Part shown: one piece after another, positions 1 to 40,739 of the stretch
Layout of the letters: each line of letters begins with the position of its first letter
Numbering within the stretch: position 1 is the stretch's first letter
Assembly (NCBI GenBank): GCA_947650915.1
Contig: CANSWY010000014.1
Location: 1-40,739 of the forward strand
Direction of reading: 5' to 3'
DNA: 40,739 nt
Origin: an uncultured Eggerthellaceae bacterium
Lineage (GTDB): Bacteria > Actinomycetota > Coriobacteriia > Coriobacteriales > Eggerthellaceae
Made by a program: the position numbers and the translations under genes
The notes under the pieces: generated by a model
What the model was told of the DNA's origin: nothing
Databases searched by the model: none
What the model saw: only the letters and a program-made list of their open reading frames with translations

Positions 1-25
1 CTTTTGCACATGGGTGTGGCGCGGG

Positions 26-53
26 TACGATTTGGGACGTCCCTTTTGCACAT
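26..53. repeat. Solo arm of the 96-bp palindromic repeat family
   Basis: Matches the right arm of the repeat family (TTTGGGACGTCCCTTTTGCA core), but its first bases read TACGA instead of TGTGCAA. No left arm is visible. The first ten bases of the window (CTTTTGCACA) are the end of another right arm, so at least one more element is cut by the window edge. Confidence 0.8.
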
Positions 54-68
54 GGGCGGCCAGCACGG

Positions 69-77
69 TGGTACCAT
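69..77 (+). promoter_or_regulatory. Candidate extended -10 (TGGTACCAT) for the Suf pair
   Basis: TG-N-TACCAT lies 40 bases before the sufC start. The same TGN-TANNNT pattern occurs before the glutaredoxin gene (TGG-TATGGT), nfo (TGA-TACCAT) and the cyclophilin gene (TGC-TAGAAT). No convincing -35 box is visible, so the call rests on this recurrence. Confidence 0.3.
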
Positions 78-116
78 GGCACGCAAAACGAAGCGCGCAC
101 GAAAGAGGAGAATCGC

Positions 117-893
117 ATGCTCAGGATAGAAGACCTCGTGTTCGAAGTGCCCTTGGAGCACGATCCCAGCACTAAGAAGCGCATCATCAACGGGCTTTCG
201 CTGGAGGTGCCGAACGACCGGTTCGTGGTCATCACCGGCCCGAACGGCGGCGGCAAGTCCACGCTGGCGAAGCTCATCATGGGCATCGAGAAGCCCACCA
301 GCGGCACCATCACCTTCGATGGCGAAGACATCACGGATGCTGGCATCACCGAACGCGCGCGGCTGGGCATCGGGTATGGGTTCCAGCAGCCGGCGCGGTT
401 CAAGGGCATGACCGTGAAGAAGCTCTTGGACATCGCGGCGGGCAAGAAGCTCCCCATGCTGGCATGCAACGAATACCTGGCGAAGGTGGGCCTGTGCTCG
501 GCCACCTACCTCACGCGCGAGGTGGACAAATCCTTGTCCGGCGGTGAGGTGAAGCGCATAGAGATCGCCACCATCCTGGCGCGCGACCCGAAACTGGCCA
601 TCTACGACGAACCGGAAGCGGGCATCGATCTGTGGAGCTTCGACCGTCTGACCGAAACGTTCCGGGACATCCATGAGACGCAGGGCGGCCGTTCCATCGT
701 GATCATCTCGCATCAAGAGCGCATCATCCAGCTGGCGGATGAGGTCATCGTCATCCGTGACGGTCAGATCAGCCGCACAGGCACGCCGGAGGAGGTCATG
801 CCGGAGCTGGGCTTCGCCAGCAAGGGCATCAACGGCTGCTGCCTGTCTGAACCCATCGATCTGCACTTGACCGAGATTCCCACCACCTGCTAG
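117..893 (+). CDS. sufC: SufC-like Fe-S cluster assembly ATPase
   Basis: Cytoplasmic ABC-type ATPase that powers Fe-S cluster assembly on a SufB-type scaffold; it is not a transporter subunit. Of 258 residues, Walker A GPNGGGKST is at 41-49, the Q-loop at about 90, the ABC signature LSGGE at 140-144, Walker B with DEPEAGID at about 160-171 and the switch His in IISHQ at 199. The lysine-rich EVKRIEIA stretch after the signature is SufC-like. AGAGGAG sits a few bases before the ATG. The short SufB-like scaffold starts 9 bases after the stop, so the two form an operon. No sufS, sufU or sufD is in the window, which fits the two-gene SUF-like minimal (SmsCB) type. The family call is firm; the minimal-system assignment is an inference. 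Confidence 0.95.
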   Translation: MLRIEDLVFEVPLEHDPSTKKRIINGLSLEVPNDRFVVITGPNGGGKSTLAKLIMGIEKPTSGTITFDGEDITDAGITERARLGIGYGFQQPARFKGMTVKKLLDIAAGKKLPMLACNEYLAKVGLCSATYLTREVDKSLSGGEVKRIEIATILARDPKLAIYDEPEAGIDLWSFDRLTETFRDIHETQGGRSIVIISHQERIIQLADEVIVIRDGQISRTGTPEEVMPELGFASKGINGCCLSEPIDLHLTEIPTTC

Positions 894-902
894 GAGCGCC
901 CC

Positions 903-1832
903 ATGACTGAATCCATCACTCCCATCGACGAAGGACTGCTGGCTGAGATCGCCAACATCCATGGCATGCCGAAAGGCGCCTTCAACATCCGCAAGGACGG
1001 CCAGCTGGTGGAACGCCACTCCAGCGCCAACATAGAGATATCCACCAAGACGGACCATCCGGGGATCGACATCCACATCAAGCCGCACACGAAGGGTGAG
1101 ACGGTGTTCATTCCCGTCATCGTCACGCAGTCCGGCTTGAAGGACGTGGTGTACAACACCTTCTACATAGGCGAAGACTGCGACGTGAACATCATCGCGG
1201 GCTGCGGCATCCACAACTCCAGCCACTCCGCTGCCGAACATGACGGCATCCACACCTTCTACTGCGGCAAGGGGTCGCACGTGAAGTACGTGGAGAAGCA
1301 CTACGGCGAAGGCGAGGGCACGGGGGAACGCATCCTGAACCCGGTGACGAACGTCATCATGGAAGAGGATTCATCCTGCGAGATGGAGCTCACGCAGCTG
1401 CGCGGCGTCACGTCCACCGTGCGCGACACGAACGCGGAATTGGCCGCGGGCGCGAAGCTGGTGCTCACCGAAAAGCTGCTCACCCATGATGACCAGGTGG
1501 CCACCTCCAACATGAAGGTGGAGCTCAAAGGCGAAGACTCCAGCGTGCAGGTGATCTCCCGTTCGGTGGCGCAGGACCGTTCGGTGCAGGTGTTCAATCC
1601 GCTGGTCATCGGAGAAGCGAAGTGTCGCGGACACGTGCAGTGCGACGCCATCATCATGGGGGACGCGAAGGTGAAGGCCATCCCGGGCATCGAAGCGGCA
1701 TCGGAAGACGCCATGCTGGTGCACGAAGCGGCCATCGGCAAGATCGCGGGGGACCAGATCGTGAAGCTCATGACGCTGGGCCTCACCGAAGAAGAGGCCG
1801 AACAGGAGATCCTGGAGGATTTCCTTTCATAG
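903..1832 (+). CDS. sufB: SufB/SufD-family Fe-S scaffold, short minimal form
   Basis: Partner of the preceding SufC and the probable scaffold for Fe-S assembly. At 309 residues it is much shorter than a typical SufB (about 470) or SufD (about 420). It keeps the SufBD beta-helix core and the C-terminal helical segment that contacts SufC (MLVHEAAIGKIAGDQIVKLM, about 271-290, then a GLTEEEAEQEI-type tail). The N-terminal domain of long SufB is missing. Such short proteins paired only with SufC are known in archaea and anaerobic bacteria (SmsB). AGGAG lies just before the ATG. The gene converges on the methyltransferase gene with a 20-base gap. The family is certain; activity without a dedicated desulfurase is inferred. 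Confidence 0.9.
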   Translation: MTESITPIDEGLLAEIANIHGMPKGAFNIRKDGQLVERHSSANIEISTKTDHPGIDIHIKPHTKGETVFIPVIVTQSGLKDVVYNTFYIGEDCDVNIIAGCGIHNSSHSAAEHDGIHTFYCGKGSHVKYVEKHYGEGEGTGERILNPVTNVIMEEDSSCEMELTQLRGVTSTVRDTNAELAAGAKLVLTEKLLTHDDQVATSNMKVELKGEDSSVQVISRSVAQDRSVQVFNPLVIGEAKCRGHVQCDAIIMGDAKVKAIPGIEAASEDAMLVHEAAIGKIAGDQIVKLMTLGLTEEEAEQEILEDFLS

Positions 1833-1852
1833 CGCCGTCAGGGACTTCTGCA

Positions 1853-2737
1853 TCATCGCTTGTCCCAGCAGATGCAGGTCCAGTAGCTTTCCCGGGGGCG
1901 CGCCAGCGTGAGCGCGCCCGGGGCGCTGGCATCCGCTGCGCTCACCAGGTTCTCATCCAGCCATGCGCGCACGCGGGTGGCCAGGTCAGCCTCCGGGATG
2001 TGCTCGCAGGCTACCCGTTCGTATTCCACGGCCATTCGGTGATAGCGTTCGAACGCCTCATCAATGCTGGCGAACACATCAGTGCGCGTGGTGGGGATGT
2101 GGCTGACGGAGGGGGTCTGCCCCAGCGCGGAGAGCATGGCCAAGGCATACGCGCCATCGTAGCTGGGCTGCACGTCGAAGCCGATCTCTTTCAGCATGCG
2201 GTCATCCGTGCGCGGCGATACGCCATAGGGCAGCGTGATGCATGCGCGCCTGCGCGCAGCCCAGTCCAGCTTGGAGAGCGCGCCCAGCAGATCCTCCGTG
2301 GCGATGGAGCGCGAAGCGAAGCAGACATCGAACTGACCTTCGTGCAGCCCTGCCGCTTCCCAGTCGTCATCCCATGCCAGCTGCAGCGTGCGTACGCGCT
2401 CTTGCAGACCGCTCTCCTGGACCGCCGCCTCCAGCTTCGCCAGCATCCCGCTGGAGAAATCCGCTGCCAGCACCTGGTGTCCCGCCTTTGCCACCGGGAT
2501 GGTGAGGTTGCCGGTGCCGCAGCCCATGTCCAGCACGGTGTCGCCCGGGCGGAGCTGGGCCGCCTCCAAAAAGCGCGCCGTGTAGGAGTTCGGCGCGTCC
2601 TTGGTGGTGTAGGTGCGGGCACGGGCGTTCCAGTAGTCAGCGCCGTGCGCGGTGCTGTGCAGGCTCTGCTTCTGGTGCCAGAGCGCGTTCCAATCCTCTG
2701 CCGTGCGCGGCACGGCGATGCAGCCCGCATCTTCCAT
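1853..2737 (-). CDS. Class I SAM-dependent methyltransferase
   Basis: 294-residue soluble protein with a Rossmann-type methyltransferase fold. SAM motif I is VLDMGCGTGNLTIP (about 69-82), followed by the acidic strand end VLAADFS (about 92-98). The N-terminal stretch (WHQKQSLHSTAHGADYWNARA) resembles small-molecule methyltransferases that begin by binding substrate near a YWN motif. The substrate cannot be told from sequence. It is the last gene of a four-gene minus-strand operon: its ATG follows the lipoprotein stop by one base, and GGAGGAGG lies 7 bases upstream, inside the lipoprotein's last codons. Confidence 0.85.
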   Translation of the reverse strand: MEDAGCIAVPRTAEDWNALWHQKQSLHSTAHGADYWNARARTYTTKDAPNSYTARFLEAAQLRPGDTVLDMGCGTGNLTIPVAKAGHQVLAADFSSGMLAKLEAAVQESGLQERVRTLQLAWDDDWEAAGLHEGQFDVCFASRSIATEDLLGALSKLDWAARRRACITLPYGVSPRTDDRMLKEIGFDVQPSYDGAYALAMLSALGQTPSVSHIPTTRTDVFASIDEAFERYHRMAVEYERVACEHIPEADLATRVRAWLDENLVSAADASAPGALTLARPRESYWTCICWDKR

Positions 2738-2738
2738 T

Positions 2739-3515
2739 TCAGGCCTCCTCCGGGTTCGTCACGGTGCCGAACAGCTCCAAGAACTGCCCGTTCTCCACGG
2801 TGACCGTCACGCTCACCGGGCCCTCTTCCAGACGCGGCAGATTCTCTTCACTCACTTTGTTGTCAGTGGTGAAATCAAGGCTGGAATAGACGATGACCTG
2901 CGGCTGCGCATTCCCTAGATCCGCGATGGCCGTTTCGCTCAAGCTGCTCTGCGTGATGGTGTAAGTGCCCGCGGGGATGTCCACGCCCACGCGGTACAGG
3001 CCGTTCACGTAGGGCGCGCTCACATCCAGCGGGGCCGGGTCCAGCGGACGCATGAGATCTTGGTCTGATGCGGGCGAAAAGAAGATGGCGTCTCCCTCAT
3101 GCAGCTGGAACAACGTGAAGCCCAGATAGCCCACCGCGATGCTGGGCTGGTAATGCCCCTCTTTCTCTGCAGGGACATACGTGGCCAGGTCCCCCGTTTC
3201 ATCATCCTGTCCAGCAAGCCAGTAGGTGCCAGCTGCGGGCGCGCCCTCTGCGCCCACGATATATCCTCCTGCCGAGAAGCCGCCGTCCACTGCATGACCG
3301 GCCTCGCATCGGTGGTCTTCCAGCAGCTCTTCGAACGTGAACGTGGTGGGGAAGTACCCGGAGCCGTCGTGGTTCGCCAGCTCTTCATCCGTGTAGGACC
3401 GTTCGGCGCCCCCGTTCAGGTCCGCTGCGCCCTGCGTCGGGCTGGTGCAAGCGTAAAGCGGCAGGCTGAGCAAGAGGAGCGCGGCCGCAGCAGCGCTCAA
3501 AGGTCTGTGGCTCAT
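2739..3515 (-). CDS. Predicted lipoprotein, unknown function
   Basis: 258 residues from the ATG at 3515. The N-terminus has a basic start, a long Ala/Leu core and the lipobox LYAC with Cys23, so it should be exported and lipid-anchored. The mature part has beta-rich segments, including YRVGVDIPAGTYTITQ, a motif found in small extracytoplasmic domains of unknown role. The reading frame is open a further 275 codons upstream, but that part is the shadow of the membrane-protein gene. The start chosen gives a perfect signal peptide and a 4-base ATGA overlap with that upstream gene, so translation is probably coupled. Confidence 0.8.
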   Translation of the reverse strand: MSHRPLSAAAAALLLLSLPLYACTSPTQGAADLNGGAERSYTDEELANHDGSGYFPTTFTFEELLEDHRCEAGHAVDGGFSAGGYIVGAEGAPAAGTYWLAGQDDETGDLATYVPAEKEGHYQPSIAVGYLGFTLFQLHEGDAIFFSPASDQDLMRPLDPAPLDVSAPYVNGLYRVGVDIPAGTYTITQSSLSETAIADLGNAQPQVIVYSSLDFTTDNKVSEENLPRLEEGPVSVTVTVENGQFLELFGTVTNPEEA

Positions 3516-4612
3516 TTCTTCTCCTTGCGGCCGCCGAATGCGCGCGTGCGCTGGATCATGATGGCGCCGATCAAGAACGGCAGCCAGAACACGATGCCGC
3601 GGTACACCATGACCACGGCCATGCCCGTCGCCTGGTCGATGCCGAAGAGCGTGAACGCCACCAGCACCGCCGCTTCCACCACGCCCACGCCCTGCGGCGT
3701 GAACGACACCATGGCGAACAGCGTTGCCACCACGTATCCGCAGAAGAGCGCCTGGATGTCCATCACGCCGAACGACACGCCCACCATGGAGAAGCAGGCC
3801 AGTTCGCAGGTGGACGCCAGGATGGCGAACAGGAACGTGCGCGCAGTGACGCCGGGATGCTCCACCATCATGCCGGCCGCTTGAGAGAAGGACTCCACCG
3901 TGCGTTCCGCCCACGGATCCACCGGGCCGCGCTTCAGCTTGCGCGCGATCTTGTCCACCAGCTTCTCTATGGGGCGCATCACCTTGAGCACCAGTTGCGG
4001 GCGCGTGCCTCCCAGCGTCATCACGGTGACCAGGCCGCCCACCAGCGCGATGGCCACCAGTCCCAACAAGAGCCACCCTGGTTGCAGCCCTACCGTGAAG
4101 GTCAGGATGCCGAAGGCCACCAACATGATGATGACGAAACCGGTGTCGATGGAGAGCTGCATCAAGAGCGCCGCGCCCGTGGCCTTGCCTGCCGGCACGC
4201 CGCGCTTCGCGGAATCGTCCACCACCAATGACGTGCCCGCCAGATTCAGGCTGGGCGCCACCGTGTTCACGAAGAACGTGCCGAACACCAGCTTCAGGCC
4301 GTCTGTGTACTTGAGCGTGGATTGCACGGACTTGAAGCACCAGACGAACTGTTCCCCTTGGGTGAGGTACTTGCCGAACTGGAGCACCACTGCCAAGGCA
4401 AGGAAGAACGGCACGCCTTCCTGCACCGTCTTGATGAGGTCTTTCAGCTGGTCGCCGCGCATGAAGATGACGGCCAGCACGATCACGATGACCACGCCGA
4501 TCAAGATCTTGCGCAGGTTGCTCTTCTTCTGCGGCGCAGCCGGGGACGTTCCTGTTTCCGATATGCGATCCGATGCGCGATCCGTTGCGTGCTCTGTCTC
4601 GTGTTCAGTCAT
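3512..4612 (-). CDS. Lysylphosphatidylglycerol-synthase TM-region-type membrane protein
   Basis: 366-residue polytopic membrane protein of the UPF0104/LPG-synthase-TM family, related to the flippase half of MprF and to AglD-type proteins. A polar N-terminal tail (about 1-32) precedes 7-8 hydrophobic segments. Family signatures are FGTFFVNTVAPSLNLAGTS (about 108-126) and FTPQGVGVVEAAVL (about 307-320). There is no lysyltransferase domain, so lipid translocation is more likely than aminoacylation. It starts 27 bases after the thioesterase stop and overlaps the lipoprotein by 4 bases. The lipid it handles is unknown. Confidence 0.85.
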   Translation of the reverse strand: MTEHETEHATDRASDRISETGTSPAAPQKKSNLRKILIGVVIVIVLAVIFMRGDQLKDLIKTVQEGVPFFLALAVVLQFGKYLTQGEQFVWCFKSVQSTLKYTDGLKLVFGTFFVNTVAPSLNLAGTSLVVDDSAKRGVPAGKATGAALLMQLSIDTGFVIIMLVAFGILTFTVGLQPGWLLLGLVAIALVGGLVTVMTLGGTRPQLVLKVMRPIEKLVDKIARKLKRGPVDPWAERTVESFSQAAGMMVEHPGVTARTFLFAILASTCELACFSMVGVSFGVMDIQALFCGYVVATLFAMVSFTPQGVGVVEAAVLVAFTLFGIDQATGMAVVMVYRGIVFWLPFLIGAIMIQRTRAFGGRKEKK

Positions 4613-4639
4613 TTCGGAAGATCCGTTTCCCGTGCAGCC

Positions 4640-5056
4640 TCACTGGGCCTGCACGTGGCGGTAGCCCACGATGGACACCTTCGCGATCAGTTCGCCCAGG
4701 TCATCTTCCACCACCACGTCATAGAACGCGATGCGCCGCCCTTCCTTCACACAGTCAGCCGTGGCGATCAGCTTCGTGCCGCGCGTGGCCTTCAGGTATT
4801 CGATGGAGGACTGCAGGTTCACCGTGGGGTCCTGAGCGATGTTGGACGCGATGGCCAGCGCGAAATCGGCCAGCGTGAAGATGGCTCCGCCCATGACCTT
4901 GCCCTGCGCGTTCATGTGGATCTCTTCGATGTCCATCTCTGCCACGCCGTGGCCCTTCCACCCTTCACGGATGCGGCACTTGGTGGCTTCCGTGGCGTAG
5001 CGGTCTTGGCTGAAGAATGCCTCCATCTCTTCCATGGTGGGGTGCTCAGGCAGCAT
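4640..5056 (-). CDS. PaaI-type hotdog thioesterase
   Basis: Small hotdog-fold acyl-CoA thioesterase of the PaaI/YbgC group, 138 residues from the ATG at 5056. The region GKVMGGAIFTLADFALAIAS carries the G-G-x(2)-T-L-x-D pattern in which the Asp is catalytic in PaaI enzymes. An in-frame ATG at 5062 directly abuts the GGGAG ribosome site, whereas the ATG at 5056 lies 6 bases from it; 5056 is therefore preferred. First gene of a minus-strand operon with the membrane protein, lipoprotein and methyltransferase, which may hint at lipid or envelope chemistry. The acyl substrate is unknown. Confidence 0.85.
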   Translation of the reverse strand: MLPEHPTMEEMEAFFSQDRYATEATKCRIREGWKGHGVAEMDIEEIHMNAQGKVMGGAIFTLADFALAIASNIAQDPTVNLQSSIEYLKATRGTKLIATADCVKEGRRIAFYDVVVEDDLGELIAKVSIVGYRHVQAQ

Positions 5057-5084
5057 GGTCATCTCCCGTCTTCTCGATTCAGTG

Positions 5085-5090
5085 ATTATA
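5085..5090 (-). promoter_or_regulatory. Consensus -10 (TATAAT) for the thioesterase operon
   Basis: The minus strand reads TATAAT 29 bases before the thioesterase start. No good -35 box is visible at the usual distance; that position is instead covered by the dyad at 5097-5117. Confidence 0.5.
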
Positions 5091-5096
5091 AAGCTT

Positions 5097-5117
5097 ACAT
5101 ATCGTTGCCGGATATGT
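5097..5117. promoter_or_regulatory. Inverted repeat between thioesterase operon and pntA, candidate operator
   Basis: ACATATC, 7 bases, GATATGT: a perfect 7-bp dyad in the divergent intergenic region, placed where it would cover the -35 region of the minus-strand TATAAT. GATATG recurs at 5142-5147. A regulator bound here could control either or both operons. Confidence 0.45.
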
Positions 5118-5218
5118 GCGCCGCTTTCGCGGATGGTTGACGATATGCAAGAATCTGACGTTCAGGACGCGCTCTTGCGAAGGGCGCGCGGGGCTGCAAG
5201 GAATGAAGGGGTGAGGTC

Positions 5219-6760
5219 ATGCGGATCGGTGTGCCCAAGGAAGTGAAGGCGGGTGAAACGCGCGTCGCCATCACGCCGGATTCGGCGAAGAAGCTGATCA
5301 AACTGGGCTATGAGGTCAGCGTCCAGGCGGGCGCCGGGCGTGAAGCCGCCCTCCCGGATGCGGACTATGTGGTGGCGGGGGCGCAGATCGTTTCTCGCGA
5401 AGAGGCGTGGGGGCAGCCCATCGTGGTCTGCATCGACATCCCCACCGAAGCGGAACTGGACCTCATGGCACCGGGCGCCACGCTCATCTGCCGCATGCGG
5501 ATGGAATCCCATGCTGAGCTGGCAGACATGCTGGCCTTCCGCGGCTTGACGGCGTTGGCCATGGATGCCGCGCCGCGCATCTCGCGCGCGCAGCCGCTGG
5601 ACGTGCGCTCTTCCATGGCGAACCTCTCCGGCTACAAGGCGGTCATCGAAGCGGCGAACGAGCTGGGCCGTTTGTTCGGCGGCCAGATGACGGCGGCGGG
5701 CAAGGTGGCGCCCGCGAAGGTCTATATCATCGGCGTGGGCGTGTCCGGCCTGGCGGCCATCGGCACCGCCAGTGGCATGGGGGCTGAAGTGTTCGCCACG
5801 GACGTGCGCCCGGAGGCGGCTGACCAGGTGGAATCGCTGGGCGGCACCTTCATTGAGATTCCGGTGCGCCAGGAATCCTCTGACGGTTATGCGAAGGCCA
5901 TGGGCGATGACGAACAGTCGCGCGTGCAGCAGGTGTATGCGGAACAGGCGCGGCGGATGGACGTGGTCATCACCACGGCGCAGATCCCCGGCCGCCCCAG
6001 CCCCTTGTTGCTCACCGAAGAGGCCATCCGGCATATGAAGCCGGGTTCGGTGATCGTGGATCTGGGCGCGTCAGAGCAGGGGTCGAACACGGCGCTCACG
6101 GTGCCGGATGAGGTGGTGCGCACGGAAAACGACGTCACCATCATCGGGTATCGCAACCTGCCGGACAAGCTGCCCACGCAGGCATCACAGCTGTTCGGTC
6201 AGAACGTGGTGAACCTCTTCAAGCTGCTGACGCCGGGCAAGGATGGACAGTGCGTGCTGGATGAAGACGATGAGATCATCCGCGCCATGACGGTCTCTTT
6301 GGACGGTTCGGTCATGTGGCCGCCGCCTCCGGTGTCCGTTTCCGCGAAGGCCACGCCTGCGCCTGCAGCGGTCAAGGCAGAAGATGCTGCGCCTGCCGCT
6401 TCGAAAAGCCCCTTCAAAGGACTCTGGTGGAAGGTGCTCTTGGGCATCCTGGCCGCGGCGCTCATCTTGGCGGCGCCCGAATCCATGCAGCCGCACTTCA
6501 TCGTGTTCGCGCTGGCCGTGGTGGTGGGCTTCTATGTCATCACGAACGTGACCCACACGCTGCACACGCCGCTCATGTCCGTGACGAACGCCATCTCCGG
6601 CATCATCATCGTGGGAGCGGTGCTGCAAGTGGGCAGTGCGGATCCGGTGGTCTGCGCGCTCTCGTTCATCGCCATCGTGATCGCCTCCATCAACATCTTC
6701 GGCGGCTTTCTGGTCACGAACAGGATGCTGGCCATGTTCGCGAGGAGCTCTGATGAATGA
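5219..6760 (+). CDS. pntA: NAD(P) transhydrogenase subunit alpha
   Basis: Proton-translocating transhydrogenase alpha subunit, which binds NAD(H) and exchanges hydride with NADP(H) on PntB, coupled to proton movement. At 513 residues it is the full fused form (E. coli PntA has 510), not split into PntAA and PntAB. The N-terminal alanine dehydrogenase/PNT domain starts [28 protein letters not shown] (123-142) is the family motif, and the Rossmann loop IGVGVSG is at 171-177. A Pro/Ala-rich linker (about 360-395) leads to four membrane segments (about 405-505). A GGGG-type ribosome site lies 7 bases before the ATG. It overlaps pntB by 4 bases. Confidence 0.97.
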
Positions 6761-8232
6761 TGGGGGAGACCATGGTCTATGAAGTGGGGTATCTGACCGG
6801 CATCTACGAGGGCATCTTCCGGTTCCAATCCTTGGCCTACCTGTTGGCGGCGGTGCTGTTCATCCTGGCCCTGGCGGGGCTCTCCCGTCAGAAGACGGCG
6901 CGGCGCGGCAATCTCATGGGCATCATCGGCATGGCGCTGGCTCTTGTGGCCACCATCATCGTGGCCGTGTTCCAGACGGAAGTGGCGGCGGTCACCACGG
7001 TGGGGCTTTTGGTGGCGGCCATCGCCGTGGGCGCGGCCATCGGGGTTTGGCGGGCGCTCAAAGTGAAGATGACGGGCATGCCGGAGCTGGTGGCCATGCT
7101 GCATTCGTTCGTGGGCGCGGCAGCGGTGCTGGTGGGATACAACTCCTTCCTCACCGAACCCGGGGCTGCGGGCGCTGAGAACGCGTTCCACATGGGCGAA
7201 GTGGGGCTTGCGGTGTTCATCGGCGCGGTCACGCTCACCGGTTCGGTGGTAGCCTACTTGAAGCTGTCGGCGAAGATCTCCGGCAAGCCGCTCACGCTGC
7301 CGGGCCGCAATGCCATCAATGTGGTCATGGTGGTGGCGTGCCTGGCGCTCATCGGATGCTTGGTGGCATCGCGTGGCGTGGGGGAGGGCATCGTGCCCTT
7401 GGCCATCCTGACGGCCATCTCCCTCATCCTGGGCGCCCATCTGGTGCTGGCCATCGGCGGCGGGGACATGCCGGTGGTGGTGTCCATGCTGAACTCCTAT
7501 TCCGGCTGGGCCGCGGCCATGGCCGGCTTCACGCTGGGGAACGACCTCTTGATCATCACGGGCGCCCTGGTGGGTTCGTCCGGCGCATACCTGTCCTACA
7601 TCATGTGCCAAGGCATGAACCGCTCCTTCATCTCCGTCATCTTGGGCGGCTTCGGCGGGGATGCGCCGAAAGCGGCCAGCGGCAGCGGGGATGCAGCGGA
7701 GATGGGCGAATACACCGAAGTCACGCCTGAAGAAGCGGCGGAGATGCTCAAAGGGTCCAAACGCGTGATCATCACGCCGGGCTATGGCATGGCAGTGGCT
7801 CAGGCGCAGTTCCCGGTGGCGGACCTCACGCGGCGCTTGCAGGATGCGGGCGTGGACGTGCAGTTCGCGGTGCATCCGGTGGCGGGGCGCATGCCTGGAC
7901 ACATGAACGTGCTGCTGGCGGAAGCGAAGGTGCCCTATGACAGCGTGCTGGACATGGATGACGTGAACGATGACTTCGGAGACGTTGACACGGTGCTGGT
8001 CATCGGCGCGAACGATACCGTGAATCCGTCTGCGGAGACCGAGCCGGATTCGCCCATCGCGGGCATGCCGGTCCTGCGCGTGTGGGATGCGGGGCGCGTC
8101 ATCGTGTTCAAGCGCTCCATGGGCAACGCCGGGTACGCGGGCGTGCAGAACCCGCTGTTCTTCAACGAGAACACGGACATGCTCTTGGGGGACGCGAAGG
8201 CTTCCGTGGACGCCATCGTCTCCGCCCTCTGA
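6757..8232 (+). CDS. pntB: NAD(P) transhydrogenase subunit beta
   Basis: Membrane beta subunit of the transhydrogenase, 491 residues (E. coli 462). About nine hydrophobic segments fill residues 1-275; a soluble NADP-binding domain follows, with [15 protein letters not shown] (about 335-349) and [11 protein letters not shown] (about 413-423) as signatures. The start ATG overlaps the pntA stop by 4 bases, with AGGAG 9 bases upstream; an ATG follows immediately in frame, so the exact start is uncertain by one codon. With pntA it forms a complete enzyme. A 96-bp palindromic element begins 159 bases after the stop. Confidence 0.97.
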
Positions 8233-8348
8233 TCCCGTTCCGCCCTGCACGTACGCACAACTTCCATAGCGCAGGCCCGTAGCGAAGGCTTCAGCCTTCG
8301 TCCACCCGGAACACGCTCTCGAACGGGTTCCCCTTGCTGCTCCATGCA

Positions 8349-8376
8349 TGTGCGAAAGGGACGTCCCAAATTGCAC
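8349..8376. repeat. Solo left arm of the palindromic family
   Basis: ATGTGCGAAAGGGACGTCCC followed by AAATTGCAC; ends in CCGCGAG rather than ATAGGAAAAG, with no matching right arm. It sits 15 bases before a complete element. Confidence 0.8.
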
Positions 8377-8391
8377 CCGCGAGATCGCCTG

Positions 8392-8487
8392 ATGTGCAAA
8401 AGGGACGTCCCAAATTGCACATAGGAAAAGCCTCCCAGTGCGCATGAACATCTGCTATGTGCAATTTGGAACGTCCCTTTTGCACAT
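8392..8487 (+). repeat. 96-bp palindromic element, copy A
   Basis: Left arm 8392-8424, 30-base loop 8425-8454, right arm 8455-8487. The arms pair almost completely; the one mismatch is C against A in the GGGACGTCCC core (right arm GGAACGTCCC). The loop (GAAAAGCCTCCCAGTGCGCA...) is nearly identical to that of copy B but differs from the other copies. The element lies after pntB. Orientation (+) is defined by GAAAAG following the left arm. Confidence 0.92.
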
Positions 8488-8533
8488 GCCGAGCGCGCTG
8501 GGGTATGACTTTTGTCTGTGGCGCACGGCCGGC

Positions 8534-8743
8534 GGCACCCTTGTGCCAGGCGCGACCCTGCGGGCGCACCTGTCGCGGTGCTTGCGCACCACTGTTTTCA
8601 AAAGGGCGGCTTGCGCCGCCCGTCGGGGGTGCGCACCGGCCGCATGCGCTTCGCGAGTGACAGCTGGCCGCTCGCGGGGCGTCCAGCTGTCGCGGCCTCC
8701 GGCCGCTGCATTCACTGGCGGGCTCTAGGGCGCGTGCGCGCCC
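8534..8743. other. Cluster of seven compact stem-loops
   Basis: Perfect short inverted repeats follow each other: GGCAC/GTGCC (8534-8547), GGTGC/GCACC (8577-8590), GGGCGGC/GCCGCCC (8604-8621), the palindrome GGTGCGCACC (8628-8637), GACAGCTGG/CCAGCTGTC (8659-8691), GCGGCC/GGCCGC (8692-8706) and GGGCGCG/CGCGCCC (8728-8743). No ORF explains the region. It lies between two near-identical palindromic elements. It could be a structured RNA, a decayed mobile element or simply GC-rich spacer. Confidence 0.5.
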
Positions 8744-8793
8744 GTCACCCTTGATCCGGGTATTGCTGGGTTCGGCTTGCTGGAGATTGCCTG

Positions 8794-8889
8794 ATGTGCA
8801 AAAGGGACGTCTCAAATTGCACATAGGAAAAGTCTCCCAGTGCGCATGAACTTCTGCTATGTGCAATTTGGAACGTCCCTTTTGCACAT
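8794..8889 (+). repeat. 96-bp palindromic element, copy B
   Basis: Left arm 8794-8826, loop 8827-8856, right arm 8857-8889. The palindrome extends 4 bp outward (CCTG before, CAGG after). It matches copy A through the loop, and both copies are preceded by GAGAT-N-GCCTG, so the two probably arose by duplication of a longer unit. Confidence 0.92.
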
Positions 8890-8892
8890 CAG

Positions 8893-8925
8893 GAGGTCAC
8901 AAAGGGACGGAGGATTCGTGACCTC
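8893..8925. promoter_or_regulatory. Dyad GAGGTCAC-N17-GTGACCTC upstream of the glutaredoxin gene
   Basis: Perfect 8-bp inverted repeat directly after palindromic copy B and 28 bases before the candidate -10 of the glutaredoxin gene. It could be an operator or an RNA hairpin. A dyad of similar shape (TCAC-N16-GTGA core) precedes hyhS. Confidence 0.4.
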
Positions 8926-8950
8926 TGGGCATGCCATCGTTACACGGCAG

Positions 8951-8959
8951 TGGTATGGT
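8951..8959 (+). promoter_or_regulatory. Candidate extended -10 (TGGTATGGT)
   Basis: TG-N-TATGGT, 32 bases before the glutaredoxin start, without a recognisable -35 box. Confidence 0.35.
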
Positions 8960-8991
8960 GATGGGCATCTGCAATCCATGGAAGGAGCATC

Positions 8992-9249
8992 ATGGCCTAC
9001 TTTGAGGATCTCACTCTGTACTACAAGCCCACGTGTCCGTATTGCGTGAAAGTGCTGGCGTACATGCAGGAGCAGGACATCGAATGCGCCATGAAGAACA
9101 CCATGGAGCCGGGCGTGCGCGATGAGCTGATCAACATCGGCGGCAAGGGCCAGGTGCCGTGCCTCATCATCAGCGGTCAGCCGCTCTACGAATCCGATGA
9201 CATCATCGAATATCTGCACGGCCTGGTGGCGGCCGAAGAGATAGGCTAG
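8992..9249 (+). CDS. Glutaredoxin-like protein
   Basis: 85-residue thioredoxin-fold protein with the redox motif CPYC at 15-18, the cis-proline segment QVPCLII (about 54-60) and a C-terminal ESDDIIEYL helix as in glutaredoxin/GST-N domains. It should reduce disulfides or thiol adducts in the cytoplasm. GGAAGGAG lies 4 bases before the ATG. The ATP-grasp gene starts 5 bases after its stop, so the two are co-transcribed. Its electron donor is not evident. Confidence 0.92.
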   Translation: MAYFEDLTLYYKPTCPYCVKVLAYMQEQDIECAMKNTMEPGVRDELINIGGKGQVPCLIISGQPLYESDDIIEYLHGLVAAEEIG

Positions 9250-9254
9250 GCACC

Positions 9255-10394
9255 ATGGTCATCCTGGACGAACCGGTGGCATCCGAGGCGCTCATCCAGT
9301 GGCTGGCGGCCAGCCAGCATCCGGTGCTGGCGAACTCGTTCGCAAAGCAGAAGGCGGCCGAGGGTTGCGCGCTCAACCTGGTGGACGATGCGGAAGGTGC
9401 GCGCCGAGCGGATGCGGGCGAGCGCATTTACACCTGCACGGAGAACGCGCTGGCTTGGATCATGGATCATGCTGCGAACGAGGGCCTGAAGGCCTCCATC
9501 CAGCTGTTCAAGGACAAGGGCCTCATGCGGGAGCATCTGAGCGCGTTGAGTGACGGCTTCTTCTTCAAACGCTTGGGCCGGGATGAGCTGGCGCAGGTGG
9601 ACGCGGACGCGTTGCCGCTGCCGGTGGTGCTGAAACCCAACGTGGGCTTCTGTTCCATGGGCGTATACGTGGTGGACAGCGCCCAGGCCTGGGCGGAGGC
9701 GCTGGCGGACATCGAACGCAGTGAAGACCAGTGGCACGCCATGTATCCTGAGAGCGTGGTGGGTGCGGGCGAATACCTGATAGAAGGCTACATCGAGGGG
9801 CCGGAATTCGCGGTGGACGCCTACTACGACGAAGCGGGCGCGCCGCACATCCTGAACATCTGGCGCCACGATTTCGCCAGCGCGGAGGACACCAGCGATC
9901 GCTTGTACCTGTCCAGCCAGCAGATCGTGGATGAGACGTTCGATGAATTCAGCCAGTGGCTCTCAGACGTGAACGCCATCGTGGGCGCGCGCAGCTTCTG
10001 CGTGCACGTGGAGCTGCGCCGCACGGCCGCGGGCATCATCCCCATCGAATTCAACCCCTTGCGCTTCGCAGGGCTGGGCGGCACGGATATGGCTTTCTAC
10101 GGGTGCGGGTATCGCACCTATGAGTGCTACTTGGAAGACCTGCCGCTGGACCTGCGCCAGGTGTACCGGACCCATCCGGAGGATGTCTACTCCATGTCCC
10201 TGCTGGGACGCGCGGGCGAGGGCGCGTTCGAATACGATGCGTTCGCGGAACGCTTTTCGGATGTGCTGCACTTCTCCCGGTTCGATGTGGGCAAGGTGGG
10301 CAGCTACGGTTTCCTGTTCCTGCGCACGCCGGTGGATGATGACGCGGAACGGGAGTTCCTTCTCCACGCGGACCTGCAGGACTTCCTGGCATAG
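9255..10394 (+). CDS. ATP-grasp family protein, substrate unknown
   Basis: 379-residue soluble protein with an ATP-grasp fold. The ATP-binding lysine strand is VVLKPNVGFCSMGVYVV (about 124-140); GEYLIEGYIEGPEFAVDAYY (about 173-192) and the metal-binding IPIEFNPLRF (about 259-268) complete the site. Such enzymes form amide, peptide or thioester bonds through acyl-phosphates. The acceptor cannot be read from the sequence. It follows the glutaredoxin gene by 5 bases, suggesting a thiol-containing substrate or product; this is inference only. A broken palindromic element starts 64 bases after the stop. Confidence 0.85.
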   Translation: MVILDEPVASEALIQWLAASQHPVLANSFAKQKAAEGCALNLVDDAEGARRADAGERIYTCTENALAWIMDHAANEGLKASIQLFKDKGLMREHLSALSDGFFFKRLGRDELAQVDADALPLPVVLKPNVGFCSMGVYVVDSAQAWAEALADIERSEDQWHAMYPESVVGAGEYLIEGYIEGPEFAVDAYYDEAGAPHILNIWRHDFASAEDTSDRLYLSSQQIVDETFDEFSQWLSDVNAIVGARSFCVHVELRRTAAGIIPIEFNPLRFAGLGGTDMAFYGCGYRTYECYLEDLPLDLRQVYRTHPEDVYSMSLLGRAGEGAFEYDAFAERFSDVLHFSRFDVGKVGSYGFLFLRTPVDDDAEREFLLHADLQDFLA

Positions 10395-10457
10395 TCGGTG
10401 CGGATCACGGCGGGGTCCTGTGCGAAAGGCTCTCCCCGTGGGCTGAAGGGCTGCCAG

Positions 10458-10543
10458 ATGTGCGAAAGGGACGTCCCAAATTGCACATAGGAAAAGGTGA
10501 TGCGTGCTAAAAGCGCAATTCTATGTGCAATTTGGAACGTCCC
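10458..10543 (+). repeat. Palindromic element, copy C, right arm broken
   Basis: Left arm 10458-10490, 30-base loop 10491-10520, then a right arm that matches only through TTTGGAACGTCCC (to 10543). Where CTTTTGCACAT is expected there is poly-C. The loop sequence differs from other copies, but the length is kept. Confidence 0.88.
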
Positions 10544-10575
10544 CCCCCCCCCCCCGCCCCCCCCCCCCGCCCCCC
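10541..10575 (+). repeat. Interrupted poly-C tract
   Basis: C15-G-C12-G-C6: 33 of 35 bases are C. The tract starts exactly in the CCC of the repeat's GACGTCCC core and ends at the inner border of the outer right arm. Slippage at a hairpin or an assembly error could produce it; tract length may be unreliable. Confidence 0.85.
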
Positions 10576-10670
10576 TTCAGCCCACGGGGAGAGCCTTTCG
10601 CATCTGGAAGCCTCGCATGGGGCTGCTTCGCATCTGGGACTCAGGCTTTCGCAGGGGGTTTCTGTGCGTG

Positions 10671-11147
10671 CTATGAGGGGGTTCTTCGGTGCAGACGAGC
10701 AAGTTTGGCGCGGCCGTACTTCCAGGTCTGCACGCAGGCGGTGACGATGCAGATGCCGCAGGCGATCCCCGCGGCGAACAGGAACGTGGCGCTGCCGTTC
10801 GCAGCGAAGGAAGCCCAATCCGCGTTCACCGCTCCTGACATGGTGTAGAACAGCCCCCGCCCCGGCACCAGCGGGATCACCGCGATGATGAAGAACGCCG
10901 TGGCGGGCACGCGGCCGGTGCGCGCCATCACCTCTGCGAAGGCGGCAGCGAACGTGGACGCCACGATGCACGGCACGAAGATCTGCCCCATCATCTGGTA
11001 CAGCAGCCAGTACAACGCCCAGGTCAGAAAGCCCGCCACGGACGCGGCGGGGATGAAGCGCGGGTTCATGTTGAAGAACAGCGCGAACCCCAAAGCGCCC
11101 GCGAACGCCGTGACCAGCTGCACTACCGCGTATCCGTCCAACATCAT
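10671..11147 (-). CDS. yjjB: ThrE/YjjB-type exporter small subunit
   Basis: 158-residue membrane protein with 4-5 hydrophobic segments, matching the C-terminal (ThrE_2/DUF3815) half of the threonine/serine exporter family and E. coli YjjB. IIAVIPLVPGRGLFYTM (about 87-103) is the family signature. The start at 11147 is preferred over one 20 codons upstream because it gives a 4-base ATGA overlap with the larger subunit and begins at the first membrane segment. In E. coli the YjjPB pair exports succinate and ThrE exports threonine, so the substrate here is open. Confidence 0.87.
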   Translation of the reverse strand: MMLDGYAVVQLVTAFAGALGFALFFNMNPRFIPAASVAGFLTWALYWLLYQMMGQIFVPCIVASTFAAAFAEVMARTGRVPATAFFIIAVIPLVPGRGLFYTMSGAVNADWASFAANGSATFLFAAGIACGICIVTACVQTWKYGRAKLARLHRRTPS

Positions 11148-11944
11148 GCGACCACCTGCGCTATCCAGATGGCGGCCATGAACCCCAAGGCCAGCGACAC
11201 GGCCCACAGCAGGCTCTCCACGAAGCGCATCACGCCGGAGATGGTGTCGCCGGAGAGCATGTCGCGGGTGGCGTTCGTCATGGCCACGCCCGGGATCAAG
11301 AGCATGATGTCCCCGATCATCACCAGGTCAGGGGAGATGTCTGTCCAAATGCCGGCCACGGCCATGATGCCCAGCCCGCAGATGAACGAATTCACGAAGT
11401 TGAAGATGATGGTGTCCGGCGTCCAAGGACGCGCCCAGCGGATGGAGCAGCACAAGAGGATGGCGAACGCGGCGGACACCGCCGCATCCAACAGCGTGCC
11501 GCCGAAGAACAGCGCGAACGCGCCTGCGGACAGCATGCCGCCTGCGAAGAGGGCCCAGGCAGGGATGGGCCGGGCACAGATGGCGCGCAGGTCACGGCGG
11601 ACTTCATCCGGCCCGGGCTGTTCGGCGCGCACCTTCGCGCATAAGCCGAAGAGCCGCTCCATCTTGTGGAAATCGATTCCCACGTCCCCGGTGATGCGGC
11701 GGGTGAGCGTGTGTTCGTAGCCGCCCGGCAGCGTCATGGTGGCGATGATGGTGGCCGTGATGACCATCACGTTCATCTTGCGCGCGCCGTAGGCATGCCC
11801 CAGGCGCATCAGCTCCTCTTCGATGGAGTGCACGTCCGCGCCGGACAGCAGCAGCGCTTCTCCCACATCCAGAAGCGCAGGGAACGCATCCAGGGCCAGC
11901 GGGGCTTGCGGGTCAGCCGGGAAGCACGCGTGAGCAGAAGCCAT
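11144..11944 (-). CDS. yjjP: ThrE/YjjP-type exporter large subunit
   Basis: 266 residues from the ATG at 11944, corresponding to the ThrE_1/DUF1212 half of the exporter. A cytoplasmic N-terminal region has the family stretch LLLSGADVHSIEEELMRLGHAYG (about 32-54), and about five membrane segments follow, with GDIMLLIPGVAMTNATRDML (about 207-226) as signature. The frame is open 30 codons further upstream, but AAGGAAGG lies 6 bases before 11944, which fixes the start. It overlaps the small subunit by 4 bases; the two probably form one transporter. Confidence 0.87.
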   Translation of the reverse strand: MASAHACFPADPQAPLALDAFPALLDVGEALLLSGADVHSIEEELMRLGHAYGARKMNVMVITATIIATMTLPGGYEHTLTRRITGDVGIDFHKMERLFGLCAKVRAEQPGPDEVRRDLRAICARPIPAWALFAGGMLSAGAFALFFGGTLLDAAVSAAFAILLCCSIRWARPWTPDTIIFNFVNSFICGLGIMAVAGIWTDISPDLVMIGDIMLLIPGVAMTNATRDMLSGDTISGVMRFVESLLWAVSLALGFMAAIWIAQVVA

Positions 11945-11999
11945 GAGCGTCCTTCCTTTCCCCGTTGGCAGCCTCTTCGTCCACGCTACCATAAAACGC

Positions 12000-12027
12000 T
12001 TGACCCGCCTGCGCGTTCCGTTACAAT
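12000..12027 (+). promoter_or_regulatory. Promoter of the MFS-CBS gene
   Basis: TTGACC (12000-12005), 16-base spacer, TACAAT (12022-12027); the start codon is 64 bases downstream. This is the best sigma-70-type promoter in the window. Confidence 0.65.
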
Positions 12028-12090
12028 CCCTCACGGAAAAATCCTTTTCGCATATCTGACTTCGAACAGCAAAAGAGGGGCGAACTGAAT

Positions 12091-14070
12091 ATGACGCTAG
12101 GTGTGGACAGGAAAGATCTTGTCATGGTCGGCGTGCTGCTCGCAGGCACGTTGCTGGCTGTGCTCAACCAGACGCTGTTGTCTCCGGCGCTGCCGGCCAT
12201 CATGGGGTCGCTCAGCGTGGACGCTACCACGGTACAGTGGCTCACCAGCGGCTATTCGCTGGTGGAGGCGGTCATCATCCCGCTCTCCGCGTATTTGATC
12301 GGGCGCTTCACCACCCGTCAGCTCTTCATCAGCGCGCTTTGCGTGTTCTTCGCAGGATCCCTTGCGGCGGCGGTGGCGCCGGCGTTCCCCATCCTGCTTT
12401 TGGGCCGCATCCTGCAGGCGGCGTGCACGGGCGCCATCATGCCCATGGTGTTCACGGTGATCCTTCTGGTCTTCCCGCGCGAGATGCGCGGCACGGCCAT
12501 GGGGGTCATCGGGCTGATCATCGGGTTCGCTCCCGCAGTGGGGCCGTCGGTGGCGGGCCTGTTGGTGGATTCGGTGGGCTGGCGCTGGCTCTTCGGCATC
12601 GTCACGGTCCTCACCGTGGTGGTCATCGTGCTGGCCGCCTTCACGCTCAGGAACTACGGGGATTTCAAGCGCACGAAGTTCGATGTGCCTTCGGTGGCGC
12701 TCTCCACCTGTGGCCTGGTGTGCTTGCTCTACGGCCTTTCCACCTTCGCTTCCACCACGAACATGCCGATCACGGTGGGGCTGATCGTGGTGGGCGTCGT
12801 CATCATGGGCGTGTATGTGCGCCGCCAGCTCACCATGCCGGAACCCATGATCAAAGTGGGCATCCTCTCCACCCGGAAGTACGCCACCTCTGTCATCGTC
12901 ATCGTCACGGTGCAGGCAGCGCTCATGGGCACGGGCGTCATCACGCCGCTCTACATCCAGGGCGTGCGCGAATATTCCGCCACCATGTCGGGCGTGGCCA
13001 TGCTGCCCGGCGCGCTCATCGGTGCATTCATGGGGCTCATCAGCGGACGCCTGTTCGATCGCTATGGCGTGAAGCGCGTGGTGGTGCCAGGCTCTTTGGT
13101 GGCGCTCTGTGGCGGGTTCTGCCTGGTGCTGCTGGGCATGGACACCGATTTCATCTTCATCACGCTGGCTTACACGGTGCTCATGGTGGGCCTGCAGTTC
13201 ACCATGACGCCGCTCAACACCTGGGGCGTGAATTCGTTGGACAACTCCGTCATCCAGCACGCGCAGGGACTGTCGAACACGCTGAACCAGGTGGCTGCCA
13301 GCGTGGGCACGGCGCTGTTGGTGTCCATCTCAGCGCTGTCCTCGCAGCTCTACCCCGATGCGCCGCCGGTGCAGCAGGCTTATGAGGGTTACCACCTGGC
13401 CTATTTGGCCACAGCCATCCTCATGTGCGTGGCGGTGGCCATCATCATCGTGTTCGTGAACGACAGGAAGGCGAAGGATGGGGCCATGCAGAAGGACGCG
13501 CTGCCGGATTACGCGGCCGGCATGGACGGCGTCACGGTTGACGCGCGCGCGGATGAACCGAAGATCGAGCTTCTGGGCGGCACCATCGGCACGCAGGTGC
13601 AGGATGCCATGAACACCGATCCGGTGGTGGTGCAGGATTCTGCGCGCATGCGCGATGTCATCCGCCTCATGTCTCGCACTGACTCCAGCGGGCTGCCCAT
13701 CGTGGATGAGGCCGGGGATCTGGCGGGCTTCATCTCTGATGGGGATGTGGCGAACTACCTGGGACGCCATGACATCTCCGTCATAGACACCACGCTGAAC
13801 TTCTACCGGTTCGTGGATGATTCACCGCTCAAGGGGCGCTTGCTCACGCTGTTGGATCTGAACGTGATGGACATCGCCACGAAGAAGGTGGTGTCCGTGG
13901 AGGCTGATTCCGCCATCGACGACGCCTGCCGCGTGCTGGCGGAGCGCCGCATCAAGAAGGTGCCCGTGGTGCGGGGCGGCCGCTTGGTGGGCACGCTCTC
14001 CCGCCGGGACATCATGCGCAGCCTGGCAGAGATCGTGGACGCTGTGGAGGAGAGCGAAGCGCAGGCCTAA
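12091..14070 (+). CDS. MFS drug-efflux-type transporter fused to a CBS domain pair
   Basis: 659 residues. Residues 1-465 form a DHA2/EmrB-QacA-type proton antiporter with about 14 membrane segments: motif A-like YLIGRFTTRQLF (about 67-78) and motif C-like GFAPAVGPSVAGLL (about 144-157). A cytoplasmic linker leads to two CBS domains (about 503-555 and 590-648; VQDAMNTDPVVV and VMDIATKKVVSV openings, SDGDVANYL and SRRDIMRSL ends). CBS pairs bind adenine nucleotides and gate other transporters, so efflux may respond to energy status. The fusion is unusual for this family. AGAGGGG lies upstream of the ATG. Its TAA overlaps the convergent mazG stop. Confidence 0.9.
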   Translation: MTLGVDRKDLVMVGVLLAGTLLAVLNQTLLSPALPAIMGSLSVDATTVQWLTSGYSLVEAVIIPLSAYLIGRFTTRQLFISALCVFFAGSLAAAVAPAFPILLLGRILQAACTGAIMPMVFTVILLVFPREMRGTAMGVIGLIIGFAPAVGPSVAGLLVDSVGWRWLFGIVTVLTVVVIVLAAFTLRNYGDFKRTKFDVPSVALSTCGLVCLLYGLSTFASTTNMPITVGLIVVGVVIMGVYVRRQLTMPEPMIKVGILSTRKYATSVIVIVTVQAALMGTGVITPLYIQGVREYSATMSGVAMLPGALIGAFMGLISGRLFDRYGVKRVVVPGSLVALCGGFCLVLLGMDTDFIFITLAYTVLMVGLQFTMTPLNTWGVNSLDNSVIQHAQGLSNTLNQVAASVGTALLVSISALSSQLYPDAPPVQQAYEGYHLAYLATAILMCVAVAIIIVFVNDRKAKDGAMQKDALPDYAAGMDGVTVDARADEPKIELLGGTIGTQVQDAMNTDPVVVQDSARMRDVIRLMSRTDSSGLPIVDEAGDLAGFISDGDVANYLGRHDISVIDTTLNFYRFVDDSPLKGRLLTLLDLNVMDIATKKVVSVEADSAIDDACRVLAERRIKKVPVVRGGRLVGTLSRRDIMRSLAEIVDAVEESEAQA

Positions 14071-14930
14071 CGCGCTGCGCTTTCCGTCCTCTTCGCGGCC
14101 TGCCAGAGCGCTTCCCGCTGCTGGGCATCCATCTTTTCCAGCGGCTCTCCTGCCTCCAGGGCCGCATCTTCCATGGCGGCCCACCGCGCGCGGAACTTGC
14201 GGCAGGCCCCGCGCAGGGCGTTCTCGGCGTTGAGGCCCATCTTGCGCGCCACGTTCACCAGGCTGAAGAGCGCATCCCCCAGCTCCTCTTCCACGTGCGC
14301 CGCCTCTGGCGCGTCATGCAGCACGCGTCCGCGTTCATCTTGGGGCGCGGCGGCGTAGGCCTCTTTCAGCTCCGCCACCTCTTCGGCCACTTTGCCCCAG
14401 GCGCCATCCACGGTCTCCCATTCGAAGCCTACGGCCGCTGCCTTGCGGGATATCTTCTGCGCCTGGGTGAGCGCCGGAAGCCCGGTGGGCACGCCGTCCA
14501 GCAAGCGCTCCGGCCCGGCAGAGTTGCCAGCGACTTCCTTCTCTGTCAGCTTGATCTGGTCCCAGAGCGCGATCACCTCGTTCGCGCTGCCGCCTTGAGC
14601 CTCGCCGAAGACGTGCGGATGGCGCCGGACGATCTTCGCGTCCACCTCTGCGCACACGTCATCGATGGTGAATTCGCCCGCATCTGCTGCGATCTGGCTC
14701 TGCAACACCACCTGCAAAAGCACATCTCCCAGCTCTTCGCGCAGATGCGCCACGTCATCCGATTCGATGGCATCCACCGCCTCATAGGCTTCTTCGATCA
14801 TGTTGGGCGCGATGGAGAGATGCGTCTGTTCCTGGTCCCAGGGACATCCGTCCGGCGCGCGCAGCGCGGCGATGGTGGCGACGAACCGGTCGAACGCGGG
14901 GTGTTCTACGGGGGTGGCAGATGCGCTCAT
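14067..14930 (-). CDS. mazG: Nucleoside triphosphate pyrophosphohydrolase MazG
   Basis: Cytoplasmic house-cleaning NTP pyrophosphatase, 287 residues from the ATG at 14930. The first MazG domain has CPWDQEQTH (about 24-32) and the metal-binding EEAYEAVDAI and LREELGDVLLQV helices with the E-x-x-D pattern. A second copy carries EVAELKEAY and VEEELGDALFSLVNVAR. Two-domain length matches E. coli MazG (263). The frame stays open upstream to 15689, but that part is the shadow of the UbiB gene; GAAGGA lies before 14930. Stop TAG shares bases 14068-14069 with the stop of the MFS gene. Confidence 0.93.
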   Translation of the reverse strand: MSASATPVEHPAFDRFVATIAALRAPDGCPWDQEQTHLSIAPNMIEEAYEAVDAIESDDVAHLREELGDVLLQVVLQSQIAADAGEFTIDDVCAEVDAKIVRRHPHVFGEAQGGSANEVIALWDQIKLTEKEVAGNSAGPERLLDGVPTGLPALTQAQKISRKAAAVGFEWETVDGAWGKVAEEVAELKEAYAAAPQDERGRVLHDAPEAAHVEEELGDALFSLVNVARKMGLNAENALRGACRKFRARWAAMEDAALEAGEPLEKMDAQQREALWQAAKRTESAAR

Positions 14931-15074
14931 GGGCGATGGTCCTTCCTCATCAGGTGGTCCGGATTCTATCTCATACGGACTCGTTACAGCATCCGCACCG
15001 GCAAGCCCGCGTGGATGCGCCTTGGGTAGAATGGCGAGAAGGGGCAAGGACCACCGGCCAAGAAGGAGGCGTTC

Positions 15075-16703
15075 GTGGCCACCTGGCAGGAATTCTATAG
15101 GGTGCTCAAGCTCTCCTGGAAGGACAAGACGTCCGGCCGCCGTGTGCGCCAGATCCTCTCCGTCCTCAAGCGCTACGACGTGCTGCATGACTTCACGCCG
15201 CAGAAGGCTGTGGCGGTGCTGGAGGCGCTGGGTCCCACCTACGTGAAGATCGGGCAGATGGCGTCCACCCGCTCTGACATCCTGCCGAAAGCCTACTGCG
15301 AAGCCTTCGAAAGCTTGCATGCGGACGTGTCGCCCATGCCGTTCTTCCAGGTGTTGGATTGCATCACGCGCTCTTATGGGCGCAGCTGGGAAGAAACGTT
15401 CCTGGCCATTGATCCTGCGCCTTTGGGGTCCGCGTCCGTGGCGCAGGTGCACCGCGCGGTGCTCAAGGATGGTTCGGTGGTGGCCGTCAAGGTGCGCCGC
15501 CCGGGCATCGTGGCGGAGATGTCTGAAGACATCACGCTCATGCAGCGCATCCTGGCCACGGCTGAATTCGTGGATCCAGGGAACCAGACGCTGTTCTTGA
15601 ACTTCGACAACCTGCTGGATGAGCTTGAGCGCACCACGAAGAACGAACTGGATTTCCGGGTGGAGCTGGACAACCTCATCCGCTTTCACGCTGAGACGGC
15701 GAACCAGCGCGGCGTCACGTCACCCATCCCATATCCGGCGTGCTCCAACGAGTCCGTGCTGGTGATGCAATACATCGAAGGCATCCAGGTGGACGACGTG
15801 CCGGCGCTCAAGACGGAAGGCATCGATCTTGACCACCTGGCGTACCGCATCATGCAAAGCTACATCTCCCAGGTGCTGGACGACGGCTTCTTCCACGCGG
15901 ACCCGCATCCGGGCAACATCCTCATCCGCGGGAAGGAGATCGTCTGGATAGACTTGGGCATGACCGGGAGTCTCACGCCCAGCCAGCGCCAGCTGGTGGG
16001 GCGCATGTTCCGCTCCATTCCGGCGAACGATCCGTATCTGCTCATGGAATCGGTGGTGGGCATCTCCAAGAAGAACGGCCCTGTCGATTTCGGCAAGCTC
16101 TTGCAGGAGCTGTCCATCCTGCTGGACAAATACGGCTCCTCCGACTTGTCCGACATCAACGTGGGGGACGCCATGGGCGAGATGGTGGAGGTCATGCGCA
16201 CGCAGAACCTCATCATGGCGCCCGCGGTCACCATGCTGGTGCGCGGCATCGTCACACTGGAAGGCGTCATGGAGGCCATCGCGCCCACCCTCAACGTCAT
16301 CCAGATCGTGTCACAGCACGTGCTGGTGCAATCCCTGAATCCCGAGCACGTCGAGATGCGCGCGCTGGAACTGCTCACGTCCACGGCTGAATCGGCCGAG
16401 GCGCTGGTGAAGCTGCCGCGCCAGGTGTCGAACGCCGTTGAGATGCTGGAGCGCGGAGAGATCGCGCTCAAGGGCAACGTGGAGGTGTCCACGAACGTGC
16501 TGGCCACGGTGTACGCGTCCGTGGGGCGCATATCGCTGGCGCTCATCTCCGTGGGGCTGTTCTTGGGGTCGTCCATCCTTTGCACCACGAACATGGAACC
16601 GAGGTTCTTGGAGGTGCCGGTGCTGGGCGTGCTGGGGTACGTGGGCGCGTTCGTGCTGGGCGTGTACGTCATCGTGGCCACCTTCCGCAGCCGCAAACGC
16701 TGA
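15075..16703 (+). CDS. ubiB: UbiB/AarF-family atypical kinase
   Basis: 542-residue ABC1/ADCK-family protein linked in other organisms to isoprenoid quinone biosynthesis or homeostasis. The KxGQ motif is in YVKIGQMAS (about 56-64); the Ala-rich loop is PLGSASVAQVHRA (about 117-129), catalytic elements are FFHADPHPGN (about 273-282) and IDLGMTG (about 292-298). Two membrane helices close the protein (about 485-540). The start is GTG at 15075 with AAGGAGG 5 bases upstream. In a menaquinone-using anaerobe the pathway link is plausible but not shown. A palindromic element begins 26 bases after the stop. Confidence 0.92.
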   Translation: MATWQEFYRVLKLSWKDKTSGRRVRQILSVLKRYDVLHDFTPQKAVAVLEALGPTYVKIGQMASTRSDILPKAYCEAFESLHADVSPMPFFQVLDCITRSYGRSWEETFLAIDPAPLGSASVAQVHRAVLKDGSVVAVKVRRPGIVAEMSEDITLMQRILATAEFVDPGNQTLFLNFDNLLDELERTTKNELDFRVELDNLIRFHAETANQRGVTSPIPYPACSNESVLVMQYIEGIQVDDVPALKTEGIDLDHLAYRIMQSYISQVLDDGFFHADPHPGNILIRGKEIVWIDLGMTGSLTPSQRQLVGRMFRSIPANDPYLLMESVVGISKKNGPVDFGKLLQELSILLDKYGSSDLSDINVGDAMGEMVEVMRTQNLIMAPAVTMLVRGIVTLEGVMEAIAPTLNVIQIVSQHVLVQSLNPEHVEMRALELLTSTAESAEALVKLPRQVSNAVEMLERGEIALKGNVEVSTNVLATVYASVGRISLALISVGLFLGSSILCTTNMEPRFLEVPVLGVLGYVGAFVLGVYVIVATFRSRKR

Positions 16704-16729
16704 CCGCCCCTGCGCGAGAGCTTTCCTCC

Positions 16730-16825
16730 ATGTGCAGAAGGGACGTTCCAAATTGCACATAGGAAAAGATGGCGCGCACAGAAAGGCTCATCCTATGTGC
16801 AATTTGGGACGTCCCTTCTGCACAT
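16730..16825 (+). repeat. 96-bp palindromic element, copy D
   Basis: Left arm 16730-16762, 30-base loop 16763-16792, right arm 16793-16825. Both arms carry a paired change (TGTGCAGAAGGG left, CCCTTCTGCACA right) relative to TGTGCAAAAGGG. The left core GGGACGTTCC pairs by G-U with the right GGGACGTCCC in a plus-strand RNA. It follows ubiB by 26 bases. Confidence 0.92.
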
Positions 16826-16975
16826 GGGTCCCTTTTGCATAGGGGAACTGCTCGGCTCATGGTCGTTCTCTCATCTTCTGCGCAATCCGGGAAACGTTCC
16901 TCCTCTCATCCTGCTGTGCTCCGCGTGCAGCGCTTTTGATCGGAGGGCACCAGGCCCTCGCCTTTCTGTCTGCGG

Positions 16976-17071
16976 ATGTGCGAAAGGGACGTTCCAAATC
17001 GCACATAGGCAATGATCATGCGTACAGAAAGACTCATCCTATGTGCAATTTGGGACGTCCCTTTCGCACAT
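16976..17071 (+). repeat. 96-bp palindromic element, copy E
   Basis: Left arm 16976-17008, 30-base loop 17009-17038, right arm 17039-17071. Another paired change: TGTGCGAAAGGG left and CCCTTTCGCACA right. The last 66 bases are repeated in tandem just downstream. Confidence 0.92.
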
Positions 17072-17072
17072 C

Positions 17073-17138
17073 TAGGCAATGATCATGCGCACAGAAAGGC
17101 TCATCCTATGTGCAATTTGGGACGTCTCTTTCGCACAT
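17073..17138 (+). repeat. Tandem duplication of loop plus right arm
   Basis: Repeats 17006-17071 (TAGGCAATGATCATGCG...) after one base, with three substitutions. A third arm without a partner results, so two alternative hairpins can form with the left arm of copy E. Confidence 0.9.
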
Positions 17139-17166
17139 CGGTCTTTGGCGCGGGGTGGGGGAAACC

Positions 17167-17175
17167 TGATACCAT
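17167..17175 (+). promoter_or_regulatory. Candidate extended -10 (TGATACCAT) for nfo
   Basis: TG-N-TACCAT, 36 bases before the TTG start of nfo, resembling the element before sufC. Confidence 0.3.
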
Positions 17176-17211
17176 GGGCGGTGCGGAAACCGTCCATGAA
17201 AGCAGGGCTTC

Positions 17212-18054
17212 TTGTTCACCATCGGCTGCCATCTGTCCTCATCCAAAGGCTACGAGGCCATGGCGCGCACAGCGGCCTCCATCGGCGCGAACACCTTCCA
17301 GTTCTTCACGCGCAACCCGCGCGGCGGACGCGCGAAGGACATCAGCCCTGATGATGTGGAGGCCTTCGAAACCGCCGCTGAGGAGGCGGGCATCACGCGC
17401 ATCCTGGCGCACGCGCCCTACACGCTGAACCCGGCCGCAGCGAAACCTGAGACGCGTGAATTCGCGCTCATGACGCTGGCGGATGACCTCCAGCGCATGG
17501 AGGCCACGCCAGGGCAGCTGTACAACATGCATCCCGGCGCGCACGTGGGCCAGGGGACCGAGGCGGGCATCCAGAAGATCACAGATGCCCTGAACCAGGT
17601 GTTGAAACCGGAACAGTCCACCACGCTCCTTTTAGAGACCATGGCCGGCAAGGGCACGGAGGTGGGCGGTACGTTCGAGGAACTGGCGGACATCATCAGC
17701 CGCATCCAGCTCTCAGACAAAGTGGGCGTCTGCTTGGACACGTGCCATGTTTGGGAAGGCGGCTACGACATCAAGGAAAACCTGGAGGGCGTCCTTGAAG
17801 CGTTCGACCGCGCGGTGGGCCTGTCCCGTTTGCGCGCCATCCATCTGAACGACTCCAAGAACCCGCGCAGTGCGCACAAAGACCGCCATGAGGTCATCGG
17901 CGGCGGGCGCATCGGGCTGGACGCGCTGGCGGCCGTCACGGCGCACCCGGCGCTCCGGGACCTGCCGTTCTATCTGGAAACGCCCCATGACGAGGTGGCG
18001 GAATACGGGGAAGAGATCCGCGCGCTGGCTGCGGCCCGGGAGGCGATGCTCTGA
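17212..18054 (+). CDS. nfo: Deoxyribonuclease IV (AP endonuclease)
   Basis: Zinc-dependent AP endonuclease of base-excision repair, 280 residues (E. coli Nfo 285). The TIM-barrel opens FTIGCHLSSSKGY; metal ligands sit in HPGAHVGQG (about 104-112), LLLETMAGKG (about 141-150), CLDTCHVW (about 173-180), HLNDSK (about 209-214) and DRHEVIGGG (about 220-228). The start is TTG: the frame has a stop a few codons upstream, the ATG at 17196 is in another frame, and the translation aligns with Nfo from its first residues. The next gene starts on its stop codon (TGATG). Confidence 0.95.
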   Translation: MFTIGCHLSSSKGYEAMARTAASIGANTFQFFTRNPRGGRAKDISPDDVEAFETAAEEAGITRILAHAPYTLNPAAAKPETREFALMTLADDLQRMEATPGQLYNMHPGAHVGQGTEAGIQKITDALNQVLKPEQSTTLLLETMAGKGTEVGGTFEELADIISRIQLSDKVGVCLDTCHVWEGGYDIKENLEGVLEAFDRAVGLSRLRAIHLNDSKNPRSAHKDRHEVIGGGRIGLDALAAVTAHPALRDLPFYLETPHDEVAEYGEEIRALAAAREAML

Positions 18055-18527
18055 TGGTTGCGGGCGCAGCACGGCCGGTGCGCATCCTGTTCGTCTGCCA
18101 TGGCAACATCTGCCGCTCTCCCATGGCGGAATTCGTTCTGAAGGACCTGGCGGAAAAGCGCGGGGTGGCTGACAAGCTGCACATCGAATCGGCTGCTACC
18201 ACCAATGAGGAGATCGGCAACCCCGTGCATCCCGGCACGATCCGCCGTCTGGCGGAAGAGGGCATCAGTTGCGCGGACAAGCACGCGCGCCGCATCACGG
18301 CTGCGGATTATGGCACGTTCGATGTCATCATCGGCATGGACGCGGAGAACATGGCCGACATGATGCGCGCGTGGAAGCGCGACCCGGCGGGCAAGGTGCA
18401 CAAGATGATGGAATTCGCCGGCGTGGAACGCGATGTGGCAGACCCGTGGTACACAGGGGATTTCGACCAGACGTATGAGGACATCCATGATGGATGCGTG
18501 GGATTGTTGGGGTGGTTGGGCCTATGA
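18054..18527 (+). CDS. Low-molecular-weight protein tyrosine/arginine phosphatase
   Basis: 157-residue cytoplasmic phosphatase. The P-loop CHGNICRS (C15 to R21) gives the nucleophile and phosphate-binding Arg; the general acid Asp is in ADPWY (D130). In Gram-positive bacteria such enzymes act on phosphotyrosine kinases of capsule synthesis or on phosphoarginine; sequence does not decide. The ATG overlaps the nfo stop by one base and the stop overlaps the next ATG by 4 bases, so this is a coupled operon. Confidence 0.92.
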   Translation: MVAGAARPVRILFVCHGNICRSPMAEFVLKDLAEKRGVADKLHIESAATTNEEIGNPVHPGTIRRLAEEGISCADKHARRITAADYGTFDVIIGMDAENMADMMRAWKRDPAGKVHKMMEFAGVERDVADPWYTGDFDQTYEDIHDGCVGLLGWLGL

Positions 18528-19753
18528 ATGAGATCAAGTGCCCGGAATGCGGCACCGTCTTCACGGTGGATGAGAGCAACTACGCGGACATCGCCCGGCA
18601 GATCCGGGACGCGGAATTCGCGCAGGCGGTGGACGAGGCCGTGCACACCAAGGAAGAGACGCTGCAGGCCCAGATGGAGCTCAAGCTGGCCGCGAAGGAC
18701 CAAGAGGTGGCGAAGCTCTCCGAGCGTTTGGCGTCCGTCGAAGAAGGGCATCAAGCGCGCGTGGACGCGGAGGCGGCGAAGCATGCGGTGGAAGTAGAGC
18801 AGCTGAAGAGCCGTTTCGGGTTGGAGCTGGAACAGCTGCGGGCGCAGCAGGATGTGGAGACCTCCAAGCAAGAGCTGCAGATGGAGCGGCTGCGCGCGGA
18901 ATTCGACGGGCAGCTGAAGGCCAAGGAGGACATGATCGCCCTGCGCGAGCGTGAGATCCAGGACCTGCATGAGATGCGCAGTCGGCTCACGGTGAAGCTT
19001 CTGGGGGAGAGCTTGGAACAGCATTGCGAGGTGGCGTTCAATCAGCTGCGCGCAACGGCGTTCCGCAACGCCGAATTCGGGAAGGACAACGAAACGGTCG
19101 GCGGCACCAAGGGTGACTACATCTTCCGTGAGCGCACGGAGACGGGCGCTGAGGTCATCTCCATCATGTTCGAGATGAAGACGGAAGCTGAAGGGTCCAA
19201 GACGCGCAGCAAGAAGACGAACGAGAGCCACCTGAAGAAGCTGGACGATGACCGCCGCAAGAAAGGCTGCGAATACGCGGTGCTGGTGTCCACGCTGGAG
19301 GCGGACAGCGAACTGTACAACCAGGGCATCGTGGATGTGTCCCATCTGTATCCGAAGATGTTCGTCATCCGCCCGCAGTTCTTCATCCCGCTCATCTCGC
19401 TTCTGCGCAACGCTGCCCTGGATGCCTCCCGCTACAAAGACGAACTGGAGCTGCAGCGCCAGCAGGACATCGACGTGGCGGATTTCGAAGCGAAGCTGAT
19501 GGATTTCAAGGACAAGTTCGGGCGAAACTACCGCTTGGCGTCTGAGAAGTTCGCGAAGGCCATCGATGAGATAGACAAGACCATCGACCACCTGACCAAG
19601 GTGAAAGAGCAGCTTTTGGGCAGCGAGCGCAACCTGGAGCTGGCGAACAAGAAGGCCGAAGGGCTTTCCGTGAAGCGGCTCACGCACAACAACCCCACCA
19701 TGGCGGCGAAGTTCAAGGCGCTGGAGTCGGCGTCTGACGAAGAGGAGGACTAG
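18524..19753 (+). CDS. DUF2130 coiled-coil protein
   Basis: 409 residues from the ATG at 18524, giving a 4-base overlap with the phosphatase; the frame extends 10 codons upstream, but MNEIKCPECG is the expected opening. A half zinc ribbon (C6, C9) precedes a long charged coiled coil (about 20-170), then the DUF2130 domain (about 170-365; ELGQ-like core includes FNQLRATAFRNAEFGKDNET and YAVLVSTLEAD). A second helical region closes it. Some DUF2130 proteins occur near defence or repair genes, but function is unknown. Co-transcription with nfo is suggestive only. Confidence 0.85.
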   Translation: MNEIKCPECGTVFTVDESNYADIARQIRDAEFAQAVDEAVHTKEETLQAQMELKLAAKDQEVAKLSERLASVEEGHQARVDAEAAKHAVEVEQLKSRFGLELEQLRAQQDVETSKQELQMERLRAEFDGQLKAKEDMIALREREIQDLHEMRSRLTVKLLGESLEQHCEVAFNQLRATAFRNAEFGKDNETVGGTKGDYIFRERTETGAEVISIMFEMKTEAEGSKTRSKKTNESHLKKLDDDRRKKGCEYAVLVSTLEADSELYNQGIVDVSHLYPKMFVIRPQFFIPLISLLRNAALDASRYKDELELQRQQDIDVADFEAKLMDFKDKFGRNYRLASEKFAKAIDEIDKTIDHLTKVKEQLLGSERNLELANKKAEGLSVKRLTHNNPTMAAKFKALESASDEEED

Positions 19754-19756
19754 CTG

Positions 19757-20692
<936 letters not shown>

Positions 20693-20719
20693 CCTTCTGT
20701 GGCAGGGGAGGGCGGCGCC

Positions 20720-22876
20720 TCAGATGAGCTTCGTCTCGTCCAGCTTCTGCTGGATGAAGGCGTTCGCGCGGATCATGGGGATGCGCAGCGCCAAGCCCAG
20801 CAGCAAAGAAGGCACCAGGAATGCGGCCAGGCATCCCAGGCTCACGGCCAGTTGGTCTCCATAGACTCCTGACATGCAGCTTGCCAGCGCGGAGATGGCG
20901 TGCGTGAACGGCAGCCACGGGTAGAGCGCCTGGAACAGGGGCGCGGAGGTCTGGATGGGCATGATGCCGCCCGTGCCCGCCAGCTGCATGACCAGAAGGA
21001 TGATGGCGATGGCCTTGCCCACGTTCCCGAAGGACAGGTTCAAGGTGTACACCACATTCGAGAAGACCAGTGCGCTGAGGAGCAGCGTCCCCAGATAGGC
21101 CAGGGGATGCTCGCACTGCACCTGCAAGAAGAATACGTTGCCCACGAACAAGACCAGCGCTTGCGCAAGGGCCACGGCCAGGAATGCGCCGTAGCGCCCC
21201 AGGTACAGCTGCCAGGGGCGCGCATCCGTCAGTCCTGCCTCTTCTTCGCGGGAGACGTTCACGTTGGCCAGGGCGATGAGGAAGATGGCACCCACCCACA
21301 GTGCCAGCGACGAATAGAACGGGCTCATGGAATCCCCATTGGTGGGCACTTCGAACACGGCGTGGCGCACCAGTTCGGTGGGCGCGGCGATGAACGAGGC
21401 CAGGGATCCCGGGTTGCTGCCCAGCACCGCGCGCAACTCTTCCATGTCCCCGGAGGCCAGCGCGCCCTCCAGCGCGGTGAGGGAGGCATGCACGCTGTCC
21501 TTCGCTTGGGCCAGCAGCGCTGTGGCTTCTTCCAGCGCGACCTCGGCATCCGTCAGGCTGTCAGCCAGGTCTCCTGCGGCGCTCCCTGCGGCACCCGCTG
21601 CGCCAGAGACGATGGAGGCCAGGCCCTCCGTGGAGGCGTTCGCACCCGCCAGCGCTTGCTTGAGCGCTGCGGTCTTGGTGTCAAGGTCCTGGGCCAAGGA
21701 GGCGTCCACCGCTTGCACTTGGGCGCGCGCCTCATCCAGCTTCTGGTTCACGGCGTCCCGCTCGGCTGAGGTGGTGGATGCGACTGCATCCACATCGCCT
21801 GCGGCGGCGGACAGTTCGGACGAAAGGGAATCCAAGGCCTGGATGGCCGCATCCAACGAGGCCACTGCATCGGTGCTGGCGCCCAAGCCGGCCAGCTCAT
21901 CGCGCGCGCCCGTGTAGGCGTCCGCCAGGGAGGATGCCATGGCAGATGCATCGGCTATGAGCTGGCGCGCGTAGGCGGGGTCAGAAGAAGCGGTGCCCAG
22001 CATGCCGTTGATGGCGTCTTGGACGCGCCCGAGCGCATCATCGGCGCTCTGGATGTCCTGGGAGGCGGTGGCAGATGCGCCTTCCAGTGCGGCGGCCGCC
22101 TCATCCAGGGAGGCGGTGGCATCGGTGCCCAGCGCGTCAGCCGCCCCCTTCAAAGAAGCGCTGTTCTCAAGGATGCTGGAAGTGGCGTCCAGCAGCTGAC
22201 GCGTGATGGCCAGCGCCCCTTCCACGCCTTCGGCTTCAGTCACGCATGCATCCAGCGCCTCGTCCGTGTTCCGCAGCTGTTCCGCCAGCGCGCTGCCGTA
22301 GCGCGCAAGGCCGTCTGCGGACATGAACTGGGACAGATCGTGCATGACGGTGAGCGCAGCTTCCGCCACGGTCTGCGCGAACGACTGGCTGATCTGGGTC
22401 TGCAACACCGAAGCGCCGGTGGCTGTCACGTGGGACGCGATGGCGTTCTCCTTCTGGTTCACGTAGTACATGAGCTCCGGCGTCTTCTCATCGGGAGACA
22501 TCACGCTCATGAGATCGGCGGAGAAGTTCTCCGGTATGACGATGGCTGCGCAGTATTCGCCGGATTTCACGCCTTCCTCTGCTTCATCCGCCGTGCAGAA
22601 CACCCAATGGAACTGGCCGTTCTCGTGCAGCTTTCCCACGATGGTGGCGCCCACGTCGACACGGCTGGGGAAGAGCGCGGACGAATAGCCCGCGTCCTCG
22701 TTCGCCACGGCCACGCTGAGGCCGTCCGTGTTGCCGTAGGGGTTCCAGAACCCCAGCGTGGTGAGCCAGGCGTACATGGGCGGCACGATGATGAGCCCGA
22801 TGGTGACGATGGTGGCCACGGTGTTCGCGAACAGGCTTCTGAGATCGGTGCGGATGAGGGCCAGGACGTTCTTCAT
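20720..22876 (-). CDS. YhgE/Pip-type membrane protein, shorter paralog
   Basis: 718 residues. The N-terminus (LIRTDLRSLFANTVATIVTI then IIVPPMYAWLTTLGFWNPY, about 8-46) is the YhgE/Pip signature: one membrane helix, then a large extracytoplasmic region rich in Ala, Ser and Asp with heptad character (about 130-510). Five to six C-terminal membrane segments (about 525-715) resemble ABC-2 permeases. The family includes the phage-infection protein Pip of lactococci; its function is otherwise unknown. It overlaps the longer paralog by 4 bases (ATGA). It converges on epsC with a 27-base gap. Confidence 0.9.
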   Translation of the reverse strand: MKNVLALIRTDLRSLFANTVATIVTIGLIIVPPMYAWLTTLGFWNPYGNTDGLSVAVANEDAGYSSALFPSRVDVGATIVGKLHENGQFHWVFCTADEAEEGVKSGEYCAAIVIPENFSADLMSVMSPDEKTPELMYYVNQKENAIASHVTATGASVLQTQISQSFAQTVAEAALTVMHDLSQFMSADGLARYGSALAEQLRNTDEALDACVTEAEGVEGALAITRQLLDATSSILENSASLKGAADALGTDATASLDEAAAALEGASATASQDIQSADDALGRVQDAINGMLGTASSDPAYARQLIADASAMASSLADAYTGARDELAGLGASTDAVASLDAAIQALDSLSSELSAAAGDVDAVASTTSAERDAVNQKLDEARAQVQAVDASLAQDLDTKTAALKQALAGANASTEGLASIVSGAAGAAGSAAGDLADSLTDAEVALEEATALLAQAKDSVHASLTALEGALASGDMEELRAVLGSNPGSLASFIAAPTELVRHAVFEVPTNGDSMSPFYSSLALWVGAIFLIALANVNVSREEEAGLTDARPWQLYLGRYGAFLAVALAQALVLFVGNVFFLQVQCEHPLAYLGTLLLSALVFSNVVYTLNLSFGNVGKAIAIILLVMQLAGTGGIMPIQTSAPLFQALYPWLPFTHAISALASCMSGVYGDQLAVSLGCLAAFLVPSLLLGLALRIPMIRANAFIQQKLDETKLI

Positions 22877-25467
22877 GCGCCATCACCGCCCGTCCGCCCC
22901 TGTCCAGCCTGCGGCCCGTGTGCAGACCCGGCCTGGAGCGTGCGCGCCAATTCTTCATCTGAGCCTTCTGCGGCTTCCATCTGCGCACGCAGCATCTGCT
23001 CAACGTAGTCCAGCGCGATGAGGGCACCCGCTATCAGCACGCAGGCGCCGAAGAACGCCAGCACCAGTCCGATCTTCACGTCCACGTTCCCGCGCAGCAC
23101 GATGATGGCCGTGAGCATCATCACAGGAACGGCGAAGAGCGCCGTCCATCCGATGCGGCGCAGCCGTGGATAGAGCGTTTGGAAGCGTTCCGCGCTGGCG
23201 CGCACCTTGGCGCGGAAGGCGTCCGCATCCGCAAGGGCCGCCACCACGGTGCGCAAACGGAAGCGGATGTGCATGCGTCCGGGTGCCTCCACCTGGTAGA
23301 AGTCCGTGGCGCGCAGCTTCTCGTCGAACATCACGTTCAGGTTCTGGCAGGCGCGCCCCAGCCCCAATCCCACCACGAATCCCAGCGGCAGATAGATGAG
23401 CGCCAGCATCAGCATGCAGTCAAGGTACGTGCTTCCGAAGAAGCCGCCCGTGGCTTCGCGCAGCGCGTCGATGGAATAGGTGAAGGGCAGGAGCGGATTC
23501 AGCGCCTGATAGAACGAAGGCAGCATCTGGATGGGGAACATGCCGGACGATCCCGGGATCTGGATGATGAGCAGCACCACGGCGATGGCTTTGCCGATGT
23601 GTCGCAAGGCCACCGCCAGCCCATACATCAGGTTCACGTACACCAGTGCCGTGAGCCAGCAGGTGGCCAGGTAAGCTGCGGGGGAGGCGCACTGGATCCC
23701 CAAGACGATGTCCCCGGCTCCGGTGATGATCCCCTGGGCCGAACCCAGCGCTGCATAGGTGAGCCAGCGGCCGAAATACGCTTGGCGCTCTGTGAATGGC
23801 GGCAGTCCCGTTGGATCCACCTTGATGCGCACCATGGCCATCAGGATGAATCCCGCCACCCAGAGCGCCAGGTTCGTGAAGAACGGTGCCACGCCCGTGC
23901 CGTAGTTCTTGATGGGGTACAGTGCGACGGTCTGCACGGCGACGGGGGCGGCCAGGAAGTGCGCCACGTCGTCCGGGTCCAGCTTGAGCGCCCGCTCCAT
24001 CTGGGCCAGTGCGGTGGAGGCGTGCACGGCGCCCAGGTCTGTGACGGCTTCGCTGAGCCCGCTTTGGATGTCTTCCAGGATGTCCCGTGCGCTGGTGATG
24101 GTGGAGGCGGCTCCTTCCAGCGACCCTTCCAAGGCCGATGCGGCGGCAGAGGTCTGCTGGGCACCAGCGCCCACGGCTTCCAGCATGCCCCGCAAGGCGC
24201 CCAGGGCCTCATCGGCCGCGTCCAGAGAGGCCTGCATCTGGGGCACCGTTTCTGCCTGCGCGTTCTTGGCGGCCGCGCTGATCTGGGCAGCGGCGTCGTT
24301 CGCAGCCTGGCTGATGGCATCTGAGGCCGAAGCGGCGGCGTCCGCGGTGGCGGAGAGCGATGAGGCTGCCTCGGACAAGGTCTGGGCGGCGTTCGTGCAT
24401 GCGCTGCTGCCGTCTTTCAGGGATTGCAGCGTTTGCGCCAGATCCGGATTCCCTTGGGCTTCTGCTTCCAGTTTGGACAAGGCCCCCGTGCTGAGGCGCC
24501 CCGCGCGTTCCGCCTGTGCGGCAGCGGCTTGCGCATCGGCGGATGCCTGGCGCACCTTCCCAGCAGCGGTTCCGGCCGCGATGGATGCGTCCGTGGCAGC
24601 CTCGGCCACGGTGGTGGCGACGTTCGTGGCCTTCTCTCCCAGCTCGGAAGCGGTGCGTCCCAAGGATGCGCGCGTCTCCGCGATGCGCGCAGCAGCCTCG
24701 TCCAGCCGCGCTTCCGCTTCAGGCAGGGCATCGGTCACGGATGTGAGGGCGTCAGTGGCGCTGCTGAGGGAGGCGGATGCCGCATCCACATCCGCGGGCA
24801 GTCCGTCCAGGAGCGCAGCGGCCTCGTCCAGTGCGCTCTTCGCCTCTGTCACGTTGGCGGCAAGGCGCGCTTCGGCGGATGCTTCGCCTGCTTCCAGCTG
24901 CAAGCCGGCCTTCTGAGCCAACGTGAGCACCTCTTCGCTCACCGTCTGCACGAACTGTGCATCGATCTGCTTTTCCACATCCGTGGCACCCGTGTCCACC
25001 ATCTTCACGCCGGACCCGGTGAGCTTCTCATTCACGTAGTATTGGATCTGAGGGCGGGTGAACGTGCCGTTGAAGAGCGTGGCGAACGACGCGCTGAAAT
25101 CCTTCGGCAGCACGATGGCGGCGTAGCACTCGCCGGAAGCGACGCTCTCCAGCGCGGCTTGCTCATCCATGAACTGCCAGTCCAGCTCATGGTTCTCTTT
25201 CAGGCTGGCCACCACCTGATCGCCCACGTCCAGATGAGCCGCCACGGGCGCGTCCGCGCCCTCGTCCTCGTTCGCCACGGCGATCTTGATGGAGGACGTG
25301 TTCTGATACGGATCCCAGAACGCCGCGATGGTGTACCAGCTGTACAGGGCCGGCAGGATGCACACGCCCACCACGATGACGAGCGCGATGGGGTTCTTCA
25401 GAAGGCGCAGCGCATCGCGCCGGAAGATGGCGAAGATGGGCAAAAGATATGACCGGATGCGCTCCAT
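22873..25467 (-). CDS. YhgE/Pip-type membrane protein, longer paralog
   Basis: 864 residues with the same layout as its neighbour: N-terminal helix (LKNPIALVIVVGVCILPALYSWYTIAAFWDPY, residues about 24-55, key PALYSW and FWDPY), a long Ala/Ser/Asp-rich extracytoplasmic segment, and C-terminal membrane segments. It carries an extra tail with two membrane helices (about 780-830) and a charged end, absent in the paralog. The tandem pair suggests a hetero-oligomer. The ribosome site before 25467 is weak. Its extracytoplasmic part was read as coding because both paralogs keep the frame. Confidence 0.9.
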   Translation of the reverse strand: MERIRSYLLPIFAIFRRDALRLLKNPIALVIVVGVCILPALYSWYTIAAFWDPYQNTSSIKIAVANEDEGADAPVAAHLDVGDQVVASLKENHELDWQFMDEQAALESVASGECYAAIVLPKDFSASFATLFNGTFTRPQIQYYVNEKLTGSGVKMVDTGATDVEKQIDAQFVQTVSEEVLTLAQKAGLQLEAGEASAEARLAANVTEAKSALDEAAALLDGLPADVDAASASLSSATDALTSVTDALPEAEARLDEAAARIAETRASLGRTASELGEKATNVATTVAEAATDASIAAGTAAGKVRQASADAQAAAAQAERAGRLSTGALSKLEAEAQGNPDLAQTLQSLKDGSSACTNAAQTLSEAASSLSATADAAASASDAISQAANDAAAQISAAAKNAQAETVPQMQASLDAADEALGALRGMLEAVGAGAQQTSAAASALEGSLEGAASTITSARDILEDIQSGLSEAVTDLGAVHASTALAQMERALKLDPDDVAHFLAAPVAVQTVALYPIKNYGTGVAPFFTNLALWVAGFILMAMVRIKVDPTGLPPFTERQAYFGRWLTYAALGSAQGIITGAGDIVLGIQCASPAAYLATCWLTALVYVNLMYGLAVALRHIGKAIAVVLLIIQIPGSSGMFPIQMLPSFYQALNPLLPFTYSIDALREATGGFFGSTYLDCMLMLALIYLPLGFVVGLGLGRACQNLNVMFDEKLRATDFYQVEAPGRMHIRFRLRTVVAALADADAFRAKVRASAERFQTLYPRLRRIGWTALFAVPVMMLTAIIVLRGNVDVKIGLVLAFFGACVLIAGALIALDYVEQMLRAQMEAAEGSDEELARTLQAGSAHGPQAGQGRTGGDGA

Positions 25468-25558
25468 CCAGCCATGGTAAGCAACCCGGTCACATATCCT
25501 TCAGTGATGCCGGTTCTGCAACCGAGGCGTCAGCTGCAAGAGCGGCGCAGGCGCGCAG

Positions 25559-26443
25559 CTACCAGCTGATCAGCTCGTATCCGTCTTCGGTGACCACCAG
25601 CTGCACTTCCCACTGGGCGCTGGGCTGGCCATCCTTCGTGCGCACCGTCCACCCGTTGGGGTCCGACATGTCTATGCGGTGCCTGCCCATGTTGATCATG
25701 GGCTCGATGGTGAACATCAGTCCCGGCACCAGGACCGGTCCCGTGCCTGCGCGGGTGACGAAGCTCACGAACGGGTCCTCATGGAACTCCAGCCCGATGC
25801 CGTGGCCGCCGAACTCGCGCACCACTGAGTAGCCGTGCTCCTTCGCGAAGGCGTTCACTGCCGCACCCACATCTCCCAGATGCCCCCAGGGCTTCACCTG
25901 GACCAAGCCCACCTGCACGGCCTCTTTCGTGACTTCCACCAGCCGCCGCTTCTCTTCCGATACGTTCCCGATGCAGAACATGCGGGAGGAGTCGGAGAAA
26001 TAGCCGTCCAGGATGGTGGAGCAGTCCACGTTCACGATGTCCCCGTCTTGGAGCACCTCGTCAGGGGAGGGGATGCCGTGGCAGACCACTTCGTTCACGG
26101 AGGTGCAGACGCTCTTCGGGAAGCCCTCGTAATCAAGCGGAGCCGGGATGGCACCGTGCTTGACCGTGCAGTCATGGACCCACTGGTCTATTTCTTCAGT
26201 GGTGACGCCTGCTTGGATGCGCTCTGCCACGTGGTCCAGCACGCCCACGTTCACCTGTGCGCTCTCTTTGATCCGGGCGATCTCCGTCGGGGTCTTCAAC
26301 AGAGCGCGAGGCGGGACGTCTTCTCCCGCCTCGGCCAGCGCCTCCAGCTTCTCATCGAATTCCAGATGGCACTTCTTGTATTTCTTGCCGCTGCCGCACC
26401 AGCATTCGTCGTTGCGGCCCAGTTCCACGTCTCCGTCGTACAT
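25559..26443 (-). CDS. map: Methionine aminopeptidase type I with N-terminal SEC-C motif
   Basis: Removes the initiator Met from nascent proteins. 294 residues. An N-terminal SEC-C zinc motif (C14, C16, C25, H26 in CWCGSGKKYKKCH) probably targets it to the ribosome, as in some actinobacterial and plant enzymes. The pita-bread domain has H in VCHGIP, metal ligands D in NVDCSTILDGYFSD, H in FGGHGIG, E in TIEPM and E in QWEVQ. The last motif departs from the usual QFEHT but keeps the Glu. It follows the HdeD-like gene by 17 bases on the same strand. Confidence 0.94.
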   Translation of the reverse strand: MYDGDVELGRNDECWCGSGKKYKKCHLEFDEKLEALAEAGEDVPPRALLKTPTEIARIKESAQVNVGVLDHVAERIQAGVTTEEIDQWVHDCTVKHGAIPAPLDYEGFPKSVCTSVNEVVCHGIPSPDEVLQDGDIVNVDCSTILDGYFSDSSRMFCIGNVSEEKRRLVEVTKEAVQVGLVQVKPWGHLGDVGAAVNAFAKEHGYSVVREFGGHGIGLEFHEDPFVSFVTRAGTGPVLVPGLMFTIEPMINMGRHRIDMSDPNGWTVRTKDGQPSAQWEVQLVVTEDGYELISW

Positions 26444-26460
26444 AGCACCTTCCAGGGGTC

Positions 26461-27024
26461 TTAGAAATAGCTGATCTGGTTCGGCGCCGTCACGCCGAGC
26501 ACAGACATGGTAACACCCCTCATGATCAAGAAGATGCCCAAATAGATGGCGAAGAACTCAGGGCTCATCAGGAACAGCACGCCGCAGAGGACGGCCACGA
26601 TGCCGTTGGCCACCATCCATCCCCAGCCGCTGCCCACCAGGTTGCGCATGCCGAACCCGGCCGCTATGGCGAAGCCGCCGTAGACGATGACGAAGCAGCC
26701 CACCAGGATGGTGATGACGCCCGCCGCCACGATGGGATGCACCAAGAACATGATGCCCAAGATCAGGTTGCAGATGCCGTTCACCAGTGTCCAACCGGCG
26801 CCTTGCACGGTGTTGCGCATGCGCCACCATTTGACGCCGTCGAACACAGCAGCCGCCAGCAGTCCGATGCCGGCGATCTGGGCCAGCATCACCATGGTGA
26901 GCCCTGGCCACGCCAGCACGATGAGCCCTGCGATGGCCACCAAGATCCCGACGAAGAACGCGCCCCAGTCAATGGCTCGCTTCATGTTGCTTCCCTGTCC
27001 GCTTTCAGTGTGCGTAGACATCAT
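26461..27024 (-). CDS. HdeD-like DUF308 membrane protein
   Basis: 187 residues from the ATG at 27024, with six hydrophobic segments in three repeated helix pairs, as in the HdeD/DUF308 family. Acid resistance is known for E. coli HdeD only; no function can be assigned here. The start is uncertain: GTG at 27030, ATG at 27024 and ATG at 27021 are in frame, and the AGG of AGGTGGGG best fits the ATG codons. Upstream of map in a likely operon. Confidence 0.8.
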   Translation of the reverse strand: MMSTHTESGQGSNMKRAIDWGAFFVGILVAIAGLIVLAWPGLTMVMLAQIAGIGLLAAAVFDGVKWWRMRNTVQGAGWTLVNGICNLILGIMFLVHPIVAAGVITILVGCFVIVYGGFAIAAGFGMRNLVGSGWGWMVANGIVAVLCGVLFLMSPEFFAIYLGIFLIMRGVTMSVLGVTAPNQISYF

Positions 27025-27186
27025 CCCCACCTGCCTTTCGGTACGGTTCCTTCTCCTGGATGCGATTCTTGCGGAAATGCTGAGCGTTGCGCGCAGCGAT
27101 GGGGGAGCGTTAAGGCAGCCGTAACCTGTGGGTCACGGGTCCGTTCACTTTGGATGGCGCGGCGATGCGGGCGAAGACGCGGCACC

Positions 27187-28419
27187 TCAGGACCAGTTCA
27201 GGTTGATGACCAGGGGCGCTATGGGATTCGTGCCCGTGGCCGAGATGGCGCCGTCCACGATGACGTGCTGGCCGTTCTGGAACGAACCGGAACCCGTGAT
27301 CTCGAAGTAGGTGGTGATGTAGGTCATGTTGTTGAACACCACGCGGATGACGTCATCGGTGCGCAGGAGGATGGATCCGTTGGCCTGCACTTGGATGGTG
27401 CCCGGCACGCGCACCAGGTCTCCCGTCCAGCATTCCAAGAGCATGGTGGGACGCAGGTCGGTGGAGCCGCCGTTGCTGGAGCTGCCGCTCTGCTCAGGCT
27501 GCGAGGCGGGTTCCTCTTCTGTGGGAGTCTCAGGCTCTGACGGCTCTTCGGCAGGAGGCTCTTCCTCGAGACCGGTGATGCCGGTGACCTCCACGTTCCA
27601 GCCCCGGTCTCCCCAGGTGACGTTCGTGTTGACCGCGCAGGTCTTCGTTTCTTCGCCCACGGTCTTCGTGAGGTTGAACACCACGGTGCCGCCCTGGGCA
27701 TTGAGGCTGGCTTCTGGGCGCACTTCGCAATCGACGAACTGGTTCGCCACTTCCTGATCGGCGGCCTTCAGGATGTTCTGGATGTTGGCCTGCATGGCCT
27801 CCAGGTCCGCAGGGCCGGTGGGGGTGACCTCGGGCGAGCCTGGATCCACGCCTCCGGGCACCCAGGAAGTGGAATCAGCGGCGTGCGTCATCTTGACGGT
27901 GAGAGGCACCACGGCTTTCACGTAATCGTTCTGGAACGTCGCCTTCGCTTCGCCGTTGCAGGTGAACGTGCCGTGCGCAGAGGCGTCTTCGCTGACGTTG
28001 CCGGTCTTGAAATCAGACAGCGCCGGATCGGTCAGGCCCTCCGTTTTGATGTACAGATAGCCGTTCAGCTCAGGAGGGGGAATGGTGGCAGCGTCGAAAG
28101 CCGCTTCCACTTCAGAGAGCTGTGGCGGCTCAGGAGCGTTCACGGTGGAGAAGGGACGCGCCAGCACCAGGTACAGGATGGCCGCCAAGGCCGCCAGGGC
28201 GATGGCGCACAGGATGATGCCGATGACGAGCAGCTTCGATCCGGGTTTTTTCTCATTCGGGACGTTGGGCGGACGATAACCTGCCGCGGGAGCCGTGACG
28301 ACGGGGATGGGAACGTAATCCGTTTGAGACCGTTGCCCCTGCGCGTCGCCGGCGCCTATGTTGACTGTCGGCGAGGAAGAAGGCACGCCTCCACCAGGGA
28401 CCGACCGGTTATCGCTCAC
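27187..28419 (-). CDS. Membrane-anchored extracellular protein, unknown function
   Basis: 410 residues from a GTG at 28419, chosen because AAAGGAAG lies 8 bases upstream; an upstream in-frame TTG (28461) lacks such a site. A polar, Pro/Ser-rich cytoplasmic N-terminus (1-61) precedes one membrane helix (about 63-87). Outside are a beta-rich domain (about 95-280), an acidic Glu/Pro linker (about 285-325; EEEPPAEEPSEPETPTEEEP), and a C-terminal beta domain with a repeated hydrophobic pattern (NNMTYITTYFEITGSGSF). The layout suggests a surface sensor or adhesin-like protein, but I do not recognise a family. Confidence 0.7.
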   Translation of the reverse strand: MSDNRSVPGGGVPSSSPTVNIGAGDAQGQRSQTDYVPIPVVTAPAAGYRPPNVPNEKKPGSKLLVIGIILCAIALAALAAILYLVLARPFSTVNAPEPPQLSEVEAAFDAATIPPPELNGYLYIKTEGLTDPALSDFKTGNVSEDASAHGTFTCNGEAKATFQNDYVKAVVPLTVKMTHAADSTSWVPGGVDPGSPEVTPTGPADLEAMQANIQNILKAADQEVANQFVDCEVRPEASLNAQGGTVVFNLTKTVGEETKTCAVNTNVTWGDRGWNVEVTGITGLEEEPPAEEPSEPETPTEEEPASQPEQSGSSSNGGSTDLRPTMLLECWTGDLVRVPGTIQVQANGSILLRTDDVIRVVFNNMTYITTYFEITGSGSFQNGQHVIVDGAISATGTNPIAPLVINLNWS

Positions 28420-28498
28420 TTCAGATGCTTCCTTTCCACCGCACGGGTTCTCGGTTGGCAACAGTGTTTGAATGTGCGGTGTTCAGTGTCTGAAAAAC

Positions 28499-28509
28499 TA
28501 TACTATAAA
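28499..28509 (+). promoter_or_regulatory. Candidate -10 region upstream of the flippase gene
   Basis: Overlapping TATACT (28499-28504) and TATAAA (28504-28509). TTCAGT at 28482-28487 is 16 bases before TATAAA and is a weak -35 match. The transcript would start about 20 bases before the mini-ORF at 28539. Confidence 0.4.
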
Positions 28510-28538
28510 CACACTGAGAAAGCACAGGAGGAATTCAC

Positions 28539-28562
28539 ATGTCCAGGTTGGCTGCGGGCTGA
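28539..28562 (+). CDS. Seven-codon leader ORF (MSRLAAG)
   Basis: AGGAGG (28526-28531) sits 7 bases before an ATG that opens ATG TCC AGG TTG GCT GCG GGC TGA. Its TGA shares an A with the ATG of the flippase gene (TGATG at 28560-28564). The strongest ribosome site of the region thus serves the mini-ORF, and the flippase start is reached by reinitiation. A one-base sequencing error joining the two is an alternative: it would add seven residues to the flippase start. Confidence 0.5.
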   Translation: MSRLAAG

Positions 28563-30433
28563 TGCGCGAGAACCCCGACCAGACCGATAACGCTCCATCA
28601 TCTGCGCGTCGCAGCGCGCATGCGCCCGTGGCGAAACCGCGCCGGCGCCGCGCCAGCGCGGAGGGCGGAAAGCTGGACGTCGCTGACGGCCGCAGCGTGC
28701 AGGGCGCACCCGTCCAGCATGGTCGTGCTGGTCGCGCGCGCGTGCGCACGCCGCAGGAAGCTCCCGCGTCCGGCGCGCGTGCGAATGCCGTGGACCGCCT
28801 GAGGCAGGCCCGCGCGGACCGCAACGGCATCACGGGGCGCTTGCATGCCAGCCAGACTCCGCGACAGCACAAGCAGAACTTCATCGCGCGGGCGGCGAAC
28901 CAGTGGTTCGACCGCGTGGTGGGCGCCATGAAAGGGGAGGGGCTCTCCGCCGCTGAGGCGGCTTATGCGCCCCATCGCACCACGCGCGATTTCATCTTCA
29001 ACACCGCGGGCGCTGCCTCGTGGGCATTCGTGTTCCCGGTGGTCACCATGGTGTCCACGCAGCTGGTGGGCGTGGAGCAGGCAGGCATGATCTCCATGGC
29101 GTTCGTGGTGGCGCTGTTGCTGATGTTCTTGGGCAACTTCGGCGTGCGCACCTACCAGGTCTCTGACGTGGACGAAGATCACTCGTTCTTGGACTACCAG
29201 GTGAACCGCTGGATCACCTGCCTGCTCATGGTGGTGGTGGGCTGGGTCTATTGCTCGGCGCGCGGCTACGCCACGGAGATGTTCCAGATATCCATGGCGG
29301 TCATCGCGTATCGGTGCGTGGATGCGCTGGCGGATGTATACGAAGGACGCCTGCAGCAGGTGGACAAGCTGTATTTGGCGGGCATCTCGCAGACGTTCCG
29401 GTCATTGGCGGCGCTCATCGTGTTCTGCGCGGTGCTGGCCATCTCCCGCAATTCCGTGGCCGCCTGCACGGCCATGTTCATCGCGTCTCTGGCCACGTTC
29501 GTGGTGATCACCTGGCCCTTGGCGCTCCTGGAGACGCCGAAGTCCCGCGGGTTCAGCATGAAGTCCCTCATGGGGCTGTTCAAGATGTGCGCGCCGCTGT
29601 TCGTTGCCATCTTCCTGTTCAATGTGATCGAGAACATGCCGAAACTGGTCATGGAAGGGATGCTCCCTTACGACAACCAGCTGTATTACAACGCCCTGTA
29701 TTTTCCGGCCCAGATGATCCTGATCGCAGCCCAGCTGGTGTACAAGCCGCTGCTGTTGCGCATGGCAGGGGTCTGGCAGGATGCCAGCAAGCGGCTGAAG
29801 TTCGACCTGATCCTGTACGGCATCGTGGCGGTCATCGTGGCCATCACCGCAGCCGTCTGGGCGGTCATGGCGTGGGTGGGCATCCCGGTCATGGGCGTCC
29901 TGTACGGGATAGATTTCGAAGAATACCGGAGCCTTCTGTATCTCATGCTGGTGACCGGCGGCATCACGGCTCTCATCGATTTCCTGTACCAGGTCATCAC
30001 CATCATGCGCCGTCAGAAGGATGTCACCGTCCTGTATTGCGTGTCGTTCTTCTTCTCCTTGTTCATCCCCATCCTGCTCATCGGCTACGCTGAGCTGGAA
30101 GGTGCCATCCTGAGCTACCTCATCATCGAATCCATCCTGTGCGTGCTTCTGGTCTGGGAATACTTCCGCATCCGGCGGGATCTGTCCCGGGGCAGGCATG
30201 GGTCTGCTGGCGGCGTCGTCGAGGCGGCCGCTGAAGGCGCAGCAGCGTCGGAGCATCCGCGCACCACGTTCGTGCCGTTGATAGACCCAGCGGATCCGGA
30301 GCTGTCCGAAGCGGAGAGCCCTGAATGCGTCGAAGAGGAGCCGCGGCCGTTGCGGCCCAGTGAGAAGCGCGCCATCCGCGAACACCGCGAAGAGGTCATG
30401 CGGCGGCGCACGGGAAAGAGCGGCAAGCGATGA
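28562..30433 (+). CDS. MOP-superfamily polysaccharide flippase-like membrane protein
   Basis: 623 residues from the ATG at 28562. A basic, disordered N-terminal tail of about 135 residues precedes 12-14 membrane segments (about 145-560) resembling Wzx-type flippases (FIFNTAGAASWAFVFPVVTM, FYQ-type ends). The C-terminal cytoplasmic tail is mixed acidic and basic (about 560-623). It is likely to move a lipid-linked sugar, but no glycosyltransferase is adjacent. The next gene overlaps by 4 bases. The ribosome site serves a preceding mini-ORF, so expression may be set by reinitiation. A start further upstream at 28472 lacks a ribosome site. Confidence 0.82.
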   Translation: MRENPDQTDNAPSSARRSAHAPVAKPRRRRASAEGGKLDVADGRSVQGAPVQHGRAGRARVRTPQEAPASGARANAVDRLRQARADRNGITGRLHASQTPRQHKQNFIARAANQWFDRVVGAMKGEGLSAAEAAYAPHRTTRDFIFNTAGAASWAFVFPVVTMVSTQLVGVEQAGMISMAFVVALLLMFLGNFGVRTYQVSDVDEDHSFLDYQVNRWITCLLMVVVGWVYCSARGYATEMFQISMAVIAYRCVDALADVYEGRLQQVDKLYLAGISQTFRSLAALIVFCAVLAISRNSVAACTAMFIASLATFVVITWPLALLETPKSRGFSMKSLMGLFKMCAPLFVAIFLFNVIENMPKLVMEGMLPYDNQLYYNALYFPAQMILIAAQLVYKPLLLRMAGVWQDASKRLKFDLILYGIVAVIVAITAAVWAVMAWVGIPVMGVLYGIDFEEYRSLLYLMLVTGGITALIDFLYQVITIMRRQKDVTVLYCVSFFFSLFIPILLIGYAELEGAILSYLIIESILCVLLVWEYFRIRRDLSRGRHGSAGGVVEAAAEGAAASEHPRTTFVPLIDPADPELSEAESPECVEEEPRPLRPSEKRAIREHREEVMRRRTGKSGKR

Positions 30434-31593
30434 GCGCAGCACGGGTGCGGGACAAGGTGGCCCGCATCTCTTTCGGCGTCCTCAGCGTGGGCGTGGGCGC
30501 GGTCTTGGCGGCCATGGTGGCGTTCATGCTCTTCTTCACGGGCAAGGCGTTCTATGAAGGCGCCATCAACGACCAGCCGGCCGCATCCATCGTGCTGTTC
30601 GTCTGCTTGGTGGCGGGCATCGGCGTGGTGGCGGTGGGCACGTTCATCCTGGGCGTGCGCCTGCTGAAGGACAAGATCCGCGGCGCGCATCTGACGGCAG
30701 AGATCATCTGCGGCGCGCTTCTGGTCTGCGCGCTGTTCGAATTGATGCTGGAGGGCGTGACCACCATCTTCTGGATCCTGGCCGTCTCCGCGCTCATCTT
30801 GGCAGCGGTGTTCACCTTCGCCGATCCCGCGCTCTCTGAAGAGCGCAAGCTGCAACGGGTGCTCCGGGACATGGAGGCGCGCGAGGAGGCCGAAGAGGGC
30901 ACGCTCGGGCGCGACCCGTCAGGGCGCGGCTACATGGCGGTGAACTTCTTCAACCTGTTCTGGATCTTCACCATCGGTGCGGTGTTCGGGGACGCGGTGG
31001 AGACGGTCTATCACTATATGATCGAAGTGCCCGGTGAGTTCCAGATCAGGGCGGGCCTGCTCTGGGGGCCGTTCTCGCCCATCTACGGGTTCGGCGCCGT
31101 CCTGCTCTCGCTGATCTTGAACCGGTTCTACAGAGCGCCCGCAGTTGCGGTGTTCCTGGTCAGCGCCGTGGTGGGCGGCGCGTTCGAATACTTCGTCAGC
31201 TGGTTTCTGGAGTTCGCGTTCGGTGCCGTGGCGTGGGATTACACCGGCCGGTTTCTGAACATCGGAGGCCGCACGGATTTCATGTTCATGTGCATGTGGG
31301 GCGTTCTGGGCGTGATCTGGATCAAGATGCTGCTGCCGTGGCTGATCGGGCTCGTGAACAAGATCCCGTGGCAGTGGCGCTATTCGGTGACGGCGGTATG
31401 CGCGGCGTTCATGATCTTCGACGGCGCCATGACGCTCATCGCGCTGGATTGCTGGTACATGCGTCTGAACGGCGCGCCCGTGGATCAAACGGCGTTCCAG
31501 CAGTTCTTCGCGCAGCATTTCGACAACGCCTACATGGAAGCCCGGTTCCAGTCCATGAGCTTGCATCCGGAGCTCACCACGCGCGTCCATTGA
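30430..31593 (+). CDS. CmpB-type putative ABC transporter permease (DUF1113)
   Basis: 387-residue membrane protein. An N-terminal half with four hydrophobic segments and a charged cytoplasmic loop precedes the PF06541-type domain: GPFSPIYGFGAVLL (about 215-228), EYFVSWFLEFAFG (about 256-268) and WDYTGRFLNIGGRTDFMF (about 272-289) are the signatures. No ATPase is nearby, so transporter function is unproven. It overlaps the flippase gene by 4 bases; the pair may act together on cell-surface material. Confidence 0.87.
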   Translation: MSAARVRDKVARISFGVLSVGVGAVLAAMVAFMLFFTGKAFYEGAINDQPAASIVLFVCLVAGIGVVAVGTFILGVRLLKDKIRGAHLTAEIICGALLVCALFELMLEGVTTIFWILAVSALILAAVFTFADPALSEERKLQRVLRDMEAREEAEEGTLGRDPSGRGYMAVNFFNLFWIFTIGAVFGDAVETVYHYMIEVPGEFQIRAGLLWGPFSPIYGFGAVLLSLILNRFYRAPAVAVFLVSAVVGGAFEYFVSWFLEFAFGAVAWDYTGRFLNIGGRTDFMFMCMWGVLGVIWIKMLLPWLIGLVNKIPWQWRYSVTAVCAAFMIFDGAMTLIALDCWYMRLNGAPVDQTAFQQFFAQHFDNAYMEARFQSMSLHPELTTRVH

Positions 31594-31742
31594 TGATGCG
31601 CGGCCATGCATTGCAAAAGACAATAGTGCAGAAATGAAATAGTGCTCTTTTTCGTTCGTTCACCGAAATGCGCTTGCGCGGCTTGCAATATGGATTATTC
31701 TATGGTCGCTGTGCACAAGCTACGAGGATTGGAGAGTGCGAT

Positions 31743-31988
31743 ATGTGCTTCAGACCAGCTGGCGCCGAAGGTGGCGGAAACACTTGCCCTGAGTGCGGCA
31801 AGACTGTCCAGGCGATGGGCGGAATCCAGATGAAGACCTGCCCGTTCTGCAAGGCGGACTTCACCAAGTACATGAATGAGGACGGCTCTGTGAAGGCTGC
31901 TGCTCCTGGTGCCCCGGCGGCTCCGGGCGCACCGGCTGCTCCGGCTGCCCCGGGCGCTCCGGCGGCTCCGAAGGCCCCCGGCCAGTAA
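31743..31988 (+). CDS. Small zinc-ribbon protein with Ala/Pro/Gly tail
   Basis: 81 residues from the ATG at 31743 (GGAG 8 bases upstream). Two CxxC pairs (C15-C18, C33-C36) plus C2 make a zinc ribbon or rubredoxin-like knuckle; the spacing C15-x2-C18-x14-C33-x2-C36 fits one zinc site. Residues 53-81 are low-complexity repeats of GAPAAP. A perfect terminator 11 bases after the stop ends the unit, so the gene is monocistronic and probably well expressed. Function unknown. Confidence 0.8.
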   Translation: MCFRPAGAEGGGNTCPECGKTVQAMGGIQMKTCPFCKADFTKYMNEDGSVKAAAPGAPAAPGAPAAPAAPGAPAAPKAPGQ

Positions 31989-31998
31989 GCGTTCCTCT

Positions 31999-32033
31999 GA
32001 AGAAGGCCCCCGGCATCCGCCGGGGCCTTCTTC
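31999..32033 (+). terminator. Rho-independent terminator of the zinc-ribbon gene
   Basis: Stem GAAGAAGGCCCC(C)GG / CCGGGGCCTTCTTC, 14 bp with one bulged C and a 6-base loop. It is followed by ATGTCTTGG; no long U run. Confidence 0.75.
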
Positions 32034-32084
32034 ATGTCTTGGCCCGGAACAGGGTTGCTCTGCCCGTGAAAAGCCTCTCCCCTC

Positions 32085-32180
32085 CTGTGCAAAAGGGACG
32101 TCCCAAATTGCACATAGGAAAAGACCATGCGCACAGAATGCCTGTTCCTATGTGCGATTTGGAACGTCCCTTTTGCACAG
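32085..32180 (+). repeat. 96-bp palindromic element, copy F
   Basis: Left arm 32085-32117, loop 32118-32147 (30), right arm 32148-32180. The outermost pair is C-G where the other copies have A-T, another paired change. The right core has GGAACGTCCC. Confidence 0.92.
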
Positions 32181-32335
32181 GGAAAACAGCCGTGCATATA
32201 TGAGGGGACTCTTGCGCGTGTGCGCGATGCCCGTTACCTTCTTTGCTGCTTCTGGTGTTCTTCGTGCTCCTCCATAGAGCTGGGTCTCGGCTTCGCTGCC
32301 CCGTCTGCCAATGTGCAGAGGAACGACCGCTCAAA

Positions 32336-32431
32336 ATGCGCAAAAGCGACGTCCCAAATTGCACATGGAAAAAGACCATGCGCACTGAAAGGCTTTTGCT
32401 ATGTGCAATTTGGAACGTCCCTTTTGCACAT
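32336..32431 (+). repeat. 96-bp palindromic element, copy G
   Basis: Left arm 32336-32368, loop 32369-32398, right arm 32399-32431. The left arm has decayed bases (TGCGCAAAAGCGACG), so pairing is poorer than in other copies. It begins 22 bases after the 3' end of the minus-strand tRNA and could serve as its terminator. Confidence 0.9.
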
Positions 32432-32453
32432 TTTGGGAGAGGGGTGAGAGGAA

Positions 32454-32529
32454 TGGTGCCCTCGACAGGAGTCGAACCTGCGACACCTTGCTCCGGAGGC
32501 AAGTGCTCTATCCACTGAGCTACGAGGGC
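32454..32529 (-). tRNA. tRNA-Arg (anticodon CCG), CCA encoded
   Basis: The minus strand folds as a cloverleaf. Acceptor GCCCTCG pairs with CGAGGGC; D-stem GCTC/GAGC; anticodon stem CTTGC/GCAAG with loop CTCCGGA, anticodon CCG; T-arm includes GGTTCGACTCC. Discriminator base A, then an encoded CCA (32454-32456). The anticodon decodes CGG. The rlmD-like gene on the other strand starts 80 bases away. Confidence 0.96.
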
Positions 32530-32609
32530 ACGTCGCGCTATCATGCACGAAGTCAGATTATACGCCAAGGGATGCGGTTTGCATCCCCGGAACTCCCAAG
32601 AGGCCCCTC

Positions 32610-33926
32610 ATGACGGAAACCCTCCAGATAGAGAAGATGAGCTACGGGCCCTGCGCCATCGCCCATGAGGCATCCGGGCGCACGGTGTTCGTGCAGGGCG
32701 CGGTGCCGGGAGACGTGGTGGAGGCGCGCATCGTCTCTGAACACAAGAGCTTCGCTGAGGCGCAGGTCATGCGCGTGGTGGAAGCCTCCGCTGACCGCAC
32801 CGCACCAGCCGATCCGGATCTCGTCACCAGTGTGGAGCCGTGGGCCATCCTGGCCTATCCGGCCCAGCTTGCCGCCAAGCGCGCGAACGTGGTGGATGCG
32901 CTCGCACGCAACGGGGGCATCCCGCGTGCGGACGCAGAGAAGCTGGTGGAAGAGGTGCGGCCCTCCAAGCGCACCTACGGGTACCGCAACAAGTTGGAGC
33001 TGACCGCATTCTCGGATGTCGCGGGCCGCTTCCAGCTGGGCTTTCGCGAACAGGGCACGGAGGAATGCTCGGCCGCGAAGAAGTGCTCCCTCGCCGTGCG
33101 TCCCATCGAACGGGCGCCGAAAGCGCTCACGGGCGCTCTCAGGTACATGGCAGGCGGCCAGGACCTGGGCATCTACCGCGTGGGCGTGCGCGCCAGCCTG
33201 CGCACGAAGAGCGTGGAAGTGGCCCTGTGGACCCCGCCCAGCGCGTTTCCGCGCGGGTTCGCCGCGAAGATGCTGGAAGAGGCCATCGGCGCCACGTCGG
33301 TGGTGCGCGTCATCGCTGACCCCGGGAGCAGCCGTCGCGTGAAGCGGGTGGAGGTGCTTTCCGGCAAGGGGTTCTGGCTGGAAGAGGCGTGCGGGCTTTC
33401 CTTCAGCGTGTCAGCGCCTTCGTTCTTCCAGGTGAACACCGCGCAGGCTGAAGCCTTGGTCAAGCTGGCGCTGGAGATGGCAGAGGTGGAAGAAGGGTCG
33501 TTCGTGGCCGATGTGTTCGCCGGGGCCGGGATGTTCTCGCTGCCGCTGGCAGAGGCAGGGGCCGATGTGGTGGCCATCGAGCTTTCCGGCAGCGCCGTGC
33601 GCGACCTTCGCCGCAACGCGGATGCGAACGGGCTGTTCGTGGATGCCGTCTGCGATGACGCTGTCCGGGCGTTGGACCAGCTGGAAGGAACGGACGTGGT
33701 GCTGGTGGACCCGCCGCGATCGGGGCTTGAGAAGCGCGTGCTGGAGGGCATCTGCCAGGCGGCGCCGGCGCGGGTGGTGTATGTGAGCTGCGATCCGCAG
33801 ACCATGGCGCGCGATGCGGCCCGCTTCGCGAACCAGGGGTATCGGCTTGTGCGCACTTGCCCAGTGGATCTGTTTCCCCAGACCTATCACGTGGAGACGG
33901 TGAATCTGTTCGTGCCCGTGCGATGA
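32610..33926 (+). CDS. RlmD/TrmA-family RNA m5U methyltransferase
   Basis: Uracil-C5 RNA methyltransferase with SAM, 438 residues. A TRAM domain (about 1-60) precedes a central region and the methyltransferase core: FVADVFAGAGMFSLPLAEAG (about 298-317), VDPPRSG (about 369-375), catalytic Cys394 in VSCDPQTMARD, and a base Glu near 429 in YHVETVNLF. The [4Fe-4S] cysteines of RlmD (CxxxxxCxxC before the core) are absent: that stretch reads VEPWAILAYPAQLAAKR; only KKCSL remains. Target (U1939, U747 or tRNA U54) cannot be decided. The start is ATG at 32610 with no obvious strong ribosome site. Confidence 0.9.
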   Translation: MTETLQIEKMSYGPCAIAHEASGRTVFVQGAVPGDVVEARIVSEHKSFAEAQVMRVVEASADRTAPADPDLVTSVEPWAILAYPAQLAAKRANVVDALARNGGIPRADAEKLVEEVRPSKRTYGYRNKLELTAFSDVAGRFQLGFREQGTEECSAAKKCSLAVRPIERAPKALTGALRYMAGGQDLGIYRVGVRASLRTKSVEVALWTPPSAFPRGFAAKMLEEAIGATSVVRVIADPGSSRRVKRVEVLSGKGFWLEEACGLSFSVSAPSFFQVNTAQAEALVKLALEMAEVEEGSFVADVFAGAGMFSLPLAEAGADVVAIELSGSAVRDLRRNADANGLFVDAVCDDAVRALDQLEGTDVVLVDPPRSGLEKRVLEGICQAAPARVVYVSCDPQTMARDAARFANQGYRLVRTCPVDLFPQTYHVETVNLFVPVR

Positions 33927-33947
33927 GGGCGGCGCAGGCGCGCATCT

Positions 33948-33955
33948 GCTAGAAT
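33948..33955 (+). promoter_or_regulatory. Extended -10 (TGCTAGAAT) for the cyclophilin gene
   Basis: The TGC-TAGAAT element begins just inside the upstream base (T33947); the start is about 54 bases downstream. No -35 box is visible. Confidence 0.4.
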
Positions 33956-34008
33956 CACGTGTTGCGTATGCACATGCGCAGCTGAAGAGCATAGAAAGGA
34001 CTGCTTCC

Positions 34009-34527
34009 ATGGCAGAATACACGCCGGAATACAAGCCGAACGGCAATGAGGTGGCCACCATCAAGACGTCCAAGGGCATCATCCGCGTGCAGCTGGCGGG
34101 CAACGACGCCCCTATCCACGTGGGCAACTTCGTGGAGCTGGCGGACAAGGGCTTCTATGATGGCCTGAAGTTCCATCGCTACGTGCCGGGCTTCGTCATC
34201 CAGGGCGGCTGTCCGAACACCCGTGACGCTTCTCCGGAGGACGTGGCAGCGGGCCGCGGGCGTTTCGGCACCGGCAATCCGGGCTATTCCATCCATGAGG
34301 AATACACCACCAACCCCAACAACAAGCATCTGGACGGCACGCTGGCCATGGCGCGCAGCCAGAACCCGAACTCCGCGGGCAGCCAGTTCTATTTCTGCCT
34401 GGGTGACCAGCCGTTTCTGGATGACGGCTACACCGTGTTCGGCCAGACCATCGAAGGGCTGGATGTCATCGGCGCGCTGCGTGCCGGGGACGTCATCGAA
34501 TCCGTCACCATCGAGAACGAGAACTGA
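34009..34527 (+). CDS. Cyclophilin-type peptidyl-prolyl isomerase
   Basis: 172-residue cytoplasmic PPIase. Core motifs: FHRYVPGFVIQGG (about 57-69) with the catalytic Arg, GTLAMARSQNPNSAGSQFYF (about 111-130) and FLDDGYTVFGQTIEGLDVI (about 138-156). No signal peptide. AAAGGA precedes the ATG. It is probably a folding assistant. The downstream TPR gene starts 41 bases after the stop. Confidence 0.94.
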   Translation: MAEYTPEYKPNGNEVATIKTSKGIIRVQLAGNDAPIHVGNFVELADKGFYDGLKFHRYVPGFVIQGGCPNTRDASPEDVAAGRGRFGTGNPGYSIHEEYTTNPNNKHLDGTLAMARSQNPNSAGSQFYFCLGDQPFLDDGYTVFGQTIEGLDVIGALRAGDVIESVTIENEN

Positions 34528-34568
34528 GCGGATGTCGCTCATCTGACCCCTCACACAGGACGCGAAGC

Positions 34569-35906
34569 GTGAACAAGAGCCTCTTCGATCAAGCCACCAT
34601 CCGGTACAACAACAAGGACTACCGCGGAGCCCTGCGCGGCTACACGGCGTGCCTGCAGGACACGTCCGCGCCGTTCCAGCTGGGAGAAGTGGGCCTGATC
34701 TACCACCGCATCGGCAATTGCCTGGTGAAGCTCAAGAATCCCACGGAGGCCATTCAGGCCTACGCGCAGGCGGCGTCAGATGCGGCTTACAGCGTGAAGG
34801 GCGCGCTGCAGAACAACATCGGCATGGCCTATGCGTCTTTGCGGGACTACAACAACGCGAAGGCGCATTTCCAGCATGCGGTGGAAGACCCTGATTACGA
34901 CACTCCCTACAAGGCCTACATGGGGCTGGGCAATGCCGAGCTGAAGCTGGGCAACACGGCCGAGGCGGGCGTGGCGTTCCGCGAAGCGGCGCTGGACGAG
35001 GGCAACCCAGATCCGGCGAAGGCGCTTTTGAACCTGGGCATCTGCTTCATGGCGCTGGACCGTCCGCAGGACGCCATCGCCAGCTATCAGAGCGCGCAGG
35101 AGTTCGACATGCAGCCGGACACGTCCCACCGCCTGCATGCATCCATGGGCCAGGCCTATGCGGCCAATGGCCAGATGCGCGAAGCGGTGGAAGCGTTCGA
35201 GGTGGCCATCGAAGACGGCACCTACCTCCTGTCCGATTCTGCCAGCGTTGATTACCAACGGGCTTTGAGCGCCGTGGCGCACATGGCGCCGGATGGCGCG
35301 GACGCGGACATGTCCGGGTTCGACGTCACGGCTGAGGGGGACTACTTCGGAGACGGGGAGGACCCGTTCTTCTACGATGAAGGCTATGAAGAGCAGGACC
35401 CGTCCCAGTACCCGGGCTTCGTGGGCGCCTATGGCGGCAACGATGACCGTTTCTTCGAAACTTCCGATGAAGAGCTGGAGGCGCTCTCCAAGAACCTGGC
35501 GAAGAAGGATCGCAAGCGCCGCAACATCGGGCTCAAGATCCTGGTGTTCTTCATCGTGCTCATCGTGCTGGCGCTGGGCGCGGCCATCTTCGGCTACACC
35601 CAAGGCTACGGTTGGCCCACCCAAGATGCCGTGGTGAAGCAACTGTTCGCAGATCCGCAGGGCGCTGGTGAGGGCGTCTTCATCGACACGCTTTCCGAAG
35701 AGAGCATCAAATCCATGTGCGCGCCGGTGGTCACGGACGGCAACGTCGCCATAGACGGCATGAACAAGTCCATGACCGATTCCGTCGTGTATGCCACCGC
35801 CACCACGCCGGAGGGTGGCTCTCTCACGTATAGAATCAACATGGTCAGGGATCTGATCGGGTGGAAGGTTTCGTCCATCGAACTCTACTTCCCCAGCATG
35901 TCCTGA
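34569..35906 (+). CDS. TPR-repeat membrane protein
   Basis: 445 residues from GTG at 34569 (AGGA upstream). Residues 1-235 hold about five tetratricopeptide repeats (for example IYHRIGNCLVKLKNPTEAIQ and YKAYMGLGNAELKLGNTAEA). An acidic linker (about 240-300) leads to one membrane helix (about 320-342) and a C-terminal extracytoplasmic domain with the DUF4878-like pattern VVKQLFADPQGAGEGVF. TPR inside, sensor or binding domain outside is a common layout. Function unknown. Confidence 0.85.
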   Translation: MNKSLFDQATIRYNNKDYRGALRGYTACLQDTSAPFQLGEVGLIYHRIGNCLVKLKNPTEAIQAYAQAASDAAYSVKGALQNNIGMAYASLRDYNNAKAHFQHAVEDPDYDTPYKAYMGLGNAELKLGNTAEAGVAFREAALDEGNPDPAKALLNLGICFMALDRPQDAIASYQSAQEFDMQPDTSHRLHASMGQAYAANGQMREAVEAFEVAIEDGTYLLSDSASVDYQRALSAVAHMAPDGADADMSGFDVTAEGDYFGDGEDPFFYDEGYEEQDPSQYPGFVGAYGGNDDRFFETSDEELEALSKNLAKKDRKRRNIGLKILVFFIVLIVLALGAAIFGYTQGYGWPTQDAVVKQLFADPQGAGEGVFIDTLSEESIKSMCAPVVTDGNVAIDGMNKSMTDSVVYATATTPEGGSLTYRINMVRDLIGWKVSSIELYFPSMS

Positions 35907-35951
35907 CCTGATTCCATTGGAACCGAACGGATCGACAAGAAGGAGCGAGCG

Positions 35952-36356
35952 ATGGCAGTCCAGAAGACGTACACCATGATCAAGCCGGACGGCGTCCGCA
36001 ACGGCCACATCGGAGAGATCGTGAACCGTTTCGAGCGCGCGGGCCTCAAGGTGGAGCGCATGGAGCTTGGCAACGTCACCGCCGAACAGGCGCGGGAGAA
36101 CTACAAGGAGCACGAAGGCAAGCCCTTCTATGACGGGCTGATCGAATACATCACGTCCGGTCCGGTGGTCAAGATGGTCATCTCCGGCGAAGGTGCGGTG
36201 GCCAAGTGCCGCTCCCTCATGGGCGCCACGAACCCGGCTGAGGCTGCACCGGGCACCATCCGCGGGGATTTCGGCCTCATCATGGATGAGAACGTGATCC
36301 ACGGTTCTGATTCTCCGGAATCCGCCGAACGGGAGATTGCCATCTTCTTCGGCTAG
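35952..36356 (+). CDS. ndk: Nucleoside diphosphate kinase
   Basis: Balances NTP pools by transferring phosphate from NTPs to NDPs through a phospho-His. 134 residues. TYTMIKPDGV (6-15) is the start signature and the active His117 lies in ENVIHGSDSPESAEREI. AAGGAGCGAGCG precedes the ATG. The hydrogenase operon starts 42 bases after the stop, so read-through is possible. Confidence 0.97.
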   Translation: MAVQKTYTMIKPDGVRNGHIGEIVNRFERAGLKVERMELGNVTAEQARENYKEHEGKPFYDGLIEYITSGPVVKMVISGEGAVAKCRSLMGATNPAEAAPGTIRGDFGLIMDENVIHGSDSPESAEREIAIFFG

Positions 36357-36398
36357 GAAGCCTGCGAGCATTCCGGCATTCCGCACAGAGGAGGCCCT

Positions 36399-37433
36399 AT
36401 GCTGTACCGCGTGATGGATGCATCAGAGCTGCCCAGGCTCATCGACGCGTTCATGGAAAAGTACGAAGTGGTTGCGCCCGTCAAGAGCGGGCGCAGTTTT
36501 GCGTTCGAACCCGTATCCTCGTTCGATGAGATTGTGCTGGATTACCCCACCACGCTCACCTCTCTCAAGAAGTACATCCTGCCTCCGCGCGAGACGTTGT
36601 TCGAATTCAACGTGGAAGATGCGGACGTGACGGACTACACCCTTCGGATCCGTCCGCGCGTGCTGTTCGGCGCGCACGCGTGCGACATCAACGCGCTGAA
36701 CAACCTTGACCTGGTGTTCGAGGATGCGCGCTACCCTGATCCGTATTACGAGGCGCACCGGGCGGCCACCATGGTGGTGGGCATCAACTGTTCGCCCGCA
36801 GGAAGCTGTTTCTGCCACCTTTTGGATGCGGATGAGGTGCGCAGCGGCTATGACCTGTTCTTGCAGGATCTGGGCGGCCGGTACCTGGTGTCCATCGGCA
36901 GCGTGGAAGCGGCGAACATCCTGGAAGCGGCTTGTGATCTGCGGGAGGCCACGGATGAGGACCGGCGCGAATTCCGCCGCCTCACGCGCGAGCGCCAAGA
37001 GGCGTTCTCCAACGACATCCCGGACATCCAAGAGATCCCCATGCTGATGGACGCGTTCCACAAGGACGCGTTCTGGGCCGAGCTGGGGGAGCGTTGCCTT
37101 TCCTGCACGGCGTGCTCCGCCGTCTGCCCTACGTGTTACTGCTTCGACATAGCCGACGTGCTGGATCCTGATGGCAAGACCGGGCGGCGCGAGCGCATTC
37201 TGGATGCGTGCACGTCCCCGCAGTTCGCGCTGGTGACCGGCGGCCACAACTTCCGCGAAACGGCGCGCGACCGCGTGCGGCACCGGATGTACCACAAGCT
37301 GAACGGTTTCAACTCCAAGCATGGGCGCTATCTCTGCGTGGGGTGCGGAAGGTGCGTGCGCGCGTGCAAGGCGGACATCTCGCCCATCGAAGTGCTGCGC
37401 TTCTTCGAGAGGAAGGGGGCCGAGGATGCCTGA
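36399..37433 (+). CDS. hyhB: Group 3b [NiFe] hydrogenase beta subunit, ferredoxin-like
   Basis: Electron-transfer subunit of the NADP-linked bifunctional hydrogenase (sulfhydrogenase type). 344 residues with two [4Fe-4S] sites: CxxCxxCxxxCP at C233, C236, C239, C243, and CxxCxxCxxxC at C313, C316, C319, C323. The N-terminal domain has HACDINALNNLD (about 91-102) and NCSPAGSCFCHLL (about 128-140) as in the HyhB/AsrA family. AGAGGAGG lies 5 bases before the ATG. It overlaps hyhG by 8 bases and is the first gene of hyhBGSL. Confidence 0.93.
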   Translation: MLYRVMDASELPRLIDAFMEKYEVVAPVKSGRSFAFEPVSSFDEIVLDYPTTLTSLKKYILPPRETLFEFNVEDADVTDYTLRIRPRVLFGAHACDINALNNLDLVFEDARYPDPYYEAHRAATMVVGINCSPAGSCFCHLLDADEVRSGYDLFLQDLGGRYLVSIGSVEAANILEAACDLREATDEDRREFRRLTRERQEAFSNDIPDIQEIPMLMDAFHKDAFWAELGERCLSCTACSAVCPTCYCFDIADVLDPDGKTGRRERILDACTSPQFALVTGGHNFRETARDRVRHRMYHKLNGFNSKHGRYLCVGCGRCVRACKADISPIEVLRFFERKGAEDA

Positions 37434-38328
37434 TGCCCAGACCGTCCATGTAGCAGGCCTGGCCGACAGCGCGCAGGTGCAAGCGGGCAACGCGCTCATG
37501 ATGGCGAACCCGTACCGGCCGTGGCCTGCACGCATCACGTCCATCACGCGCCTCACGGCAACGGAGAAGCTCTTCGAATTCCGGCTGGTGGATGAGCGCA
37601 TCAGGGAAGCGTTCCATCACGAGCCGGGACAATTCGTGGAGGTGTCCATCTTCGGCGTGGGGGAGGCTCCCATCTCCATTTCCGGGTCACCCACCAAGAG
37701 CGGGTTCATTGAATTGTGCGTGCGCCGTGCGGGGGAATTCACCCAGCGGCTGCATGAGATGCAGTGCGGTGACATCGTGGGCATCCGCGGGCCGTATGGG
37801 CGGCCGTTCCCCTATGAGGACATGAAAGGCCATGACATCCTGTTGGTGGCGGGAGGATTGGGCATCGCGCCCCTGCGGTCGCTGATCAACAACATCCATG
37901 ACGAGCGCTCCGAATTCGGCAACGTCACCATCATCTATGGTTCGCGCAACCCCTCTGAGGTGATGTTCCGGGATCAGTTCGAGATGTGGCGCCATCGCAA
38001 GGACTTCAATCTGATCCTCACGGTGGATGAGCCGGATGATACCTGGGATGGAGAAGTAGGCCTGGTCACGGCCCCCTTCGCGGGGCTTGAGGTGGACGCG
38101 GGCAACACGTACGGTGCCGTCTGCGGGCCTCCGGTGATGTACCGGTTCGTGGTGGAGGAGATGCGCAAGAAGGGCATCTCCTATGATCATATCTACATGA
38201 GCTTCGAACGCCATATGAAGTGCGGCATGGGCAAGTGCGGCCACTGCCAGATAGGGCATCAATACTGCTGCATCGACGGCCCGGTGTTCAACTACTGGGA
38301 AGCCAAGAATATCCAAGGAAGCATGTGA
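37426..38328 (+). CDS. hyhG: Group 3b [NiFe] hydrogenase gamma subunit, FAD/NAD(P)-binding
   Basis: 300 residues from the ATG at 37426, which overlaps hyhB by 8 bases (the frame is open further upstream, but there it is a shadow of hyhB). Ferredoxin-NADP reductase fold: FAD-binding GQFVEVSIFG and SISGSPTKSG; NAD(P)-binding LLVAGGLGIAPLRSLI (about 139-154) and AVCGPPVMYRF. The C-terminal [2Fe-2S] site is CGMGKCGHCQIGHQYCCIDGP. It passes electrons between NADP(H) and the Fe-S chain. Confidence 0.94.
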   Translation: MPDAQTVHVAGLADSAQVQAGNALMMANPYRPWPARITSITRLTATEKLFEFRLVDERIREAFHHEPGQFVEVSIFGVGEAPISISGSPTKSGFIELCVRRAGEFTQRLHEMQCGDIVGIRGPYGRPFPYEDMKGHDILLVAGGLGIAPLRSLINNIHDERSEFGNVTIIYGSRNPSEVMFRDQFEMWRHRKDFNLILTVDEPDDTWDGEVGLVTAPFAGLEVDAGNTYGAVCGPPVMYRFVVEEMRKKGISYDHIYMSFERHMKCGMGKCGHCQIGHQYCCIDGPVFNYWEAKNIQGSM

Positions 38329-38329
38329 T

Positions 38330-38491
38330 ATGGGGGAGCTTCCACAGCACGCGCATTTGGCGCTCCAAGTGCTTCTTCCTCACAGCGCGAAGGCTGTTCG
38401 GGCGCGCTTTCACGCCAACTGCACGCACTGTGAAAGCTCTTTCTGTGACGTTTTAAAACCCTTGTTTAGGAGGGGTGATGAGCGGAACTGA
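38330..38491 (+). CDS. Possible 53-residue ORF between hyhG and hyhS
   Basis: ATG two bases after the hyhG stop, with AAGGAAG upstream, then 53 codons to a TGA inside hyhS (14-base overlap). It encodes Leu/His-rich sequence with C31, C34 and C39 in NCTHCESSFC. Third-position GC looks lower than in the neighbours, and the region also holds a dyad, so this may be a non-coding leader rather than a gene. I know of no counterpart in described hyh operons. Confidence 0.3.
   Translation: MGELPQHAHLALQVLLPHSAKAVRARFHANCTHCESSFCDVLKPLFRRGDERN
38406..38437. promoter_or_regulatory. Dyad GCTTTCAC-N16-GTGAAAGC upstream of hyhS
   Basis: Perfect 8-bp inverted repeat 41 bases before the hyhS start, followed by a TCTTTC stretch. 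A competing pair AGCGCG (38384-38389) / CGCGCT (38403-38408) shares bases with its left arm, so two mutually exclusive hairpins are possible. It could be an operator, an attenuator or an mRNA processing site setting the subunit ratio. Confidence 0.45.
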
Positions 38492-39245
38492 TGAAACTCC
38501 TAAAGTGGTGTTCGTTGGGTTGGCCAGTTGTTTCGGGTGCCAGATCAACATCACCAATGTGGAGAAGCATCTCATGGACGTGCTGGGGCAGGTGGATATG
38601 CGCTACTGGCAGCTCACGTCCTCTGATCCCATGCCGGATTCTTTCGACGTGGCGGTCATCGAAGGGGCGGTGACCACCGAAGAGGCGAAGCGCACCGTGC
38701 GCGCTTTGCGCGAAGGGGCGGATGCGGTCATCACCATCGGGGCCTGTGCGGCCACTTCTGGGATTCCCGGCATGTCCACCGAAGACCACGCGGCTGACTT
38801 GGCGGCGGTCTACGGGGAACAGGTGCCTGATGCGGCGGGCGCGGGCGCCATCGCGCCGTGCGCGGTGAAGGACGTCATCGAAGTGGATTTCGAAGTGCCG
38901 TGCTGCCCCATCGATCCTTACGACTTCGTGGAGGTCTTGCAGCATGCGCTGTACGGCTCCAACATCTATCGGCGCTCTTCCACCCTGTGCGGTGAATGCA
39001 AGAACAACGAGCGCGGCTGCTTCTATGGGCGCGAAACGCTCTGTCTGGGGCTGGTCACGCGGTCGGGCTGCGGGGCGCGGTGCCCGAACCTGGGCCGCCC
39101 GTGCAACGGTTGTGCGGGGCTTTCCCCGGATGCGAACGTGCCGCAGGCGCGGCGCGTGGCTGAGCGCGCGGGCGTGGGGGCGGAGGCGCTGGGCAGGGCG
39201 CTGCGGATGTTCAACCAGCGTCCGTGCGCAGATGAGGAGGCGTGA
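38478..39245 (+). CDS. hyhS: Group 3b [NiFe] hydrogenase small (delta) subunit
   Basis: 255 residues from the ATG at 38478, with AGGAGG (38468-38473) 4 bases upstream; a GTG at 38475 is too close to that site. Fe-S ligands for the proximal and medial clusters: LASCFGCQ (C18, C21), GACAATSGIPG (about 94-104), PCCPIDPYDF, and LCGECKNNERGCFYG, SGCGARCPNLGRPCNGC. There is no Tat signal, so the enzyme is cytoplasmic. Separated from hyhG by 149 bases holding a dyad and a possible small ORF, unusual for this operon. Confidence 0.95.
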   Translation: MSGTDETPKVVFVGLASCFGCQINITNVEKHLMDVLGQVDMRYWQLTSSDPMPDSFDVAVIEGAVTTEEAKRTVRALREGADAVITIGACAATSGIPGMSTEDHAADLAAVYGEQVPDAAGAGAIAPCAVKDVIEVDFEVPCCPIDPYDFVEVLQHALYGSNIYRRSSTLCGECKNNERGCFYGRETLCLGLVTRSGCGARCPNLGRPCNGCAGLSPDANVPQARRVAERAGVGAEALGRALRMFNQRPCADEEA

Positions 39246-39248
39246 CCC

Positions 39249-40538
39249 ATGGCTTCTAAGAGCATCAACGTGGAACACCTGGCGCGCATCGAAGGCCATG
39301 GCGACATCCATCTGGAGATAGAGGACGGCGCGGTCACCCGGTGCGAATTCGCAGTGACCGAACCGGCGCGCCTGTTCGAGTCCATGGTGCGCGGCCGCCC
39401 GTTCCAGGAAGCGCCCTACATCGCCTCGCGGGTGTGCGGCATCTGCTCGGCCAGCCATACGCTGACGGACATCCTGGCCATCGAGCGCATCTTCGGCGTG
39501 GAGGTGGCGGAGCGCACGCGCGCCATCCGGGAGCTTTTGATCTACGGCTCCTTCCTGCAGAACCACGCCACGCATCTGTTCGTGTTCGCGGCCCCTGATT
39601 TCCTGGGGCACAAGAGCGTGTTCCCGCTCAAAGACGCGGATCCCGCCCTGTTCGACCAGGCGCTTGCGCTGAAGGGGCTGGGAAACCAGCTGTGCACGCA
39701 GGTGGGCGGCCGGTCCATCCATCCCATCACGGCGGTGGTGGGTGGCTTCACGTCCGAGCTTTCCGCCGATGAGTACCGTGCGCTGGCGGACCAGCTGGAT
39801 GCCATGGTGGATTTCGCGCTGGCCAGCGTGGATCTGTTCAACGGGTTCGAAGCCACTGACTTGCAGACACAGGGCGACATGCTGGCCATGGTGGAGGAGG
39901 GCGCCTACCCCGTCATCGGATCGGATGAGGCGCTCTTCGTGCGTGAGGGCATCCGCTTCTCCGCTCAGGACTATCGGGACCACGTGGAAGAATACGCCGT
40001 GGGGCATTCGGCGGCATTCCTGGCGAAGGAGCGCGCGAACGGCCGTCCGTACATGGCGTGCGCTCTGGCGCGCGTGAATGCTTCTTGGGGCAACCTCACG
40101 GAGCAGGCGCGGTTCGCCGCTGCGAAGGCAGGCCTCAGGCCGCCGGAGTCCAACCCGTTCGCGAACAACGTGGCGCAGGCCGTTGAAGTGGTGGATGCGC
40201 TGGTGCGGTGCGCGGCCACGTGCCATGGGTTGGCCGAGGGCGCGTTCGAGGGCTCCAGCGAACCGGTGCCGTTCCAGGTGCGAGCCGGCCGCGGCGTGGG
40301 CTTCACGGAGGCGCCGCGCGGCGCTCTGTTCCATGAGCTGGAACTGGATGATGAGGGCCGGGTGGTGCGCGCGAACATCATCACGCCCACGTCCCAGAAC
40401 ATCGCGAACATCGAAGCGGACATGCGCGCATTGGCGCAGATGCTGGCGGATGAGGGCCGCAGCGCGGAGGACATCCAGCTGGAAGTGGAGAAACTGGTGC
40501 GCGCCTACGATCCCTGTCTGTCCTGCAGCGTTCACTGA
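39249..40538 (+). CDS. hyhL: Group 3b [NiFe] hydrogenase large (alpha) subunit, no C-terminal extension
   Basis: Catalytic subunit, 429 residues. N-terminal nickel ligands in RVCGICSASH (C63, C66) and C-terminal ligands in DPCLSCSVH (C423, C426) form the [NiFe] site. The gene ends directly after His429: there is no C-terminal peptide of the kind that maturation endopeptidases usually remove. The RIEGHGDIHLEI opening is typical. The ATG follows hyhS by 3 bases with GAGGAGG upstream. The enzyme would oxidise or evolve H2 with NADP(H). No maturation genes (hyp) are in the window. A palindromic element starts 27 bases after the stop. Confidence 0.96.
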   Translation: MASKSINVEHLARIEGHGDIHLEIEDGAVTRCEFAVTEPARLFESMVRGRPFQEAPYIASRVCGICSASHTLTDILAIERIFGVEVAERTRAIRELLIYGSFLQNHATHLFVFAAPDFLGHKSVFPLKDADPALFDQALALKGLGNQLCTQVGGRSIHPITAVVGGFTSELSADEYRALADQLDAMVDFALASVDLFNGFEATDLQTQGDMLAMVEEGAYPVIGSDEALFVREGIRFSAQDYRDHVEEYAVGHSAAFLAKERANGRPYMACALARVNASWGNLTEQARFAAAKAGLRPPESNPFANNVAQAVEVVDALVRCAATCHGLAEGAFEGSSEPVPFQVRAGRGVGFTEAPRGALFHELELDDEGRVVRANIITPTSQNIANIEADMRALAQMLADEGRSAEDIQLEVEKLVRAYDPCLSCSVH

Positions 40539-40565
40539 TCATCCCAGCCGTGAAGAGGGAGCGAC

Positions 40566-40660
40566 ATGTGCAGAAGGGGCGTTCCAAATTGCACATAGCA
40601 AAGAGCATGGGCACAGGAAGGCTCATCCTATGTGCGATTTGGGACGTCCCTTCTGCACAT
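40566..40660 (+). repeat. 95-bp palindromic element, copy H
   Basis: Left arm 40566-40598, 29-base loop 40599-40627, right arm 40628-40660. It carries the same paired change as copy D (TGTGCAGAAGGG / CCCTTCTGCACA). It lies 27 bases after hyhL. A perfect 12-bp palindrome (CCTTCTAGAAGG) follows at 40670-40681. No gene is seen in the last 79 bases. Confidence 0.92.
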
Positions 40661-40739
40661 GGGGGAGTGCCTTCTAGAAGGGAAGTGGGAGAGTCGGGTG
40701 GCTGGTCTTTCTCCCTGCGCGTCCTTTGCTGGTCTGATC

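Follow-up and report, generated by a model that had tools for sequence, protein, structure and literature searches.

The genome of an uncultured Eggerthellaceae bacterium carries hundreds of copies of a directional, gene-less hairpin element, and the orientation of these elements follows replication, not transcription. We consider it probable, at roughly 70%, that they are non-autonomous, REPIN-like mobile DNAs, i.e., paired terminal repeats of the kind that flank Y1 (HuH, IS200-like; RAYT/TIRYT class) transposase genes, without the gene itself and inserted strand-specifically at replication forks. This assignment to non-autonomous dimers of the Y1 class is drawn from sequence comparison: the architecture of the arms matches Y1 terminal repeats, and, in one relative (G064), a Y1 gene lies between arms of the same family.

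Abundance and Genomic Location

The window, i.e., the whole 40.7-kb stretch of DNA that was analyzed, is contig C14 of the host assembly (G000), which comprises 1.98 Mb in 50 contigs and is 98.6% complete. A 20-bp arm core matches the window 19 times at up to three mismatches and is never found in 100 dinucleotide shuffles; across the 1.98-Mb assembly, it has 1005 matches at up to two mismatches, as compared to zero for a reversed-pattern control. Both controls rule out a chance origin, and the genome-wide matches rule out a repeat limited to the 40-kb segment. The sequence-only reading had proposed a whole-genome search and extrapolated from this segment to hundreds of copies per genome, an estimate borne out by the 1005 arms and by 274 clusters in 1.52 Mb. 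It had not recognized the family, and no annotated family was found for it; in an Rfam search of the window, only a tRNA reached the threshold.

Detailed counts cover 1.52 of the 1.98 Mb and comprise 795 arms, 254 cores, and the 274 clusters, corresponding to a density of ~0.5 arms per kb. Elements account for 2.5% of this sample and for 21% of the intergenic DNA within it. Only 20 of the 274 cluster midpoints fall inside predicted genes, and the median distance to a stop codon is 33 bp. Among gaps of at least 50 bp, an element is found in 61% of those between convergent genes versus 17% of those between divergent genes. Density is very uneven, from 5.6 clusters per 10 kb to the left of dnaA on contig C8 to 0.5 per 10 kb on C1. 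An arm lies within 400 bp of 24 of the 40 contig ends tested (~7% expected); the host assembly breaks at arm repeats.

Elements in the Window

All seven complete 96-bp copies proposed from the letters alone were found in place on the + strand, the last of them one base short. They occupy positions 8392..8487 (type CT, i.e., C arm, 30-nt loop, T arm), 8794..8889 (a second copy of the same subfamily, with left arm GGGACGTCTC), 16730..16825 (type TC, i.e., T arm, loop, C arm; 27 bp past the stop codon of a gene that ends at 16703), 16976..17071 (type TC), 32085..32180 (type CT), 32336..32431 (type CT; a − strand tRNA gene, at 32457–32529, has its 3′ end 26 bp away), and 40566..40660 (type TC, with a loop one base shorter; 27 bp past the stop codon of a gene that ends at 40538). 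Each arm had been said to hold its own palindrome, which is true of one arm, GGGACGTCCC (type C), and not of the other, GGGACGTTCC (type T).

The partial copies were correctly located, and their nature needed revision. The supposedly broken copy at 10458..10554 (+ strand) has both arms, the right one merging into a poly-C tract at 10543–10567. This run of ~25 bases is a likely slippage site, and the copy is nested in a ~30-bp inverted repeat (GCGAAAGGCTCTCCCCGTGGGCTGAAGGG and its complement; region 10410–10610). What had been read as a solo arm at 8349 is the outer, third arm, of type C, of an extended three-arm unit (8348..8378, + strand), joined to the core arm by the spacer CCGCGAGATCGCCTG at a 44-bp spacing. 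The sequence described as a half-copy at 17073 is present as a 67-bp tandem duplication, 96% identical, of the loop and right arm of the copy at 16976–17071 (17073..17139, + strand). The other solo arm, reported at 26, lies at 24..56 on the − strand, at the contig edge, with its partner beyond the assembly break.

Two other features were seen in passing. Positions 8285–8305 hold another short palindrome, CGTAGCGAAGGCTTCAGCCTTCG, from a second repeat family with ~50 matches in 1.52 Mb, which also flanks the Y1 gene of locus L049; and short tandem repeats of the GCTGCTCCGG type lie at 31899–31970, where a small predicted gene ends.

Architecture of the Arm and the Unit

Read from outside to inside, the arm consensus is GATGTGCAAAAGGGACGTYCCAAATTGCACATAG. 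A single arm self-folds into a hairpin with the stem ATGTGCAA/TTGCACAT around AAGGGACGTYCC, while two inverted arms and their loop form a long hairpin of −35 to −40 kcal/mol as single-stranded DNA (ssDNA), with z-scores of −10 to −14. The copy at 8392..8487 has an ssDNA folding energy of −34.9 kcal/mol (z = −9.95), and strong folds are predicted for RNA too. Of the 254 cores in the 1.52-Mb sample, 227 have a spacing of 56 bp, and 237 pair a C-type with a T-type arm. The outer arm positions covary between the two arms of an element (e.g., 37 versus 9.3 expected), and the C/T position is anti-correlated between them (both non-consensus alike, 4 versus 55).

Clusters are convergent arrays built around a single core, in which left arms face right and right arms face left. 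A neighboring arm in the same direction occurs at 44 bp in 119 cases, with a spacer that is conserved among the 44-bp examples listed and has a consensus of about CTGCGAGGTTGCCTG. Type-C outer arms that read on the leading strand outnumber type-T outer arms that read on the lagging strand (117 versus 58), which makes the unit directional: it has arm types C and T and, often, a third arm on the C side with a fixed spacer. Loop orientation agrees with the C/T type in 182/213 elements and is flipped in 31/213; these flips are unexplained by a simple unit-insertion model.

Orientation Relative to Replication

The direction of each element was read from its C/T arm types and compared to that of replication, which was marked by GC skew corrected for gene direction or, where genes on one strand were too few, by the uncorrected skew of the contig. 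The C-to-T direction lies on the leading strand in 201 of 234 elements (p = 1e-30), leaving ~14% oriented against replication, and the majority agrees with replication in 21 of 22 contigs. Counting one element per loop group, 127/146 follow replication. Two further markers give the same picture: the 44-bp spacer of the third arm, which is independent of the C/T base, is on the leading strand in 112/134 cases, and loop orientation follows replication in 166/227.

This orientation does not follow transcription. Of 90 elements between convergent or divergent genes, at sites free of net transcription, 79 follow replication. Where neighboring genes are codirectional and their transcription opposes the inferred direction of replication, elements agree with replication in only 10 of 19 cases, and six of the nine exceptions lie on contig C27, where the skew is near zero. 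The assembly has a single dnaA, at 47937–49460 of C8. Cores on C8 comprise 24 TC and no CT before dnaA, and one TC and three CT after it, the last four being few enough to leave the switch point loose. The same contig contains a ~10-kb predicted open frame (L141, 61249–71407) that reaches the contig end, ~12 kb from dnaA. In the open literature, we found no report of replication-linked orientation of REP-type repeats, and subscription papers may hold one.

Local Copies

Copies with the same loop tend to be neighbors. Eleven of the 13 identical-loop pairs lie on the same contig, 284–4127 bp apart, as compared to a mean of 0.8 and a maximum of 5 in label shuffles. At a looser cut-off (loops at least 28/30 identical), 34 of 87 pairs share a contig (shuffles: mean 5.2, maximum 15), and the other 53 span different contigs; dispersal is thus not only local. 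In nearly all pairs, the two copies have unrelated flanks on at least one side, so most pairs are not segmental duplications, with one pair on C7 matching on both sides. The distance scale of the identical copies appears to resemble that of lagging-strand single-stranded regions.

Distribution among Relatives and Filled and Empty Sites

The family has a very narrow distribution. Arms (up to one mismatch) were found in only three of the 398 genomes of the class, i.e., the host, G047, and G064. The arm is absent from G001, a genome of the same genus, including the whole of a 400-kb sample against which 20 host clusters could be placed. A comparison of filled and empty sites, suggested by the sequence-only reading between strains, therefore falls here between species: the orthologous gaps in G001 have no elements and are often much shorter. 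The gap holding the window region 8347–8890 measures 771 bp in the host and 30 bp in G001, and other orthologous gaps measure 382 versus 31, 330 versus 33, and 169 versus 44 bp. Some gaps are equally long or longer in G001, and the arm is still absent from its sample.

Two of these gaps in G001 hold an unrelated hairpin repeat with GGGGGACGGAGGAG, which has 27 matches in 400 kb. A G001 hairpin family (CAGGGGGACGGAGGAGTGAGA and its complement; L188–L207) is found, e.g., opposite window positions 10339–10731; different hairpin families reuse the same intergenic gaps in the host and in G001. A viral origin was also considered and rejected, as a collection of viral contigs contained no exact arm core.

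Link to Y1 Transposases

The sequence-only reading also proposed to look for a Y1 gene with the same arms on either side, and G064 has one. Its 263-amino acid open reading frame is located between the inverted arms TGTGCAATTGGGACGTTCCGAATTGCACA and TGTGCAATTTGGAACGTCCCAATTGCACA, ~20 and ~40 bp outside the frame, and G064 also has a complete element of the host type. The earlier suggestion of a REP/BIME-like family pointed to the right neighborhood.

The G064 protein scores above the cut-off of Pfam Y1_Tnp and below that of the RAYT family NF047646 of NCBIfam (66.9 versus 80 bits). It extends ~130 amino acids beyond the Y1 domain match; at E 0.1 or better, Pfam gives Y1_Tnp only, with no helix-turn-helix found, and a sequence search of the PDB returned nothing. 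Relatives of this protein occur in 169/398 genomes of the class, with ~36–47% identity among the matches listed.

The arm shares its architecture with the terminal inverted repeats of Coriobacteriia Y1 transposases of the RAYT/TIRYT type. Inverted repeats scoring at least 14 surround the gene at 36 of 51 Y1 loci surveyed in the Coriobacteriia, with a usual layout of stem, GGGAC[GA], stem; the first-listed repeat contains GGACG at 25 of these 36 loci, and others have GGGACA. In G009, a 1.4-Mb, single-contig genome of the same family with eight Y1 matches (L040, L045, L048, L051, L054, and L058–L060), the inverted-repeat ends of the loci checked are weak, which sets them apart from most others.

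The host assembly has six Y1_Tnp matches, none with such an arm in the 1.2–1.5 kb flanking it on each side (up to four mismatches). Several of these genes have other flanking inverted repeats, some with GGGACG, and the host's own Y1 genes were rejected as the mother element on account of the other repeats in their flanks. Since the assembly breaks at repeats, the missing cognate gene is not final and may be an assembly effect.

Comparison with Known Systems

A close likeness is to TIRtrons (TIRYT), in which a Y1 gene is flanked by terminal inverted repeats (TIRs), some of them self-complementary and with a G-rich motif (Di Nocera et al. 2013, PMC3733652; subclass 2.1 in Quentin et al. 2018, PMC6006769). 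According to the available portions of both papers, TIR copies also occur elsewhere as singles, dimers, and clusters, and the Y1 protein is longer than IS200 TnpA; subclass 2.1 proteins have an extension with a helix-turn-helix at the C-terminus. The G064 locus, a Y1 gene between terminal inverted repeats of the arm family, has this organization. The same portions describe TIR families as ‘moderately abundant’, whereas the host has about 500 arms per Mb, and give the motif GGGGWSAS, common to only some TIRs, whereas the host arm has AGGGACGT and some other Coriobacteriia TIRs show GGGGACAG. The directional three-arm unit and the replication-linked orientation seen in the host go unmentioned there, as do the Coriobacteriia. 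More broadly, the open literature yielded no paper that deals with both Coriobacteria and tyrosine transposases.

REPINs of Pseudomonas fluorescens SBW25 consist of two inverted REPs and a spacer that form an extragenic, hairpin-forming, Y1-linked replicative unit (Bertels and Rainey 2011, PMC3116915). The host elements are likewise inverted palindromic pairs with a spacer, high in copy number and mostly extragenic. The 16-mers of the three SBW25 REP groups total 1067 (PMC3116915), and density per Mb is higher in the host. SBW25 REP 16-mers start with GTGG, GTGA, or GAGG beside the palindrome, whereas the host has GGGACG inside the hairpin and no GTAG/GTGG foot at the palindrome in its arm consensus. 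In E. coli, REP/BIME sequences are inverted REP pairs with a mismatched stem, recognized in vitro by TnpA-REP in single-stranded form and strand-specifically (PMC8266576); the host family shares the inverted pairs and the mismatched stem but lacks the GTAG guide, and no arm-flanked TnpA-REP gene was found in the host assembly. Finally, IS200/IS605 elements (IS608, ISDra2) combine Y1 chemistry on the lagging-strand template with hairpin ends and replication-linked insertion, as summarized in PMC6006769. Host elements are similarly fixed in orientation relative to replication; IS200/IS605 elements are, however, autonomous, with a transposase gene, whereas those of the host are gene-less inverted dimers. 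The simplest account is a gene-less dimer of inverted repeats that depends on a Y1 transposase and enters ssDNA of one strand at the fork, as IS608 and ISDra2 do; the family works like a REPIN without the GTAG-type foot and resembles TIRYT TIRs without their exact motif.

Origin of the Elements

In the REPIN-like reading, arms would fold as hairpins, and inverted arms with their loop would form the long hairpin; a Y1 transposase would recognize the arm on ssDNA, on one strand only; and a copy would be inserted into ssDNA exposed on the lagging-strand template. One-strand recognition and insertion into the lagging template would together account for the fixed orientation relative to replication and for landing within a few kb. 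We infer that a Y1 enzyme was the catalyst, the lagging template probably the active strand, and copying rather than excision the process responsible.

Much of this evidence could also be claimed for the replication machinery itself, which would spread or remodel the elements if their hairpins induced the fork to switch template onto nearby ssDNA, nesting arms with no transposase needed now. Replication-linked orientation, identical copies within a few kb, tandem and nested arms, the loop inversions, and a cognate transposase not found in the host assembly would all fit. Such switching is nonetheless unlikely as the origin, given that the arms match terminal repeats of Y1 genes in relatives, that further repeats of this type in the class are found with Y1 genes, and that near-identical loops occur on different contigs too. 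A gene-less family colonizing via the fork, with lagging-strand copies placed a few kb away in the same orientation either by a trans-acting transposase not found in the assembly or by template switching alone, is a tentative reading to which we give slightly better, still low, odds. Template switching may instead have acted only after insertion, with a strand-biased correction that converts GGGACGTTCC on one replication strand to GGGACGTCCC, a perfect palindrome, so that the C/T marker would be a mutational footprint. The G064 and G047 arms among those listed nearly all have T at the C/T position, making T possibly ancestral; mixed cores are the rule; and the type follows replication in 28 of the 31 loop-flipped copies. 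Loop orientation and the third-arm spacer, both independent of the C/T base, follow replication as well and argue against such a footprint, which we hold as doubtful as switching as the origin.

Selection for a function is harder still to reconcile with the data. Transcribed hairpins that stabilize or terminate messages would be favored at gene ends, and the strong RNA folds, the excess in convergent over divergent gaps, and the proximity to stop codons all agree with this. Yet elements keep to the replication direction even at sites free of net transcription, and the terminator-like sites called in window positions 8200–18000 include no full element hairpin with a T-run. Canonical intrinsic terminators, for which no full hairpin was called in that region, were rejected. 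An origin as RNA elements thus seems improbable, and any RNA effect may be secondary. A KOPS- or Chi-like polarity, by which elements would mark replication direction for a chromosome-handling protein, could draw on the strong orientation bias, its switch near dnaA, and the very high density of arms. KOPS density builds up towards the terminus. Here, elements are sparsest in C1 and densest to one side of dnaA, with no build-up to the terminus, and the same-genus genome lacks the family, as do 395 of the 398 class genomes, which makes a selected polarity very improbable indeed.

Implications

This genome adds a densely colonized case, with over a fifth of the sampled intergenic DNA taken up by elements, from a class that the available portions of two REP surveys (PMC3733652, PMC6006769) do not mention. 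In practical terms, short-read assemblies of gut bacteria are implied to break at such repeats. The way in which REP/REPIN-type repeats spread is described as unresolved (PMC8266576), and the copying process has so far been hard to catch for repeats of this class. The orientation, spacing, and flanks of hundreds of directional copies record insertion as strand-specific relative to replication and local; because the copies record how they inserted, a lagging-strand model of REPIN dispersal becomes testable by counting in other genomes. If true, this would be fork-driven colonization of a genome by a gene-less hairpin family.
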